A stretch of DNA of 64,000 bases from Chloroflexota bacterium (GTDB lineage Bacteria > Chloroflexota > Anaerolineae > UBA1429), in assembly GCA_012729455.1 (NCBI GenBank), contig JAAYDC010000019.1, positions 62,001 to 126,000 on the forward strand. The letters are read 5' to 3'. A program made the translations under genes and the position numbers. Shown here in pieces: positions 1 to 64,000 of the stretch. Position 1 is the first letter of the stretch, and every line of letters starts with the position of its first letter. The notes below the pieces were generated by a model that saw nothing but the letters and a program-made list of their open reading frames with translations, did no database searches and had not been told where the DNA came from.

Positions 1-437
1 CAAGGCACGCCGAGGGAGCGGCTCAGAGCGCGCCCCAGCAGCGCGCTTTGGTTGTAGCCGCGCTGGCGTTCGCGCGCCTTGTAGAGCGGCACTGGCATGA
101 TGATATCACAGGTATAGCCAGTAGCCACCCAAGCATTAGCCAGCAGCTCCGCCAGCGGTTCGGCCAGTACCTGCATACCACCATATTTCAGGTCATAGAT
201 AGCCTTGCGTAGCGGCTGTCGGTAGACGCCATACGAGTTTACCGAAGCCAACCGCGTGGGTATATCCTGACAGCGCCGGCAACGCGCCGAGTTGCTGAGC
301 CTGCCGCAATGCACACAGCTCGGGGATGGCTGGCGCACGATGGCAGCTGTACACCCCTCACAGAGCCATGTACCAAGGGCGCCGCATGCCACGCAATGCG
401 GCGGGAACAATAAATCCAAAGCGCCGTTGAGTATCAA
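1..437 (-). CDS. comF: ComF family phosphoribosyltransferase-like protein (3' end outside window)
   Basis: Reading leftward, the frame opens after a stop near 460 and runs off the window edge, so only the N-terminal part is present. It shows the ComF zinc-finger start (LDLLFPPHCVACG, then a CEGC pair and a C-x2-C/C-x2-C pair) followed by the phosphoribosyltransferase core with the motif DIIMPVPLYKARERQRGYNQS. ComF proteins take part in DNA uptake or processing in competent bacteria; in most others the role is not settled. There is no ATG near the start. TTG at 437 is my choice and is uncertain; another TTG lies a few codons downstream. The gene is divergent from the zinc-ribbon gene at 520. 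Confidence 0.82.
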   Translation of the reverse strand, partial: MILNGALDLLFPPHCVACGALGTWLCEGCTAAIVRQPSPSCVHCGRLSNSARCRRCQDIPTRLASVNSYGVYRQPLRKAIYDLKYGGMQVLAEPLAELLANAWVATGYTCDIIMPVPLYKARERQRGYNQSALLGRALSRSLGVP

Positions 438-454
438 GCGTCCACTCTCATCAC

Positions 455-483
455 TTGGATAGCCTATATTGCTATGTTATACT
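455..483 (+). promoter_or_regulatory. Sigma70-type promoter for the zinc-ribbon gene
   Basis: TTGGAT (455-460), 17 bases, TATACT (478-483). The expected start of transcription is around 490, giving a short leader before the ATG at 520. Confidence 0.6.
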
Positions 484-519
484 CCACGAAAAGCAAACGT
501 GCATCATGGAGTGGGGCCG

Positions 520-1221
520 ATGAACCGCGTGCTGAAACTGCGCCAGCTCGCCACCGCCGACGCCGAGTTTGAGACCAAAAGCCGGCGCTATAATGCCATC
601 CGCGCGGCTCTTTCGGATACCTCGGCGATCGACCAACTGCAGCAAGCCGAACAAACCAGTGCCGCCGAACTAAAGATACTGCGCAGCACCCTGCGCGATC
701 GCGAGCTCGAACTGGGTACTCTCCAGGCCAAGTACAAGGACGTCTACCAGAGTCTCTACAGCGGAGCGATCACTCTGCCCAAGGATCTCGATAACCTCCA
801 TAAGGAGAGCAAGTCGCTCGAGCAGCGTATCGGCAAGCTGGAAGAAGAGGTCCTGAGCCTGATGGCCAGCGTTGAAGAATACGAAGCCAGCCACGCCGTC
901 CTCGCCCAGGAAACCCAGGAAAAACTCGCCTGCCAGAATACAGAGCGCGCCGAATTGCTGCGCGAGGGGCGCGAACTGCAGCCCCTTTTGGTCGAGCTGC
1001 AAAAAGAGCGCCAGACACTGCGCACCGTCGTCGCCCCGGGCGATCTCAAACTCTATGAAGAACTGCGCGCCAAGAAGCGTGATACTCCCATGGCAGAGAT
1101 GATAGATGCCACCTGCCAGGTCTGCCGGGTGTCTGTGCCGAGCCACCAGGCCAGCCAAGTGCAAACTGGTGATAAAGTCGTGCTGTGCATCGGCTGCGGC
1201 CGGATCTTGTACCACGCCTGA
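520..1221 (+). CDS. Coiled-coil protein with C-terminal zinc ribbon (COG1579 type)
   Basis: 233 residues. Most of the protein (about residues 10-190) is charged and heptad-like, rich in Glu, Arg, Leu and Gln, as expected for a long helical hairpin. The C-terminus carries a four-cysteine zinc ribbon (C199, C202, C223, C226). This is the usual layout of the COG1579 family, often annotated as a putative nucleic-acid-binding zinc ribbon protein; the exact function is unknown. The open frame extends upstream to 469, but the ATG at 520 has a GGAG about 10 bases before it and matches the usual family start, so the shorter form is chosen. The ATPase-propeller gene follows after 21 bases, probably in the same operon. 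Confidence 0.85.
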   Translation: MNRVLKLRQLATADAEFETKSRRYNAIRAALSDTSAIDQLQQAEQTSAAELKILRSTLRDRELELGTLQAKYKDVYQSLYSGAITLPKDLDNLHKESKSLEQRIGKLEEEVLSLMASVEEYEASHAVLAQETQEKLACQNTERAELLREGRELQPLLVELQKERQTLRTVVAPGDLKLYEELRAKKRDTPMAEMIDATCQVCRVSVPSHQASQVQTGDKVVLCIGCGRILYHA

Positions 1222-1242
1222 GCAATAGCCACGGAGAAGGCG

Positions 1243-3336
1243 TTGAATAATCCATATATCATCGATCGGCCGCTGACCACCCGAGATTGGTTTGTCGGCC
1301 GCGAACAAACCTTTAGCCTGCTGATCAAGCGCCTCTCTGAGGGCGAGCGCATGGTGATCTTGTGCGGACGGCGCTACAGCGGTAAAACCTCGTTCATCAA
1401 CCAGCTGCCCAACTATCTGAGCGAGAGCTACCGCCTGGCGATCATCGACCTGAGCCCGTCAGAGGCGATCGAAGACCCGCTGTGGACCATCTTTGAGCAG
1501 ATCGCTGCGATCACCCAAAAGCCCCTGCCCGACAAGGACGGCTATCTGCAGGATGCCTACTCCTTTGGGCTGAACTATTTACGGCAGGTGTGCGGCCAGG
1601 GCACGCGTAATGTGATGCTCTTTTGTCTGGATGCGGTGAGCGTCAAGGCATTCACACCCGGCAGCCGCTGGGAAGCGATCGTCAACACCCTGCTAGATAT
1701 CATCGCCAGCCTGCCTTCGGCGGCTTTTCTGCTGGTGGTGGAAGGGCATCACCTCGACATCAAATCAGCGGTTATCCAGGCGCTGCCCATCCTGACGCTG
1801 CACCCGCTCGACAACCAGGAAGTCGAAGACCTGGTGGGGGTGCCGGCGCGCTCGAACGTGGCTTACGATTTTGAGCTGATCCGTCAGGCGGGTGTGCTAG
1901 CGGGCAACGACCCCTTTATATTGCAGATCATCGCCAGGCTGCTTTACGAAAACCGCGCCAACAACAGCTGGCTGGGGCCCAATGCGCTCGACAAGGTAGT
2001 GCGCCAGGCCGAAGAGCTGGCCGAGCCCGCTTTTTACGACCTGTGGGAAGAAGCAACCCCGCAGGCACAAACCATCCTGGCGACCTTTGCTGCCATGACA
2101 GGCCACCACGGTGTCGGTTCAGCAGACGACCTGACCCGATATCTGCGGCACCGCCATGTGGTCGTGCCCAAGGGCGATGTCGAAGCTGGCATCACCTACC
2201 TAGCCGACCGCGGCTACCTGCAAAAGCTGGGCAGCGGCGTCTACCAGTTCAAGAGCGAGCTCTTTAGACTGTGGGTGCGCGAACAGCATCCACTGCAGCA
2301 GGTGCTCAGCCGGCACCGTCTGTACAAGCGCACGCGGCCCAAAAAGCCAGCCCCCTGGCGCGGCATAAAAGTCGACTGGTTCGGCGTGGCGCTGTGGAGC
2401 CTGGCAATTGGGCTTTTGGTGGGAATTGTCTACATCTGGCAGGCGCGCAACACCAACCTGTTTCGGATGACGCCCTTCCAAGTGAGCAAGCAGACCGCCA
2501 TCCCGACAGCCGGCGCCGGCCTGGACACCTCGCGCAACACCGTCATCGTCTTCCAGAGCCGCGCGACCAGCGACTCTAACTGGGTGATTGCTCGCATTAA
2601 CAATGACGGCACCGAAAAGACCGTGCTGACAGACGGCGAGGCCAACGACATGTCGCCGGTGATCTCGCCGGATGGCAGCCGCATCGCCTTTGTCTCGGAT
2701 CGCGACGGCAATCGCGAGATCTATGTGATGAATGCCGACGGCACAAACCCCGTCAACCTTACCCGTCATGTGGCCGAAGACTGGACGCCTGCCTGGTCGC
2801 CGGATGGCCGCTATATTGCCTTTTCGAGCTTTCGCGATAGCAACTGGGAACTGTATGTGATGCGCAGCGACGGTTCTGAGGTGACTCGCCTGACTGAGAA
2901 CGTTTTTGCTGACTATTCACCCAGCTGGTCGCCAGACGGCACAAAGCTGGCGTACGTCTCGGATCGCGACGGCAACCTGGAGATCTATACCAAACCTCTG
3001 GATAGCCCAATCGAAACGCGCATCACCAACAACCCAGCGACCGACCAGTCGCCGGCGTGGTCGCCGAATGGGATGTTTATCGCCTTTGCGAGCTATCGCG
3101 ATGGCAATATGGAGATCTATGTCGCCAACGCAGATGGATCAAATCCGCAGAACGTAACAGAGGATCCCATCTCGGACGACCAGGCACCGGCGTGGGCGTT
3201 CGACAGCCTGCACCTGGTATTCCATTCCAACCGCGACCATAACTGGGATATCTATACCCTGGAAATCACCACCGGCAGGCGCCAGAACCTGACGTCCAGC
3301 CCAGAGGCGGACCAGTTCCCGCACTGGGGCAAGTAG
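1243..3336 (+). CDS. AAA ATPase - transmembrane - TolB/PD40 propeller fusion protein
   Basis: 697 residues from a TTG start (GGAG shortly upstream). Residues 1-360 form an Orc/STAND-like AAA ATPase: the Walker A loop GRRYSGKTS lies at 42-50, a hydrophobic Walker B-like strand (VMLFCLDAV) near 122-131, and a winged-helix-like stretch near 300-360. A single membrane helix (WSLAIGLLVGIVYIW) follows at about 385-402. The rest (430-697) is at least five PD40/TolB beta-propeller repeats, each with an SPDG-IAF-S-RDGN-EIYV pattern. The inferred topology is a cytoplasmic ATPase coupled to an extracytoplasmic propeller. No partner gene makes the function clear; sensing or envelope-linked signalling is a guess. 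Confidence 0.85.
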   Translation: MNNPYIIDRPLTTRDWFVGREQTFSLLIKRLSEGERMVILCGRRYSGKTSFINQLPNYLSESYRLAIIDLSPSEAIEDPLWTIFEQIAAITQKPLPDKDGYLQDAYSFGLNYLRQVCGQGTRNVMLFCLDAVSVKAFTPGSRWEAIVNTLLDIIASLPSAAFLLVVEGHHLDIKSAVIQALPILTLHPLDNQEVEDLVGVPARSNVAYDFELIRQAGVLAGNDPFILQIIARLLYENRANNSWLGPNALDKVVRQAEELAEPAFYDLWEEATPQAQTILATFAAMTGHHGVGSADDLTRYLRHRHVVVPKGDVEAGITYLADRGYLQKLGSGVYQFKSELFRLWVREQHPLQQVLSRHRLYKRTRPKKPAPWRGIKVDWFGVALWSLAIGLLVGIVYIWQARNTNLFRMTPFQVSKQTAIPTAGAGLDTSRNTVIVFQSRATSDSNWVIARINNDGTEKTVLTDGEANDMSPVISPDGSRIAFVSDRDGNREIYVMNADGTNPVNLTRHVAEDWTPAWSPDGRYIAFSSFRDSNWELYVMRSDGSEVTRLTENVFADYSPSWSPDGTKLAYVSDRDGNLEIYTKPLDSPIETRITNNPATDQSPAWSPNGMFIAFASYRDGNMEIYVANADGSNPQNVTEDPISDDQAPAWAFDSLHLVFHSNRDHNWDIYTLEITTGRRQNLTSSPEADQFPHWGK

Positions 3337-3594
3337 TCAGGCACCCAAAGCGCGGGTGAGGAGTCTTGCCAGGGCTTGCAGCAACACCATGGCGATGAGC
3401 GGCGAAAAGTCGAAACCGCCGATGTTTGGCAGCAGCCGGCGGATTGGCCCCAGGATCGGTTCAGTGATCTCATAGATCAGTTCACCTACCCGGCTTTGTG
3501 CCAGAGACGGCACCCACGAGATTAACACGCGCGCCAGGATGGCGATGTTGAGCGCCTGAAACAGAAAGCTTACAAAAGTTACCAAATACTTCAT
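3337..3594 (-). CDS. yggT: YggT family membrane protein
   Basis: 85 residues with two hydrophobic helices separated by the conserved segment LISWVPSLAQSRVGELIYE and a following PILGPIRRLLP motif, typical of the YggT/CCB3 family. These are small integral membrane proteins linked in other organisms to osmotic tolerance or to cofactor/membrane assembly. The start codon overlaps the proC stop by four bases, so the two are translationally coupled. A pgeF-yggS-proC-yggT order is common in bacteria and supports the call. Its stop directly abuts the converging ATPase-propeller gene. Confidence 0.9.
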   Translation of the reverse strand: MKYLVTFVSFLFQALNIAILARVLISWVPSLAQSRVGELIYEITEPILGPIRRLLPNIGGFDFSPLIAMVLLQALARLLTRALGA

Positions 3595-4409
3595 GGCTTT
3601 TCCGTTTCACCCAGTTGGCAAGCCCTGGTGTAGCAAGCCTGGATCGCTTCACGCAGTGCAGAGCGCCAACCGCCTGCCTCAAGCGCGGCCAGAGCTGCCG
3701 CAGTAGTGCCCCCGGGCGAGGTAACCTGGTTACGCAACAGGGCAGGGTGTTCTCCCGAGCTCATGCCATAGATGGCTGCGCCGCGCAGGGTCTGCCACGC
3801 CAGGCGCTCCGCCAGCGCTCGGTTCAAGCCCAGCTCGACGCCTGCATCCGCTAACGCCTCGATGAACAAGAACACATAAGCCGGTCCCGAACCGCTCAGG
3901 GCGGTCGCCACATTAATCAGTTTCTCGTCGTGCACCTGCACCTGGTCGCCCAGGGCACTCAGCAGGTCGCCGACCAGTGCGAGCTGCTCGGAGGTTGTCT
4001 CGGGGGTCGCCACCCAGACCGACATGCCTTCGCCAACCCGGGCGGGGGTATTGGGCATCACCCTTACGATGGCGGCGGATGGCAGGTCGCGCGCGAGAGT
4101 GTGAAGCTCCAGGCCGGCTACGATCGAGACCACCAGGGCCTGCGAATCCACGGCGCCGTCCAGTTGAGAGAGCGCATTGCTGGCCTGCTGCGGTTTCACT
4201 GCCAGGATGACCAGCTCAGCTCCTTGCACGGCAGCGGCATTGTCATCCGTGACGGCCACAGCGTACCTGCTCGCCAGCTCTTGGCGCCTGGCAGGCAGGG
4301 GCTCTCCGACGGTTATCTGGTTCGCTTGCAAAAGGCCGCGCTTCAGGATGCCTGCCAGCACCGCCTCAGCCATGACTCCGCCGCCGATCAGGCTACATTT
4401 TTGTATCAT
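3591..4409 (-). CDS. proC: Pyrroline-5-carboxylate reductase
   Basis: 272 residues, the usual length for ProC, which reduces 1-pyrroline-5-carboxylate to proline with NAD(P)H. The N-terminus has the Rossmann loop (IGGGVMAEAVLAG). The C-terminal dimerisation domain carries the signature around 160-240 (SGSGPAYVFLFIEALADAG and the VTSPGGTTAAAL block, whose Ser/Thr residues bind substrate). It sits between yggS and yggT in a leftward operon. Confidence 0.95.
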   Translation of the reverse strand: MIQKCSLIGGGVMAEAVLAGILKRGLLQANQITVGEPLPARRQELASRYAVAVTDDNAAAVQGAELVILAVKPQQASNALSQLDGAVDSQALVVSIVAGLELHTLARDLPSAAIVRVMPNTPARVGEGMSVWVATPETTSEQLALVGDLLSALGDQVQVHDEKLINVATALSGSGPAYVFLFIEALADAGVELGLNRALAERLAWQTLRGAAIYGMSSGEHPALLRNQVTSPGGTTAAALAALEAGGWRSALREAIQACYTRACQLGETEKP

Positions 4410-4421
4410 ACTTGTCCTTAC

Positions 4422-5174
4422 CTACTCAAATATAGCACTGCCGATGCGCACCAATGTGGCACCTTCTTCGATCGCCACGCGATAGTCTCCCGACATGCCC
4501 ATGGATAACTCGCGCCAGTCGAGCTCTGGCAGGGCTTGTGCCAGATACATCTGCAATTCGCGCAGCTTGCTAAAGGTACCACGGGCATCCTCCGGGTCTT
4601 GCGTCACTGGCGCCATAGTCATCAACCCGCGCACCTGCGTATGGCGATATTGTACCAGATGCGCCGCGTTGGCGACGAATTCCGCCCAACTGTCACGTTC
4701 AGCCAGAACAAAACCGTCCTTGCTGGCTTCGCCGGAGACATTGCATTCCAGCAGTACGGGATACACGCAGCCGCGCGCCTGTGCCAGGCGCTCAAGGCGC
4801 GCTGCGAGCTTGAAGGAATCCACTGAGTGACATATGTGTGAATAGGACAGCGCATCGTCGGCTTTGCGGCTCTGCAAATGTCCGATCATATGCCAGGTGA
4901 TCTCCGGACCCCGCCATAGCTCATGCATCAGCGGTACCTTGCGGCTCAACTCTTCGACACGGTTTTCACCCAAATACCGCACACCGCACTGGCACACCGC
5001 CAGCGTCTCGGCGATGCTGCGCTGTTTGGTAACGGCCACTAGCTGTACGCTGCCCTGCTGGCGTCCGGTGCGCGCACAAGCGTCCGCGATTGTCTGCTGG
5101 ATATCCTGCAGGTTGGCACGGATGCGCGGCAGCTGCTCTTGCATCTCTACGAGGTACTGCGAGTTTTGGTTCAT
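4422..5174 (-). CDS. yggS: YggS/PLPBP family pyridoxal phosphate homeostasis protein
   Basis: 250 residues. This is a single-domain alanine-racemase-fold PLP protein that keeps the free PLP pool balanced. The Lys that binds PLP lies in LVAVTKQRS near residue 45, and the sequence continues with YLGENRVEEL, IGHLQSRK and the C-terminal MGMSGDYRVAIEEGATLVRIGSAIF. The open frame extends upstream to 5261, but ATG 5174 overlaps the pgeF stop as ATGA and matches the family start, so it is preferred. Confidence 0.93.
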   Translation of the reverse strand: MNQNSQYLVEMQEQLPRIRANLQDIQQTIADACARTGRQQGSVQLVAVTKQRSIAETLAVCQCGVRYLGENRVEELSRKVPLMHELWRGPEITWHMIGHLQSRKADDALSYSHICHSVDSFKLAARLERLAQARGCVYPVLLECNVSGEASKDGFVLAERDSWAEFVANAAHLVQYRHTQVRGLMTMAPVTQDPEDARGTFSKLRELQMYLAQALPELDWRELSMGMSGDYRVAIEEGATLVRIGSAIFE

Positions 5175-5950
5175 CGCAACCCCACCAGTGCCGCAAAACG
5201 GCCGGTTTTTCCGCCGCTGCCGCGGTGTGAATAGTACAACGCCTGATGGCAACAGGTGCATACACCGGCGAGCTCGATGGCGCGAACCCCGCAGCGTTCG
5301 AGCTGGCGGCGATTGGCCAGCCAGAGGTCGAACCAGGCGTGGCCGTTGGGCTGCCGGCGCGAAACCAGCTCATCCGGCTCGGGCAGCTCGTGTTCGATCT
5401 GAGCAATCACCTCAGGTCCGAGCTCCAGGCAGCACGGGCCGATGGAAGGCCCAATCAGGGCACGCAGGTCATGCGGCTGCGAACCAAAGGCGCGCTGCAT
5501 CGCCTCTACGCCGGCTACCGCCACCTGGCGAATGGTGCCCAGCCATCCGGCGTGCAGGGCAGCCACCGCGCGTCGGGTTGGATCCCACATCAAAATCGGC
5601 GCGCAATCGGCAAAGCGCATCAACAGCAGTATGCCGGGCGCATCTGTGACCAGGCCGTCACATTCTGGCACGGCGCTGCCGCCCTCTGCTGTACCCACCT
5701 GCACCACGCGGTTGCCGTGCACCTGACGCGCCGTAACCACCTGACACGCTGTGATCCCCAGTGCCTCATACAGCTGCGTGTGGTTGTGTGCCACCGAAGA
5801 AGGATCGTCGCCAACTGTGCTGCCCAAGTTTAGGCTCTGGTAGGGAGCTGCGCTGACACCGCCGCTGCGCTGGCTGATGGCATGCAACACGGAGGGATCA
5901 TTCAGGATGGTATAGCGCTCCAGCACAAGCTGATCATTAACCTGATTCAT
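5171..5950 (-). CDS. pgeF: Polyphenol oxidase/laccase-domain protein PgeF (YfiH)
   Basis: 259 residues of the PgeF/YfiH/LACC1 family, which hydrolyses wrongly incorporated L-Ser in peptidoglycan precursors in E. coli and acts as a purine nucleoside phosphorylase/adenosine deaminase in other members. The conserved metal-site residues are visible: RQVHGNRV near the N-terminal third, FADCAPIL, AALHAGWLGT, and the GPSIGPCCLE block, with a late CTCCH motif. It is coupled to yggS by a four-base overlap and preceded by the radical SAM gene with only a few bases between. Confidence 0.92.
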   Translation of the reverse strand: MNQVNDQLVLERYTILNDPSVLHAISQRSGGVSAAPYQSLNLGSTVGDDPSSVAHNHTQLYEALGITACQVVTARQVHGNRVVQVGTAEGGSAVPECDGLVTDAPGILLLMRFADCAPILMWDPTRRAVAALHAGWLGTIRQVAVAGVEAMQRAFGSQPHDLRALIGPSIGPCCLELGPEVIAQIEHELPEPDELVSRRQPNGHAWFDLWLANRRQLERCGVRAIELAGVCTCCHQALYYSHRGSGGKTGRFAALVGLR

Positions 5951-5953
5951 CGC

Positions 5954-7504
5954 CTATATCCTGATAAAGCTCCATGGCAGACGTGCCGGAGCCGGCATGC
6001 CGCCCAGATATGCTTGCGGATCATTCCCTTGCTGGGTAAGAGCATCCAACACCTTGTCGGATGCAAGCAGTGCTTCGCCAACCCTGGCATCGCCGCGCGC
6101 CAGCACGGCTTGCAATATGGACGAGCGCACCGATTCATGTCGCAGCTGCATGTGCCCGGGCGTCAACACCTTTTTCAGCAGCCGCAAACGCCGCTGCAGT
6201 ACATCAGCCGGACACATCGCCTGACGCTGCCAGGCGGTATGCGCCTTGGGCACAAAGGGGGTCACGTTCACCACCACGCGCTTGCCCGAGGCAGACTGCA
6301 CCTGCCCAGCCAACTGGGCGATCTCCAGTACATCCTCATCCTCTTCGCTGGGCAGGCCGATAATAAAGTACAGCTTGATCGCCTCAAAGGGGTAGTCGGC
6401 CGCAGTGCTGGCCGAGCGCATGATCTGGTCGGCGGTGAGCTGCTTGTGCATCAGGTCGCGCAGGCGCTGCGAGCCGGCCTCGGGCGCAAGGGTGAGGGTG
6501 CGGGTTCCGCCCCTCAGCAGCACCTCCATCAGGCGCGGCTGCAGGTCATTGGCGCGCAGCGACGAAACCGCCAGACGCGCGCCCAGGGCATCGGCGCCAT
6601 CCAGCAGCTGATCCAGCTGCGAATAATCCGATACCGAAGCCGCCACCAGCCCCACCCGCTTGCCAACGCGCGTGCCCAGCTCGACCTGCGCCAGCACCTG
6701 CTCCAGGCTGCGTTCGCGCCTCGGGGCGTACCAACAGCCAGCCAGGCAAAAGCGGCAGGCATGTTCGCAGCCGCGTGCGATCTCCACCAGATGCATGGCC
6801 CCAAATTCGCTGCGCGGGGCATGGATGACAGACGCTACCAGCCATTCGTCGAGATCGGGCTGCACCAGACGCCGAACCGGCTCACCGGCGTGCAGCGCGG
6901 GCACGTACACACCCTCGAGCTGCGCCAGCGCTGCCAGCCTGTCTGCCCTGGCGAGCCCTTGGGTTTCGACCAGCAACATGCATAACGCGGTGAGAATCGG
7001 CTCGACCTCACCGATCACGACCGCGTCGGCCACAGCAGAGAGCGGCAGAGGGTTGGCCGAAACTGCCGGCCCGCCCAGGATCACCAACGGCAGCTCATCG
7101 CCGCGCTCCCGGGCACGAGCCGGGATACTGGCGCGCGGCAACATCTCCACCAGGTTGAGGTAGTCGAGTTCAAACGAGAGCGAGACGAGCAGCGCCGCAC
7201 ATTCGTGCAGCGCCCGCTGCGATTCGAGTGTTAGGGGCAGCTCCTGAGGGCTGGGCCGGGCACCCAGCCAGGCAAAGGCACGCTCGCAGACAATGCTGGG
7301 ATGAGCATTCAGCCAGCGGTAGAGGCCCTGGATCGCCAGGTTGGACATGCCCACGCCATAGCTGTTGGCATACACCAAGCCCAGCGGCAGTTTACCGCCC
7401 CAATTGCGCACTGTTGCGCCGCTTTCCTGCGACAGCACCTTTTTCGCGCGCTCAATATCAGCCCAGGCCACCTTCAGTTGCCTCCGAATGGTTCCTGTGA
7501 TCAT
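5954..7504 (-). CDS. B12-binding-domain-like radical SAM protein
   Basis: 516 residues. An N-terminal cobalamin-binding-like domain (LPLGLVYANSYGVGMSNLA, later LPLVILGGPAVSANP) precedes a radical SAM core with the iron-sulfur motif CEHACRFC at about residue 245. The core ends with GLPSEEDEDV and a segment on NVTPFVPKAHTAWQ. It resembles the TIGR03960-type family (YgiQ/Elp3-like architecture); the substrate is unknown. The frame is open back to 7663, inside the RNase P RNA gene, so ATG at 7504 is the more plausible start, although no strong ribosome binding site is seen. Confidence 0.85.
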   Translation of the reverse strand: MITGTIRRQLKVAWADIERAKKVLSQESGATVRNWGGKLPLGLVYANSYGVGMSNLAIQGLYRWLNAHPSIVCERAFAWLGARPSPQELPLTLESQRALHECAALLVSLSFELDYLNLVEMLPRASIPARARERGDELPLVILGGPAVSANPLPLSAVADAVVIGEVEPILTALCMLLVETQGLARADRLAALAQLEGVYVPALHAGEPVRRLVQPDLDEWLVASVIHAPRSEFGAMHLVEIARGCEHACRFCLAGCWYAPRRERSLEQVLAQVELGTRVGKRVGLVAASVSDYSQLDQLLDGADALGARLAVSSLRANDLQPRLMEVLLRGGTRTLTLAPEAGSQRLRDLMHKQLTADQIMRSASTAADYPFEAIKLYFIIGLPSEEDEDVLEIAQLAGQVQSASGKRVVVNVTPFVPKAHTAWQRQAMCPADVLQRRLRLLKKVLTPGHMQLRHESVRSSILQAVLARGDARVGEALLASDKVLDALTQQGNDPQAYLGGMPAPARLPWSFIRI

Positions 7505-7539
7505 AGCCTTAACAGGCGGTTTCGTCCAGCAAGGGATTA

Positions 7540-7568
7540 TTGACTGACGCGCCCGCCTGATGTAGGCT
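7540..7568 (+). promoter_or_regulatory. Promoter of the RNase P RNA gene
   Basis: TTGACT (7540-7545), 17 bases, TAGGCT (7563-7568). It lies seven bases upstream of the predicted 5' end of the RNA at 7575, the spacing expected for a sigma70 start site. Confidence 0.65.
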
Positions 7569-7574
7569 AAATAT

Positions 7575-7943
7575 GAGTGGGCCAGGCGTTCGCGGGCTCT
7601 CTGAGCCTGAGGAAAGTCCGAACTCCACAGGGCGCGATGCTGGGTAACACCCAGGCGAGGCAACTCGACGGAAAGTGCAACAGAAAGTCAGTCGCCCGGT
7701 TGAACAAGCCGGGTCAGAGTGAAACGGTGGTGTAAGAGACCACCAGCGGTACTGGTAACAGCACCGGCTCGGCAAACCCCATCGGGAGCAAGATCAAGCA
7801 AGAGGCGCAAGTGGCAACACCTGCCGGGGCTGCCCGTCCCGATGCCTCGGGTAGATCGCATCAGACGGCGAGTAATCGCCGCCGCAGAGAGATGAACGCC
7901 GCCCTGCCAGGCAGGGCACAGAATTCGGCTTATCGGCCCACTC
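7575..7943 (+). ncRNA. rnpB: RNase P RNA (bacterial type A)
   Basis: The catalytic RNA of RNase P, which matures the 5' ends of tRNAs. The universal landmarks are present in order: the P4 5' strand region GAGGAAAGTCCGAACTCCAC (CR I), the AGAGTGAAACGGTGG segment, the GGTGTAAGAGACCACC P9-P10 region, the CR IV-V block ending CAGAATTCGGCTTATCGGCC, and closing P1 pairing of GAGTGGGCC (7575-7583) with GGCCCACTC (7935-7943). The length of about 369 bases fits type A. Minus-strand open frames in this interval are not genes. Confidence 0.97.
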
Positions 7944-7964
7944 TTTGGCAAGAACGGTGTTATC

Positions 7965-7993
7965 TTGACAATCTCGATTAATTCAGTTAGAAT
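7965..7993 (+). promoter_or_regulatory. Strong sigma70-type promoter of the iron/redox operon
   Basis: TTGACA (7965-7970), exactly 17 bases, TAGAAT (7988-7993), ahead of the first ferritin-like gene at 8030. This is near consensus, so high expression is expected. Confidence 0.75.
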
Positions 7994-8029
7994 GCTGCAA
8001 CCTATCGCTAGCTAAACGTACTGAAAGCT

Positions 8030-8500
8030 ATGACAAGCCAATCCAACGCCATGCAGTCGATCATCCATACCGCCATCGAGCGCGAAGTCGCGGCGCATGC
8101 GCTGTACGGCAACGCCGCTAAAATGACCGACAACCTGCATACCAAGGACCTCCTGTTGGAGATGGCAGCCCAGAAACTCGGCCATCGCCTCAAGCTCGAG
8201 GCGCTCCTCAAGGGCCAGACCCTATCCCTGCTCAATGCGCATCAGCAAAAGCAGGTGGTTGACCTCAAAATCACCGATTACCTGGTCGAAGAGCCGCTCG
8301 GCCCGGATTCGGACCTGCAGACGATCCTGATCGTGGCTGGCAAACGCGAGCGCAGCAGCTTTGAGTTCTATTCGTCGATGGCACGCATCGCCTCCGATGC
8401 CGAGACCAAGGAGCTGTTTGAATACCTTGCAAACGAAGAATTGACACACAAACGCCGTGTTGAAACAATGTATGATGAGCTTGTGTACCAAGACAACTAG
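8030..8500 (+). CDS. Ferritin-like (rubrerythrin-type four-helix) protein
   Basis: 156 residues, all-helical, with two ExxH-type di-iron ligand sets typical of the ferritin-like superfamily: E18 region ([15 protein letters not shown]), the following helix with [10 protein letters not shown], then [14 protein letters not shown] and [12 protein letters not shown]. No rubredoxin domain is fused, but a separate rubredoxin gene follows 28 bases after the stop, suggesting they work as an electron donor/di-iron oxidase pair in peroxide or oxygen removal. First gene of the operon. Confidence 0.85.
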
Positions 8501-8528
8501 ACGAGACAGGATAAAGGAGTTTTTCCAG

Positions 8529-8693
8529 ATGACCAAGTACGAATGCCTGGTGTGCGGTTGGGTTTATGATCCGGCTGAGGGCGACCCCGAGAACGGCGTG
8601 CCAGCTGGCACCGCCTGGGAGGATGTTCCCGAGGATTGGGTGTGCCCCGAGTGCGGAGCTGCTAAAGACATGTTCGAGGCGCTCGAAAGCTAA
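8529..8693 (+). CDS. Rubredoxin
   Basis: 54 residues, the normal rubredoxin size. Four cysteines bind one iron: CLVCGW near the N-terminus and CPECGA near the C-terminus, with the conserved [16 protein letters not shown] and FEDVPEDW-like ([11 protein letters not shown]) core. It is a small electron carrier, here between a ferritin-like protein and a rubredoxin-reductase-like flavoprotein. The frame is open upstream to 8457, but AAAGGAG at 8513-8519 places the start at ATG 8529. Confidence 0.95.
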
Positions 8694-8741
8694 CACGCTC
8701 ATATCGCGGACGCTATGCCTGCGATTCGAGCACCATACAAG

Positions 8742-8770
8742 CAGACCGGCGGGTTTTCTCTGCCGGTCTG
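8742..8770 (+). terminator. Hairpin between rubredoxin and flavoprotein genes
   Basis: CAGACCGGC (8742-8750) pairs with GCCGGTCTG (8762-8770) around an 11-base loop. There is no run of T after it (GTTTCC), so it may be a partial terminator, an mRNA stabiliser or a processing site within the operon. Confidence 0.45.
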
Positions 8771-8798
8771 GTTTCCGGCTTGTCCTTGAGGATATCGT

Positions 8799-10019
8799 AT
8801 GAAATTATTGATTGTAGGGAATGGTGTCGCCGGCACGACCGCCGCACGGTTGGCTGCCGAGCGTGATCCGAGTGCCGAGATCCACCTCTATGGCGATGAG
8901 CCCCACCTCTACTATCCGCGCCCGCGTCTGATCAATTACCTGGTCGGCGAACTTTCACCTGAAACACTGCCGCAATACCCGCAGAAGTGGTATGACAAGC
9001 GCAACATCCACACCCACATCGGCCAGGCGTTAAGCAGCATCAACCCCAACGAGCATCAGGTTGAGCTGACTGATGGCTCACTCGTCGATTATGACAAGCT
9101 GATCCTGGCCAACGGCGCCTGCAGCTTTATTCCGCCGATTACAGGCTCGCAGCTGGAAGGCGTGGTATCATTGCGCACCTGGCAAGATGCTGACAAAATC
9201 CGCGCCCTGGCCAGGCCCGGCGCACATGCCGTGGTATTGGGCGGCGGATTGCTGGGGCTGGACCTGGCGGCGGCGCTGTGCGCCCTGCAGACGCACGTCA
9301 CGGTGGTAGAGATGATGCCCCGCCTCCTGCCCCGCCAGCTGGATGAACAAGGTGCGCTGGTGTTGACCGAGATGCTCACCAAGCGCTGTATGCACATTAT
9401 CGTCGGGGACCAGTGCCAGGAGGTCTGCGGCCAAGAACGCGTCGAACGCGTCAAGCTCAAGAGCGGCATGGTGCTGCCGGTTGATCTGGTGGCGATCTCG
9501 GCGGGCATCCGCCCCAACATTGCGCTGGCACAGACGGCTGGCATCACCTGTAACCGCGGTGTGGTGGTTGACGACCTGATGCAGACCAGTGCCAAGGATG
9601 TGTATGCTATCGGAGATGTGGCCGAACACGGCCAGCTGGTGCTGGGGATCATCCCAGTCGCCCTCGCCCAAGCCAAGATCGCCGTAGGGGCCGTTTTTGG
9701 GGATAGCACCATCTATATACCGATTGTGCCCAGCACCACGCTCAAGGTCACCGGGATTGACCTGGTATCGATGGGTGATATACACGCAGCAAGTGATGAT
9801 ATCCGTGAGGTACGCGTCACCGATTCGGCGGCTGGCATCTACAAGAAACTGGTGATCCGTAATGGCGTCGTAATTGGAGCGATCCTCCTCGGAGACCTGC
9901 GCCAAGCGCGCACCGCTGCCGCCCTCATTGAAAAGAAACTGGATGTGTCGGGTGTCGAGGAACGCCTTCTGGACAAAGGTTTTGACCCCGCCGGCCTGGA
10001 GCCAAGAAAGGGAGATTAA
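8799..10019 (+). CDS. FAD/NAD(P)-dependent oxidoreductase (NADH-rubredoxin reductase-like)
   Basis: 406 residues of the pyridine-nucleotide-disulfide reductase superfamily. The FAD site is at the start (VGNGVAGTTAARLAAERD), the NAD(P) site GGGLLGLDLAAAL is near 147-160, and the second FAD motif YAIGDVAEHG is near 267. There is no redox-active CxxC, which argues against a disulfide reductase and fits rubredoxin or ferredoxin reductases. The position right after rubredoxin supports transfer of NADH electrons to rubredoxin and on to the ferritin-like proteins. The stop is one base before the next start. Confidence 0.88.
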   Translation: MKLLIVGNGVAGTTAARLAAERDPSAEIHLYGDEPHLYYPRPRLINYLVGELSPETLPQYPQKWYDKRNIHTHIGQALSSINPNEHQVELTDGSLVDYDKLILANGACSFIPPITGSQLEGVVSLRTWQDADKIRALARPGAHAVVLGGGLLGLDLAAALCALQTHVTVVEMMPRLLPRQLDEQGALVLTEMLTKRCMHIIVGDQCQEVCGQERVERVKLKSGMVLPVDLVAISAGIRPNIALAQTAGITCNRGVVVDDLMQTSAKDVYAIGDVAEHGQLVLGIIPVALAQAKIAVGAVFGDSTIYIPIVPSTTLKVTGIDLVSMGDIHAASDDIREVRVTDSAAGIYKKLVIRNGVVIGAILLGDLRQARTAAALIEKKLDVSGVEERLLDKGFDPAGLEPRKGD

Positions 10020-10020
10020 T

Positions 10021-10959
10021 ATGACCAATAAAGAGCTGCTGGAACTGCTGCAAGAGGACTTTCGCGGCGAGCACCAGGCCATCGTCGAATACCTGATGCA
10101 CGCCTATGAAATCGGCGAGAGCGGACTGGCATGTGAGATCGAAAAGATCGCCCGCCAGGAAATGTATCACCTAGATTGGCTGGCTGACGAGATTGTCGAA
10201 TTGGGCGGCATGCCCGGCATGACCCCGCTGGAACCCGACTTTACACCGCTCACTCCGGCCGAGCACATGCTGCGCGATGTCGAGCGTGAGGAAGAGACGA
10301 TCAAGCGTTATCGCGACCACACCAAGGTGATTGATGATCCCAAGATCAGGCTGGTGCTTTCGCGCATCCTGCACGACGAGGTCGTACACCAAGAGCAGTT
10401 CGAGCACCTCGCCGAAGAAGCCAAAGAACACAAGAGTGTCATTGAGCAGGCTATCAAGGAAGAAGGCAGTCCTGACCAGCGTATGACGGATATCTTTAAC
10501 GAGGGCATCCGCCACGAATACACTGTCGCGCTGCAATACCTCTTTCACAAATTCATGTCCAGGGACAAGGAACGCAGCGAAGAGCTGTTCGATATCGCCA
10601 TCAACGAGATGCAGCACCTGGGCTGGCTATCGGAGGCGCTGGCAGAGCGCGGCGGCCGTCCTGACTTTACCAAAGGCGAGATGGTGCTGACCGAGCATGA
10701 CGAAACCAACATCAAGGCGGATATCGCTATCGAGCGCCTGGTGACCAAGCAGTATTCCGAGCAAGCCCCCGAACTCCAGGACCCGGAAGTGCGCGCCCTG
10801 TTCGAACGCATCCGCGACCATGAAGTCTTCCACACCTCGCAGTTCAACAACATGCTGAAAGAGATCGAAAAAGAGGAAAATGCCGAGAAAATGGCCGCCG
10901 AAGCGGTAAAGAAAGCGGCCGAAAAACCCGAGATTCCCTCAGTTGGCAAGTTAAAGTAA
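10021..10959 (+). CDS. Tandem ferritin-like protein with encapsulin-targeting C-terminal peptide
   Basis: 312 residues, with two ferritin-like four-helix domains in one chain. Domain 1 (about 1-150) has GEHQAIVEYLMHAYE, a Glu-x2-His pair in ARQEMYHLDWLADE and EVVHQEQFEHLAEE. Domain 2 (about 155-285) repeats the pattern with RHEYTVALQYLFHKF, INEMQHLGWLSEALAE and DHEVFHTSQFNNML. After a Lys/Glu/Ala-rich linker the chain ends EIPSVGKLK, which matches the family 1 cargo-loading consensus (x-T/S-V-G-x-L-K/R). The encapsulin gene follows 28 bases later. I infer that this is the encapsulated cargo, oxidising and storing iron inside the shell. The frame continues upstream within the previous gene, but ATG 10021 is chosen because it follows that stop and has AAGGGAG before it. 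Confidence 0.88.
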   Translation: MTNKELLELLQEDFRGEHQAIVEYLMHAYEIGESGLACEIEKIARQEMYHLDWLADEIVELGGMPGMTPLEPDFTPLTPAEHMLRDVEREEETIKRYRDHTKVIDDPKIRLVLSRILHDEVVHQEQFEHLAEEAKEHKSVIEQAIKEEGSPDQRMTDIFNEGIRHEYTVALQYLFHKFMSRDKERSEELFDIAINEMQHLGWLSEALAERGGRPDFTKGEMVLTEHDETNIKADIAIERLVTKQYSEQAPELQDPEVRALFERIRDHEVFHTSQFNNMLKEIEKEENAEKMAAEAVKKAAEKPEIPSVGKLK

Positions 10960-10987
10960 TAGTATTCGAGACGCAAGGAGACTCATC

Positions 10988-11764
10988 ATGTACGAGTTTT
11001 TGCTCCGCGAAGACGCTCCGTTCGAGCCCGAGTTGTGGGCCAAGATCGATGCGATGGTGGTTGAGGTAATCAAATCCGCCATAGTCGGCCGTCGCTTTGT
11101 CAACATGGTCGGTCCATTAGGCTGGGGTACAGAGGTAGCGCCGTTGACCAGGTTCGCCGAAGACGAAGGCGCGTGGGTAGCCCAAGATGCCGTCTATCAG
11201 CCGTTGGTAGAGATCGCCGCAGACGCACTCATCCGCGGCAAGCACCTGGCTGTGGCACAAGCCAGCCCATATAGCGTGGATCTTGGAGCTGTTGCCCTGG
11301 CCGCCACGCAGGTCGCCAGAGAAGAGGACCGCCTGGTATTGGGCGGTCTGCTCGAAGCCGGCAAAAAGAACGTCATCAAGCTGGGCGATGCTGCAGAGTT
11401 CGGTGCAACCTATAAAGCGGCTACCGCAGCGGTAGCACAAATCGCCAACAACGGCTTTGACGGCCCCTACACCATGGTGCTCAACCCCAGCCGGTTTGCC
11501 CAGATCGCCGGATTGATGCACCAGGGCTACCAAGAGCTAAAGATGGTCGAGCAGCTCATGCGCGGCGGCATCTTTCAGACCAACGTGATGCCCGCCGACC
11601 GCATCCTGGTGGTATCAGCCAAGAGCTGGGCTTTTGACATGGTAGTTGGGCAGGATGCCGTCACCGCCTGGCTGGGCAACAATGGGCTCGACCATCAACT
11701 GCGCGTCTTTGAGACGGTGCTCTTGAGGGTCAAGCTGCCTGGAGCGATCGCCGTTATCAACTAG
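10988..11764 (+). CDS. Encapsulin shell protein (family 1, linocin M18-like)
   Basis: 258 residues, HK97 phage-like fold, self-assembling into a protein nanocompartment. Visible family features are the N-terminal helix that binds cargo peptides (LLREDAPFEPELWAKID), the conserved GRRFVNMVGPLGWGTE block, the A-domain segment (GPYTMVLNPSRFAQI) and the late GGIFQTNVMPADRILVVS and AWLGNNGLDHQLRVFETVLLRV region. AAGGAG lies about 7 bases before the ATG. The length is slightly below the usual 265-270. It is cotranscribed with its predicted cargo upstream. Confidence 0.95.
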   Translation: MYEFLLREDAPFEPELWAKIDAMVVEVIKSAIVGRRFVNMVGPLGWGTEVAPLTRFAEDEGAWVAQDAVYQPLVEIAADALIRGKHLAVAQASPYSVDLGAVALAATQVAREEDRLVLGGLLEAGKKNVIKLGDAAEFGATYKAATAAVAQIANNGFDGPYTMVLNPSRFAQIAGLMHQGYQELKMVEQLMRGGIFQTNVMPADRILVVSAKSWAFDMVVGQDAVTAWLGNNGLDHQLRVFETVLLRVKLPGAIAVIN

Positions 11765-11825
11765 CCTGTATCATGTGCGTCGCGGCGCACTCTAACCAAT
11801 CTGCAGTTCATTGGAACCGATTGCC

Positions 11826-12527
11826 ATGATTATTAACGATATGGCTTTCCGCATCGGCGGTGAAGCTGGTCAGGGCTTGGAATCGAGCGGTTCAGCTTTT
11901 TCCAAAGCGCTGATCCGTGCCGGTCTGCACGTCGTCGCCGTGCCGGATGCCTACTCGCGCATCCGCGGCGGCCACAACTTTATGACCATCCGTGCCAACC
12001 GCGAACCAGTTTATGCCGCTGCCGAAGGCATCCAAGTATTGATCGCCCTGAATGCCGAAACTATCCAGCGCCATCTGAACACGATGGTGCCCGGATCGGC
12101 GCTGATCTGCGATGCCGGGCTCGAGTTCGACCGCTCGGTCTTGGACGGGCGCGATATCAGGCTGGTGGATGCGCCGCTCCTGGAGATAGCCAGAACCGAG
12201 GGCAACGAGCTGATGATCAACACCGCCAGCGTGGCGGTAGCAGCCGGGCTGACGGGCTTTGATATCAAGTACATCCTGAGCGTCATCTCGGAGGGCTTTG
12301 ACCGCCAAGGTACCGACATCGCGAAGGCGAACTACCACGTGGCTGAAGCTGCCTACAAATGGGCAGCCGAGAACCATCCGGGTTTTGGCTGGCAACTTAA
12401 GGCCATCGAAGGTCCCAAGCGCGTCACCATCAACGCCAACCAGGCATTTGCCATGGGCGCGTTGATGGCGGGCTGCAAGTTTGTTGCGGATTATCCAATG
12501 ACGCCCACCACGCCGGTACTCGAGTAA
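11826..12527 (+). CDS. korA: 2-oxoacid:ferredoxin oxidoreductase gamma-alpha subunit, N-terminal part (interrupted by in-frame TAA)
   Basis: This is the first part of a KorA-type subunit that, with KorB, makes acyl-CoA and CO2 from a 2-oxoacid with reduction of ferredoxin. The gamma domain (FRIGGEAGQGLESSG near the start, then YSRIRGGHNF) is followed by the start of the alpha domain (ANQAFAMGALMAGCKFVADYPMTPTTPVLE). At 12525-12527 a TAA falls where family members have Tyr (E-Y-F). The same frame continues without a break to 13562. A TAC/TAT to TAA change, or a sequence error, is the simplest reason. A start at TTG 11811 is also possible; ATG 11826 is preferred, but no clear ribosome binding site is seen. 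Confidence 0.85.
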   Translation: MIINDMAFRIGGEAGQGLESSGSAFSKALIRAGLHVVAVPDAYSRIRGGHNFMTIRANREPVYAAAEGIQVLIALNAETIQRHLNTMVPGSALICDAGLEFDRSVLDGRDIRLVDAPLLEIARTEGNELMINTASVAVAAGLTGFDIKYILSVISEGFDRQGTDIAKANYHVAEAAYKWAAENHPGFGWQLKAIEGPKRVTINANQAFAMGALMAGCKFVADYPMTPTTPVLE

Positions 12528-12554
12528 TTTGCCGCACACGAAGAAAAATGGGGT

Positions 12555-13562
12555 GTGGTGTTCAAGCAGGCCGAAAGCGAGATCGCGGCCATTAACATGG
12601 TGGTCGGAGCGGCCAACTCGGGCGTGCGTGCCATGACAGCCACCTCGGGCGGCGGGTTTGACCTGATGACCGAAGGTCTTTCGCTGGCAGCCATGTTTGA
12701 AACACCGCTGGTGATCCTGCTGGGGCAGCGCCCCGGCCCGGCTACCGGTCTGCCGACGCGCTCGAACCAGCCTGATCTGAACCTGGCCATGTATGCCGGC
12801 CATGGCGAGTTCACCCGCGTGATTATCTCTCCGCATACCGTGCAAGAGTTTTATCATAGCGCCATCCGGGCATTTAACCTGGCAGATATCCTGCAGTGTC
12901 AGGTGATCGTGATGAGCGACCAACAGATCGCCTCATCGCTGTTTGGCATCGATATGGATGCCTTCCAGATGCAAGACACCTTGATCGACCGCGGCAAGCT
13001 GCTCACAGCCGAACAGGTCGACGCCATGCCCGACTATAAGCGGTACAAGTTGACCGAGGACGGCATCTCACCACGCGCGATCGCCGGCAGCAGCGCCAAT
13101 GCCATCTTCCTGACAACCAGTGACGAGCATGACGAGCGCGGTGCCATCACCGAAGGTGCCGAGATGGCTGCCAGAATGGCCGACAAGCGCCTGGCCAAAG
13201 CCAAGGTAGCCGAGAGCCTGATGCGCCCGCCCTTCTGCTACGGCCCCGAAGAGGCCGATATCACCTTTGTATGCTGGGGCACGACTTTTGGTCCGGTGGT
13301 CGAGAGCGTGAAACAACTCGAGACGCAGGGAACGAGCGCCAACGTGGTCTGCTTTGTGGATATCTGGCCCTTCCTGGTTCAGGCTGCACAGCACGCCCTG
13401 GATGGCGCCAAGCGCCTGGTGGGCGTTGAGCAGAATAAAACGGCGCAGTTCATGCACCTCTTGCGGGCCGAGACGGGCATCGAAATGCAGCAGATCATCA
13501 CGAAATACGACGGCCGCAGGATGACCCCCGAGTACATCCTGGGGATTCTGGAGGTCAAGTAA
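12555..13562 (+). CDS. korA: 2-oxoacid:ferredoxin oxidoreductase gamma-alpha subunit, C-terminal part
   Basis: This is the continuation of the korA frame after the TAA at 12525; coding potential resumes immediately at 12528 (FAAHEEKWG). It carries the alpha-domain pyrimidine-binding region (VGAANSGVRAMTATSGGGFDLM), the LGQRPGPATGLPTRSNQPDL block, and domain III with VCWGTTFGPVVESVKQLE. The internal GTG at 12555 would be the only start if the stop is real, and a separate functional protein from there is unlikely. Read as one gene, KorA would be about 578 residues from ATG 11826, a normal length for a gamma-alpha fusion. Confidence 0.85.
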   Translation: MVFKQAESEIAAINMVVGAANSGVRAMTATSGGGFDLMTEGLSLAAMFETPLVILLGQRPGPATGLPTRSNQPDLNLAMYAGHGEFTRVIISPHTVQEFYHSAIRAFNLADILQCQVIVMSDQQIASSLFGIDMDAFQMQDTLIDRGKLLTAEQVDAMPDYKRYKLTEDGISPRAIAGSSANAIFLTTSDEHDERGAITEGAEMAARMADKRLAKAKVAESLMRPPFCYGPEEADITFVCWGTTFGPVVESVKQLETQGTSANVVCFVDIWPFLVQAAQHALDGAKRLVGVEQNKTAQFMHLLRAETGIEMQQIITKYDGRRMTPEYILGILEVK

Positions 13563-13563
13563 G

Positions 13564-14169
13564 ATGTCGACCGTACAGGATTTCAGTAATGATATTCGAC
13601 CGACCTGGTGCCCCGGCTGCGGTAACTATGGCATCTGGAATGCCATCAAGCGCGCTCTGGTGGCCGCTGAGCTCGAACCGCGCGATGTGATGATGGTTAC
13701 CGGCATCGGCTGCGGCAGCAAGATGCCCAACTATATGCACATTCCTGGTCTGAACGGCCTGTACGGTCGCACCCTGGCTTTGGCTACCGGCTACAAGCTG
13801 GCCAACCACGGTAAAAAGGTCATCACCGTGCACGGCGATGGTGATGGCTACTCGATGGGCGGCAACCACCTCATGCATACCGTACGCCGCAACATCGGCA
13901 TCGTGGATATTATCCAGGATAACCATGTGTATGCCCTCACGCGCGGACAGTACTCGCCTACCAGCCGCTCTGGCTGGGTGACGCGCACCTCGCCGGAAGG
14001 CACCATCGAAAAGCCGCTCAACCCGCTGGCCATGGCGCTCACGCAGGGAGCCACCTTTGTGGCGCGCAGCTTTGGATGTTGCCGGATTGGCGGACCTGAT
14101 CGTCAAGGCGCTCAACCATCGCGGCTATGCGCTGATCGACGTGATGCAGGTGTGTGTTTCGTTCAATAG
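13564..14169 (+). CDS. korB: 2-oxoacid:ferredoxin oxidoreductase beta subunit, N-terminal part (frameshifted)
   Basis: The thiamine-diphosphate-binding beta subunit, starting directly after korA. It has the iron-sulfur/TPP start TWCPGCGNYGIWNA, the ITGIGC-like block (VTGIGCGSKMPNY), the TPP motif GDGDGYSMGGNH and DNHVYALTRGQYSPTS. Homology stops at about 14074 (VARSF); from there the frame gives a nonsense tail ending at 14169. The true continuation is in the +1-shifted frame from about 14075 (GAT GTT GCC). The change is equal to one extra base or five missing bases. Confidence 0.85.
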   Translation: MSTVQDFSNDIRPTWCPGCGNYGIWNAIKRALVAAELEPRDVMMVTGIGCGSKMPNYMHIPGLNGLYGRTLALATGYKLANHGKKVITVHGDGDGYSMGGNHLMHTVRRNIGIVDIIQDNHVYALTRGQYSPTSRSGWVTRTSPEGTIEKPLNPLAMALTQGATFVARSFGCCRIGGPDRQGAQPSRLCADRRDAGVCFVQ

Positions 14170-14437
14170 ATCGATGGGTTACGAGTGGTACCGCGACAAC
14201 ACCTACCAGCTCACGGATACCGGGCACGATTCGAACGACCGCATGGCTGCGATCGAGCGCGCGCTCGAATACCCCGGTGGTGAGGGCAAAATCCCGCTGG
14301 GCATTTTCTACCAAAACAATGATACGCCCAGCTATGAAGAGCAGGTGCCGGTACTGGAAGCCGGCCCCCTGGCGGATCAACCGCTGCGCAAATATCCGAT
14401 CGAAAAATACCGCGAGTTGCTGGACGAGTTATTTTAG
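14057..14437 (+). CDS. korB: 2-oxoacid:ferredoxin oxidoreductase beta subunit, C-terminal part (frameshifted)
   Basis: This holds the remainder of KorB in a shifted frame; the homologous part begins near 14075 (DVAGLADLIVKALNHRG). It contains the conserved LIDVMQVCVSFN region with the cysteine of the third iron-sulfur ligand set, and IPLGIFYQNNDTPSYEEQ before the end. Joined to the upstream piece it gives a subunit of about 290 residues, the usual KorB size. The lesion sits in one gene of a pair whose partner also has a stop, so both may be pseudogenes, or both may be errors of a single-source assembly. Confidence 0.82.
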   Translation: MWRAALDVAGLADLIVKALNHRGYALIDVMQVCVSFNRSMGYEWYRDNTYQLTDTGHDSNDRMAAIERALEYPGGEGKIPLGIFYQNNDTPSYEEQVPVLEAGPLADQPLRKYPIEKYRELLDELF

Positions 14438-14442
14438 GCCTT

Positions 14443-14949
14443 ATGCAAGTCATTGTATATACTACCCGGACTTGACCCTACTGCTATCAGGTGAAAGAGT
14501 TTCTTTCACAACGCGGGGTCGAGTTCAGCGAGCGTAATGTCGCCGAAGACGCGGCTGCAGCTGCCGAGATGGTGCAGATCAGCCAGCAGCGCGGTGTGCC
14601 CGTCACGGTGATCGATGGCCAGGCGGTGGTCGGGTTCGACTGGCCGCGCCTGGAGCGGCTGCTAGCACAGGCTCAGAAGCCGCGCCTCGGAGCCAGCGTG
14701 GCAGACGCCGAACGCGTGCAGGGCGCAGTACCAGGTGTCAGAGGCGCCTATATCGGGCGGGTGCGGGCAGGTGGGTTGGCGGAGCAGGCCGGGCTCCAGA
14801 GCGGCGATGTGATCACCGCCATTGGATCTCACGCAGTGCACAGCGCCGACGAGCTGGCCAGTATTGTGACGCGCATCGCGCCGGGCCAGACGGTGCGCAT
14901 CACATATACACGGTCAGGCAACATATATGAGTCGAGTATTCGGATCTAG
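14443..14949 (+). CDS. Predicted selenoprotein: glutaredoxin-like domain (UPYC) fused to a PDZ domain
   Basis: 168 residues if TGA at 14473-14475 is read as selenocysteine. The N-terminus MQVIVYTTRT is a textbook first strand of a glutaredoxin/NrdH-like fold; next comes TGA-P-Y-C, so Sec11 replaces the first cysteine of the CPYC redox motif. The sequence after the TGA stays fully homologous (YQVKEFLSQRGVEFSERNV, then the cis-proline GVPVTVIDG at 51-59 and VVGFD). Residues about 84-168 are a PDZ domain (YIGRVRAGGLAEQAGLQSGDVITAI). A perfect hairpin lies at 14491-14509. Gene callers would start at GTG 14491 and lose the active site. The ATG is five bases after the korB stop. The UGA as a simple mutation is the alternative, but the motif position and hairpin argue for Sec. 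Confidence 0.88.
14491..14509 (+). promoter_or_regulatory. Predicted bacterial SECIS hairpin in the glutaredoxin-PDZ gene
   Basis: GTGAAAG (14491-14497), loop AGTTT (14498-14502), CTTTCAC (14503-14509): seven perfect pairs with G at loop position 2, followed by U. The loop G is 24 bases after the TGA, inside the 16-37 base window known for bacterial SECIS elements recognised by SelB. Confidence 0.75.
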
Positions 14950-14966
14950 ATCATTAGGAGGAACGA

Positions 14967-15452
14967 ATGTCCGCTACCGATAGCTTACAGATTCTAAGTC
15001 AAGCCGTCAAGCTCGAGACAGAAGGGTTAGCCTTTTACCTCGAGGCCGCCGAAAAGACTGCCGACCCCAAGGCCAAAGCCCTGTTTCTCTCGTTGGCCGA
15101 CGATGAGCGCATGCACAAAGAGGTGATCCTCTCGCAGCTGCATGCCATCGAGGATAACGGCGCCTATGTGCTGCTGCCCGATATCAAGGTCGTGTCGATC
15201 GACCTCGACCAGCCGATCTTCCCCCCTGACTCCTCAGCCGTCGAAGAGGCAATCGGCCAGAACGCCACCGAACAAGACGCGCTGTTTGTTGGCATTGAAA
15301 TGGAGATCAAATCCTACGAGCTCTACCGCAAACAGGCCCAGCAGATCGAGGGCGCCGCTCAGCAGATGTTCCGCTGGCTGGCAAGTGCTGAACTGACGCA
15401 CTATAACCTGCTTATGTCGAGCTGGGAAGCTCTCAACGCACTCGGTGCGTAG
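14967..15452 (+). CDS. Ferritin-like (rubrerythrin-family) protein
   Basis: 161 residues, four-helix ferritin-like fold without a rubredoxin tail. Ligand-type motifs are LETEGLAFYLEAAEKT, DDERMHKEVILSQL, GIEMEIKSYELYRKQA and ASAELTHYNLLMSS. AGGAGG sits about 8 bases before the ATG. It resembles the next gene in length and pattern, suggesting a local duplication. Likely role: di-iron peroxide or oxygen reduction, inferred from neighbouring rubredoxin and flavoprotein genes. Confidence 0.85.
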   Translation: MSATDSLQILSQAVKLETEGLAFYLEAAEKTADPKAKALFLSLADDERMHKEVILSQLHAIEDNGAYVLLPDIKVVSIDLDQPIFPPDSSAVEEAIGQNATEQDALFVGIEMEIKSYELYRKQAQQIEGAAQQMFRWLASAELTHYNLLMSSWEALNALGA

Positions 15453-15479
15453 CTCTAGACCGTTGCAAAAAGGGGAGAA

Positions 15480-16010
15480 ATGAGCAACAACACGATTCCG
15501 GAAGCCCTCAAAAAGGGCATGACCACCGAGATATGGGGACTGAATTTCTACCGCCAGGCACTGGAGCGCACCAACGACGAAAGCGGTAAAGCGATCTTTG
15601 CCAGCCTGGTGAGCGAAGAAGAAGCCCATCTTGCTTACCTGATCGGCGAATACGCAGCCGTCGCGGGTGATAAGGGCAAGATTATCACCCGTGAAGACGC
15701 CATTGAGCTTGCCAAGAGCGTCCCGCCCACCGAGATCTTTCCGGAGGCCAGCCAGGCCGACCAGTTGATCGCCAAGAATGCAACCGACTTGCAGGTGCTG
15801 GAAATGGCGATGCAGTTCGAGCTCAAGGGCTTCAAGTTCTACGAGGTCGAGGCCGCCATAGCCGACACACCGGAAGCAAAATCGGTTTGGACCTTTTTAG
15901 CCGCCGCCGAGGACCGTCACTATACTTTTCTGCAAAAAACGCACGAATTCCTGGCCACTAAAGGCACCTGGTATTTCGACAATGAGGAAAAGCCCTTCTT
16001 TGAGGGCTGA
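15480..16010 (+). CDS. Ferritin-like (rubrerythrin-family) protein
   Basis: 176 residues. A second ferritin-like protein directly after the one at 14967, with the same motif order: MTTEIWGLNFYRQALERT, SEEEAHLAYLIGEYA, EMAMQFELKGFKFYEVEA and AAEDRHYTFLQKTHEF. AAAGGGGAG precedes the ATG. No encapsulin-targeting tail is seen (it ends NEEKPFFEG). Last gene of the operon, closed by the terminator at 16025-16057. Confidence 0.85.
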   Translation: MSNNTIPEALKKGMTTEIWGLNFYRQALERTNDESGKAIFASLVSEEEAHLAYLIGEYAAVAGDKGKIITREDAIELAKSVPPTEIFPEASQADQLIAKNATDLQVLEMAMQFELKGFKFYEVEAAIADTPEAKSVWTFLAAAEDRHYTFLQKTHEFLATKGTWYFDNEEKPFFEG

Positions 16011-16024
16011 TCCCTTGCAACAGC

Positions 16025-16057
16025 TGGCAGCCTGGCATTTACCAGGCTGCCATTTTT
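16025..16057 (+). terminator. Rho-independent terminator of the iron/redox operon
   Basis: TGGCAGCCTGG (16025-16035), loop CATTTA, CCAGGCTGCCA (16042-16052), then five T (16053-16057): eleven pairs and a U tract. Confidence 0.88.
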
Positions 16058-16073
16058 CGTATTTGGGGGCAGC

Positions 16074-16784
16074 TTGATTGGAACACTGATCAATGTTGGT
16101 ACTGTGATCGTTGGCGGGTCGTTGGGCACCCTGCTGGGTTCGCGCCTGCCCGAGCGGTTGCGCGAGACGGTTATGCACGGCCTGGGGCTCGTTACACTAG
16201 TGCTGGGCATTACCATGGCGATCACCACCAAAAACGTGTTGGTGGTGATGGGCAGCGTGCTCATCGGCGGGCTGTTGGGCGAGTGGTGGAACATCGACCA
16301 CGCGCTCGAACGCGCTTCTGAGTGGGTACACCGCCAGGTCGCCAAAAAGCTGCCCGCCAGCAGCCTGGGGCGCTTTAGCGAGGGGCTGATTACAGCCAGC
16401 CTGGTGTTTTGCATCGGCCCGATGACGCTGCTGGGCTCGATCCAGGATGGCCTGACGGGCGACTATACGTTACTGGCGATCAAATCGCTGCTCGACTTGT
16501 TTTCGTCGCTGATCTTTGCTTCGAGCCTGGGGATCGGGGTGGTCTTTGCCGCACTGGTCGTGTTGGTATATCAGGGCGCAATTACCCTGCTGGCGGTATA
16601 TGCCCAACAACTGCTCACCACCGCCATGATCAACGAGATGACCGCCACCGGCGGAGTGATGATCATCGCCATCGGGCTGCTGCTACTCGACCTGAAAAAG
16701 ATCCGCGTCGCCAACCTGCTGCCGGCGCTGTTTATCGCGCCGGCGATCGTGGCAATCCTGACAGCCCTGAATATTACGCTCTAG
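16074..16784 (+). CDS. DUF554 family membrane protein
   Basis: 236 residues, mostly hydrophobic, with about seven membrane segments. It shows the DUF554 (YdfK/YqgA-like) hallmarks: GTLINVGTVIVGGSLGTLLG at the N-terminus, LGLVTLVLGITMA, IGGLLGEWWNID and FCIGPMTLLGSIQDGLTGDY in the middle. The function of the family is not established; a transport role has been proposed. It starts with TTG 16074 (GGGGGCAGC before it), just after the terminator of the preceding operon. Confidence 0.9.
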   Translation: MIGTLINVGTVIVGGSLGTLLGSRLPERLRETVMHGLGLVTLVLGITMAITTKNVLVVMGSVLIGGLLGEWWNIDHALERASEWVHRQVAKKLPASSLGRFSEGLITASLVFCIGPMTLLGSIQDGLTGDYTLLAIKSLLDLFSSLIFASSLGIGVVFAALVVLVYQGAITLLAVYAQQLLTTAMINEMTATGGVMIIAIGLLLLDLKKIRVANLLPALFIAPAIVAILTALNITL

Positions 16785-16922
16785 TGCTCCTGCCTGTGCC
16801 TTTGCCCGCGGCGTATTGGTTATGGCAGCCGTGCAGCCCCTCACTCAGATCCAGCAGCACACGAGCCAATTGGCATAGCGCATGCCCGAGATGAACAGCT
16901 CCGGCGCAGCTATCGGTCTTTT

Positions 16923-19484
16923 CTAATCCAGGACAGCGGCATTGACACGCTCGTAGCGCTGCACGCCTTTTTCGTCGCCGATGGGCACCAGCCACGAGGG
17001 TACCCACGCCAGACCGAACGCTTCGATGCTGATATCGGACTTGAGCACTTTCATGCTGCCGGAAGTGATGTCGTCGGCAGCATCGGTCCACTTGTCCTGG
17101 ATAGCCTGCATGGCGTCTTCCGCGGCTTGCTCGGTCTCTTCAAGCTTGTTCTCCAGCGCCTGGATCTCCTGCAGGCGGTTATCCAGGTCGACCTGGGTCT
17201 TGCTGGTCATGCGCCGGCGACGGCTGACCGTGGCGGCTGCCCCTCCGGCCGAAGTGAGCGCACGCCCCAGGCTAAAGCCCTTGCCGGTCAGGATTCTATC
17301 GAGCTGGATGGTCCTGACGGCCGACCCAAGGCCGCCCAATCTCTCCTCGGCTCTGCGCCCCTTGAGCTCTACATTCACCTTTTCAGCCATATCCTGCTTG
17401 CGCTGAATTTGCTCCTCCAGGCGTTCAATCTTGGTCTTCCAACTGGCGCTGGCCTTTTGCCATTCTGTCTGGCCCTTTTCGGTCGCCACCTGGGCACAAC
17501 GCGCTTCAAAAGCCGCGCGGTCTTCGCCCGGGAGGCTCTTGAGTTTGAGCGTTTCATTAACCAGCAGCTCAAGCCCGCGCTCCTGGCTGATGTAACTGGT
17601 AAAGGCGTTGCGCAGCTGGGTATAGGGCGCCGATTGCGCCATGCCGGCCGGCAGCATGCCATAGATGGCCTTGCCGTCGTAGGCCGTGGAGAGGTCGTCG
17701 GGGGCAAGCTCGGTGACGAGTGTACTGGGCCAATCGATTACGCTGTTACGTTCGGGCAACGGGAAGAGGCAGCCGGTGCGTTGCGATTGCACTTGCGAAC
17801 GGGTGGCATCCGCAAAGGCCACACTGGCCATGCCGATCAGGTAGGGCTCAAAGGTCAGCCACGCCCCCAGGATGCGCGTGCCAGCCACCAGGCTCGGCTT
17901 GACGCTGTTCATCGCCTCGCCTGCCGGCACCTCTGGCGGGATAAAATACTGGGTAATCTTGGCATCCACCTGCGGCCGCATGCTGGCGTAACCGGCAGGG
18001 ATCGCCGGGCCTGAGTGTGCCGCGCTGCTGACAGGCTGTGCCTGTGCACTGGGCGCCGTACCAGCCGCATTGGCGGCCTGCATGAGGGTCTGAATTTGGC
18101 TGCGCGTGAGCGGTCCGCGCAGATACGACATCGCCCAGCGCGTGCCCATCAGGATCGGGGCTGGGTTGTTGACGTTGTGCAGCACGAAGGTGCGCCCGGG
18201 CAGGGCTGAGATGGTCGCATCCAGATACTTGCGATCCAGCAGGGTGCCGGCGCTGGCCGTCACCCCTTGCATACCATCCAGCAGCCTTTGCCGGTCATAG
18301 GTGGTCTGCAATTTGCCCACAAACCAGGTGCCGGCGTTGGTGAGGCCTTTGTAATCCAGGTCGATCGGGTTCTGAGTAGCCAGCATGATGCCGACACCAA
18401 AGGCACGCGCCGTTTTCATCAGCGTGAGCAGCGGGCGCTTGCTGGAGGGCTCCTTTTCGGGCGGCATAAAGCCAAAGATCTCGTCAAAGTAGACGATGGC
18501 GCGCAGCGAGGTGGTGCCCGATTGCTGGCGCATCCAGGCGATCACCTGCTCCAGCAGGAGCGAGACAAAGAACATGCGCTCCTGGTCAGAAAGGTGCGAG
18601 ATGTAAAAAATCGAGACCCGCGGCTTGCCCTGCGGTGAGCGGATGATCTGACCGATATCGAGCGGCGTACCCTGCATCCAGGTCTGGAAGCTGGGGGCAG
18701 CCACCACTGAGTTGAGCGCCATAGCCAGAGCGAAGCGATCCTTGGCTGGGAAAAAGGTGTCGATATCCAACACACCCAGCTGCCTGAAAGGCGGCTCCTG
18801 GATCATGGCGATCAGGCGCAGCATGTCGACATCCTGTCCGGCGCGCCAGGCGTTTTCGAGGATGTTGGAAAGCAGGATGTGCTCGCGGCTGCGGATCGGG
18901 TCGGCCTCGATGCCGATCAGCCCCAAAAGGGCCGAGACGTTGGAGGCGATTTGCTCGCGTAAAGCCTCCTCCTCGGTATCCCACGAGAGCTTGGGGGCGT
19001 GAAAGCTCTGCAGCACGTTCACAGGCACGCCCGAACGGCTGCCGGGGGTATAGATGATAAACTCGGCGGACTCTTTGAGGCGCCGGATGCGTTCGCCGTC
19101 TTGATCCCAATCGGCCAGGCCCTTGGCCCAGGTCTGGGCAGTCTTGGCGGCGAACTCGTCCTCGCTCAGGCCGGCGCGCTGGGCGTCGTCGACGTTGATC
19201 CATGGCCGGAAATCCTGCGGCAGCAGATCGGGAAAGGTCAGCAGCAGGTTGCCCATATCCCCTTTGGGGTCAATGATAATCGAGGGCACCCCGCTCAGGA
19301 CGGCTTCTTCGAGCAGGTCGATGCACAGACCGGTTTTACCGCTGCCGGTCATACCGACGCATACCGCATGGGTCGTCAGATGTGAAGCACGGTAAAAGAC
19401 GGGTTTATCGGCCAGCGGCTTGCCAGTGCCCGGATCCACCTCGCGCCCCAGATAAAAGCTGCCCGGCGCTACCTCAATCGCCAT
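16923..19484 (-). CDS. HerA/VirB4-like ATP-binding protein (DUF87-type ATPase)
   Basis: 853 residues. The first half is a HerA/FtsK-type P-loop ATPase: Walker A VGMTGSGKTGLCIDLLEEA near residue 45, IIIDPKGDMGNLL following, a Walker B-like IVYFDEIFGFMPP near 337 and ATQNPIDLDYKGLTNAGTW. The C-terminal part (about 620-800) is a charged coiled coil (KIERLEEQIQRKQDMAEK, later QALENKLEETEQAAEDAM). The family is poorly characterised; DNA translocation or filament-related roles are possible. Two AGGAGGAAG-like bases precede the ATG. It stands alone, divergent from the thioredoxin operon. Confidence 0.85.
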   Translation of the reverse strand: MAIEVAPGSFYLGREVDPGTGKPLADKPVFYRASHLTTHAVCVGMTGSGKTGLCIDLLEEAVLSGVPSIIIDPKGDMGNLLLTFPDLLPQDFRPWINVDDAQRAGLSEDEFAAKTAQTWAKGLADWDQDGERIRRLKESAEFIIYTPGSRSGVPVNVLQSFHAPKLSWDTEEEALREQIASNVSALLGLIGIEADPIRSREHILLSNILENAWRAGQDVDMLRLIAMIQEPPFRQLGVLDIDTFFPAKDRFALAMALNSVVAAPSFQTWMQGTPLDIGQIIRSPQGKPRVSIFYISHLSDQERMFFVSLLLEQVIAWMRQQSGTTSLRAIVYFDEIFGFMPPEKEPSSKRPLLTLMKTARAFGVGIMLATQNPIDLDYKGLTNAGTWFVGKLQTTYDRQRLLDGMQGVTASAGTLLDRKYLDATISALPGRTFVLHNVNNPAPILMGTRWAMSYLRGPLTRSQIQTLMQAANAAGTAPSAQAQPVSSAAHSGPAIPAGYASMRPQVDAKITQYFIPPEVPAGEAMNSVKPSLVAGTRILGAWLTFEPYLIGMASVAFADATRSQVQSQRTGCLFPLPERNSVIDWPSTLVTELAPDDLSTAYDGKAIYGMLPAGMAQSAPYTQLRNAFTSYISQERGLELLVNETLKLKSLPGEDRAAFEARCAQVATEKGQTEWQKASASWKTKIERLEEQIQRKQDMAEKVNVELKGRRAEERLGGLGSAVRTIQLDRILTGKGFSLGRALTSAGGAAATVSRRRRMTSKTQVDLDNRLQEIQALENKLEETEQAAEDAMQAIQDKWTDAADDITSGSMKVLKSDISIEAFGLAWVPSWLVPIGDEKGVQRYERVNAAVLD

Positions 19485-19594
19485 TAGTCTTCCTCCTCAT
19501 TGATGTGCCAAACCTTTAAGCGCGACGGTTCATCTGTGCAGTATAATATACCTAGGCGGTAAAATGTGCTATTGTGAACCCAAATGCTAAAATA

Positions 19595-19623
19595 TTGACA
19601 GTCGGACGTGAGCGTGTTACAAT
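19595..19623 (+). promoter_or_regulatory. Consensus sigma70-type promoter of the thioredoxin/selenoprotein operon
   Basis: TTGACA (19595-19600), 17 bases, TACAAT (19618-19623). The expected transcription start is around 19630, inside the palindrome described at 19630-19646, which is a natural place for a repressor. Confidence 0.78.
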
Positions 19624-19629
19624 ACCTGT

Positions 19630-19646
19630 ATACCTATAGGGGGTAT
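19630..19646 (+). promoter_or_regulatory. CsoR/CstR-like operator
   Basis: The minus-strand reading is ATACCCCCTATAGGTAT: ATACC and GGTAT half-sites around a C/G-rich centre, as in operators of the CsoR family (copper-sensing CsoR or persulfide-sensing CstR repressors). It begins about seven bases after the -10 element. Recognition is by pattern only; no such repressor gene is in the window. Confidence 0.5.
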
Positions 19647-19669
19647 CTACTAGACAGGTGGGAGATAGC

Positions 19670-20014
19670 ATGAGCGACTTGGTTAAAAACACGAGCGATC
19701 AGACTTGGGAAGCAGACGTACTAAAATCAACTTTACCGGTCATTGTCGATTTTTGGGCACCCTGGTGCGGGCCCTGCAAGATGACGGCTCCCGTATTTGA
19801 GGAGCTGGCTGCCGAGTTCAAAGACAAGGTCTCGTTCGTCAAGCTCAATACAGACACAAGCATGGATACCCCCTCGTCCCTGGGTATCCGCAGTATCCCG
19901 ACCCTGATCGTCTTTAACCAGGGCGCCGAAGTGGCCCGCATAGTCGGCTTTGCCCCCAAAGCGGTGCTCAAGAGTAAGCTTGAGAGCGCGTTGGGGTTGG
20001 ACGAGGCCTGGTGA
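19670..20014 (+). CDS. trxA: Thioredoxin
   Basis: 114 residues, a standard thioredoxin with the redox centre [13 protein letters not shown] near residue 32-35, the cis-proline in [10 protein letters not shown] near 75, and the usual C-terminal helix. It reduces protein disulfides in the cytoplasm. The frame opens at GTG 19658, but AGGTGGGAG there serves as the ribosome binding site for ATG 19670. Its stop overlaps the GTG start of the next gene (GTGA), so the two are coupled. Confidence 0.95.
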
Positions 20015-20436
20015 CGACCCGCCTACGCGACTGGTTCAAGGAAAACTGGCTGCTGGTCACAATTGTGGCGGCGATCGCTGCCGGGTATATCCTGCTGGCG
20101 CAGCATCCCAGCAATATCGGAACCAGCGACCAGTTTCTGGCTTCCCTCAAACAGGGCGAGCCGACCGTGATCAGCTTTTACAGTAACTTTTGAAGCGGCT
20201 GCCTGATCGCAAAACCCATCGTCGATGGGATCGAACGGGACCTGAACGGCAGAGCGCGTGTGGTGCGCGTCGATGTTAACTCAGGCGAGGGCAGCCGGGT
20301 AGCGCAAGCTTTTGGCGTGCGCGGTGTTCCGATCCTGCTGGTGCTTGACGGAGATGACAAAACCGTGCTGACCCAGGTAGGGCGCATTCAACGCGCAGCG
20401 GTCGCAGCGTCGATTGATAGTTTGGACAAGGAGTAG
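20011..20436 (+). CDS. Predicted selenoprotein: membrane-anchored thioredoxin-like protein (USGC)
   Basis: 141 residues if TGA at 20191-20193 is read as selenocysteine. A membrane helix ([19 protein letters not shown], about 12-30) is followed by a thioredoxin fold. The beta strand VISFYSNF leads straight into TGA-S-G-C, so Sec61 takes the place of the first active-site cysteine and C64 is the resolving one; the helix continues [14 protein letters not shown], and the cis-proline [10 protein letters not shown] is at P107. Downstream coding is intact to TAG 20434. A perfect hairpin with loop GUC lies at 20215-20229. Without Sec the frame would give a 60-residue stub. The domain should face outside the membrane, if the helix is a signal anchor. 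GTG start, overlapping the trxA stop. Confidence 0.86.
20215..20229 (+). promoter_or_regulatory. Predicted bacterial SECIS hairpin in the thioredoxin-like gene
   Basis: CCCATC (20215-20220), loop GTC (20221-20223), GATGGG (20224-20229): six perfect pairs, G first in the loop and followed by U, 28 bases after the TGA. Confidence 0.7.
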
Positions 20437-20438
20437 CC

Positions 20439-20654
20439 ATGCCAATTTACGAGTACACCTGCCAGTCGTGCGGACACGCCTTTGAAAAGCTGGTCTCGGC
20501 CTCGGCGCGCAACCAGCCCATGCCCTGTCCAGCTTGCGGATCAACCAATACAAGCAAAGTCTTTTCGGTATGCGCCGCGTCGCGCTCAAGCAGCTCAACC
20601 AGCGCAGCAGTAGCGCCCTGCAGTAACACTGGTTGAGGCCTTCGCCGGGGCTAG
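20439..20654 (+). CDS. Predicted selenoprotein: FmdB-type zinc-ribbon protein with C-terminal G-U-G tail
   Basis: 71 residues if TGA at 20634-20636 is selenocysteine, 65 if it is a stop. The N-terminus MPIYEYTCQSCGHAFEKLVS and CPACGSTNTSKVF give the FmdB/Zn-ribbon regulatory fold (C8, C11, C30, C33 bind zinc). A Ser-rich linker leads to C61-S-N-T-G-U66-G-L-R-R-G and then TAG. Many FmdB homologues end in a Gly/Cys-rich tail, so Sec in place of Cys is reasonable. The tail recalls the GCUG end of thioredoxin reductase, but that is only an analogy. The hairpin at 20647-20662 overlaps the final stop. AAGGAG precedes the ATG, two bases after the previous stop. Confidence 0.72.
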
Positions 20655-20662
20655 TTAGCCCC
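20647..20662 (+). promoter_or_regulatory. Predicted bacterial SECIS hairpin in the FmdB-type gene
   Basis: GGGGCT (20647-20652), loop AGTT (20653-20656), AGCCCC (20657-20662): six perfect pairs, G at loop position 2 followed by U, 18 bases after the TGA. There is no T tract, so it is not a terminator. Confidence 0.62.
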
Positions 20663-20678
20663 GTTAGAAAGGGGATCC

Positions 20679-20852
20679 ATGAATTATACAATACTCATTT
20701 TGCTTGGCGCGATCCTGATAGGGATCATCCTCTTGCTCGTGCTGAGCCTCAAAGGCCGCTTCAGCACTTGAAGCCTGCTTCATCGGGCAGGGGGCCTGCC
20801 CCGCAAGGATTGTATCGACGATATCCCGGAAGACAAACCCAAAGCCGATTGA
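20679..20852 (+). CDS. Predicted small membrane selenoprotein
   Basis: 57 residues if TGA at 20769-20771 is selenocysteine, 30 if not. An AAGGGG ribosome binding site is four bases before the ATG. Residues 4-23 form a membrane helix (TILILLGAILIGIILLLVLS), followed by a basic KGR stop-transfer, Sec31 in F-S-T-U-S, and a soluble tail with one cysteine (C45 in RKDCIDDIPEDKPKAD). I do not recognise the family. The TGA is followed by a hairpin of seven perfect pairs in the SECIS window, and the gene sits between two other redox genes. It could instead be a 30-residue helix-only peptide; the absence of a known cysteine homologue makes it the weakest of the four cases. Confidence 0.6.
20785..20801 (+). 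promoter_or_regulatory. Predicted bacterial SECIS hairpin in the small membrane gene
   Basis: GGGCAGG (20785-20791), loop GGG (20792-20794), CCTGCCC (20795-20801): seven perfect pairs with G first in the loop, 21 bases after the TGA. Confidence 0.6.
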
Positions 20853-20905
20853 CACGAACGCGTAACGCACAAAACCCACCCGGCAAGCCACCGAGGAGGC
20901 AAGCT

Positions 20906-21760
20906 ATGGCACATCCGCGCCTGGGCGCACATATGTCGATCGAAGGAGGACCCGCACAGGCCTTTAGTCGCGGGCGCCTGGTCGGCTGCGATGCCATGCA
21001 GATTTTTACCCGCAATGCTAACCGCTGGGCCAGCCGCCCGATGACGGATGCCGAAGTGACGGATTTCCACCGCGCCGCCGAGGAGACCGGCATTGCACCG
21101 GTAGTGGTACACAGCTCGTATCTCATCAACCTCGGTTCACCCGACGACACCCTGTGGGAAAAGTCGATCGCCGCGGCGGTCGACGAGATTGAGCGCTGCC
21201 GGTTGCTGGGGATCAGCAGTTATGTCCTGCATCCCGGGGCGCACATGGGGGCTGGCGAGGAAGCCGGCATCGCACGCGTAGCAGCCGCGCTCAATCGTGT
21301 CATTGAGGCTACACCCGCAAGCGAGATCATCATCACCCTCGAAAATACCGCCGGTTCGGGCTCAAGTCTGGGCTATTCGTTCGAAAACCTGGGCGCGATT
21401 ATCTCCAGCAACCGCTACCCGGAGCGCCTCGGCATGTGCTTTGATACCGCTCATGCCCTTGCGGCTGGGTACGACTACCGTACCCCCGAGAGCTACCGCG
21501 CGATGTGGCAGAACCTCGATGAGACGGTAGGGATCAAACGCCTGCGGGCGATCCATATGAACGACTCGAAAAAGGACCTCGGCAGCCGCGTTGACCGGCA
21601 CGACCAGATCGGCCAGGGCTTTGTAACCCTGGAAGCCTTTCGCATGCTCGTCAACGACGCACAGCTGGTGCATCTGCCGATGCTCCTGGAGACGCCCAAA
21701 GGCCCCGAAATGCAGGAGGATATTGCCAACCTTGCGCTCCTGCGCAGCCTGTTCGCCTGA
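20906..21760 (+). CDS. nfo: Endonuclease IV (AP endonuclease)
   Basis: 284 residues, a TIM-barrel enzyme with three zinc ions that cuts DNA 5' to abasic sites. Visible metal-site motifs are RLGAHMSIEGG at the start, VVHSSYLINLGSP, LHPGAH, ENTAGSGSSLGY, CFDTAHALAAGYD and IHMNDSKKDLGSRVDRHDQIGQG. The frame runs upstream to 20633 through the small selenoprotein gene, but ATG 20906 with GAGGAGG before it is the family start. Position in a redox operon suggests repair of oxidative damage. Confidence 0.95.
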   Translation: MAHPRLGAHMSIEGGPAQAFSRGRLVGCDAMQIFTRNANRWASRPMTDAEVTDFHRAAEETGIAPVVVHSSYLINLGSPDDTLWEKSIAAAVDEIERCRLLGISSYVLHPGAHMGAGEEAGIARVAAALNRVIEATPASEIIITLENTAGSGSSLGYSFENLGAIISSNRYPERLGMCFDTAHALAAGYDYRTPESYRAMWQNLDETVGIKRLRAIHMNDSKKDLGSRVDRHDQIGQGFVTLEAFRMLVNDAQLVHLPMLLETPKGPEMQEDIANLALLRSLFA

Positions 21761-21770
21761 GGAGGTATTC

Positions 21771-22100
21771 ATGAATGTATTCGACGCCAAGACCGTTGCA
21801 GCGCAAAAGGCTGAAGTGCCCGGGGTCAGTCTGCAATGGGTGCTGAGCAAGAATGTCGGCGCACCCAACTTTAGCCTGCGCATCGTCAACGTCGAACCCG
21901 ATTCGGCGACCGAACGCCACCAGCACGACTGGGAACACGAGGTGTATGTGCTCGAAGGTCAGGGCGAGGTGTACATCAACGGGCAAACCGCCTCATTGGC
22001 GCCCGAAACCTGCGTATATGTGGCGCCCAACGAACTGCACCAGTTCAGCAACATCAGCAACAAACTGCTGCGTTTTATCTGTGTGGTCCCTAACCGCTGA
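21771..22100 (+). CDS. Cupin domain protein
   Basis: 109 residues, single cupin fold. The metal ligands are visible as ERHQHDWEHEVYVLEGQGEV (two His and Glu) and the later PNELHQFSN His. Substrate unknown; small cupins of this type bind metal and may act as sensors or simple enzymes. GAGGAGG lies before ATG 21771. The radical SAM gene starts one base after its stop. Confidence 0.88.
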   Translation: MNVFDAKTVAAQKAEVPGVSLQWVLSKNVGAPNFSLRIVNVEPDSATERHQHDWEHEVYVLEGQGEVYINGQTASLAPETCVYVAPNELHQFSNISNKLLRFICVVPNR

Positions 22101-22101
22101 G

Positions 22102-23133
22102 ATGCCAGCCGAACCGCATGAGGCGCGCTTTTACGAGCCTCTTGGCGCGGACAAGGTGCGCTGTAGCGCCTGTGCGCATCGCTGCGTGATCCGCCCGGGC
22201 GCGCGCGGCATCTGCCAGGTGCGTGAAAACCAAGCCGGCACACTCTACAGCCTGGTATACGGCCAGGCAGTGGCAGCCACCGCCGACCCGATCGAAAAAA
22301 AACCGCTCTTTCACTTTATGCCGGGCTCACGCACGTTTTCCATCGCGACGCGCGGCTGTAACCTCAGTTGTGTCTTTTGCCAGAACGCCGACATCTCGCA
22401 GGTGAGCAGCCGTTCGCATCTCGAGGGCGAGCGCAGCATTGCCCCGATATTACTGGTGCGCTCTGCCCTGGCACAGGGCTGTGCCAGCATGGCCTATACC
22501 TATACCGAGCCTACCATCTTTGTCGAGTATGCCGCTGATATCGCCGCCTTGGCCGTCCAGCACAGTCTTGCGAATGTGTGGGTCAGCAATGGCTTTATGA
22601 CGCCCGAGGTGATCGCCGCACTGACGAGCACGCCGAGGATGCTGGACGCCGCCAACATTGACCTGAAAGCCTTTAGCGACACGTTTTACCGCCGGCATTG
22701 CGGTGCTCGTCTGCAGCCAGTGCTGGATGCTCTCAAGGCACTGAAGAACGCCGGCGTTTGGCTGGAAGTCACAACTCTGCTGATCCCCAATGCTAACGAC
22801 ACCGAGGCAGAGTTACGCGCTCTGGCAGAGTTTATCGCCGCCGAATTGGGCGCCAATACGCCCTGGCACATCAGCCGCTTTCACCCCACCTACCGCATGC
22901 AGGATCGCCCCTCGACCCCTGCCGCCAGCCTGATGCGTGCCGCCGAAATCGGGCGCGAGGCTGGCCTACATTATGTCTACCTTGGAAACCTGCCCGGCAA
23001 CGACGGCGAGAACACCCTCTGCCCGCGCTGCGGTGAGGTGGTTATCCGCCGGAGGGGTTTTGATTTGCTCGCAATGCACAAGTCAGGCGCGTGTGCCTCA
23101 TGCGGGCAGGTCATCGCCGGTGTCGGACTCTAG
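22102..23133 (+). CDS. amrS: AmmeMemoRadiSam-system radical SAM enzyme
   Basis: 343 residues of the pyruvate-formate-lyase-activating-enzyme-like radical SAM family called AmrS (AmmeMemoRadiSam system). An N-terminal cysteine set (CSACAHRCVI and CQVREN) precedes the SAM cluster motif CNLSCVFCQN near 92-99. The strand TYTEPTIFVEY and helix-rich barrel follow, and the C-terminus has an additional CPRCG and CASCGQ zinc-like pair. The usual partners AMMECR1 and Memo are not in the window, so its substrate is unknown. Its 3' end overlaps that of the convergent argH by 36 bases. Confidence 0.9.
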   Translation: MPAEPHEARFYEPLGADKVRCSACAHRCVIRPGARGICQVRENQAGTLYSLVYGQAVAATADPIEKKPLFHFMPGSRTFSIATRGCNLSCVFCQNADISQVSSRSHLEGERSIAPILLVRSALAQGCASMAYTYTEPTIFVEYAADIAALAVQHSLANVWVSNGFMTPEVIAALTSTPRMLDAANIDLKAFSDTFYRRHCGARLQPVLDALKALKNAGVWLEVTTLLIPNANDTEAELRALAEFIAAELGANTPWHISRFHPTYRMQDRPSTPAASLMRAAEIGREAGLHYVYLGNLPGNDGENTLCPRCGEVVIRRRGFDLLAMHKSGACASCGQVIAGVGL

Positions 23134-24495
23134 CACGCGCCGAGCAGCGCGCAGCTGTTCCAAGACTGCTGCACGGCTGGTACCGCCCAGCGAGTTGCGC
23201 GCCTCGACCGAAGCCTGATAATCCAGCACGGTGTACAGATCCAGCCCAAAGCAGGGTGAGATCGCCTGGTATTCTTCCAGCGGGATCTGACTGAGCGGAA
23301 CGCCCAGCTGCTCGCTCTTGAGCACGGCTTGCCCCACAGCGTGATGCGCCTGGCGAAACGGCAAGCCGCGGCGAGTAAGGTAATCGGCCAGGTCGGTAGC
23401 CAGCAGTCCCTCGTTGAGGGCGGCGCGCATACGCTCGGGCACCACCTGCAGCGTCGCCACCACGCCCGTCACCACCGGCAGCACTTGCGCGAGGGTATCC
23501 AACGAATCAAACAACGGCTCTTTATCTTCCTGCAGGTCGGTATCATAGCTCATCGGCAAACCCTTGGTCACGGTCAGGAGCGTCACCAGGTTGCCCGTCA
23601 GACGGCCTGCCTTGCCGCGCACCAGCTCGAGGCTATCGGGATTGCGCTTTTGCGGCATGATGCTGGAGCCGGTGGTGTAGCGCTCTGCCAGGCGCACAAA
23701 GCCAAATTCACTGCTCGACCACAGCACCAGGTCCTCCGCCAGCCGGCTGAGGTGCCCGCCCAGGATGGCAGCCCACGCAAGCACCTCGAGGATATAGTCG
23801 CGGTCGGCCACCGATTCGATGCTGTTATGCGTCACGCCCTCAAAGCCGAGGTCCTTGGCGAGTGCCTCACGGTCGATCCCATAGGCGTTGCCAGCCAGTG
23901 CGCCCGCCCCCAGCGGGCATTCACGCACTCTGGGGAGGGCATCCTGCAGGCGTTCACGGTCGCGCTGCAGCATCCAAAAGTAGGCCAGCATCCAGTGGCT
24001 AAAGCGCAGCGGCTGAGCGGGCTGCAGATGGGTATAGCCCGGCATCAGCACATCGATCTCGTCCTCGGCACGTGCCGCCAGGGCTTGCTGCAGGGCGCGC
24101 AGGAGCGCTGCCAACGCCGGCAGTTCCTCCATCAGCCACAACCTCACGTCCGTGGCGATCTGGTCGTTGCGGCTGCGGCCGGTATGCAGTTTGCCGGCTA
24201 CCGGGCCGATCAGCTCATGCAGGCGGCGCTCAACGGCGGTGTGGATATCCTCATCGCTCGTTGCCAGCGTAAACGTGTTGGCGGCAAACTCCGCCGCCAC
24301 CTGTTCGAGGCCTGTCTGAATCTGTTGAGCTTCCTCAGCCGTCAACACGCCGGCGCTCTGCAGAGCACGCGCATAAGCCTGACTGCCGCGGATATCGACC
24401 TGTGCCAGTCGGATATCAAAGCCGATCGAGGCGTGAAAACGCCAGAACAGGTCATCCGCCGGCTCCTGGAAGCGCCCGCCCCACAGTGTGCTCAT
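23098..24495 (-). CDS. argH: Argininosuccinate lyase
   Basis: 465 residues; cleaves argininosuccinate to arginine and fumarate, the last step of the arg pathway. The signature loop SSIMPQKRNPD is near residue 275, HTGRSRNDQIATD in the N-terminal third and GYTHLQPAQP in the second conserved region. The frame opens at 24588, but ATG 24495 (MSTLWGGRF) is the family start and follows the argG stop at 24497 with one base between. Confidence 0.97.
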   Translation of the reverse strand: MSTLWGGRFQEPADDLFWRFHASIGFDIRLAQVDIRGSQAYARALQSAGVLTAEEAQQIQTGLEQVAAEFAANTFTLATSDEDIHTAVERRLHELIGPVAGKLHTGRSRNDQIATDVRLWLMEELPALAALLRALQQALAARAEDEIDVLMPGYTHLQPAQPLRFSHWMLAYFWMLQRDRERLQDALPRVRECPLGAGALAGNAYGIDREALAKDLGFEGVTHNSIESVADRDYILEVLAWAAILGGHLSRLAEDLVLWSSSEFGFVRLAERYTTGSSIMPQKRNPDSLELVRGKAGRLTGNLVTLLTVTKGLPMSYDTDLQEDKEPLFDSLDTLAQVLPVVTGVVATLQVVPERMRAALNEGLLATDLADYLTRRGLPFRQAHHAVGQAVLKSEQLGVPLSQIPLEEYQAISPCFGLDLYTVLDYQASVEARNSLGGTSRAAVLEQLRAARRVLESDTGDDLPA

Positions 24496-24496
24496 C

Positions 24497-25747
24497 TTAA
24501 TCTCGCACGATATCGGTGACCGGCTGGTTATCAGCTGCCAGGGGACCCATGGCATCCAGCATGGCGCGTACCTTGATGGGCAACCCATACAGGTTGATAA
24601 AGCCTTCCGCGTCGGATTGGCGGTAAACCTCGTCGGCGCCGAAAGTGGCGAAATCCTCGCGGTACAGGCTGTAGGGCGACTGACGCCCCACCACCTTGCA
24701 GGAGCCCTTGTAGAGCTTGCAGCGCACGCGGCCGGTCACACGCTCCTGGGTCACGCGCACAAAGGCATCCAGCGATTCGCGCAGCGGGGTAAACCAGCGC
24801 CCGTTATAGACCATTTCGGCATAACGCTGGGCCACCACATCCTTGTAATGCAGGGTTTCGCCGTCCAGAGTCAGGCTCTCGAGCCCCTGGTGCGCGGCAT
24901 ACAGGATCGTACCGCCGGGGGTCTCGTAAACCCCGCGCGACTTGATGCCCACTAGGCGGTTCTCGACGATGTCGACGCGTCCCACCCCATGCTCACCGCC
25001 AAGCTTGTTGAGGGCCTTAAGCAGCTCCACCGGCCCCTTGCTCTCACCATTCAGGCGCACCGGCACCCCCTGGCGAAAGTCGATCTCAACATAAGCCGGC
25101 TTATCGGGCGCCTTTTCGGGCGCAACCGTCAGCACAAACATCTCCTCCTCGGGTTCCTGCCAGGGGTCTTCGAGGATGCCGCCCTCGTGGCTGATGTGCC
25201 AGATGTTGCGGTCGCGGCTATAGATCGAGCGGCGGCTCTGCTTGACGGGGATATTGTGTTCGGTGGCATATTGCAGGGCGTCTTCGCGCGAGCGGATGTG
25301 CCATTCGCGCCAGGGAGCAATAATGCGCAGCTTGGGGTTGAGCGCCATAAAGGTCAGCTCAAAACGCACCTGGTCGTTACCCTTGCCGGTGCAGCCATGC
25401 GCCACAGCATCGGCGCCCTCCAGCGCGGCGATCTCGACGATGCGCTTGGCAATCAGCGGCCGCGCAAAAGAGGTGCCCAGCAGGTAGTGACGTTCGTAGA
25501 TAGCGCCAGCCGCCATGGTGGGGAAGACATAGTCGCTCAGGAACTCGCCGCGCAAATCCTCGATATAGAGCTTGCTGGCACCGCTGGCCAAGGCCTTGGC
25601 TTCCAGACCATCCAGCTCTTCGGATTGCCCGAGGTCAGCACAGACACATACCACCTCACAACCATAGTTTTCCTTTAGCCAGGGCACAATGATCGAGGTA
25701 TCGAGCCCGCCGGAATACGCCAACACGCACTTGTTCAGCTGTGCCAT
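24497..25747 (-). CDS. argG: Argininosuccinate synthase
   Basis: 416 residues; joins citrulline and aspartate with ATP. The PP-loop [10 protein letters not shown] sits at the N-terminus, with [13 protein letters not shown] and the [22 protein letters not shown] region further on. An earlier GTG is in frame, but AGGAG eight bases upstream supports ATG 25747. Confidence 0.97.
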
Positions 25748-25769
25748 CCAAAACACTCCTGAGAACAGT

Positions 25770-26240
25770 TTATAGGTCGCGAATCATTGCAATTTCGTCG
25801 CAATTCGGAAACTTTGGGCAATCCAGGCAGTCTCCCCAAATCTTGTGGGGCAGCATTTCGCGCTCGATGAAATCAAAGCCCATGCTCTTGAAAAACTCGG
25901 GCTGGTAGGTGAGCGCGAACACACGCGTCAGCCCCAACTCGCGCGCGTCATCCAACAGGTAGTTGATTAGCTGGCGCCCCACCCCGCGCCGGCGCCAGTC
26001 GGGCACTACCGCCAGTGAACGGATCTCACCGAGGGCTTCCCACACCAGCGCGACTGCTCCCACGCCGATCAGCTCCTCATCATGCCAGGCGCCCACGAAA
26101 TCACGCAGGAACTGGTAGAGCTTGTGCTGCGAACGGGGCAGCATCTGCCCCAACGCGGCATAACCGTTGATCAGGTTGGCCATGCGCGGCACGTCGCGCA
26201 CCGTCATGCGGCGCAGCTCGATCGGTTGGCTCGCTTCCAT
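25770..26240 (-). CDS. N-acetylglutamate synthase (short GNAT type)
   Basis: 156 residues. A GNAT acetyltransferase with the acetyl-CoA loop [16 protein letters not shown] and a C-terminal cysteine cluster [14 protein letters not shown], a pattern found in stand-alone short N-acetylglutamate synthases (ArgA-like). It lies between argD and argG. This supports the first step of arginine synthesis, acetylation of glutamate. Since argJ is not visible nearby, this enzyme may be the main source of acetylglutamate. Confidence 0.88.
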
Positions 26241-26242
26241 CT

Positions 26243-27445
26243 CTAGGCTCCTTCCGCTTCACCAAGGGAGGCGTCGATGATCGCGACCGCCTCGTCGATG
26301 GCCTCCTCGCTCACCACCAGGGGCGGCAACAGGCGCAGTACGTTTTTGCCGGCGTTGAGCGTCAGCAGTCCCCGCTGATAGCCAGCCTGTACCACGTGGC
26401 TGGCTTCTATCGTCAGCTCGACGCCCCAGATCAATCCGCGCCCGCGCACGGCGGTGACTGTCTTGTGGGTCTGTTTGAGAGCATTGAGCTTGTCCTGAAG
26501 GTAAGCCCCGCGCGCACGCACCTTCGCAAGAAGCTCAGGCTGCCTGATCTTGCCCAGCACCACTCTTGCGACCGCGGTGATGACCGGGTTAGCGGCAAAG
26601 GTCGAGCCATGGTCGCCGGGCTGGATGACGTCCGCGATTGACTTTCGCACCAGTGTCGCCCCGATCGGCAAGCCCCCGCCGAGCGGCTTGGCCAGGGTCA
26701 TGATATCCGGGGTGACGCCGTAGGCTTCGTGAGCCCACAGCGTGCCGGCGCGTCCGAGGCCGCACTGGATCTCATCAAAGACCAGCACGATGCCGCGCTC
26801 ATCGCACAGACAGCGCAGTCCCGCCATGAATTCCTGTTCGGCTGGATTGATTCCGCCCTCGCCCTGGATCGGTTCGACGATGCAGGCAGCGGTGCGGTCA
26901 TCCAGCAGCTTGTCGGCCGCCGCCAAGTCGTTAAAAGGCGCAATCTTGGCGCCCGGCATGAGCGGCCGGAAGGCATCCTGGTATTGGGCGCGCGGTGTCA
27001 GTGCCAGCGCACCCAGGGTGCGGCCGTGAAAACCATGCCCAAAGGCCAGCATCTCGGTGCGCTCACCGTTGCCGTTTTTGAGCTGGTATTTGCGGCTGAA
27101 CTTGATCGCCGCCTCAACCGCCTCCGCCCCCGAGTTGCACAGGTAAACCTTGTCAGCAAAGCCCGAGGCTTTGACCAGCTGCTCGGCCAGAAATACCTGC
27201 GGAGCACTGTGAAACAGGTTGGAGATGTGCATCAGCTGCGAAGCCTGGGCCTGCAGTGCCGCAAACACGTCTGGATCACCGTAGCCCAGAGCATTGACGG
27301 CGATGCCCGACACAAAGTCGAGGTAGCGCTTGTTATCGGCGTCATAGACGTACAAGCCCTCACCGCGCACGATCACAAATGGCGCTCGCGCATAAGTGTG
27401 CAGGATGTATTCGGAATCCAGGTTCATGATGTCTTTTGTGTTCAT
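26243..27445 (-). CDS. argD: Acetylornithine aminotransferase
   Basis: 400 residues of class III aminotransferases. Visible motifs: GIAVNALGY, NSGAEAVEAAIKFSRKY, the LVFDEIQCGLGRAG segment and the PLP-lysine region LAKPLGGGLPIGA. Its place in the arg operon favours acetylornithine as substrate. The two base spacing to argB suggests translational coupling. Confidence 0.93.
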   Translation of the reverse strand: MNTKDIMNLDSEYILHTYARAPFVIVRGEGLYVYDADNKRYLDFVSGIAVNALGYGDPDVFAALQAQASQLMHISNLFHSAPQVFLAEQLVKASGFADKVYLCNSGAEAVEAAIKFSRKYQLKNGNGERTEMLAFGHGFHGRTLGALALTPRAQYQDAFRPLMPGAKIAPFNDLAAADKLLDDRTAACIVEPIQGEGGINPAEQEFMAGLRCLCDERGIVLVFDEIQCGLGRAGTLWAHEAYGVTPDIMTLAKPLGGGLPIGATLVRKSIADVIQPGDHGSTFAANPVITAVARVVLGKIRQPELLAKVRARGAYLQDKLNALKQTHKTVTAVRGRGLIWGVELTIEASHVVQAGYQRGLLTLNAGKNVLRLLPPLVVSEEAIDEAVAIIDASLGEAEGA

Positions 27446-27446
27446 G

Positions 27447-28217
27447 TCAGGCTCCCTTGTTTGAGATGATCCAGGTGCCGCTTGCTGCGGCCAGGCCAGC
27501 CAAGTTGGTGATCTTTACCCGCCTGATACCGGCGGCCAGCCCCTCCAGAGCGGCCTGCACTTTGGGGATCATCCCGCCCGTGATCACGCCGTCGGCGGTC
27601 AGCTGGTGCGCGGTGCGCTCGTCCAGCTCTGGCAATAGGGCGCCGTCTGCCATTACACCCGCTACATTGGTGAGAAAGATGGCCTCATCCGGCTGCAGGG
27701 CGCGCCCGATCGCCAGAGCGGCTGAATCCGCGTTGACGTTGAGGGTCTGCCCGGAAGCGCTTCCCGAGATCGGCGAGATCACCAGCACATAACCATCGCT
27801 CAGGAGGCTTTCCAACAGGACGCAGTTCACCTCTACCACCTCACCCACCAGACCCAAGTCCCCTTTGGGATGCTCAATCTTGACGGCATGCAGCAATCCG
27901 CCGTCTACCCCGCTGAGCCCTACTGCCCGAAGCCCTGCAGTATTCAAACGCGCGCTCAGGCGCTTATTGACGGCGCCCGAAAGCACCATCTCGGCAATCT
28001 GCAGTGATGCGGCATCCGTCACCCTGAGGCCGTCGATAGTCTGCACGGTAATCCCCAAACGCGCTTGCCAGGCGGCGATTTCCGGCCCGCCACCATGGAC
28101 GATCACCAACTGGCGCTCTTTTGCCAGTTTCAGGATCACGCCGATCAAGGTGTCCAGCTCGGGACCCGGTGCCAATTCAGCACCGCCCACCTTTAAAAGG
28201 ACACGCGGTTTTGTCAT
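27447..28217 (-). CDS. argB: Acetylglutamate kinase
   Basis: 256 residues of the amino-acid kinase family. It shows VLLKVGGAEL at the N-terminus, VIVHGGGPEIAAW for nucleotide/substrate binding and a late LTADGVITGGMIPKVQAALE. It phosphorylates N-acetylglutamate and is the usual point of arginine feedback. The frame opens seven codons earlier, but AAAGGAG inside that stretch favours ATG 28217. Confidence 0.94.
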   Translation of the reverse strand: MTKPRVLLKVGGAELAPGPELDTLIGVILKLAKERQLVIVHGGGPEIAAWQARLGITVQTIDGLRVTDAASLQIAEMVLSGAVNKRLSARLNTAGLRAVGLSGVDGGLLHAVKIEHPKGDLGLVGEVVEVNCVLLESLLSDGYVLVISPISGSASGQTLNVNADSAALAIGRALQPDEAIFLTNVAGVMADGALLPELDERTAHQLTADGVITGGMIPKVQAALEGLAAGIRRVKITNLAGLAAASGTWIISNKGA

Positions 28218-28230
28218 GACGCGGCTCCTT

Positions 28231-29241
28231 TCATTCAAGCCCCATCGTTTCGGGCAAACCGAACATGATGTTCATATTCTGCACAGCCTGGCCGCCAGCG
28301 CCCTTGAGCAGGTTATCCAGCACCGAGACGATAATAAACTCGCCCGGCGCGCCGGCGCTGTGCAACGAGATCGTGCAGCGGTTTGTGTTTACCACATGCG
28401 CAAGGGTCGACCCCTGCCCAAGTGGCAGCAGCTGCACAAATGGCTCGCCGGCGTACTGACTGCTGTAGCACGCATGCAGCGCCTCAAGGGTTACCTCGGG
28501 AGGCGTGGTGAGGTAAATCGTCTCTAGAATACCGCGCGAAACAGGTAACAGATGCGGTGTAAAGACGATGCGGCAGGCATGGCCGGAATATTCGGCCAAT
28601 TCCTGCTCGATCTCGGGTACATGGCGATGCTTGTGTCCAACATTATAGGTCGAAAGATTGCCATGCACGCTGCAAAAGTGGGTTGTGTCGGTGGGCTTGA
28701 CGCCCGCGCCAGATACTCCCGATTTGGCATCGATGATCACCGGCCCGTCGGGCAGCCACCCAGCACGGGCAGCTGGGTAGAGCGCCAGCAGTGCGGTAGC
28801 GGTATAGCAACCCGGGTTGGCGATCAGCCGAGCTCCGGCGATGCGCTCGCGGTAAACCTCGCACAGACCATAGACCGCCTCTGGCAGGAGTTCGGGAGCG
28901 GTGTGTTTAGTATACCAGGTTTCATAGGTGGCCAAGTCGTGCAGGCGCAGGTCGGCCGAAAAGTCGATGCATTTGACCCCCTTGCCCAGCACCGCAGCGG
29001 CCAGCTTGGCCGAAACGCCGTGCGGAGTGCACAGGAAGGCGACATCTACATCCCCCAGGGGAGCCTCGCTCGGCGCCACCAGCGGGTAATCCAGCGGAGT
29101 CGGGTAAACCTCACACAAGCGCTTGCCGGTATGTGACTCGGAAGAGGCAAAACCGATCTCGACCTGGCCATGGGCATGCAACAGCTTGACCAGCTCGAAC
29201 CCCGCATAGCCCGTAGCCCCATAAACACCCACTCGAATCAT
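28231..29241 (-). CDS. argC: N-acetyl-gamma-glutamyl-phosphate reductase
   Basis: 336 residues. NADP-binding GATGYAGFEL at the start, catalytic cysteine in IANPGCYTA near residue 140, and the conserved SVHGNLSTYNVGHKHRHVPEI. First structural gene of the operon, with a TAAGGAGG ribosome binding site directly after an attenuator. Confidence 0.96.
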   Translation of the reverse strand: MIRVGVYGATGYAGFELVKLLHAHGQVEIGFASSESHTGKRLCEVYPTPLDYPLVAPSEAPLGDVDVAFLCTPHGVSAKLAAAVLGKGVKCIDFSADLRLHDLATYETWYTKHTAPELLPEAVYGLCEVYRERIAGARLIANPGCYTATALLALYPAARAGWLPDGPVIIDAKSGVSGAGVKPTDTTHFCSVHGNLSTYNVGHKHRHVPEIEQELAEYSGHACRIVFTPHLLPVSRGILETIYLTTPPEVTLEALHACYSSQYAGEPFVQLLPLGQGSTLAHVVNTNRCTISLHSAGAPGEFIIVSVLDNLLKGAGGQAVQNMNIMFGLPETMGLE

Positions 29242-29253
29242 GGCGCCTCCTTA

Positions 29254-29287
29254 TAAAAAAAGCCAGCTCTCTTCTGGAGAGCTGGCT
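29254..29287 (-). terminator. Attenuator terminator upstream of argC
   Basis: On the minus strand AGCCAGCTCTC (29287-29277), loop CAGAA, GAGAGCTGGCT (29271-29261), then a T run into TAT. It lies 13 bases upstream of the argC ATG, after the leader peptide, the layout of a ribosome-controlled attenuator. Confidence 0.85.
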
Positions 29288-29322
29288 GATCATACTGACA
29301 GGCAGGACAGACTTCCAGAGAC

Positions 29323-29370
29323 CTAGTTCTGGTTCATCCTGGAAAGCCTGATATTGCGCAGCGATTGCAT
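29323..29370 (-). CDS. Putative arginine leader peptide
   Basis: Reading leftward: M-Q-S-L-R-N-I-R-L-S-R-M-N-Q-N, stop. Three of 15 codons are arginine (R5, R8, R11). It lies between the promoter (-10 at 29377-29382) and the attenuator hairpin, and the last codons pair with a downstream stretch (CCAGA with TCTGG), which can itself pair with the CCAGA of the terminator loop. Shape and place fit an arginine-controlled leader peptide, with stalling at Arg codons favouring an antiterminator. The ATG lies within a few bases of the expected transcript start, so translation would be almost leaderless. Not recognised from any known family. Confidence 0.5.
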   Translation of the reverse strand: MQSLRNIRLSRMNQN

Positions 29371-29376
29371 GCGCCT

Positions 29377-29404
29377 ATCTTAATCAAGCACAGGATTTTG
29401 TCAA
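29377..29404 (-). promoter_or_regulatory. Promoter of the arg operon
   Basis: On the minus strand, TTGACA (29404-29399), 16 bases, TAAGAT (29382-29377), just ahead of the leader peptide. Confidence 0.65.
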
Positions 29405-29411
29405 AACGCCT

Positions 29412-29440
29412 TTGTCAGCCAGCCCACTTTGTGCTAGCTT
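29412..29440 (+). promoter_or_regulatory. Divergent promoter of the MFS gene
   Basis: TTGTCA (29412-29417), 17 bases, TAGCTT (29435-29440), eight bases from the -35 element of the arg promoter. Confidence 0.5.
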
Positions 29441-29473
29441 ATGCTCAGCATGTCTGAAAGGAGTAACCCCGCC

Positions 29474-30802
29474 ATGGCGACAGAAGAAGCACAGCATCGG
29501 CGCACGGTCAATGCCTGGTGCATGTACGACTGGGCGAACTCGGCATTTGCTACTACCATCATGGCGGCGATGCTGCCGCCCTACTTTTCCGGGGTGGCGG
29601 CGGCTTCGCTGGCCAAGGATCGCGCTACCAGCATTTGGGGGCTTTCGATCGCTTTTGCCACTCTGTTGGTGGCTGTGCTCGGGCCAATCCTGGGGGCGAT
29701 CGCCGACCAGACCGGCAGCAAAAAGCGCTTTATGCGCGCCTTTTTGACGGTAGCGGTGATCTTTACCGGGCTCCTGTTCTTTATCCAGGAAGGTGATTGG
29801 TTGATGGCGATCATCTTTTATATCCTAGCGAGCGTCGGCAACGCGGGTGCCAACGTCTTTTACGATTCGCTCCTGCCGCACGTGGCCAAGCCGGAAGAGA
29901 TCGACCAGGTTTCGACCAAGGGCTTTGCGCTGGGCTACCTGGGCGGCGGTATCCTGCTGGCGATCAACCTGCTGTGGTACCTCAAGCCCGAGTGGTTCGG
30001 CTGGATGGGCATTACCGACAAAAACATGGCAGTACGCGTCTCCTTCCTGAGTGTGGCAGTCTGGTGGGTGATCTTTTCAATCCCATTATTCCGCTATGTG
30101 CGCGAGCCGCGCACGGCCCTTCGTGAGAAGGTCGGCAACCCAGTGCGCGCCGGCTTTACCCAGCTCAAAGAGACCTTGCGCAACATCCGCCAGTACAAGG
30201 AGCTGGCCAAGTTCCTGCTGGCTTTTTGGCTGTATGCCGATGGTATCGGTACGATCATCAAGATGGCGACCATCTATGGCGCCGAAATCGGCATCGGCTC
30301 AGGCGATCTGGCCGGTGCTCTGCTGCTGACCCAGGTCGTGGGCGTACCATTTAGCTTTTTATTCGGCTGGATGGCCAAGCGCATCGGCGCTAAACGCTCG
30401 ATCTATATCGCCCTGATAATCTACACTTTGATCTCGATCGCCGGCTACTTTATGTCACAAGCCTGGCACTTCTGGGTGCTGGCCGGCGCGGTCGGCCTGG
30501 TGCAGGGCGGCAGCCAGGCGCTTTCGCGTTCGCTGTTCGGTTCGATGTCGCCCAAAGCGCGTTCGGCCGAGTTCTTTGGCTTTTACGATATCTCCAGCAA
30601 GTTCGCCGGTGTGTTTGGTCCGCTGCTGTTCAGCGCAGTGGCGCTGATTTTCCGCACCAGCCGCATTGGGATCGTCTCGCTGGTGATCTTTTTCGTGGTG
30701 GGCGCCTGGATCCTCTCGCGCGTGGATGAAAAAGCCGGCATCGCGGTAGCGCAAGCCGAGGACGAGCGCGAGCTGGCAAAACAAACAGCTGCGCTGCAGT
30801 AG
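29474..30802 (+). CDS. MFS permease of the UMF1 (Atg22-like) family
   Basis: 442 residues with about twelve membrane segments. It matches the UMF1/Vps22-Atg22-like group: NAWCMYDWANSAFATTIMAA at the N-terminus, GPILGAIADQTGSKKRFM in the loop between helices 2 and 3, and a second IGAKRSIYIALI loop in the second half. Amino-acid or similar small-solute export is common in this group; the substrate is not given by sequence. ATG 29474 is chosen because GAAAGGAG lies 10 bases before it; an upstream ATG at 29450 is possible. Confidence 0.88.
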   Translation: MATEEAQHRRTVNAWCMYDWANSAFATTIMAAMLPPYFSGVAAASLAKDRATSIWGLSIAFATLLVAVLGPILGAIADQTGSKKRFMRAFLTVAVIFTGLLFFIQEGDWLMAIIFYILASVGNAGANVFYDSLLPHVAKPEEIDQVSTKGFALGYLGGGILLAINLLWYLKPEWFGWMGITDKNMAVRVSFLSVAVWWVIFSIPLFRYVREPRTALREKVGNPVRAGFTQLKETLRNIRQYKELAKFLLAFWLYADGIGTIIKMATIYGAEIGIGSGDLAGALLLTQVVGVPFSFLFGWMAKRIGAKRSIYIALIIYTLISIAGYFMSQAWHFWVLAGAVGLVQGGSQALSRSLFGSMSPKARSAEFFGFYDISSKFAGVFGPLLFSAVALIFRTSRIGIVSLVIFFVVGAWILSRVDEKAGIAVAQAEDERELAKQTAALQ

Positions 30803-30812
30803 AACGACACAT

Positions 30813-30848
30813 AAAGAGGCCGCAGGCTTGTTCGCTGCGGCCTCTTTT
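30813..30848. terminator. Bidirectional intrinsic terminator
   Basis: AAAGAGGCCGCAG (30813-30825), nine-base loop, CTGCGGCCTCTTT (30835-30847) followed by T. It separates the converging MFS and ABC ATPase genes and can work on both strands. Confidence 0.85.
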
Positions 30849-30862
30849 CGTTGATGTGAAAC

Positions 30863-32119
30863 CTATTTGGCGACCGGGCTGACAACCGGCTGGATACGCA
30901 TTTCGCTCTCTTTATCAAAGAGGTAGATGCTCTCTTCGGGGACGATTACGTTCATCTTCCAGCCCGTGCCAACGCGCATATCGATGGGCGCATCCACGCC
31001 AAAGAGCAGATTGCCGGCCATCACGTGCACCAGCTGGGTCTGCTTGGCAAAGTTGGGCTCAGAGTTCATCACCTCGACCTGGAGGTGAGTACCACCCGAA
31101 GGCAGCGGTTCATCCCCGGGCGAAAGTTTGGCATCATAGGAGTGGAACCCCAGCACCAGTTCCTGCCCCGGCTTGACCTGTCCAGCCAGCGGGCCGGCCA
31201 GCTCCAGGCGGCCCAGGTCGCTCTCAAGCACACCCTGCTCGTTGACTACCCAACCTTCCAGCAAGTTCATGGGCGGCAGGCCCAAAAAGCCCGCCACGAA
31301 CGAGTTGACCGGGTTGCGGGTGATCTCGTCATAGGTACCAACCTGTTCGATCTTGCCACGGCGCATCACGGCAATGACATCGCCCAGGGTAATCGCCTCA
31401 ACCTGGTCGTGGGTGACATAGATAGCCGTGATCTTGAAGCGCTGCAGCAGACGGCGGATCTCGACGCGCGTCGAGGCGCGCAGCTTGGCATCCAGGTTGG
31501 AGAGCGGCTCGTCGAACAGGAAAATCGACGGGTCGCGCACAATACAGCGCCCGATAGCGACGCGCTGCTGCTGCCCGCCGGATAGCGCCCCCGGCTTGCG
31601 CTCAAGCAGGGTATCAAAGCCGATGCCCATGATCTCTGAAGTGATCCTGATGCGCTCCATCATCTCTTCGTCGGTGCGCTTGCGCATCTTGAAAAAGAAG
31701 CCCAGGTTGCCCTCGCCCTTCATGTGCGGGTAAAGGGCATAGCTCTGAAAAACCATGCCGATCATGCGGTCTTTTGGGGTAACATCAGCCACGTCCTTGT
31801 TATCAAAGTAGACTGTGCCTTCGTTGGGTTTGACTAGCCCTGCCACGACGCGCAGCAAGGTGCTCTTGCCACAACCCGAAGGCCCCACGATCGCCATGGT
31901 TACACCGTCAGGGATGGTGATCGAGACGCCATCAAGCGCAAAGACGGTGCCGGTGCCGCGGCTGGCGAGCTCCTCTTCGGCGGTGGTTTCGACGCGGCTG
32001 ACGAATTCCTGGTCGTCGAAATCCTTCATATAGTTGCGAACGCCCTTGCTGTTAAAGAACTTGACCTCTTTTTGAGGGACATACTTGACTACGATATCCT
32101 CAAGACGGATCTCGGCCAT
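30863..32119 (-). CDS. Sugar-type ABC transporter ATP-binding protein (MsiK/UgpC-like) with an N-terminal insertion
   Basis: 418 residues. It has the complete ABC cassette: Walker A GPSGCGKSTLLR, Q-loop MVFQSYALYPHM, signature LSGGQQQRVAIG, Walker B IFLFDEPLSNLDAKLR and the switch His in YVTHDQVEAIT. A TOBE-type domain follows. After the first strand (IRLEDIVVKYVPQKEV) comes an extra stretch of about 50 residues (KFFNSKGVRNYMKDFDDQEF and onward) before the usual FALDGVSI; this is not in standard MsiK-type proteins. No permease or binding-protein gene is next to it, so it may serve several sugar transporters. Start ATG 32119 follows GAGGAGG. Confidence 0.9.
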   Translation of the reverse strand: MAEIRLEDIVVKYVPQKEVKFFNSKGVRNYMKDFDDQEFVSRVETTAEEELASRGTGTVFALDGVSITIPDGVTMAIVGPSGCGKSTLLRVVAGLVKPNEGTVYFDNKDVADVTPKDRMIGMVFQSYALYPHMKGEGNLGFFFKMRKRTDEEMMERIRITSEIMGIGFDTLLERKPGALSGGQQQRVAIGRCIVRDPSIFLFDEPLSNLDAKLRASTRVEIRRLLQRFKITAIYVTHDQVEAITLGDVIAVMRRGKIEQVGTYDEITRNPVNSFVAGFLGLPPMNLLEGWVVNEQGVLESDLGRLELAGPLAGQVKPGQELVLGFHSYDAKLSPGDEPLPSGGTHLQVEVMNSEPNFAKQTQLVHVMAGNLLFGVDAPIDMRVGTGWKMNVIVPEESIYLFDKESEMRIQPVVSPVAK

Positions 32120-32249
32120 CAAATCCTCCTCGTTTCCACACCTGATTATATTATATACAATTACGCGGCGCTGCGCACCTGCCAAGCACAGCACGGGCTG
32201 GCGCTCCGTCGAGGCCTGCCAGAGCCAGCGGCAGACATGCCAGATGGTA

Positions 32250-32783
32250 CTACCCCGCCTCGACCGCTGCCAGGTTCAGGCTCTCGACAATCACCACCCC
32301 GCCGGAGAGCAGGATGCGGTGAACCGGCAGGTCCGCCGCATCCCAGGCATCCAACGAGGGCGCCGAGGTGCCCACCAGCACTACGGACTGCGCCACCAGC
32401 CAGGCGGCTGCGGCTGGCTCGAGCATCAGGGTGGCGTTGTACAGGCCGTTATGGCTGAATACACGGCTGGATCTTAACAGCACCCGCCGCGCTCCCTTCA
32501 ACTCATCCTTCAACTGCGCCAGCCCGACACTCGTCTGCTCACCGCAGTCGATCACCACTGCCTGCCCCACGAGGTTATCCAGTGCCAGTTGCTCAACGGT
32601 GACGCCGCCCGGGAACAGATGGGAGGGTGCGTCTACATGCGTGCCGCAGTGGCTAAGCTCAAGGCGTGATACTGCCGCCGGCGACCCTGCGGCTATGGCG
32701 CTAACAGCCTGGATTTGCGGCAGCGGATCACCCGGCCAGACCGGCATCTCTGGAAAAAACGGCATGGTTATGTCAATCAGCAT
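32250..32783 (-). CDS. Cyclase family protein (kynurenine formamidase-like), truncated by an in-frame TAG
   Basis: 177 residues before the stop at 32252-32250. The metal-dependent hydrolase fold is clear: ITMPFFPEMPVWPGDPLPQ, LSHCGTHVDAPSHLFPGG (the HxGTHxDAPxH metal motif) and later LLRSSRVFSHNG. Homologous coding continues past the TAG in the same frame as YHLACLPLALAGLDGAP, the conserved C-terminal end of this family, up to TAA at 32153-32151. TAG probably replaces CAG (Gln); this is a nonsense change or a sequence error. Substrate unknown (amide or lactone hydrolysis). ATG 32783 is chosen over GTG 32816 because the latter lies within the Nudix gene. Confidence 0.8.
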   Translation of the reverse strand: MLIDITMPFFPEMPVWPGDPLPQIQAVSAIAAGSPAAVSRLELSHCGTHVDAPSHLFPGGVTVEQLALDNLVGQAVVIDCGEQTSVGLAQLKDELKGARRVLLRSSRVFSHNGLYNATLMLEPAAAAWLVAQSVVLVGTSAPSLDAWDAADLPVHRILLSGGVVIVESLNLAAVEAG

Positions 32784-32793
32784 GTCGGCGGGT

Positions 32794-33438
32794 TCAGCAA
32801 TTTGGAGTTGCGGCACAGCTCACCACCGCTTCGAACTCTGCCAGGATCATAGCCGTGGCGCCCCAGATGTCACAGGTTGCATAGCTGTAGCAGGGCACAC
32901 TGGTGCGCTGCCCATCCAGGATGCGCTCGGTTTGTTTTTTAATTGCGTCGTCCAGTAATGCTGAGAGAGGCAGCTCAAAGAGCGACTCGACTTCTTCGTT
33001 GAGCACATACGCGGGGCGCTCTGACATCCAACCCACATAGGGTTGGACCATGAAACGGCTGGAAGTAATGTACAGCGGGCTGAGCGCCCCACACAGGTTC
33101 ACCCGGTCTGGGATGACACCCACTTCCTCATGCGCCTCGCGCAGAGCAGTCGCCCACACGTCGGCATCTGCCGGCTCGCGCTCGCCGCCCGGCAGCGAGA
33201 TCTGGCCTTTGTGATGCTCTACCTTCTCGGTGCGCTTTGTCAGGGACAGCAGAACGTCACCTTTGTGCGGATACAACAACACCAGCACGGCACCCTGGCG
33301 GGCATCCTCCGGCCAGGGCAGCGCTGCCTTGCGGCTGTGCGGGCACATGCTCTGCTGCGCAGTCAGGCCCGGCAGGGGCTGCTGCAGAACAGCGCAGATC
33401 GCCAGGATGTATTCGAGTGTGGTCACGTCATTGTCCAC
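32794..33438 (-). CDS. Nudix hydrolase (CoA pyrophosphatase-like, NudL type)
   Basis: 214 residues. The Nudix box is complete: GGEREPADADVWATALREAHEEVG (given here by positions around residue 82-105), preceded by KGQISLP. The UPF0035-like motif (LLSLTKRTEKVEHHKGQISL) favours the CoA pyrophosphatase group, which cleaves CoA and its esters. The product would be 3',5'-ADP and phosphopantetheine, by family. It is part of a leftward operon. Confidence 0.87.
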   Translation of the reverse strand: MDNDVTTLEYILAICAVLQQPLPGLTAQQSMCPHSRKAALPWPEDARQGAVLVLLYPHKGDVLLSLTKRTEKVEHHKGQISLPGGEREPADADVWATALREAHEEVGVIPDRVNLCGALSPLYITSSRFMVQPYVGWMSERPAYVLNEEVESLFELPLSALLDDAIKKQTERILDGQRTSVPCYSYATCDIWGATAMILAEFEAVVSCAATPNC

Positions 33439-33450
33439 ATTCTACCCGCG

Positions 33451-35619
33451 CTAGTACTGGTGCAGAGCTCCGCGCACCATCGCGGCGCGCAGCTGGTCGC
33501 GTGAAGGGATCACCGCCTGCTCGAGGCGCTTGGATACCGGGTTGGGCAAGTCCAAGCCCGTTACGCGCTCGATCGGGCAATCCAGCCAGTCGAAAAAGCG
33601 CTGCTGTACTTCGCCCGCCAGGCGCCCGCCGATCCCCAGGTTGTACGGCGCCTGCTCGACAATCAGCAGGGCGCCGGTCTTTTTCAGTGAATTGCCGATC
33701 GCGGCATAGTCCATGCCCACCGCATCGACGGTGCGCAGGTCGATCACCTCGATGCTGTAGCCCTCGGCCTCCAGCTCCTCGGCCAATTGCACACAGGGCT
33801 TGACCTGCAGGAGCGAGGTCAGCACTGTCAGATGCTCACCGCTGTGGCGCACCTTGGCCACCCCATACTGTACGGTGTAATCCAGGTTGTTGGCCGGCAC
33901 CAACCCCTTTTCGGCATACAGAAGGCCGTGCTCGATGATCAGCACCGGGTCATCATAGGTCATGGCGGAGTTGAACAGGCCGATATAGTCATAAGGTGTC
34001 GAGGGCGCCACCACGCGCCAGCCCGAGAACTGGGCAAAGAAACCGGCAGGATCCATCGAATGCTGCCCGCCATATCCATAGCCGATCGCCACCCTGGTGC
34101 GCAGGATATAAGGGAAGCGGATTTGCCCGCCGTACATATGGCGCAGCTTACCGATCTGGTTAAAGAGCTGGTCAGAGGCCATCAGAGCGAAATCGGGGAA
34201 CATGATCTCGACCACCGGATGCAACCCCACTGCTGCCGCGCCCCCGCCGATGCCCACAAAACCGGTCTCTGAGATGGGGGTGTTGATTAGGCGCTCGGGG
34301 TAAACCTCTTTGATGCCGCGCGTTGCACCGTAGGCTCCGCCGCGAAGGTTGGCGACCTCTTCGCCCAGCACCACGACATGCTCGTTGCGCTGCATGGCGC
34401 GCAGCGTCACGGCTGCGATCGCCTCGCCGTAACTGATCTCTTGCGTGACGCTATCAGCAGGTGGTTCAGCAGGCCGCTCTGAGGGCTCTGGACCGCGCAC
34501 GTCGCTCAGGACGCTCTCCGGCTCAGGCCACTTGGCCTCGGGGATAAAGCGCTTGCCGTCCTGTTGGGCCGTGCAGAAATCGAGCGCATGCGCCACCAGC
34601 GCTTGGGCGCGCTCGGTGAGCGTGGCGGCCTCGGTTTCGGTGAGCAGGCCGTTGGCGATCAACTTGGCCGGCATAGTCACCAGCGGGTCGAGCTGCAGCC
34701 ACTCGGCCTCTTCATCACGGGTGCGATAACCAAAGGCACTCCCAGGTGTGCGCCCGGCGTGATGGTAAAAGCGGTAGGTCTTGGCCTCGATAAAAGCCGG
34801 CTTTGGGTTGGTGCGCATCTGGTCGGTAAAGTGCTTGAGCGCCAGATACATCGCCACCGGGTCCATACCGTCCGCGGTGATCGAATCGATGCCATAGCTG
34901 ATACTGCGCTGCGCCAGATCCTCCAGGCACGACGAGCAGTCGGTACTGGTACCCACTGCATACAGGTTATTCTCCACCAGGTAGATCACCGGCACATCCC
35001 ACAAAGCCGCCATGTTGGCAACCTCGTGCAGGCAGCCCTGGTTGATGGCCCCATCGCCAAAGACAGAGACGACCAGCGCGTCTTGCCCAAAAAAGCGCTG
35101 TGCCCAGGCCGCACCGGTTGCGATGGGGATGCCGCCGCCCACAATGGCGTTGCTGCCAAGGTTCCCCGAAGTGCCGTCGTAGAGGTGCATCGAGCCGCCG
35201 CGCCCGCCGCACCAGCCTTCGCGCAAGCCCATGATCTCTGCCAGGGTACGGTCGACAGCCGACTTCATCTCGGCGGTAGGTTCGTCGTTGAGCGGTTGAA
35301 AGCCCTCCGGCGCATAATAGGCCAGCGCCTTGGCCACAAAATGGCCGTGGGCGCGGTGAGTCGAGCCAACCATATCCTGCTTTTGCAGCACTTCGGCGAT
35401 TGCCGCCGCCACAGCTTCCTGGCCGTTGGAGGTGTGTGCCGGGCCGTGCACCAGGTCGGCGTCCTTCAGGTCGAGGACGGTATTTTCAAAGGCGCGCACC
35501 ACGTTGATGTACCAGAGCATCCGCACCAGAGCATCACGTCCCGCCAGTTGCAGGTCATCAACAGTAACCTCCAGACGGCTGCATACAGCCGGCGCGGGTT
35601 GTGCGATGAGTTGAACCAT
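33451..35619 (-). CDS. Fused alpha-beta E1 component of a thiamine-diphosphate 2-oxoacid dehydrogenase
   Basis: 722 residues, alpha and beta chains in one. The alpha half (1-about 380) has VHGPAHTSNGQEAVAAAIAE, GRGGSMHLYD and the TPP motif GDGAINQGCLHEVANMAALW. The beta half (from about residue 390) has EISYGEAIAAVTLRAMQ, PISETGFVGIGGGAAAVG, and a C-terminal transketolase-like domain ending at the last TGLDLPNP. Fused E1 proteins of this type belong to pyruvate/acetoin/branched-chain dehydrogenases; no E2 or E3 gene is nearby, so the substrate is not clear. AGGAG lies 11 bases before ATG 35619, which is preferred over an upstream ATG. Confidence 0.9.
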   Translation of the reverse strand: MVQLIAQPAPAVCSRLEVTVDDLQLAGRDALVRMLWYINVVRAFENTVLDLKDADLVHGPAHTSNGQEAVAAAIAEVLQKQDMVGSTHRAHGHFVAKALAYYAPEGFQPLNDEPTAEMKSAVDRTLAEIMGLREGWCGGRGGSMHLYDGTSGNLGSNAIVGGGIPIATGAAWAQRFFGQDALVVSVFGDGAINQGCLHEVANMAALWDVPVIYLVENNLYAVGTSTDCSSCLEDLAQRSISYGIDSITADGMDPVAMYLALKHFTDQMRTNPKPAFIEAKTYRFYHHAGRTPGSAFGYRTRDEEAEWLQLDPLVTMPAKLIANGLLTETEAATLTERAQALVAHALDFCTAQQDGKRFIPEAKWPEPESVLSDVRGPEPSERPAEPPADSVTQEISYGEAIAAVTLRAMQRNEHVVVLGEEVANLRGGAYGATRGIKEVYPERLINTPISETGFVGIGGGAAAVGLHPVVEIMFPDFALMASDQLFNQIGKLRHMYGGQIRFPYILRTRVAIGYGYGGQHSMDPAGFFAQFSGWRVVAPSTPYDYIGLFNSAMTYDDPVLIIEHGLLYAEKGLVPANNLDYTVQYGVAKVRHSGEHLTVLTSLLQVKPCVQLAEELEAEGYSIEVIDLRTVDAVGMDYAAIGNSLKKTGALLIVEQAPYNLGIGGRLAGEVQQRFFDWLDCPIERVTGLDLPNPVSKRLEQAVIPSRDQLRAAMVRGALHQY

Positions 35620-35632
35620 TATCCGCTTACTC

Positions 35633-36958
35633 CTAAGACTGTTGATAGCGCTCACGTGCGGCTTGCAAAGCCGGCAGATAGCGCTCGGTCAGCACGGCTT
35701 CGTTGGCGGTTTCAGGCAATGCCCAGTAAAAACGCCCGTTAAACGCCATGGTCGTATCGATAATGCGCTCGATGAATTCGGGCGGATAGTAGCAGTGACA
35801 TAGCAACCCGATGCTGTTGGATGTATTGTACCCTGCCAGCACATATCGCAGGTAATCGGGGGCGTCGAAATCGGCCGGGTGCTCGCCGCGCAGGATAAAA
35901 TCCGCATAGGCGTCGATAAACGGGCAGTAACAGTTGCGGCTCATCAGCGGTTCCCAGGTCGAGTGCAGTTCGATGAGCTTGTCGCCCAGCAGCCGGCGCG
36001 CCTGGCGCATGAGAGTGTAGGCCTGGGTCAGATCAAAGGTGGTGCCGTCGAAATAGACCCCGTCAAAACCAAATTCCTCGACGCGCGCCATGACCAACGG
36101 CAGAAAGTGCTCCCCGGATGACGAGGCAAAGGTCGGACTAAAGTAAGGGAGCACGCGCATGCCGTGCTGGTGCGCGACCTCGACGACATGGTGCAGCACG
36201 GCTGCGTCGAAGGGTGCAAAGTCATAGCTGCAGTAGGCAGCGTCCTGCTCGAGCTCGTGCTCGGTGGCCGGCTCGATGCCTCGGCGCGTCAGCTTGCCAT
36301 GCCAAATCTGGTCGTGCAGCACCAGGATGTTGGCGTACTGGGCTGCCTCGGCGATCATAGCGTCATCCGGAGCGTGGCCAAAGGTCCAGGGCGGGTTAAC
36401 CCCCCAATGTGCGATGCGGTCGTCGAACGAACGCTGCCAGTCGAATGGTTTGGGCGGCAGCACCGCCACATACAGGCGGCAGAACTGCTCGCCCTGATAA
36501 TGCAGATGCCAATTGGTGCTGGAGAGCTTGTCGGCATCCTGCAGACGAAAGACAGCGCCGTCGTACACGCCCAGGCCGCCCACTTCATCCAGGAGCAGTA
36601 CGTGCTGGTTATGCTGGGCGGTATAAGCCGGCGCGAACTGACCGCTTATGTCAACAGTAAGCTCGGGCATCGAATAGAGCTCGAGCACACTGTCGCCGCG
36701 GATGATCAGACGCGCATACCAGGTCGAGCGTACGATCTGGTTGAGCACCACGAACTCGTCGTCCTGATGTTCGATGGAGACGGTCTGCAGCGGATGTCCC
36801 AGGCGCACCGTTGCCACGATGCGCTCGCGGTTGATGCGCTGGCTGCAGGTGATCAACCCGCGTTCGGCGAGCGTATCGATCTCAAAACGTCCGCCCGTAG
36901 TAATGACGGTGATACAGCCCTCGCTTTGCTCGACGGATTCGATGCGCATCCTGTTCAT
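35633..36958 (-). CDS. Glycoside-hydrolase-like TIM-barrel protein of unknown function
   Basis: 441 residues. The first 190 residues look like an all-beta domain; from about residue 190 an alpha/beta barrel is suggested by repeated strand motifs, with HQHGMRVLPYFSPTF, FDGVYFDGTTFDLTQAY and LIELHSTWEPLMS. The GVYFDG and EHP-like motifs resemble catalytic loops of GH27/GH31/GH97-type enzymes, but I cannot assign a family. AAGGAGG precedes the ATG. Likely operon member with the oxidoreductases, so a sugar substrate is plausible. Confidence 0.6.
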   Translation of the reverse strand: MNRMRIESVEQSEGCITVITTGGRFEIDTLAERGLITCSQRINRERIVATVRLGHPLQTVSIEHQDDEFVVLNQIVRSTWYARLIIRGDSVLELYSMPELTVDISGQFAPAYTAQHNQHVLLLDEVGGLGVYDGAVFRLQDADKLSSTNWHLHYQGEQFCRLYVAVLPPKPFDWQRSFDDRIAHWGVNPPWTFGHAPDDAMIAEAAQYANILVLHDQIWHGKLTRRGIEPATEHELEQDAAYCSYDFAPFDAAVLHHVVEVAHQHGMRVLPYFSPTFASSSGEHFLPLVMARVEEFGFDGVYFDGTTFDLTQAYTLMRQARRLLGDKLIELHSTWEPLMSRNCYCPFIDAYADFILRGEHPADFDAPDYLRYVLAGYNTSNSIGLLCHCYYPPEFIERIIDTTMAFNGRFYWALPETANEAVLTERYLPALQAARERYQQS

Positions 36959-36967
36959 CGTGCCTCC

Positions 36968-37399
36968 TTAGCCGTTCTGAATTTCACGCATCTCACACAC
37001 TTCATATTCGGCGCCGCGGAAATAAGCCACCCAGACGTTTGGGCGGATCTCGACCACCTCTCCCAGGAACTGCACGCCCTTATCCAGCAGCCGCTGGTAG
37101 GTGGCGTGAAAATCAGTCACCATAAAGCCGATGTGGATCATGCCGAAATCGGATTGACGCCGATCGGGCAGCGGGTCGCGCCCCACGGGATGGTGATAAT
37201 CAAACAGCTCGACCACCGACTCTCCCAGACGCATGTGTACGATGCGCACCGAGGTGCCCGGCTCGCCGATCAAGCGCGCCATGGGTACATCAAAGGTGCG
37301 GTCAAAGGATTTTTCCATGCCAATGATATCGCGGTAAAAGGCGATCGCCTTGTCCATATCGCGGACGCTCAGGGCAGCGTGATCCATCCTTACAAACAT
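36968..37399 (-). CDS. VOC family (glyoxalase-like) protein
   Basis: 143 residues with two beta-alpha-beta-beta-beta units, typical of glyoxalase I, dioxygenases and methylmalonyl-CoA epimerases. Metal-type residues: His in MDHAALSVRDMDKAIAFY, Glu in SVVELFDYHHPVG, His in IHIGFMVTDF, and Glu in AEYEVCEMREIQ. The exact reaction is open. Confidence 0.85.
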   Translation of the reverse strand: MFVRMDHAALSVRDMDKAIAFYRDIIGMEKSFDRTFDVPMARLIGEPGTSVRIVHMRLGESVVELFDYHHPVGRDPLPDRRQSDFGMIHIGFMVTDFHATYQRLLDKGVQFLGEVVEIRPNVWVAYFRGAEYEVCEMREIQNG

Positions 37400-37402
37400 G
37401 TG

Positions 37403-38446
37403 CTATGCCTCCATATCAACCAGAATCTTGACACCGTCGCCGCGGCGCATGGCCGCAAAGCCCTCCGCCCAGTTCTCCAGCGGAATCACCTGAGTGACAA
37501 GCTGACGCAGTTGCGGCGCCACAGCCGCCTCGATCGCCAGGGCCTTTTCCCAGCTGGAGGGGGGCGACGAAAAGCAGGCGAACAGGTCGAGTTCGTTATA
37601 CAGGAGCTGGTTCCACTCGATGGGAATGCTGGGTTTGCCCACCAGACCGATCAGCACCGCCTGGCCGGTCTTTTTGAGAAGCTTGAGGCCAACATTGATC
37701 GCCGCAGGTGAGCCCGAGCACTCGATCCAGCCATCCACACCGCGCCCCTCTGTAACCTGCTTGACGGCCAGCGCAAGGTTTTCGCTGGTGACATCCACCA
37801 CGCGGGTGGCGCCCACACTGAGCGCCAGCGGAAAGCGCTCGTCGCGATCGATGCCGGTGCCTGAGACAATAATATCGCGCACGCCCAGGTAGCTGCACAC
37901 AACCACCGACATCAGCCCCATGGTAGCGGCACCCGAGATCAGCACGCTGCGGCAATCCTGGATATGCCCGCGCTCGCGCAGACAATGGTTGGTGATGGCA
38001 AAGGGCTCGGTGACTCCGGCCACCTCCCAGCTGACGCCCTCGGGGATAGCATGCGCCCAGCACGCCGGCAGGGTCAGGTATTCGGCAAAGGCGCCGTTGT
38101 ACTTGCTGCCCAGCGCCAACTTTTGGTTGCAGATGTGCGGCTTGCCCGCCAGGCACAGCTCGCACACGCCGCAAGCTCCGGTGTGCAGTTCGCCGACAAC
38201 ACGGTCTCCCACCTTCCACTGACCGGCGGCATCGGCGCCCACCTCGACGACCGTGCCGCAGTATTCGTGGCCCATAATCACCGGCGGCGTATTGGGGTAC
38301 TCGTCAGCCTCAATGTGCAGGTCGGTGCCGCAGATACCGCAGTACTTGACCTTGATCAGTATCTCGTCCGCCTTGGGGGCGATGACGGGCATTTCGCGGA
38401 TGCCCACGTTGCCCTCACCGGCGGCATACTTGACCAGCGCGCGCAT
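37403..38446 (-). CDS. Zinc-dependent MDR alcohol/polyol dehydrogenase
   Basis: 347 residues. Catalytic zinc: CGICGTDLH and GHEYCGTV; structural zinc: CGVCELCLAGKPHIC. The NAD(P)-binding core has GAATMGLMSVVVCSYLG. It resembles threonine or sorbitol/xylitol dehydrogenases and may oxidise a polyol or sugar acid. ATG 38446 (MRALVKYAAG) fits the family start and follows GAGAGG; an in-frame upstream start would run into the previous gene. Confidence 0.9.
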   Translation of the reverse strand: MRALVKYAAGEGNVGIREMPVIAPKADEILIKVKYCGICGTDLHIEADEYPNTPPVIMGHEYCGTVVEVGADAAGQWKVGDRVVGELHTGACGVCELCLAGKPHICNQKLALGSKYNGAFAEYLTLPACWAHAIPEGVSWEVAGVTEPFAITNHCLRERGHIQDCRSVLISGAATMGLMSVVVCSYLGVRDIIVSGTGIDRDERFPLALSVGATRVVDVTSENLALAVKQVTEGRGVDGWIECSGSPAAINVGLKLLKKTGQAVLIGLVGKPSIPIEWNQLLYNELDLFACFSSPPSSWEKALAIEAAVAPQLRQLVTQVIPLENWAEGFAAMRRGDGVKILVDMEA

Positions 38447-38457
38447 GGTAGAGCCTC

Positions 38458-39501
38458 TCATAATGTCACCCCCCATTCTCGGCCAACCTCGGATAATTCG
38501 CGATACAGCCCCGGGTCAATCGGCACGCCCTCGCGCATGCGTTTCTCGCGCTTTTCGCCCTCGACCTGGCCGGGGTAATATACTTTGTTAAAGCCTTCCG
38601 CCGGCGGCATGCTGTTGAGCTCGCTGACCATTGCAGCCAGCGAAGCTTTGAACTGCTCCTCGGGCATCCAGCGCGAGACATCCCAGGCAGCGACAAAGTG
38701 CCCGAGCTTGCGCGGCTGGTCCATCTCACCGTACATCTTGTTGATGTGCGGGCCCCAGGGCATGCCTGCCAGCAGGCTGCAAAAGATGTCGATCACCATC
38801 GCCAGGCCCGAGCCCTTGGCCCCCGCGATGGGGTGCAGGCCGGCGATGGCGCCGGGATCGGTGGTGGGGTTGCCACCCGCATCAAAGCCCCAGTCGGAGG
38901 GTATGAGCTTGCCCTCGGTTTTGGCCAGCGCCACCTTGCCATAGGGGATTGAAGTAGTCGCCATGTCTAGAATCAGCGGGATGCCATCCGTCGGGAAGCC
39001 CACCGCCAGCGGGTTGGTGCCGAAGAAGGCTTTGCGCCCGCCAAAGGGGATCAGAAACGCGTCGGTGGCCGTCATCATCATGGCAATCATGCCCTGCTCG
39101 ACCATCCGCTTGATATAGTAGCCCGTCATGCCGAAATGGCTAGAGTTGCGCACGATCACGCTGGCGGAACCCGTCTCACGCGCCAGCTGCACAGCCTGCC
39201 GGCAGGCATAGTCGGTGATGACGTGACCCAGCCCGTCACCGCCGTCTACGATCCCCATGCCGGGCGCGACCTGCTCAAAGGTGATATTCGGTTCTTTTTT
39301 GATCGAGCCGTTCGCCAGGCGACGCAAATAGTGCGCCAGGCGCACCACGCCATGTGTATCGATGCCCGACAGGTTAGCCCACACCAGGCATTCCGCTACG
39401 ATGCGCGCGTCGTCGTTAGGCACACCTGCCTTGGACAGTACGCGCTGCACAAAATCCTGCAGATGCTCCCACGAAATCGTTCGAGTAGTCTGATCTGCCA
39501 T
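38458..39501 (-). CDS. Ldh-family (malate/lactate/ureidoglycolate) NAD(P) oxidoreductase
   Basis: 347 residues of the Ldh_2 fold (YlbC/AllD/DlgD family, separate from classic LDH). Motifs: SGIDTHGVVRLAHYLRRL, VRNSSHFGMTGYY with catalytic His, FFGTNPLAVGFPTDG and GAKGSGLAMVIDIFCSLLAG. Substrates in the family are malate, sulfolactate, 2,3-diketo-L-gulonate or ureidoglycolate. With SDR and MDR neighbours, a sugar-acid or hydroxy-acid substrate is likely. Confidence 0.9.
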   Translation of the reverse strand: MADQTTRTISWEHLQDFVQRVLSKAGVPNDDARIVAECLVWANLSGIDTHGVVRLAHYLRRLANGSIKKEPNITFEQVAPGMGIVDGGDGLGHVITDYACRQAVQLARETGSASVIVRNSSHFGMTGYYIKRMVEQGMIAMMMTATDAFLIPFGGRKAFFGTNPLAVGFPTDGIPLILDMATTSIPYGKVALAKTEGKLIPSDWGFDAGGNPTTDPGAIAGLHPIAGAKGSGLAMVIDIFCSLLAGMPWGPHINKMYGEMDQPRKLGHFVAAWDVSRWMPEEQFKASLAAMVSELNSMPPAEGFNKVYYPGQVEGEKREKRMREGVPIDPGLYRELSEVGREWGVTL

Positions 39502-39511
39502 CGTTTCCACC

Positions 39512-40258
39512 TCAGCCCATGTACATGCCGCCGTTTACGTCGATTACCAGGCCTGTCAGGTAATCGGCCAACGGCGAGACGAGGAACAGCACCACATTCG
39601 CCACATCGATCGGCTCGCCCAGGCGCTGCAGAGGGATTGTGCTGGTGTAAGCGTCGACATGGTCGCCGACCTGGGCGCGCACTGGGTCGGTAGCGATCAC
39701 TCCGGGGGCGACGGCGTTGGCCGTCACATTATATGCTCCGCCGATCTTGGCCATGGTGCGCGTTAGACCGATGAGGCCGGCTTTGGAGGCTGCGTAATGC
39801 GCGCCGGCCTCAATTCCGCCGACACGGGCGGCCAGTGACGAAAAGGTCACGATGCGACCATAACGACGCGCTTGCATGCCGCCGATCAACTCACGGCACA
39901 ATAAAAAGGTGCCGCGCAGGTTAACATCCAGCACCAGATCCCACTGATCGGGAGTGACAGCCTCAAGCCCGGTACGGTAGGCGATGATGCCGGCACAGTT
40001 GATCAGATAATCCACCTGGCCAAGGGCCTCCTCAGCTGCCCTGGCGCCGCGTACCACATCGTCAGGGTTGCCCAGGTCACAGCGGATGGCACTGCCCCCC
40101 CCCATCAGCGCAACGGTCTCGTTAGCGCCGGCCTCGTTAAGATCCATAACGGCTACCTGAGCACCCGCCTGGTGTAAAAGCAGACAGCAGGCCCGCCCGA
40201 TGCCGGACGCTCCGCCGCTAACCAGAGCACGTTTCCCGCTCAAATCGATCGTCAGCAT
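39512..40258 (-). CDS. Short-chain dehydrogenase/reductase
   Basis: 248 residues, classical SDR: NAD(P) loop SGGASGIGRACC, the NNAG equivalent LINCAGIIAY, catalytic Ser with YAASKAGLIGL (Tyr and Lys), and C-terminal IDVNGGMYMG. The frame is open to 40336, but ATG 40258 has GAGGTGAGG next to it and a promoter (40296-40324) upstream. First gene of the leftward operon to about 32150. Confidence 0.9.
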   Translation of the reverse strand: MLTIDLSGKRALVSGGASGIGRACCLLLHQAGAQVAVMDLNEAGANETVALMGGGSAIRCDLGNPDDVVRGARAAEEALGQVDYLINCAGIIAYRTGLEAVTPDQWDLVLDVNLRGTFLLCRELIGGMQARRYGRIVTFSSLAARVGGIEAGAHYAASKAGLIGLTRTMAKIGGAYNVTANAVAPGVIATDPVRAQVGDHVDAYTSTIPLQRLGEPIDVANVVLFLVSPLADYLTGLVIDVNGGMYMG

Positions 40259-40295
40259 CCTCACCTCGCGTGCACGCATGATCAAGTGTGTAGAT

Positions 40296-40324
40296 ACCTT
40301 ACAGGGATTCCCATCCAGCGTCAA
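40296..40324 (-). promoter_or_regulatory. Promoter of the leftward catabolic operon
   Basis: On the minus strand, TTGACG (40324-40319), 17 bases, TAAGGT (40301-40296), about 40 bases upstream of ATG 40258. Confidence 0.6.
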
Positions 40325-40345
40325 GGAAGCTCGCACCTGAGCAAC

Positions 40346-40374
40346 TTGCCGAAAACGGGCATCCGGACCATAGT
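40346..40374 (+). promoter_or_regulatory. Promoter of the membrane protein gene
   Basis: TTGCCG (40346-40351), 17 bases, CATAGT (40369-40374). It would start the transcript near 40381, after the GTG at 40377, which supports ATG 40404 for the gene. Confidence 0.45.
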
Positions 40375-40403
40375 AAGTGCCAGATCAGGTGAAACGGGTG
40401 GTA

Positions 40404-41141
40404 ATGAACCAGTTATTCAACACCTACCAGGGACAGGCCCTGTTGGCTGGCGCGGTGATCGGCATCGTGCAGCTGGTAGCCAGCTGGATTCTGCTGTTGC
40501 CGATGGTTTCGGGTTGGCTGAAACGTCTGGATGAAACACGTCTGCCGGCCGCCATCGACCCGCACCTGGTACACAAGGGACTTGAGCTGGTGTGGGCGTT
40601 GGGTGCTCCCCTGTTGGTGCTCTTTTTAGGCATCTTTTCGACTCAGGATATCGGCATTCCCTTGCCCGACTGGCAGTTGGTGCTGCCGTGGACCGCAGTG
40701 ACGGTGGCGGCTGCGCTGGTGCTGTTGGTGTGGTTGTGGGGACGCCATTGGCGGCAGTATCCATCAGAGTGCCCGGCGCCGGGACGCACCTGGCGCGACA
40801 TAAGCCCTGCCTATATCATCATGCACGCCCTGTGTCAGGAGGGTTACCTCGCCACCACACGCGGCGCGCTGATCCCGCTGGGGGGCAATTACTGGGGCAT
40901 CTGGGTGGGGGTGCTGGCCAAGATTGCGTTTTCGCTCGCCTCGCACCGCTTTCGCAGGCGTCTGTTGAGTGCTCGCGAACGCGATCTGGCGCTGCTTGAT
41001 TGGTCGTGCGATTTACTGAGCTCTGCGCTTTTTGTGCTGACGCGCAGCCTAGCGGTAACGGTAATCGCCCGCTTGCTCTTGAATGGAGTGCTCAGCTTGG
41101 CAGCCGTGCTGCTGCCGAGGCGCGTCGAGCTCAGCGAATAA
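40404..41141 (+). CDS. Integral membrane protein of unknown function
   Basis: 245 residues with five to six hydrophobic segments (GAVIGIVQLVASWILLLPMV, VWALGAPLLVLFLGIF, WTAVTVAAALVLLVWLW and others). A middle region has EGYLATTRGALIPLGGNYWGIW and HRFRRRLLSARERDL, which recalls CPBP-type intramembrane proteases only weakly; I do not assign a family. The 3' end overlaps the next converging gene by 11 bases. Confidence 0.65.
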   Translation: MNQLFNTYQGQALLAGAVIGIVQLVASWILLLPMVSGWLKRLDETRLPAAIDPHLVHKGLELVWALGAPLLVLFLGIFSTQDIGIPLPDWQLVLPWTAVTVAAALVLLVWLWGRHWRQYPSECPAPGRTWRDISPAYIIMHALCQEGYLATTRGALIPLGGNYWGIWVGVLAKIAFSLASHRFRRRLLSARERDLALLDWSCDLLSSALFVLTRSLAVTVIARLLLNGVLSLAAVLLPRRVELSE

Positions 41142-41403
41142 CCAGCGCCAGGATCACCATCACGCCAAACATGGCCAGCGCGGTGAAACCGAGCTGCTTG
41201 AGGTCGCCCGCGACGTATTTGTACTGCGTTTCCGCCTCAGGAACAGCGGCAGCGCGAGCGGTACTATCCGGAGTAGTGGAACTCGGCTGTGCTAAAGGCG
41301 CACGCTTAGCCGGCGCGCTGGTCGCGGCTGCCGGCGGCGGTGCCGCCTGCCGTGTCGCTTGAGCCGAGCGCCTCCTGGACGTGCTGCGCCTGTTTTTTGC
41401 CAT
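41131..41403 (-). CDS. Small basic protein with C-terminal membrane helix
   Basis: 90 residues. An Arg/Ser-rich start (MAKNRRSTSRRRSAQ) is followed by a Pro/Ala-rich linker and a single helix (LGFTALAMFGVMVILALVIR) near the C-terminus. GGAGAGG precedes the ATG. No domain recognised; a tail-anchored protein is suggested. Confidence 0.6.
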   Translation of the reverse strand: MAKNRRSTSRRRSAQATRQAAPPPAAATSAPAKRAPLAQPSSTTPDSTARAAAVPEAETQYKYVAGDLKQLGFTALAMFGVMVILALVIR

Positions 41404-41470
41404 GCTGCCTCTCCAATTTTAGCCTGGATGCTTATTATAAGCTGCACCCTGTGGCTGTCAAAGGGATCGG

Positions 41471-42445
41471 CTAGTTTTCCAACGTAAGGGCATCAATCAG
41501 GCCGCGCATATAGCCCACCGCATAGAGCCGCCCCATGGTGGTATAGCCGGCATGCCCGCTGGTATCGCCTTCCATGGTGGGCATGTGGTCGGGGCGAATC
41601 GGCCCCTCAAAGCCAGCCTCAAGATAGGCACGCATGGCAGCCGCCATATTGGCGTTGCCCGGCTCATCATGAAAGATCTCGCAGAAATCCTCGGCCGATC
41701 CGCGTACATTGCGAAAGTGCGCGAAAAAGAGTTTTTTCTGGGCTGCATATGTGCGGATCAGGCTAAGGACATCGGCACCCATCTCGCTGAAACAGCCCTG
41801 GCAAAAGGTGAGGCCGTTCATCGGGCTCGTAGCCAGCGTAAAGAGACGCGCGAAATCCTCGGGGCTCGACATGATGCGTCCGATGCCGCGGATCGGCGAA
41901 AGCGGCGGGTCATCCGGATGCATGGCCAGCTGGACATTAACCTCTTCGGCCACCGGCACGACCGCTCGCATAAAATAGGCGAGGGCTTCCCACAGGCTCT
42001 CCTGGCTGACCTCGCCATATTCGGTGAGCCCGCCGCGCTGCATCTCGCTGTGCTGGTAGCGGGTGGCCTGCGCGCCGCCGCGCACCGGCGTGGTGAGCGA
42101 GGTGCGCAGCCAGTTGAATACCGTCATCCAGTTATAGCAGAGTGTCGGGATACCCGCCTGCCCCATAGCACGCAACGAGCGCATGAACTTGTCCAAGTCT
42201 TCGTCGCGGCCGGGCAAGCCCTGCTTGATGCGATCCGAGATCGGGATGCCCTCGCATACCAGCCATTTCAGATCGGCATCCTCAATGCGCTGACGCGTCA
42301 TCAGCCAGCCGCGGAAATCCCACACGCCGTCTTCATAGTATTCCCTGGGCGGCCCATAGACGATGCCTGTGGCGCTCATCTGGACTGCCAGGCGCAGATA
42401 ACTGGCGCTCAGGTCGGGAGGGTAGATACAGATCTCGATCGGCAT
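41471..42445 (-). CDS. uxuA: Mannonate dehydratase-like protein (UxuA)
   Basis: 324 residues, xylose-isomerase-like TIM barrel. Metal-site motifs of UxuA are visible: LAMHPDDPP, LTFCQGCFSE, FAHFRNVRG followed by FCEIFHDEPGNANM, and the late RPDHMPTMEGD. It dehydrates D-mannonate to 2-keto-3-deoxygluconate in glucuronate catabolism. It is last in a leftward operon with a glycyl-radical enzyme and dehydrogenases. Confidence 0.87.
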   Translation of the reverse strand: MPIEICIYPPDLSASYLRLAVQMSATGIVYGPPREYYEDGVWDFRGWLMTRQRIEDADLKWLVCEGIPISDRIKQGLPGRDEDLDKFMRSLRAMGQAGIPTLCYNWMTVFNWLRTSLTTPVRGGAQATRYQHSEMQRGGLTEYGEVSQESLWEALAYFMRAVVPVAEEVNVQLAMHPDDPPLSPIRGIGRIMSSPEDFARLFTLATSPMNGLTFCQGCFSEMGADVLSLIRTYAAQKKLFFAHFRNVRGSAEDFCEIFHDEPGNANMAAAMRAYLEAGFEGPIRPDHMPTMEGDTSGHAGYTTMGRLYAVGYMRGLIDALTLEN

Positions 42446-42463
42446 GATGGGCTCCTGTGCTGG

Positions 42464-43642
42464 TTATTCGGCGATACCCAGATAAGCGGCGATGGTCGCC
42501 AGATAGACCTTGGTGCTGGTTACCACGTCGCTGACGTTGACCCATTCGACATCCGCGTGCGAGGTGGTCGAACCGGTGCCATGTGCCACGACCGGGATGC
42601 CGGCCTCGCGCGCGATCACATTCACGTCGCTGACGCTCAGCTCACCCACCAGCGGCAGCGTTGCGCCCGTGACCTGCTGGTAGCCCTGTTGCAGGGCGGC
42701 GACGATCGGGGCATTGGCATCCACCTGGTAGCCCAGACCATTGCTGGAGAGCATATAACGCACCGCGATGCCCTCGGGCGGCGGGACGCTGGCCAGTAAC
42801 GCTTCGATGACCTGCTCGATATCCTGCCAGGATTTATCCGGCCCGTAGCGATAGACTCCGTTGAGGCTGGCCTTATTCGGAACGCGATTGTAAAAATCAC
42901 CGCCGTGGATTTGCCCGAGGAAAAAGGTCTCAGGCCCCAGCAGCTCGATCGGCCGCTGCGCCTCACAGGCGTTGCGCTCCAGCATGGCATGTGCGATGCG
43001 GGCCGCTTGGTCAAGCGGGTTGGGGACCCCCTGGCGGCGGGCAGTGTTTTCGTGCAGCACGGCGCCCTTGCGGGTGACGCTGATCTCAAAGAGCGCCTGG
43101 CCTTTGCCGGTGATGGCGATCACCGAGCTGCTGCATTCCGTCACCAGCGCGGCATCAACAAACACATCGCCGCGTTCGATCAGTTTCTTTAGGCCTTCCA
43201 TATGGCCAACGGGCGCCTCGTGCAGCGAATGGGTCGCCAAGACTAGCTCTCCGCCAAGGCGCACGTCATGTTCGCGCAGCACGCGCAGCACCTCGACCAT
43301 GGCGGCAATGCCGGATTTCATATCGCCCGCACCGCGCCCCACCACGCGGTCGCCATCGATATAGGCGGGTGCGTGCGGGGTGTGGATCGTATCCAGGTGG
43401 CCATCCAGCGTCAGGCTGCGCCCCGAGCCAGCACCCGGCACACGCGTGATCGTCGAGGGGCTGGCAGGAAAATCCGCCACCAGCTCGGCCTCGTAACCCA
43501 AGGCAGCGATCTCCTGGCGATAGCGCTCGGTGACGGCGCGAGCCTCGCCGGTTGGGCTGGGGATCTCGACCAGCGCCAGAGTCAAATCGCGCAGGCGTTC
43601 ATAACTCACCGAGGAGAGCAGTTTTTCAAGCGTTACGGGCAT
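42464..43642 (-). CDS. M20 family metallopeptidase/deacylase (ArgE/DapE type)
   Basis: 392 residues. It has the di-zinc layout: TLDGHLDTIH, GRGAGDMKSGIAAM, an HEAPVGHMEG loop where the family usually has an acidic EExG, and SDVNVIAREAGIPVVAHGTG. Substrate unknown (deacylation of amino acids or peptides). The family is close to the YgeY-like hydrolases, some of which occur near selenium metabolism genes, but no such link can be shown here. Confidence 0.85.
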   Translation of the reverse strand: MPVTLEKLLSSVSYERLRDLTLALVEIPSPTGEARAVTERYRQEIAALGYEAELVADFPASPSTITRVPGAGSGRSLTLDGHLDTIHTPHAPAYIDGDRVVGRGAGDMKSGIAAMVEVLRVLREHDVRLGGELVLATHSLHEAPVGHMEGLKKLIERGDVFVDAALVTECSSSVIAITGKGQALFEISVTRKGAVLHENTARRQGVPNPLDQAARIAHAMLERNACEAQRPIELLGPETFFLGQIHGGDFYNRVPNKASLNGVYRYGPDKSWQDIEQVIEALLASVPPPEGIAVRYMLSSNGLGYQVDANAPIVAALQQGYQQVTGATLPLVGELSVSDVNVIAREAGIPVVAHGTGSTTSHADVEWVNVSDVVTSTKVYLATIAAYLGIAE

Positions 43643-43654
43643 AGTCACTTCTCC

Positions 43655-43996
43655 CTAGAGCACCGAATATCCGCCGTCGATCACCACCGTGGCGCCGGTC
43701 ATGTAGCTGGAAGCGGACGACGCCAAAAAGACAGCCAGCGGACCGAGCTCAGCTGGTTCGCCGGGGCGCCCCAGCGGAATCGCCGGGATCCACACTCCCC
43801 CATATTGCGGGTCGTCAAAAAAGGGCTTAGCCATCGAGGTGCCCATATAACCGGGCGCGATGGCATTGACGCGGATGCCATGCTGCGCCCACTCGGCCGC
43901 CAGTGACTTGGTCAAGTGCATGACGGCGGCTTTGGAGGTGTTATAAGAGGCCTGCTGTTGCGGGGTGTTGACAATGATGCCCGACATCGAGGCCAT
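43655..43996 (-). CDS. Short-chain dehydrogenase, C-terminal part (frameshifted)
   Basis: The second part of an SDR whose first half is at 43912-44421. Homology starts near 44005 in this frame (INMASMSG) and holds the catalytic YNTSKAAVMHL and the C-terminal VVIDGGYSVL. The two pieces join if one base is missing near 44005 (GGT GCC x-TC ATC AAC ATG). Confidence 0.85.
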   Translation of the reverse strand: MASMSGIIVNTPQQQASYNTSKAAVMHLTKSLAAEWAQHGIRVNAIAPGYMGTSMAKPFFDDPQYGGVWIPAIPLGRPGEPAELGPLAVFLASSASSYMTGATVVIDGGYSVL

Positions 43997-44421
43997 GTTG
44001 ATGAGGCACCGCCCTGACCACGCGCGATCATCTGACGCGCGGCTGCCTGACAGCCGTAAAAGACGCCATCCACGTTGACGGACATCACCTCGCGCCAGTC
44101 TTCTTCACTGACCTCTTCGGCTGCGCACCACTTGGTTATCCCCGCGTTATTCACCATGATATCGATGCTGCCCAGTTCGGCCACAACCGCCTCAGCCATC
44201 GCAAACACGCTCGCACGGCTGCGCACATCGGTAGCGACTGAAACTGCGCGGCGCCCCATAGCGCGCACCAGCTCTGCCGTCTCAGCGCCGGTGGTCGGGT
44301 TGAGATCAGCCACCGCCACATCGGCGCCTGCCTCGGCCAGTGCCAGGCTAAAGACCCGCCCAAGTCCCTGGCCACCGCCCGTTACCACCGCCACACGCCC
44401 AGCGAGCGAAAACTGCTCCAT
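43912..44421 (-). CDS. Short-chain dehydrogenase, N-terminal part (frameshifted)
   Basis: The N-terminal half of an SDR with the NAD(P) loop VTGGGQGLGRVFSL, DLNPTTGAETAE and VNNAGITKWCAAEE. The frame then leaves homology near 44005, after ARGQGGA, and ends at 43912 in unrelated sequence. Start at ATG 44421 (MEQFSLAGR). Together with the C-terminal part it is one protein of about 255 residues; either a real pseudogene or a one-base assembly error. Confidence 0.85.
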   Translation of the reverse strand: MEQFSLAGRVAVVTGGGQGLGRVFSLALAEAGADVAVADLNPTTGAETAELVRAMGRRAVSVATDVRSRASVFAMAEAVVAELGSIDIMVNNAGITKWCAAEEVSEEDWREVMSVNVDGVFYGCQAAARQMIARGQGGASSTWPRCRASLSTPRNSRPLITPPKPPSCT

Positions 44422-44436
44422 CACCATCATAGCCTC

Positions 44437-45786
44437 CTATATTTCCGCCAGCACGTCGGAGACGCTCGATTCAAAGATCGCCAGCATCTCGTCGAGTTCG
44501 GTTTTGGTCGTCACCAAAGGCGGGGCAAAGGCGATCCACTGCGGATCGTATCGCGTGATCAACCCGCGTTCGAGGGCGCGCTTGCCGATGCGCACGCCAA
44601 TGGCGGTGCTCTCGGGGAAAGCCTCGCGCGTGACGCCGTCGCGCACCAGCTCGATACCCCACAGGAGCCCCTTGCCGCGCACCTCGCCAAAGATACCGCA
44701 CTGCTCGCCAAAGGCCCGCAGACGCGCTTCCAGATAGGCACCCAACTCGCGGGCGCGTGCGGGCAACTCTTGTTCGACGATCTCGTGCGTGACAGCCATC
44801 CCCACCGCTGCACTGAGCGGGTTGCCGGCAAAGGTATGCCCATGGCCAAACTCGAGGTTGGCCTCTTCCGGCCCCCAGAAGGCCTGCGCGACGCGTTCGT
44901 TCCACACCGTAGCTGCCAGAGGGGCATAGCCGCTGGAGATGCCCTTGCCCAGGCACATGATATCGGGGATGACGCCAAAGGTCTGGGCGCCAAAGAGCTG
45001 CCCGGTGCGCCCCATGCCGGTGATCATTTCATCAAAGATCAGGAGCACATTGAACTCGTCGCAGATCTGGCGCAGCTTGGGCAGATACTCAGGGGGCGGC
45101 ACGAGGATACCTCCCGTGTTGCCGATCGGCTCGACGATCACCGCCGAGACTGTCTCGGGGCCTTCCAGGGCGATCACCTGGCGCAGGTATTCGGCGCAAA
45201 ACACGCCGCATTCGGGATAGCTCTTTTGGTAGGGGCAGCGGTAGCAATGGCAGGTGGGGATATGCACAAAGCCAGCCGGCAGCGGCTCAAAGGGCACACG
45301 CCGCTTGGGGGTGCCCGAGGCCGCCATGCCCCCTAATGTAGCACCATGGTAGCCATAGTAACGCGAGATAACCTTGAACTTGGTCGGGTGACCGGATTGC
45401 TTCCAGAACTGACGCGCCACCTTCATGGCCGTCTCGGTTGCCTCTGACCCGGAAGAGGCCAGTTTGACGGTGTTGAGATCGCCAGGAGTGAGGCTGGCGA
45501 GGTATTCGCAGAAAGCGACCGCCGGGCGGTTGGTGCCGTGCAGGGGCGCTGCAAAGGTGAGTTTTTCGAGCTGTTCGTGAATCGCAGCAATGATGCGCGG
45601 ATAGCGGTGCCCGAGCGCGGCGACAAACACACCCGACAAGCCATCCAGATAGTGCTTGCCGTCTACATCCCAGATGTGCACGCCCTCGGCATGATCAAAA
45701 ATGAGCGGATCACGCACAAACACGCTCATCTGCCGAAAGTCAACAACACTGTGCCGTACGGTATCGGGATGCTTGATCGGGTCCAT
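44437..45786 (-). CDS. Class III aminotransferase
   Basis: 449 residues, omega-amino acid/GABA-type class III PLP enzyme. Visible: the loop SGSEATETAMKVARQFW, GYHGATLGGMAASG, VNAVIVEPIGNTGG-like region (VSAVIVEPIGNTGG), DEMITGMGRTG and the Lys segment CLGKGISSGYAPL. Substrate may be an amino sugar acid or diamine; cannot be fixed from sequence. It follows the glycyl-radical enzyme by 24 bases. Confidence 0.88.
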   Translation of the reverse strand: MDPIKHPDTVRHSVVDFRQMSVFVRDPLIFDHAEGVHIWDVDGKHYLDGLSGVFVAALGHRYPRIIAAIHEQLEKLTFAAPLHGTNRPAVAFCEYLASLTPGDLNTVKLASSGSEATETAMKVARQFWKQSGHPTKFKVISRYYGYHGATLGGMAASGTPKRRVPFEPLPAGFVHIPTCHCYRCPYQKSYPECGVFCAEYLRQVIALEGPETVSAVIVEPIGNTGGILVPPPEYLPKLRQICDEFNVLLIFDEMITGMGRTGQLFGAQTFGVIPDIMCLGKGISSGYAPLAATVWNERVAQAFWGPEEANLEFGHGHTFAGNPLSAAVGMAVTHEIVEQELPARARELGAYLEARLRAFGEQCGIFGEVRGKGLLWGIELVRDGVTREAFPESTAIGVRIGKRALERGLITRYDPQWIAFAPPLVTTKTELDEMLAIFESSVSDVLAEI

Positions 45787-45809
45787 TAGACGGATTCCTT
45801 TCTATTGGC

Positions 45810-47906
45810 TTAGACTTGCACCTGGGTGGAACGGTTGATGATCATCTCCTGCCAATCTGAACTGAGGGTGACAAAGCGCGCCGACCAGCCCGAAACCCGT
45901 ACCGCGAGGGTAGGATAGCGCTCGGGATGCGCCTGCGCCTCGCGCAGGGTGGCGTTGTCGATCACATCGACATGCATAAAGATACCCCCCAGCTGGATAA
46001 AGGTCTTGATCAGCCCCACAATCGAGGCCACGCCCTCTTCACCGACAACAGCACTGGGATGCAGCTTGATCTCGAGGGCTGTGCCGTTAGGCAGGCGTTC
46101 CAGCCCCATGGCGCAGTGCGAGGTGATCACCGCGGTCGGCCCCTGCCGATCGGTGCCAGGCGAGGGCGAAAAGTTGGTCGCCAGGATATCGCCGGCACGG
46201 CTGCCAGCCGCACTGGCGCCACGTTGGGCACGCCATTCGATCTCACGCCCAAACGTGCTGATACCAGCCGGCCGCAGCACACCGTTGCGTTCGTGCACCG
46301 CTTCGATGGCATCGATAAAGGCATCATACACGCGCTTGGCCAGGGCATCCGCTTCGGGGTCGCCATTGCCAAATACCGGGTAGCGCGTGCGCACCTGCAG
46401 CCTGAGGGCTTCTTCCCCCTGCCAGTTGCGGCGCAAGAGGTCGACCAGCCCTGCCAGGGGCATGGTACGGTCTTCGTAGATGAGCTTGCGGATCGCCAGC
46501 AGGGCATTAGCCGTATCGGGCAAGCCGCCGGCATGCGGCGAGAACACGTTATAACGCGCTCCGCCATCGGTATAACCGCGCCCGCGCGCGACACAATCTT
46601 GCGTCAGGAGCGACACCAGTGCGCTGGGGCTGCCCGAAGTGGCGTGGCGGTCGGCTTCGAGATGAATCGCCTGCACCTGGTCGTAGAGGGCCTGGCGGTA
46701 GGCCTCAAAAAGCTCTTCAAAGGTACTAAAGCTCGCGGTATGGCCGTTGTTAACCCCCAGCAGGCGCTGCAGGATCACCAACGTATCGAACGGACGATAG
46801 ACAAAGTTGGTGCAACCCGGGATCTGGATCTCCCAGCAGCCATCGTTAGCAAAGGTGCGCGCCACGCGCAGCGGGTAGCCAAAGCGTTGCAGGGCGCGGA
46901 TGATCAGATCCTCGTTGTAGACCGCCACCATGCCGCCGCCACGGCGCTCGACCTCGGCCACCCTTTGCACAAGGCGCTCGGGGCTATGGACGTTCAGGCG
47001 CACCGCGATGGGATAGTCGCTGATGCGCAGCGCCTCGACCACATCCAGTACGAGGTAGGTAAACGTATTAGCGATCTCGCGTCCGTCGGCATCGCAGCCT
47101 GCCAGGACGATATTCTGATAGTATTGGCCATCGCCGGAGGAGCCGGTGAACATGTCGCGGCTGCCGGCCCATTCGCAGCCCTTGATCCATAGATGCGCGG
47201 TGAGCTCACGCGCCTCGTCGAGTGTAATACGTCCGGCAGCCAGGTCGGATTCCAGCAATCCGCCCAGCATCTGGTCGATGCGGCCGATGCCCGGCCAGTT
47301 GCCGCACAGGCGCTGGAAGCAAAACAGCAACCACAGGGCTTGCACGCCCTCGCGAAAAGTGCGCGGCGGATTCTCGGGCACGTTCACCAGCGCGTCGAGG
47401 ATGCCCTGGTAGTGGGCACGCTGCTCGCCAGTAGAGGCGTCGCGCAAGTCCGTAACAGCGCTCACATAGCGCGCATGCCACACACCGGCGGCATCCAGGC
47501 ACACCAGCATAGCCTGCAGCAGATCCAGTCCGCGCTCATCCAGCCCACCGTTTGCCAGGCGCTCGTTGATCTCCTGGCGCAGGCCGCGGTATCCCAGACG
47601 CAGGGCACGGTTGAACCCGAGTGTCACATGGCTGATGCTGGCACACAGCGGTTTTCCCCCCAGATACACCGGCACCTGATGCATGGTCGCGTTCTGCAAC
47701 GTCGCGGCACCCACCAGCAGCTCGTCCGGGTCGATGCGCAGCGGAGCGTGCTGGGCGATCAACTGCACCGCGCGCGCATAACGCCCCTCGGCAGTGAGCT
47801 CGGGCAGGTCGGGCTGGTCATCGAGCTTCAGGGACAGGTCCTGCATACTGCGTCCCCACTCCCCCAATAGGACGCGTTCGCATAAAGCATGGGTACTGGG
47901 CCGCAT
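45810..47906 (-). CDS. Glycyl-radical enzyme (pyruvate formate-lyase-like) of unknown substrate
   Basis: 698 residues, shorter than the usual 760-860. The catalytic thiyl Cys is in FANDGCWEIQIPGCTNF near residue 360, with a Trp where most dehydratases have Val or Ile. The glycyl-radical loop near the C-terminus is RVSGWSARFVTLSSDWQEMI, about 30 residues before the end. A PFL-type start (CERVLLGEWG and ITDLRDAS-like) is also seen. No activating enzyme is adjacent. Dehydratase, lyase or decarboxylase are all possible; the neighbours point to a sugar or sugar-acid substrate. ATG 47906 (MRPSTHALCE) chosen. Confidence 0.85.
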   Translation of the reverse strand: MRPSTHALCERVLLGEWGRSMQDLSLKLDDQPDLPELTAEGRYARAVQLIAQHAPLRIDPDELLVGAATLQNATMHQVPVYLGGKPLCASISHVTLGFNRALRLGYRGLRQEINERLANGGLDERGLDLLQAMLVCLDAAGVWHARYVSAVTDLRDASTGEQRAHYQGILDALVNVPENPPRTFREGVQALWLLFCFQRLCGNWPGIGRIDQMLGGLLESDLAAGRITLDEARELTAHLWIKGCEWAGSRDMFTGSSGDGQYYQNIVLAGCDADGREIANTFTYLVLDVVEALRISDYPIAVRLNVHSPERLVQRVAEVERRGGGMVAVYNEDLIIRALQRFGYPLRVARTFANDGCWEIQIPGCTNFVYRPFDTLVILQRLLGVNNGHTASFSTFEELFEAYRQALYDQVQAIHLEADRHATSGSPSALVSLLTQDCVARGRGYTDGGARYNVFSPHAGGLPDTANALLAIRKLIYEDRTMPLAGLVDLLRRNWQGEEALRLQVRTRYPVFGNGDPEADALAKRVYDAFIDAIEAVHERNGVLRPAGISTFGREIEWRAQRGASAAGSRAGDILATNFSPSPGTDRQGPTAVITSHCAMGLERLPNGTALEIKLHPSAVVGEEGVASIVGLIKTFIQLGGIFMHVDVIDNATLREAQAHPERYPTLAVRVSGWSARFVTLSSDWQEMIINRSTQVQV

Positions 47907-47933
47907 AGCGCACCTCTTAGCACGGATGCGCCT

Positions 47934-47961
47934 ATTATAACGCCGCACCGTCAACGATCAA
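47934..47961 (-). promoter_or_regulatory. Promoter of the glycyl-radical enzyme operon
   Basis: On the minus strand, TTGATC (47961-47956), 16 bases, TATAAT (47939-47934), about 30 bases before ATG 47906. Confidence 0.6.
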
Positions 47962-47976
47962 GCCTCGCGGAGGTGT

Positions 47977-48005
47977 TTGCCGGGGATTTGCTTCTCCCTT
48001 ACAAT
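47977..48005 (+). promoter_or_regulatory. Promoter of the propeller/GH106-like operon
   Basis: TTGCCG (47977-47982), 17 bases, TACAAT (48000-48005), divergent from the glycyl-radical promoter. The two promoters are close enough for joint control. Confidence 0.6.
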
Positions 48006-48036
48006 GCCGCCATCTGCAGCCTGTAAAGGAGCCAAC

Positions 48037-49269
48037 ATGGCCTACCCGGTACACTGGTATCAGTTCACCGAGCATCCCGATTCGGATTCGTGCTGGTCGC
48101 TCTCGGTCGGCCCGGATGGGCGCATCTACGCCGCCGCCTGTTCCGAAGGCACCCCTGGCGGTTATGTCAAGGTAGTGCGTTATAACGAGGCTACCGATGC
48201 ACTCGACTATTTGTTCGACCTCGACCAGCTGGTCGACGACCCGCGCGATTCGGGGCGTGCCACCCAGTGTAAGATCCACTACTCCTTTGCGCCCTCGATG
48301 CACGACGGCATCATGTACATGGCCACCCATCTCTCAGGCCCGCCCATCGATCAGCCGGCCTACTCGCCGTGGCACTCCTGGCACGACCCCAAGCGCTGCT
48401 TTCGCGGAGCTGCCCTGCTGGCATATGATACCAAAAACGACCAGACGCTCTGGTGGGATACCCTCATCCCCAAAGAGGGCTGCCGCTGCCTGGTATTGGA
48501 TGAAGAGCGCGGACTATTATATGCTCTGGGCTACCCGCGCGACCACATGATCCAATACGACCTGGCGACGCGCACACGCCGCGACTTGGGGCGCATCGGC
48601 TCGATTAACGCCCAGGTGCTGATCCTGGACAAGTACCACCGTGTGTGGACCACCAACGACTATGGTCGCCTGATGCGCTACGATCCGGCCAAGGACCGCC
48701 TGGAGGTCAGCCCGCAGGCCTTGCCGCACAACCCGACCTTCCAGACCGGCTGGCATTCGGTGTTTTACGATGCCGTGCTGGCGCCGGATGGCGAATCGAT
48801 CTTTGCCTGCACTTGGATCGCTCAGCCCAGATTGATGCGCATCTGGCTATATGAGGGCAACTGGGGACGTGTCGAGGACCTCGGCCCCGCTACCCAGGAG
48901 CGCGACCAGACCATCCCGATCGACACCTTCAAGGACCACTGCGGCGGCCTGACGGTGGGAGGCGACGGCATGATCTATTATGTGGCCTCGCGCTGGCGCG
49001 ACGCGCAGTACAACCCGATGGGCCCGGAGCACACCGAACGCGAGGGCGTAGTGTGGCAGCTTGACCCGGCCAATCACAATCGTCGCGAGGTCAGTGTCCT
49101 CGAGCGCCCCGGAGAATTTGCGCAGTATGTCTCGCGCGGTGCTGTCGACCATAACGGCGACCTCTTCTTTGGGCATGTCGGGCCGACGCCGGTAGGGATT
49201 TTCCGCGTGGAAATGCCCGCCGAGCGCAAACGCACCAACGCCCATCTGCCGATCCGCATCTGGGGATAA
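48037..49269 (+). CDS. Beta-propeller protein of unknown function
   Basis: 410 residues with repeated blades: SLSVGPDGRIYAAAC, VLILDKYHRVWTTNDYGRLMRYDP, LAPDGESIFACTW and LTVGGDGMIYYVASRW. No signal peptide. SMP-30 or virginiamycin-lyase-like folds are the nearest impression, without a metal triad that I can identify. AAAGGAG before ATG 48037. First gene of a rightward operon with a second propeller gene and a GH106-like gene. Confidence 0.7.
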   Translation: MAYPVHWYQFTEHPDSDSCWSLSVGPDGRIYAAACSEGTPGGYVKVVRYNEATDALDYLFDLDQLVDDPRDSGRATQCKIHYSFAPSMHDGIMYMATHLSGPPIDQPAYSPWHSWHDPKRCFRGAALLAYDTKNDQTLWWDTLIPKEGCRCLVLDEERGLLYALGYPRDHMIQYDLATRTRRDLGRIGSINAQVLILDKYHRVWTTNDYGRLMRYDPAKDRLEVSPQALPHNPTFQTGWHSVFYDAVLAPDGESIFACTWIAQPRLMRIWLYEGNWGRVEDLGPATQERDQTIPIDTFKDHCGGLTVGGDGMIYYVASRWRDAQYNPMGPEHTEREGVVWQLDPANHNRREVSVLERPGEFAQYVSRGAVDHNGDLFFGHVGPTPVGIFRVEMPAERKRTNAHLPIRIWG

Positions 49270-49280
49270 GGAGCCAGTTG

Positions 49281-50369
49281 ATGAACGAAAAACCGGTTAT
49301 GGACGCTGAAGCGCGCCGCAAAGCGATCGACGAGATCGTGCACGGCACCTTTTTGATGGAAGGCACCATGGTGGCCTTTCCGACCTGCTTCCCCGGCGTG
49401 ACGACCGCTCTGCCGCCCGATGAGAGCCTGATCACGGCTCTGGCACTGGGCAATGATGCGATCGTCTATGGTGTCACCAGCGGGCACCGCGCCCACCTGC
49501 TGGCCGGCATGTTCCACGGCCTGACGGGCATTATCTATGACCTGGGCGCACCTGAGGGCATGACCGAGGGTGTGGCGGTGGGATGCACCAGCAAACAGGT
49601 TATTGCGGCTTTTAACGGCCCCTCTGGTGGATGCCTGGTGCGCCGCAATCTGCAGGGTCTGCCCTTTGATCTCCTGCAAGAATGGGGCTTTGAGCGGCTG
49701 GCGCTCGACATCCTCGAGCCGGCCGCAGGCGGCGCGGCCATTGTCGATGGCGTGCTGGCAGATGACGCTACCTTTGTGGTTGCGACGGCGGAAAAGCTCG
49801 CGGCGGTGGATGTGGCTGCCGGTACCTCGAGGTTGGTCGCCGATCTTGAGCAGCCCACCCGCCTGGCACTCGCTGGTGATGGCGCGGTGCTCGGTTCAAG
49901 CGGTAAAGCGCTGTGGCGCTACCATCCGCAGACGGGTTTTGAAGCGGATGCGGTCGTCCTGCCGGATGGCAACTGGGAAGAACTTGTATGGCAACGCTCC
50001 CTGCCGGATGCCCAGGGCGGCAACTATCTGGCAGATGGCAATGGCGGGCTTTACCGCCTCTCTGGCAGCAAGCTCTCTGAGCGGCTCGGACAAATCCCGC
50101 TCACGCCAGTCGGCGCGATGGCCACCACGTACGATGGACGGCTTTACGGCACCTGCGGCGAAGGAATCGCCAACCTATTCGTATATCAACCCGCCGATGG
50201 CACCCTGCGCAACCTGGGGGTGGCAGCCTCGGTGATCGAGCGGCGCCGTTATGGTTATACCTTTAGCTGCGCTGTGACCGGCCGCGATGGCGAGATCGTC
50301 TTCGGCGAAAATGACAACGCCGGCCACATGTGGCTTTATTTCCCGCGCATCCAGCGTTGTGAGGGCTGA
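49281..50369 (+). CDS. Beta-propeller-like protein of unknown function
   Basis: 362 residues. Blades with VAFPTCFPGVTTALPPDE, DAIVYGVTSGHRAHLLAGMF, TKQVIAAFNG-like (TSKQVIAAFNGPSGG), and ATTYDGRLYGTCGEGIANLF. It appears related to, but is not a close copy of, the 48037 gene. No membrane segments or signal peptide seen. The start codon is at 49281. The next gene follows by two bases, so the three genes form a tight unit. Confidence 0.65.
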   Translation: MNEKPVMDAEARRKAIDEIVHGTFLMEGTMVAFPTCFPGVTTALPPDESLITALALGNDAIVYGVTSGHRAHLLAGMFHGLTGIIYDLGAPEGMTEGVAVGCTSKQVIAAFNGPSGGCLVRRNLQGLPFDLLQEWGFERLALDILEPAAGGAAIVDGVLADDATFVVATAEKLAAVDVAAGTSRLVADLEQPTRLALAGDGAVLGSSGKALWRYHPQTGFEADAVVLPDGNWEELVWQRSLPDAQGGNYLADGNGGLYRLSGSKLSERLGQIPLTPVGAMATTYDGRLYGTCGEGIANLFVYQPADGTLRNLGVAASVIERRRYGYTFSCAVTGRDGEIVFGENDNAGHMWLYFPRIQRCEG

Positions 50370-50371
50370 TT

Positions 50372-53263
50372 ATGACGCAAACTTACCGTGACCTGATCGA
50401 CCACATCGCGCGGCCGCCGCTCGAGTACGCGCCGGTGCCCTTTTGGTTCCTCAACGAGGTGCTCGAGCCCGAGCGGCTGGCCTGGCAGATGCGCCAGATG
50501 CACGCTCAGCACGTCGATGCGGCAGTGCTGCATCCGCGCCCGGGCTTGGTGACGGAATACCTCTCGCCCGATTTTTGGCGCGCGATCGAGGCCTGTCTGA
50601 CGACCGCCCAAGAGCTGGGCATGCGCGTCTGGCTCTATGACGAATACCCTTGGGCCAGCGGCATCGCCGCCGGGCAGGTGCCGGATGCCAGCCCCGACTA
50701 TGTGATGAAAAACATGGACCTGCTGGCTAACGACGTGGTGGGCCCCACGACGATCACCTGGCCTTACCCACAGCAGGGCGTCGGCCTGAGCGCCGCGCCG
50801 CTCTTGGGCGCCAACGAGATCGACGGCCAGCGCATTATCGACCTGCAGCCGCTCGCGCGGGATGGTCGCTTTACCTGGCAGGTACCCGAGGGCAGCTGGC
50901 GCGTGATGGCGGTCATCGCACGTAACGGCCTGACCACCTTTGACGACCCTTATGGCATGCAGCGCTGGGCCGATCTCACCAATGTGGATGGCGTCGAGCT
51001 CTTTATGCGCCTGACGCACGAACAGTACAAGGCGCGTTATGGCGAGTTGTTTGGCAACACCATCTGGAGCATCTTTACCGACGAACCGCCCTCGACTTTT
51101 CCAGCCTGGGGCACCTATATACCCAAGCGCTTCCGCGAGATCAAGGGCTACGAACTGACGGATATCCTGCCATTGTTATGGTACGACGGCGGCCCGCAGA
51201 CTGCTCGGGCGCGTTATGACTATTTCGATGTCGTGGCGCAGTGCTACGAAGAGGCCTTCTTCCGGCGCACCGGCGAGTGGTGCAGCGCCAACGGCCTTGA
51301 TCTGGGCGGCCATCTCCTGCTTGAAGAAAACCTGATCCTCAACACGCGTTTTATGACGCACGCCTTCAGGCAGCTGCGCCATCTGCAGATCCCGGGTGTC
51401 GACTGGATCTTTCCGGGACGCTTTGCAGCTTATGTGCCCAAGCTGGCAGCCTCAATTGCACACTGTTATGGGCGCGAGCGCGCCCTGTGCGAGACCTTTG
51501 CCCTGGCCGGGTGGCACGCCAATATGCAGTGGATGCGCTGGCAAACCCAGTGGCAGTTTGTAAACGGTGTCGATCTATTGGTTCCGCACGCCTTTTTCTA
51601 CTCGATCAGCGACACCGTGCCAATCCCGCCGGCGCCGGATAACATCGGTTACCGCTGGTACGACTGCCCGCCCTCGATGTTTTACCAGCAGCCCTACTGG
51701 CGCCATTACCACTGCTTTGCCGATCTCACCGCGCGCTCCAGCTATTTGCTGACGCGCGGCACACACGTTGCCGAGGCGGCCGTGTTCTACCCGATCAACA
51801 GTGTGTGGGCCGATTTCAACCTCTCGGACGGCTGGCTGCGCGGTGTGCACGCCAACACGCTCGAAGTGCCGGGCGGTTGGATCCACCCCGACAAGCTGGC
51901 CGAGGGCCCAGCCACGGTGGTGACCGATTCGTGTTACCGTGCCGTGATCGACGGTCTGCGTGACCACAACCTGGATGTCGACATCGTCGACGACGACACC
52001 CTGCGTGGCGCATCGGCAGCCGATGGGCGACTACTCGTACGCGATGAGACGTTCCAGGTGTTGATCTTGCCGGCAGTGCGCACCATCCAGCTCGCTACGC
52101 TTGAGTATATCGCCAAGCTGTGGCGCGACGGCGTGACGTTGGTCGCACTGCGGTCGCTGCCGCAGGGCTCGTGTGAGCATGGCGCCGACGACCCAGCCAT
52201 CGCCGCTTTGGTACGCGAGATCTGGGGTGAGGACCCCGTCAACAACGACCCGGCACGGCGCGCCCTGTTCTTTGATGGCGGCTTTGAGCCCGAGCTGGCG
52301 GGTGTAATGAGCACGCTTGAGCCGGCACTGACAATCGACACTCCCGAGGTCTACAGCCAGCATCGCCGCCTGGAGGATTGCGAGCTCTACTATATCGCCA
52401 GCATGCGCCCCGAAGCATGCCGCATCGAGGTGCGCCTGAACGCCATCGGCATCCCCGAGCTGATCGACCCGCAATCCGGCGTGTTGCCCGGCAGTCCGGT
52501 GTACCGTTATGAGTCTGACCAGACTGTCGTGCCCCTTCAACTCGAACCGTACGGCTCGATATGCATCGTGCTCAGGCCAGGACGTGCAGAGACACACATC
52601 ACCGCCACCAACCTGAGCACCCCGCGGTTCGTGGAGATGCCCGGCGGCTGGCAGGTGCAGGGCACCCAGACCAGTGCCGGCAAAGCCTGGGCGGAGTTGG
52701 CAATGCACGGTAAGACAGAACACGTGCAAGATACCGAGCCCTTTGCACCCGGCGAGCTTGTTTTAGCAGATGAATGGTGCTTTGAGGTGCTGCCAGAACC
52801 GCAGGATACCTTCTGGCACGCCGATCTCGACCAGCTCGAGCTGATGATCCCTGAGGGCGGTGTGCCGACCCATATGCGCACGGGCTCGTGGGCGGAGCAG
52901 GGCTTGCCGGGTTTCTCGGGCATCGCGCGCTATACGCAAACGGTCGAGCTGGGTGCCGAATGGGAAGGCCAGCCCTGTACCCTAGACCTGGGCGAGGTAG
53001 GAATCGCTGCGCAGGTCTACTGGAACGGTGAACTGGTGGGCGAGCGTGTCTGGGCACCTTACACCTTCCAGATCGACACCGTACATGCGGGCAGCAACAC
53101 CCTGGTAATCGAAGTGGCCAACACCCTGGCTAACTATATCTCGGTGCGCCACGCGGATTCCAAACTGCAGTGGGCGCATTTTACACCCGATCAGCTGGCC
53201 TCGGGGCTGCTTTCTCCGGTGCGGTTGCTGCGCCAACGACGCGTAGTGTTGCAGGTGCACTAA
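50372..53263 (+). CDS. GH106-like glycosyl hydrolase (alpha-L-rhamnosidase-related)
   Basis: 963 residues. The N-terminal barrel has the GH106 pattern: VPFWFLNEVLEPERLAWQM, AAVLHPRPGL, MRVWLYDEYPWASGIAAG, and SIFTDEPPSTF with the likely catalytic acid. The region near 400-470 has FVNGVDLLVPHAFFYSI. The C-terminus (from about 850) is a GH2-like sugar-binding beta-sandwich (AAQVYWNGELVGERVWAPY). No signal peptide, so the substrate would be processed inside the cell. Rhamnose or another deoxy-sugar glycoside is inferred, not shown. Confidence 0.85.
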   Translation: MTQTYRDLIDHIARPPLEYAPVPFWFLNEVLEPERLAWQMRQMHAQHVDAAVLHPRPGLVTEYLSPDFWRAIEACLTTAQELGMRVWLYDEYPWASGIAAGQVPDASPDYVMKNMDLLANDVVGPTTITWPYPQQGVGLSAAPLLGANEIDGQRIIDLQPLARDGRFTWQVPEGSWRVMAVIARNGLTTFDDPYGMQRWADLTNVDGVELFMRLTHEQYKARYGELFGNTIWSIFTDEPPSTFPAWGTYIPKRFREIKGYELTDILPLLWYDGGPQTARARYDYFDVVAQCYEEAFFRRTGEWCSANGLDLGGHLLLEENLILNTRFMTHAFRQLRHLQIPGVDWIFPGRFAAYVPKLAASIAHCYGRERALCETFALAGWHANMQWMRWQTQWQFVNGVDLLVPHAFFYSISDTVPIPPAPDNIGYRWYDCPPSMFYQQPYWRHYHCFADLTARSSYLLTRGTHVAEAAVFYPINSVWADFNLSDGWLRGVHANTLEVPGGWIHPDKLAEGPATVVTDSCYRAVIDGLRDHNLDVDIVDDDTLRGASAADGRLLVRDETFQVLILPAVRTIQLATLEYIAKLWRDGVTLVALRSLPQGSCEHGADDPAIAALVREIWGEDPVNNDPARRALFFDGGFEPELAGVMSTLEPALTIDTPEVYSQHRRLEDCELYYIASMRPEACRIEVRLNAIGIPELIDPQSGVLPGSPVYRYESDQTVVPLQLEPYGSICIVLRPGRAETHITATNLSTPRFVEMPGGWQVQGTQTSAGKAWAELAMHGKTEHVQDTEPFAPGELVLADEWCFEVLPEPQDTFWHADLDQLELMIPEGGVPTHMRTGSWAEQGLPGFSGIARYTQTVELGAEWEGQPCTLDLGEVGIAAQVYWNGELVGERVWAPYTFQIDTVHAGSNTLVIEVANTLANYISVRHADSKLQWAHFTPDQLASGLLSPVRLLRQRRVVLQVH

Positions 53264-53310
53264 GCATGAGTTATGAGTGGCTGCGGCTTGAGCGCAGCGG
53301 GGAGCGAACA

Positions 53311-53344
53311 ATGGGCTCGGAGGATACCTCCGAGCCCATTTCTA
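53311..53344. terminator. Bidirectional intrinsic terminator
   Basis: ATGGGCTCGGAGG (53311-53323), loop ATA, CCTCCGAGCCCAT (53327-53339), then TTTCT. It separates the converging GH106-like and SGNH genes. Confidence 0.85.
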
Positions 53345-53351
53345 TGTACGA

Positions 53352-54308
53352 TCAGCCGGGGAAGGCTGCCAGCATAGCTTGCAGATAGAGCCAATGCCCG
53401 AAATCGTTGGGGTGGTTGATGTTGTTACCCAGCAGGCTGGGCAGGTTCTTGCGCCTTAGCACACGCGCCCAAGTGGTGTGAACATCCGCGTAGGCAGCTT
53501 TCTCATCGACGGCCAGCTGGCGGGTGGCATCAGCTATCTCATCAGAGTTGCCGCTGGCATACTTCCACAGCGGATTGGGCGGAAAGGTCGAGATCAGCAT
53601 CACTTCGGCGGGCGTCTCGGCGCGGATGCGGGCGATGATCGTGCGCATGTTGGCGACGAACTCATCTTTGGGAGTGCGCAGGTCATTCATGCCGAACGCC
53701 AGCAGCACCAGGTCGGGCTGGCGGGTGAGTACCTTTTCATCCAGGCGCTGTACGCCCTGGAGGCTGGCATCCCCGCCGGTCGCGCCATTCTCAGATTCGA
53801 TCTGCGCGCGCGGATAGCGTTTGGCAAGCTCCGCCACCCACAGCTCCTGATACCGCAACGGCACCTCGCTGGCCTCGCCGCCGGCGGTGATACTGTCGCC
53901 ATAGGCGATCACTTTGAACGGTCCGCCAGCCTGCAGCATGCCAACGGTGCGTGGCAGGAGGTGGGCTTGCGAGTTGGCATCCGCGAGTAGGTATGCTTGC
54001 GGGGCGCGATAATCGACCCACACAAAGTGCGCGTGGTTGCTAAAGACGGGCAGTTCGGTGTGGTCGAACCCATGCAGGCCGTACATGTTATTGGTGGCAA
54101 AGTTGGGGACGGCCGAATCGGCCGTGCGCCGGATTGAGCCGGCCGCATAATCGACGATGTAATCCTTGCCCTCCACATAAACCACGCAGCCGTTTGCCTC
54201 AGGCTTGTAGCAGCTGCGCACCGCCACAGAGCCGGCTTCTAGCTGGCCATAGCACAGCTTGCCGGGCTCCTGATCGACCAATACGAGGCTATCACCGATG
54301 ATCTGCAT
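53352..54308 (-). CDS. SGNH/GDSL hydrolase with N-terminal beta domain
   Basis: 318 residues. The catalytic Ser is in FKVIAYGDSITAGGE near residue 136; the oxyanion Gly and Asn are in GATGGDASL and LLAFGMNDLR; the Asp/His pair is in NHPNDFGHWLYLQ near 302. The first 120 residues are beta-rich and may bind carbohydrate, similar to acetyl-xylan esterase-type proteins. No clear signal peptide. Deacylation of a carbohydrate is likely. Confidence 0.88.
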   Translation of the reverse strand: MQIIGDSLVLVDQEPGKLCYGQLEAGSVAVRSCYKPEANGCVVYVEGKDYIVDYAAGSIRRTADSAVPNFATNNMYGLHGFDHTELPVFSNHAHFVWVDYRAPQAYLLADANSQAHLLPRTVGMLQAGGPFKVIAYGDSITAGGEASEVPLRYQELWVAELAKRYPRAQIESENGATGGDASLQGVQRLDEKVLTRQPDLVLLAFGMNDLRTPKDEFVANMRTIIARIRAETPAEVMLISTFPPNPLWKYASGNSDEIADATRQLAVDEKAAYADVHTTWARVLRRKNLPSLLGNNINHPNDFGHWLYLQAMLAAFPG

Positions 54309-54329
54309 CTCTCTCCTTATTGCGGTCGG

Positions 54330-57153
<2,824 letters not shown>

Positions 57154-57212
57154 GAGGCTCCTTCGACGCGCTATTCTACCATTAATAGCGCCCTGATGAA
57201 ATAACTGTCCAC

Positions 57213-58241
57213 TCAGCCCAGCAGGCTGTGGCGGCGCGCAATACGCTCGGGCAAGTCGCCAATATCGACTTCGTGCATCTGGGCGGTGCCCAATGAATCC
57301 GCCACCGCGACGCCCGTCAGTACCCCCAAGGTAGCCGAGACGCTGTTGGCAAGCGCCTCTAGATGATAGCCGCCCTCCAGGCAAAACGCCAGGCGTCCGT
57401 CACACAGCTCATCAGCCCAGGCCACCAGCCGCGCGGTGATCGCTGCGTACGAACCGACCGTCAGCAGCATACCTGCCAGCGGGTCAGCCCAATGGGCATC
57501 ATAACCCGCCGATACGAGCAGCAGCTGCGGCCGGTAACGACGCAGTGCCGGCCCCACCAGCTCATCAAACACATGAATAAAGCCCTGCTCGCCGGTAAAC
57601 GGCGGTAAGGGGATGTTCAGTGTGGTCCCACGGCCTTCCCCACTGCCAGTATCACGCCAATTACCGGTGGCAGGATACAGCGGCGACTGATGGGTGGAGA
57701 TATACAGCACGCGCGGGTCGGTCCAAAAGGCCGATGCCGTACCGTTGCCATGGTGCACGTCGATATCGATGATCGCCAGGCGCTTGACCCAGCCGCGGGT
57801 CAACGCCACACGCGCTGCCACCGCGGCGTTGTTAAACAGGCAAAAACCCATCGCTCGGCATGCCGTAGCATGATGCCCCGGCGGCCGCACCAAAGCAAAA
57901 GTGCGCTTCAGGTCACCATGCACCACCATCTCGACGGCCTGCAGGGTAGCCCCCACTGCCAACAAGGTCGCGCGGAACGACCCGGCACTGACATAGGTGT
58001 CGCTATCCAGCTCGCCGCCACCGTCTTCAGCCAATGAGCGGATCAGGCTCAGCAGCTCACGGGTGTGATAATGCAGCACCTCTGCCTCAGTAGCAGGTCG
58101 GGCTGTGACCTGCTGAAGGCGATCCATCACCCCATCCTGCCGAAGATGCTCGATGATCGCCTGCAGGCGCTCCGGACTCTCAGGGCAAGTGCCCATCACG
58201 TGCGCCAGACAATCCTGGTGATAGATTAATCCGGTTGACAT
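57213..58241 (-). CDS. Histone-deacetylase-family amidohydrolase
   Basis: 342 residues of the arginase/deacetylase fold. Zinc and charge-relay motifs: VRPPGHHAT, IIDIDVHHGNGTASAFW and VSAGYDAHWADPLAG. Bacterial members act on acetylpolyamines, acetoin (AcuC) or other acyl-amides. The substrate is not determined by sequence. Near-consensus length for the family. Confidence 0.92.
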   Translation of the reverse strand: MSTGLIYHQDCLAHVMGTCPESPERLQAIIEHLRQDGVMDRLQQVTARPATEAEVLHYHTRELLSLIRSLAEDGGGELDSDTYVSAGSFRATLLAVGATLQAVEMVVHGDLKRTFALVRPPGHHATACRAMGFCLFNNAAVAARVALTRGWVKRLAIIDIDVHHGNGTASAFWTDPRVLYISTHQSPLYPATGNWRDTGSGEGRGTTLNIPLPPFTGEQGFIHVFDELVGPALRRYRPQLLLVSAGYDAHWADPLAGMLLTVGSYAAITARLVAWADELCDGRLAFCLEGGYHLEALANSVSATLGVLTGVAVADSLGTAQMHEVDIGDLPERIARRHSLLG

Positions 58242-58258
58242 GTGCTTGCCCTGCGGTG

Positions 58259-59149
58259 TCAGGTCAGCGTCTTGCGAAAGCCCCAGTAGGCACGGTGTAT
58301 CTGCGCGCCGATCTCGTTCGTATAAAAATTGACAGGCCCCGCCCAGCAGATCTCCATGATGCTATCGCCGCGTGCGCGCAGATCCTGGGCGCAGCGCTTT
58401 AGGAGCACACTGCCGATCCCGCGGCGGCGCATATCCGGGCGCGTACCGGTCGGCCCGAAACAACCATAGCCTGTCACATCATAAACCGCAAAAGCGATCA
58501 CTTCATCGCCGTGCACTGCCACATAGAGCGGTGTGGGCGAAAAACGCTGTACATCCTCGACTTCAAGCAACCAGCCGCGGCTGAAAAACTGCAGCGCCAG
58601 GCCTTTGGTGGAAGCCAGGTCGTCAGCGGTGGCGCGGCGAATGGCGATGCCCTGGCCAGCGAGCGCCTCTTCGGCGGATGCGGTATCCAGATCGGCAGAA
58701 TCAAGGTCGACGCGCATATCCACCCTGGCGTTGCGATCGGTCTCATAATCCTCTTTCATCAGCAGCGAGATCGCGGCACTGCGACAGAGCTCAACGCCCG
58801 GCCAGAAATAGCCTGGCCCGGAGCCCTCGGCGGCTACCTGGGTAAGGCCTTGCGCCCAGCAGCGCTCGTGAAAGGTATGGATCAGGTCGGTGGCGATGCC
58901 GCGGCGGCGGTAATCCGGATGTACGCCAAAGAGCGTGATGATGCCGCGGTTCTCGCGCACCACGCTCAGCAGGAACCCCACCAGACGGCCGTCCTCGCGC
59001 GCCCCGAGCAGCAAGTCGCGCCGTACGCTGATCTCATCAAATGTACGCGCCCGAAGAGCCGCCTCGTTGAGCGGACGCTCATAGGCCGTGGTGTGGGCCA
59101 ATTCGATTAATTCGGGCAGGTCACTCTCTTGCAGAGTAATAACTTGCAC
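58259..59149 (-). CDS. Double GNAT acetyltransferase-like protein
   Basis: 296 residues with two GNAT folds. The first has the acetyl-CoA loop VHPDYRRRGIATDLIH near residue 80; the second has TRPDMRRRGIGSVLLKRCAQDL near 240. Similar two-GNAT proteins occur in mycothiol synthase and in unassigned acetyltransferases. GGAGG is before GTG 59149, preferred over the longer frame from 59200. Substrate unknown. Confidence 0.85.
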   Translation of the reverse strand: MQVITLQESDLPELIELAHTTAYERPLNEAALRARTFDEISVRRDLLLGAREDGRLVGFLLSVVRENRGIITLFGVHPDYRRRGIATDLIHTFHERCWAQGLTQVAAEGSGPGYFWPGVELCRSAAISLLMKEDYETDRNARVDMRVDLDSADLDTASAEEALAGQGIAIRRATADDLASTKGLALQFFSRGWLLEVEDVQRFSPTPLYVAVHGDEVIAFAVYDVTGYGCFGPTGTRPDMRRRGIGSVLLKRCAQDLRARGDSIMEICWAGPVNFYTNEIGAQIHRAYWGFRKTLT

Positions 59150-59221
59150 ACATCCTCCAGCACCGCCCCATACATCTGCTCTATTATACGCGAAAGCCAT
59201 CTTTCAGGCGATGCTGACGCC

Positions 59222-59250
59222 TTGACAAGCACCCGCGGCTATGGCATAAA
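59222..59250 (+). promoter_or_regulatory. Promoter of the phosphofructokinase gene
   Basis: TTGACA (59222-59227), 17 bases, CATAAA (59245-59250). The predicted start is near 59257, on an in-frame ATG, so ATG 59275 is the better translation start. Confidence 0.6.
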
Positions 59251-59274
59251 AAGCCAATGGTAGAGACTAAACCC

Positions 59275-60246
59275 ATGCAACGCATAGCGGTTTTGACCAG
59301 CGGCGGCGATGCCCCGGGTATGAATGCCGCCATCCGTGCGGTGGTGCGTACCGGCATCGCCGCCGGTATTGAAGTCTATGGGGTGCGCAACGGATATGCC
59401 GGGCTGATTGCCGACGAGATGATCTACCTCGACCGGCGCGATGTCGGCAACATCATGCAGTTGGGCGGCACCTTTTTGGGCAGTGCGCGCTGCCCTGAGT
59501 TTATGACCATAGAGGGCCGTCAGCGCGCCCTCGATCATCTGGCCGCGCGCGGCATCGAGGCACTGGTGGTAATCGGCGGAAATGGCTCGCAGACCGGCTC
59601 ATACGAGCTCTCGCAGATGGGTTACCCGGTAGTAGGCGTAGCCTCGACCATCGACAACGACCTGGAAGGCAGCGACATCACCATCGGCGTGGATACCGCC
59701 ATTAACGTGGCACTCGAGGCGATTGATCGGCTGAAGGTGACGGCTGCCTCGCATCGGCGTGCCTTTTTGGTTGAGGTGATGGGCCGCAAGTGCGGTTATG
59801 TGGCATTGATGGCCGGCATCGCCGGCGGTGCCGAAATGGTGGTGATCCCGGAGCGCGAGATGTCGCCCGAGCAAGTCGCCCATCAGATTAAAGCCGCCTA
59901 CGACCGCGGCAAGAACCACGCCATGGTGGTGGTGGCCGAAGGGGCTGTCAACAACGCCAAAAAGCTGATCGATTACTTTGCCGCCAACCCGGGCGCGACC
60001 GGCTTTAGCCCGCGTGCTACGATCCTCGGCCACGTGCAGCGCGGCGCCCTGCCGACGGCATCCGACCGGTTGCTGGCCAGCCGCCTGGGTGAGGGCGCGG
60101 TGCGTGCCCTGCTGGATGGTAAGAGCGGCGTATTGGTGGGCATCCGCGACGATCAGATCGTCACCACCCCGCTGGCCGAGATCGTCGGCAAGCAGAAACC
60201 GCTCGATCTGCGCCTGTTCGACCTCGCCCAGATGATGGCGCAATAG
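59275..60246 (+). CDS. pfkA: 6-phosphofructokinase
   Basis: 323 residues. It has [18 protein letters not shown] at the nucleotide site, the loop [13 protein letters not shown] (Gly at the position that favours ATP rather than pyrophosphate), [13 protein letters not shown] with the catalytic Asp, [12 protein letters not shown] and the C-terminal [15 protein letters not shown]. It commits fructose 6-phosphate to glycolysis. Asn in GGNGS in place of the usual Asp is a minor oddity. Confidence 0.93.
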
Positions 60247-60256
60247 AGGCGCCGCG

Positions 60257-61207
60257 ATGCCCGCACCTGGCAGTGATGCTGTTCAGATCTATACCGATGG
60301 CGGCTGCGACCCGAACCCCGGCCCCGGCGGTTGGGGCGCGGTGCTCATCTATGGGCTGAAAACCCTCGAGCTCTCGGGCGGTGAGGCTGCCTCGACCAAC
60401 AACCGCATGGAGCTCACCGCGGCGATCGAAGCCCTGCGCAGCCTCAAGCGTGCCTGTGTCGTCACTCTCTGCACCGATTCGCGTTACCTGCAAAAAGGGA
60501 TCAGCAAGTGGCTGGAAGGCTGGAAGCGCCAGGGCTGGAAAAAGGCCAACGGGCAGCCGGTCGAAAACCAGGACCTCTGGCAAGCCCTGGATGAGCAGGC
60601 TGCGCGCCACCAGGTGGAATGGCTGTGGGTGCGCGGGCATCATGGCAACCCGCTCAACGAGCGCGCCGACCAGCTGGCTACCCAGGCACGCCGCAACCGC
60701 CAGCTGAGCCCCAAAGCTGTGGTATCCAAGCGCCCCACTCAGGCCATGGCTGACCGTGTGATCCCGCGCGTGGCGATCTATTGCCGTGCCTGTACGCTGG
60801 GGGTGCCCGGTCCGGCTGGTTATGCCGCCACCATTGTGCGCGACGGGGCGCCCCCGAAGACCGTCTCAGGCGGCTGGAAGCTGGCCACCAGCAATGTGAT
60901 GGAGCTGTGGGCAGCAGTAGCCGGCCTGCGTGCGCTCAAAGAACGCTCACAGGTGACGCTCTTTACCACCTCCAAGTACGTGTTCGATAACGTTACCCGC
61001 CAGCTCCAAAACTGGGAGCGCAACCACTGGCGCACCAAAGCAGGCCAGGAAGTCAAGAACCTGGAGATCTGGCAAGAGCTGGTAGCCGTGCAGGGTGACC
61101 ACGACATCACCTGGCGGCACCTCTCGGCCGATTCGCGCGGTGAATATGCCGAGGCAGCTGCCAAGATCGCACGACGCGAAGCTAAAGCTCAAGCCAGGCA
61201 ACCCTGA
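60257..61207 (+). CDS. rnhA: Tandem ribonuclease HI protein with degenerate second domain
   Basis: 316 residues. Domain 1 (about 8-150) is a complete RNase [19 protein letters not shown] (Asp), [13 protein letters not shown] (Glu), [12 protein letters not shown] (Asp) and [14 protein letters not shown] (Asp/His). Domain 2 (about 170-310) keeps the fold ([28 protein letters not shown]) but has [16 protein letters not shown] in place of the first Asp and TTSKY in place of TDS, so it should not be catalytic. The second copy probably binds RNA:DNA hybrid or the partner protein. Follows pfkA by 10 bases and precedes recJ by 7. Confidence 0.9.
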
Positions 61208-61214
61208 AGCCGCC

Positions 61215-63623
61215 ATGACCCAGTGGCGCCTTGCCCCAATGCCAAATGTCAGCGCTGAATTGCGCCGTAAAGTCGGCGGGCACCCGCTGGTCGCCCGTAT
61301 CCTGGCGCAGCGCGGCATCACCACTCCGGAGGCAGCGCGCGCCTTTCTGGATCCGCATGCCTACCAGCCCAGCGACCCGTTCGACTTGCCGGATATGGAA
61401 GCCGCTCGTGTGATGATCATTTCCGCCATCGCGGAACACCGCCACATCCTCGTCTATGGTGATTTCGACGTCGACGGTCAGAGCTCGACGGCCATCACCT
61501 GGTCGGCGCTGCGTGCTCTCGGCGCCGAGGCGGATTATCGCCTGCCGTTGCGCCGTGAAGGACACGGGCTGCACCTCGCCACAGTTGAGGAAGCCGCGCA
61601 GAATGGCGTCAGCCTGCTGATCACCTGCGATACGGGCGTGAGCGACCTGGAGGCCGTCGAGCGCGCCAATGCGTTGGGTATGCAGGTGATCATTACCGAC
61701 CACCATGACCTGCCCGCCAGGCTGCCGCCGGCGGCAGCACTGGTCAACCCCAAACGTCTGGAACAAGCACATCCCTGTTATCAGCTCTCCGGGGCGGGAG
61801 TCGCCTGGATGCTGGCGCGCGCCCTGCTTCAGGAGCCTGCCGGTGACCCGCCTCTGGAACTGGCAGACCTGGCAGCCCTGGGGTTGATCGCCGACGTGGC
61901 CTATCAGACGGCCGAGGTACGCCATATTATCCAGATCGGGTTGGACCAGCTGCGCACCCGACCACGCCCCGGGTTACTCGCTTTGATGGCGCTCGCCCAA
62001 CTGGAGGCCGGGCATGTCAGCAGTGAGGATATTGGCTTTCAGCTAGCGCCGCGCCTGAACGCAGCTGGCCGCCTGGGAGATCCGCACATCGCACTCGACT
62101 TGCTCCTGAGCGAGGACCCCCTCTCAGCCCAGGCCCTGGCCGCTGAACTGGAGGCACTCAACCGTGACCGGCAGGCGCGCACCGAAGCCACCCTGCGAGC
62201 CGCCGAGGAAAGGTTGCTGCAGGAGCCTGAACTGCTGCACGCCCCGCTGATCGTAGTGGATGGCGAGGGCTGGGAGAGCGGCATTATCGGTCTGGTGGCA
62301 TCCTCGCTGGTGCAGCACCACCAAAAGCCGGCCATCGTGATCAGCCACTGCGCCGGTGAGCTCAGCAGTGCTTCGGCGCGTTCGGTCGAAGGGATCGATA
62401 TCCACGCGCTGATCGCCGAGCAGAGCGACCTGTTATCCGGCGAGGGCGGACATCCCATGGCAGCCGGTTTTACCATTGCACCCGAGCGGGTGGCTTTCTT
62501 GCGCCAGCGCATTCTGGCTTCTGCCAGCCGGCTGCCCACTGCGCAGCGTACCCCGCAGCTCGAGCTCAGCGCCCAACTCGATTGGGGCGAGATCTCGCCG
62601 TCGCTGGCGCGCCAACTAAAACGCCTGGCGCCCTACGGCCCGGGCAACGCGGCCCCGCTCCTACTGCTGCCAAAGGGTATCCTGCTGCGCAGTGAGGACC
62701 TCTCGCGCCACAACCCCACCCCACACCGTCGGCTTTATTGCGCCGATGATCGGGGCCGCCAGCTGGCGTTTGTGTGGTTCAACGCCGAACGCCGCACAAT
62801 GCCCGAACCGGGCGAGCGGATTGACATCGCCTGCACACTCGGGCTGGATAGCTGGAAAGGCAACGAGCGTCTGCGGCTAGAGCTGGCCGACTGGCGAGCG
62901 CACGCCGACGCTCCGAACGCAGAACTCGTGCTCTATAGCGGTTATGAAGTGATCGACCAACGCCGTGCAGCAGACGGTCCTGCGCTGGAGGCCAGCCTGC
63001 GCGAGACCTATGGCGAGAGCCTCGCGATCTGGCAGGAAGGCGCCGCCAATGGGGAACCTGCCGGCGTAGGCCGCTCCGCCCTGCTGCGCGGTGGTGCGCG
63101 TGCCCTGGCCCTGGCTATCCGCACGCCGCCCTGTTCGCCAGAGCTGTTGCAGTGCATCCTAGAGCATGTGCGCCCGCAGGTGCTGGTGCTGCTGCCGCCC
63201 GAGCCAGCCCCCGACTATCAGGCACAGGAGTTCATCCTGCTGGTAGCGGGCATGGTACGCTCCGCTCTGCTGGATCCGGCCAGAGCCGGCCGGCTGGATA
63301 TCGAACGCATGGCAGAGCGCCTGGCGGCGCGCAGCGAGGCAATCGTAGCTACCTTGTGCGGGTTGGAGGCCAGCGGCGTACTGGCGTTAAAAGCGCAGGA
63401 TGGCATCCTGGTCGCCAGCAACCCCGGTGTTGGCCCGGACGAGGAAGCAGAGGACGATGCAGCGCCCGACGAGCTGGCTCTGGGGCGTCAGCAGGCTATC
63501 CGTCAGGCGCAGCAGGCCCTGCTTTATCAGCTCCGCGAAACGCGCGCCTACCGCGCAGCCTACCGTAGCGCCCCCATCGATACCTGGCTGGTGCGCCCGA
63601 GGCAACCCGCACACGGAGCTTGA
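61215..63623 (+). CDS. recJ: Single-stranded-DNA-specific exonuclease RecJ with a C-terminal extension
   Basis: 802 residues, longer than the usual 550-580. DHH core: VYGDFDVDGQSSTAI, LITCDTGVSDLEAVE, ITDHHDLPARLP, and the DHHA1 part near 370-440 with ESGIIGLVASSLV and SGEGGHPMAAGFTI. An OB-fold follows (about 450-560). The last 220 residues are not part of the standard RecJ and look like an extra alpha/beta and helical domain. The frame is open upstream to 61095, but ATG 61215 is a typical start. RecJ degrades single-stranded DNA 5' to 3' in recombination and repair. Confidence 0.92.
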   Translation: MTQWRLAPMPNVSAELRRKVGGHPLVARILAQRGITTPEAARAFLDPHAYQPSDPFDLPDMEAARVMIISAIAEHRHILVYGDFDVDGQSSTAITWSALRALGAEADYRLPLRREGHGLHLATVEEAAQNGVSLLITCDTGVSDLEAVERANALGMQVIITDHHDLPARLPPAAALVNPKRLEQAHPCYQLSGAGVAWMLARALLQEPAGDPPLELADLAALGLIADVAYQTAEVRHIIQIGLDQLRTRPRPGLLALMALAQLEAGHVSSEDIGFQLAPRLNAAGRLGDPHIALDLLLSEDPLSAQALAAELEALNRDRQARTEATLRAAEERLLQEPELLHAPLIVVDGEGWESGIIGLVASSLVQHHQKPAIVISHCAGELSSASARSVEGIDIHALIAEQSDLLSGEGGHPMAAGFTIAPERVAFLRQRILASASRLPTAQRTPQLELSAQLDWGEISPSLARQLKRLAPYGPGNAAPLLLLPKGILLRSEDLSRHNPTPHRRLYCADDRGRQLAFVWFNAERRTMPEPGERIDIACTLGLDSWKGNERLRLELADWRAHADAPNAELVLYSGYEVIDQRRAADGPALEASLRETYGESLAIWQEGAANGEPAGVGRSALLRGGARALALAIRTPPCSPELLQCILEHVRPQVLVLLPPEPAPDYQAQEFILLVAGMVRSALLDPARAGRLDIERMAERLAARSEAIVATLCGLEASGVLALKAQDGILVASNPGVGPDEEAEDDAAPDELALGRQQAIRQAQQALLYQLRETRAYRAAYRSAPIDTWLVRPRQPAHGA

Positions 63624-63647
63624 TCAATCTCGGCGGCATGTTACAAT
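63620..63647 (+). promoter_or_regulatory. Promoter of the Gfo/Idh/MocA gene
   Basis: TTGATC (63620-63625), 16 bases, TACAAT (63642-63647), overlapping the end of recJ by a few bases. Confidence 0.5.
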
Positions 63648-63684
63648 GTGGCCGTCATCGCAGACAACTGGAGCAGGAGGCATC

Positions 63685-64000
63685 ATGAGCAAAGAGGTAC
63701 GTCTTGGTTTTATCGGCATGGGCGGTATTGCGCGCCACCATCTAAGGCAGCTGGCCAACATCCCCGAGGCAAAGGTCGTGGCAGTCGCCGATCCGAGTGC
63801 GGCATCCATCGAGCAGATGCGCAAGGATTTCCCCGACCTGGCCGATGTGCAGGTATTCAGCGACTATCACGAGATGCTCGAGAAAGCCAAGATCGATGCT
63901 GTCGAGATCCACACTCCGCATACTCAGCACGTCTCACAAGCATTGGACGTTTTTGCGGCTGGCAAGCACCTCCTGCTCGAAAAACCGATGGTCTGTACCG
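63685..64000 (+). CDS. Gfo/Idh/MocA family oxidoreductase (3' end outside window)
   Basis: The first 105 residues of a sugar-type NAD(P) dehydrogenase: Rossmann loop GFIGMGGIARHHL at the start, VVAVADPSAAS, VEIHTPHTQHVSQAL and the diagnostic GKHLLLEKPM. The rest, with the substrate domain, is cut by the window edge. GAGCAGGAGG precedes the ATG. Confidence 0.92.
   Translation, partial: MSKEVRLGFIGMGGIARHHLRQLANIPEAKVVAVADPSAASIEQMRKDFPDLADVQVFSDYHEMLEKAKIDAVEIHTPHTQHVSQALDVFAAGKHLLLEKPMVCT

Follow-up and report, generated by a model that had tools for sequence, protein, structure and literature searches.

The grx-pdz locus

The DNA analysed here (the window) is a stretch of 64,000 nt from the genome of a Chloroflexota bacterium. 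It contains a gene, here called grx-pdz, whose reading frame has one internal apparent stop, a UGA at codon 11, before its terminal TAG. Two korAB-like genes precede it and two genes of the rubrerythrin family follow it. The features of the locus are as follows.

11811..13562, + strand: korA-like gene, 2-oxoacid:ferredoxin oxidoreductase alpha subunit; with an interrupting TAA at 12525-12527
13564..14437, + strand: korB-like subunit gene; with a frameshift near 14068; its end lies 5 bp upstream of the ATG of grx-pdz
14443..14949, + strand: predicted Sec-glutaredoxin-PDZ gene (grx-pdz); 168 aa, ATG start at 14443, TAG stop at 14947-14949
14443..14673, + strand: glutaredoxin domain, residues 1-77; cGrx1 (7c10) is the nearest solved structure
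14473..14475, + strand: UGA codon, predicted to be read as selenocysteine (codon and residue 11, UPYC); UGA or Cys codon in 63/63 aligned orthologues
14482..14484, + strand: TGC, putative resolving Cys14 of UPYC; invariant in the alignment
14491..14509, + strand: bacterial SECIS-like hairpin GUGAAAG-AGUUU-CUUUCAC; 7 perfect pairs, loop AGUUU at 14498-14502
14677..14946, + strand: HtrA-type PDZ domain, residues 79-168; profile and fold match
14967..15452, + strand: rubrerythrin-family (ferritin-like) gene 1
15480..16010, + strand: rubrerythrin-family gene 2; ends in TGA used as an ordinary stop

An earlier note on this DNA had described korB upstream and two ferritin-like genes downstream; this arrangement was borne out, and both downstream genes belong to the rubrerythrin family. 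The breaks in korA and korB are not noted there. Elsewhere in the window, an RNase P RNA of bacterial class A lies at 7574-7948 on the + strand (Rfam RF00010, 288 bits).

Domain structure of the product

The product begins with MQVIVYTTRT-U-PYC. In a Pfam profile search, run with the UGA translated as Cys, residues 3-61 matched Glutaredoxin (PF00462; E 2e-18, 66.7 bits versus a gathering score of 22.9) and residues 80-165 matched PDZ_2 (PF13180; E 8e-13, 48.9 bits versus a gathering score of 27). The AlphaFold model, built from a 63-row alignment (mean pLDDT 93.9, pTM 0.64), has two well-defined domains, whose placement relative to each other is less certain. When this model was compared with solved structures, residues 1-75 matched cGrx1 (7c10; Z 14.5, rmsd 0.9), and residues 79-168 matched PDZ domains of the HtrA type, among them that of DegQ (Z 15.2, rmsd 1.5 A). 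By profile and fold, the product is a glutaredoxin and PDZ protein, and the fusion of a UPYC glutaredoxin to a PDZ domain that the earlier note had recognised is confirmed by the frame, the Pfam profiles and the predicted fold. Since the glutaredoxin domain starts at residue 1, there is no room for an N-terminal signal peptide. Across the alignment, the redox positions Sec11/Cys and Cys14 are invariant, and so is G83, a putative carboxylate-binding glycine of the PDZ domain.

Gene neighbourhood and the role of the PDZ domain

The gene order korA-korB-grx-pdz-rubrerythrin(-rubrerythrin-DUF554) is recurrent in Anaerolineae, where KorB is usually encoded just upstream of grx-pdz. A rubrerythrin-family gene is found nearby in 20 Anaerolineae loci, with 17 such genes at the next position; these counts are upper limits, because some genomes were entered twice (e.g. 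L049/L191). Seen from the other side, grx-pdz lies within about 1.5 kb of 18 of the 30 rubrerythrin-1 homologues in loci sampled across the class. No common neighbour was seen outside Anaerolineae, the f20 and g63 genomes included, and since the neighbours are not conserved there, the link to korAB and rubrerythrin may be lineage-specific. The ferredoxin and peroxide-defence context suggested by the earlier note is thus supported for Anaerolineae, with their recurrent korAB and rubrerythrin neighbours, but not for the other lineages.

A client protein would be recognised by the HtrA-type PDZ domain, through either its C-terminal peptide or an exposed one, and could in this way be kept beside the selenolate of the glutaredoxin domain. 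HtrA-type PDZ domains also regulate oligomers and bind unfolded peptides. The protein might accordingly be a selenoprotein whose PDZ domain serves as a structural or oligomerisation module, or as a sensor of unfolded proteins, instead of a client adaptor; the fold match to HtrA-type domains agrees with such a role, and a ligand search among the C-termini of neighbour proteins yielded no common motif restricted to grx-pdz loci. However, the two domains remain fused, by a short linker, across the phylum, and the L82-G83 pair of the putative carboxylate-binding loop is conserved, with G83 itself unchanged in every aligned sequence. We therefore consider a structural or sensory PDZ domain unlikely and favour the client adaptor.

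The rubrerythrin-1 proteins encoded beside grx-pdz often end in -GWV, -WA or -PF. A conserved hydrophobic C-terminus of rubrerythrin-1 was considered as a PDZ ligand and found to be unsupported: tails with W are not confined to loci in which grx-pdz was found, and their last residue varies (WAD, WAS, WQ).

Distribution of the fusion and of selenocysteine

The same fusion, with UGA or a Cys codon at exactly codon 11, is present within the 15 genomes of the same family, as the UGA form in G000, G001, G005, G006, G009, G011 and G014 and as the Cys form in G003, G004, G010, G012 and G013. Of 400 genomes from the phylum, about 40 contain the full fusion at E below 1e-40. When 84,980 species genomes were scanned with two peptide patterns, one of them requiring Cys, 26 full-length fusions were obtained among the best 80 of 192 loci, all of them from Chloroflexota or Thermomicrobiales; the other 54 of these best 80 matched in the glutaredoxin part, with no PDZ continuation. 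Among the genomes scanned by the two patterns, the fusion therefore appears to be restricted to Chloroflexota/Thermomicrobiota. No relatives of grx-pdz were found in viral contigs. The g63 genomes that have grx-pdz carry 2-36 reductive dehalogenases, consistent with Dehalogenimonas, a genus reported to have selCDAB (PMC13390414, PMC4918011).

The orthologue set comprises 37 distinct UGA sequences and 27 Cys sequences; one of the latter (L157) is without PDZ, leaving 26 Cys fusions. Among the 63 aligned orthologues, Cys and Sec are exchanged at exactly one column (37 UGA, 26 Cys), and additional loci contain seven more UGA genes, two of them with UGYC. Both checks proposed in the earlier note, for Cys/Sec exchange at residue 11 in orthologues and for glutaredoxin-PDZ fusions across genomes, had a positive outcome: every aligned orthologue has UGA or a Cys codon at this place, and the fusion recurs in dozens of genomes. 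Some other matches were rejected as recoded codons: the 'TGA' matches of L031-L033 are ordinary gene ends, and the stops of L034 are located beyond its glutaredoxin part.

In the genome G302, a Sec Grx-PDZ gene (L156, contig C2) and the Cys glutaredoxin L157 (contig C3) belong to the same family; the frame of L157 ends in TAG before the PDZ, and the search match had extended past this stop. In addition, the divergent Grx-PDZ relatives L164-L170 (e.g. L164) have GDPxC or GDPxS replacing C/UPxC, with Asp as the first redox residue. They are apparently a redox-dead branch that keeps the PDZ domain, some members being without a redox Cys.

A maximum-likelihood tree of the 63 proteins was constructed with the Sec column omitted. 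The Sec/Cys label changes 10 times on this tree (bootstrap range 9-11; mean of shuffled labels 20), at least six of the changes being forced by well-supported branches, in an unrooted count from which the direction of each change cannot be read. Such repeated swaps at one position in relatives argue that the apparent stop is real recoding and not an error. The closest relative of the window protein is the Cys form L044/L019 (60% identity), and the window protein and L044 form a supported pair on the tree (96/86).

The hairpin downstream of the UGA

The seven-pair hairpin with loop AGUUU reported in the earlier note is present, and the distance of 24 bases given there is only roughly right: the stem starts 15 nt, and the loop 22 nt, downstream of the UGA. 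The site has a hairpin shortly 3' of the UGA with a G in the apical loop, as required of a bacterial SECIS. When the coding sequence was recoded synonymously with the peptide preserved, 160 of 20,000 recodings (0.8%) had 7/7 pairs at the same site and 1,330 of 20,000 (6.7%) had any perfect 7-bp stem in the SECIS range, so that the hairpin judged from the window sequence by itself is suggestive. Because an Rfam search gave no SECIS family match at the locus, the hairpin was assessed by comparison across orthologues.

At least six of the seven pairs are formed in 37/37 UGA orthologues versus 2/27 Cys orthologues (Fisher p = 9e-16, uncorrected for relatedness), in a count that allowed the loop to have five bases or, as in one subgroup, the four bases AGUU. 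The main register is shared by 30 UGA sequences; in these, 97.1% of cells are paired, the stem shows compensatory changes from U-A to C-G in nine sequences and from A-U to G-C in two, and loop positions G27 and U28 of the hairpin alignment are invariant. Neither the pairing score nor the covariation score was equalled in any shuffle, and the pairing was lost when the register was slid. Unlike the window hairpin taken alone, the comparative evidence for the hairpin is beyond chance. Another stem, GCGAAGG-AGUU-CCUUCGC, occurs in L154, L155 and L158-L162, with the register shifted by one base and the AGUU loop kept.

In the Cys form L044/L019, where codon 11 is TGT, a relic of the hairpin remains, GUGAAAG-AUUUU-CUUUCCC, in which the loop G is gone. 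For L044, a change from Sec to Cys is argued on the basis of this relic. The window hairpin, unlike that of this nearest Cys relative, retains 7/7 pairs and the loop G.

These comparisons bear on the idea that the UGA is a nonsense mutation or a sequencing error in an ordinary Cys glutaredoxin-PDZ gene. Local errors or decay do exist next to grx-pdz: compared with the intact KorA of L044 and KorB of L047, the korA frame of the window is cut short by a TAA and that of korB is shifted, either as assembly errors or as decay of the oxidoreductase in the source genome, and the nearest relative of the window protein has Cys. However, no fewer than 37 distinct sequences, drawn from many genomes, have UGA at this codon, every one with the hairpin; the window has kept the pairs and the loop G that its Cys relative has lost, and the frame 3' of the UGA is intact and conserved. 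By comparison across orthologues, mutation or error is already refuted as a general explanation, and we regard it as very improbable for the window.

Selenocysteine machinery in the source genome

The source genome (2.64 Mb, 99% complete) has the full set of SelA, SelB, SelC and SelD: SelA scored 568.7 bits versus a cut-off of 267.9, SelB and SelD are present, and so is a tRNA-Sec with UCA anticodon. A thioredoxin reductase (TrxR) is encoded as well. Among the genomes of the family, SelB was found in 15/15 and a tRNA-Sec above 60 bits in 12/15, genomes with the Cys form included, so that correlating the machinery with the Sec/Cys state was uninformative. The SelD gene of the source genome (L196:1531, G000 contig C9) is a second selenoprotein gene: its reading frame contains a UGA, within GAG-U-GSK, and a GC-rich hairpin comes after it. 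SelD is a known selenoprotein; its in-frame UGA therefore serves as an internal positive control.

That UGA is read as Cys or Trp through an altered genetic code, as the Cys at the same column in orthologues might suggest, is hardly credible, since UGA (16008-16010) is the ordinary stop of a neighbouring gene, the genome has tRNA-Sec with anticodon UCA together with the full Sec machinery, and the hairpin accompanies UGA and not Cys codons. By every computational criterion tested, the grx-pdz product is a selenoprotein. The selenocysteine-glutaredoxin reading of the earlier note is thereby supported from four sides, by the Sec/Cys orthologues, the hairpin tied to UGA, the complete machinery and the recurrent fusion.

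Relation to known proteins

The closest solved structure, 7c10 (cGrx1), is the selenoprotein glutaredoxin of Clostridium (Alkaliphilus) oremlandii OhILAs. Like grx-pdz, it has the glutaredoxin fold with Sec first in a UxxC motif, and it shares about 52% identity over 73 residues with the glutaredoxin domain of the window protein (phmmer E 7e-19). Unlike grx-pdz with its C-terminal PDZ, cGrx1 consists of the glutaredoxin domain alone, about 84 residues long; the grx-pdz family, in contrast, belongs to Chloroflexota and has different neighbours. The Trx7/PDZ (seleno)protein NF041199 also joins a thioredoxin-fold domain and a PDZ domain within one selenoprotein, but its domain is Thioredoxin_7 with CxxU (Sec last) in about 390 residues, whereas grx-pdz has UxxC in 168 residues; the window protein scored 27.6 bits against this model (cut-off 300), in the PDZ part only, and is not a member. 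Domains resembling Grx also occur in Uxx-star (NF041212, NF041114) and YruB-like (TIGR02196) proteins, and in the Uxx-star proteins the position of Sec agrees with that in grx-pdz, but these models are short (70-74 positions) and without PDZ. The window protein falls below the cut-offs of GlrX_YruB TIGR02196 (82.1 bits versus 88.55) and Uxx_star NF041212 (63.6 bits versus 66). Residues 79-168 share their fold with the PDZ domains of HtrA/DegP/DegQ; in grx-pdz, however, there is no protease domain and the PDZ is fused to a glutaredoxin.

Two selenoproteome reviews, one of them PMC13188914, include Sec Grx (UxxC) and Trx7/PDZ (CxxU), and PMC13188914 cites a Sec glutaredoxin (Kim et al. 2011) and structures of the C. 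oremlandii glutaredoxin (its refs 85 and 109). The Sec glutaredoxin-PDZ family is absent from NCBIfam 20.0 and from these reviews; with respect to Haft and Tolstoy 2025, novelty was judged from the review's table of its families and from NCBIfam. In the open-licence literature, we found no description of a selenoprotein glutaredoxin-PDZ, or of one in Chloroflexi/Anaerolineae. Both Sec glutaredoxins and PDZ domains are well known by themselves; what appears to be new is their union in one protein. The UGA members have probably been annotated as truncated or missing genes, their UGA being taken for a stop.

Proposed function and implications

We propose that SelB and tRNA-Sec insert Sec at the 14473 UGA under the direction of the hairpin at 14491-14509, and that the product is a cytosolic two-domain thiol-disulfide oxidoreductase. 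As in the glutaredoxin family, Sec11 would attack a disulfide, selenenic or sulfenic bond of the client, and the selenylsulfide would be resolved by Cys14. The oxidised UPYC pair would most likely be re-reduced by the thioredoxin reductase that the genome encodes. In Anaerolineae, the gene order suggests that the enzyme is likely to protect or re-reduce the oxygen-sensitive, ferredoxin-dependent KorAB and the peroxide-handling rubrerythrins. Comparison supports the predicted Sec decoding, the UxxC pair and the two folds. Taken as a whole, it is probable that grx-pdz encodes a genuine selenoprotein, a PDZ-steered Sec thiol-disulfide oxidoreductase which in Anaerolineae is set in the protection of KorAB and rubrerythrins. 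More tentatively, and with somewhat less than even confidence, the family may be a phylum-wide group of substrate-guided selenoenzymes that combine a Sec reductase with PDZ recognition, forming in Anaerolineae a repair unit with KorAB and rubrerythrins.

Through its many Sec/Cys switches, and with a hairpin that Sec forms keep and that has decayed in Cys forms, the family is a compact natural experiment on the retention versus loss of selenium, and the members in seemingly Dehalogenimonas genomes offer cultured material for study. Should the PDZ domain indeed direct the selenolate to chosen proteins, grx-pdz would be an example of targeted, not general, thiol repair.
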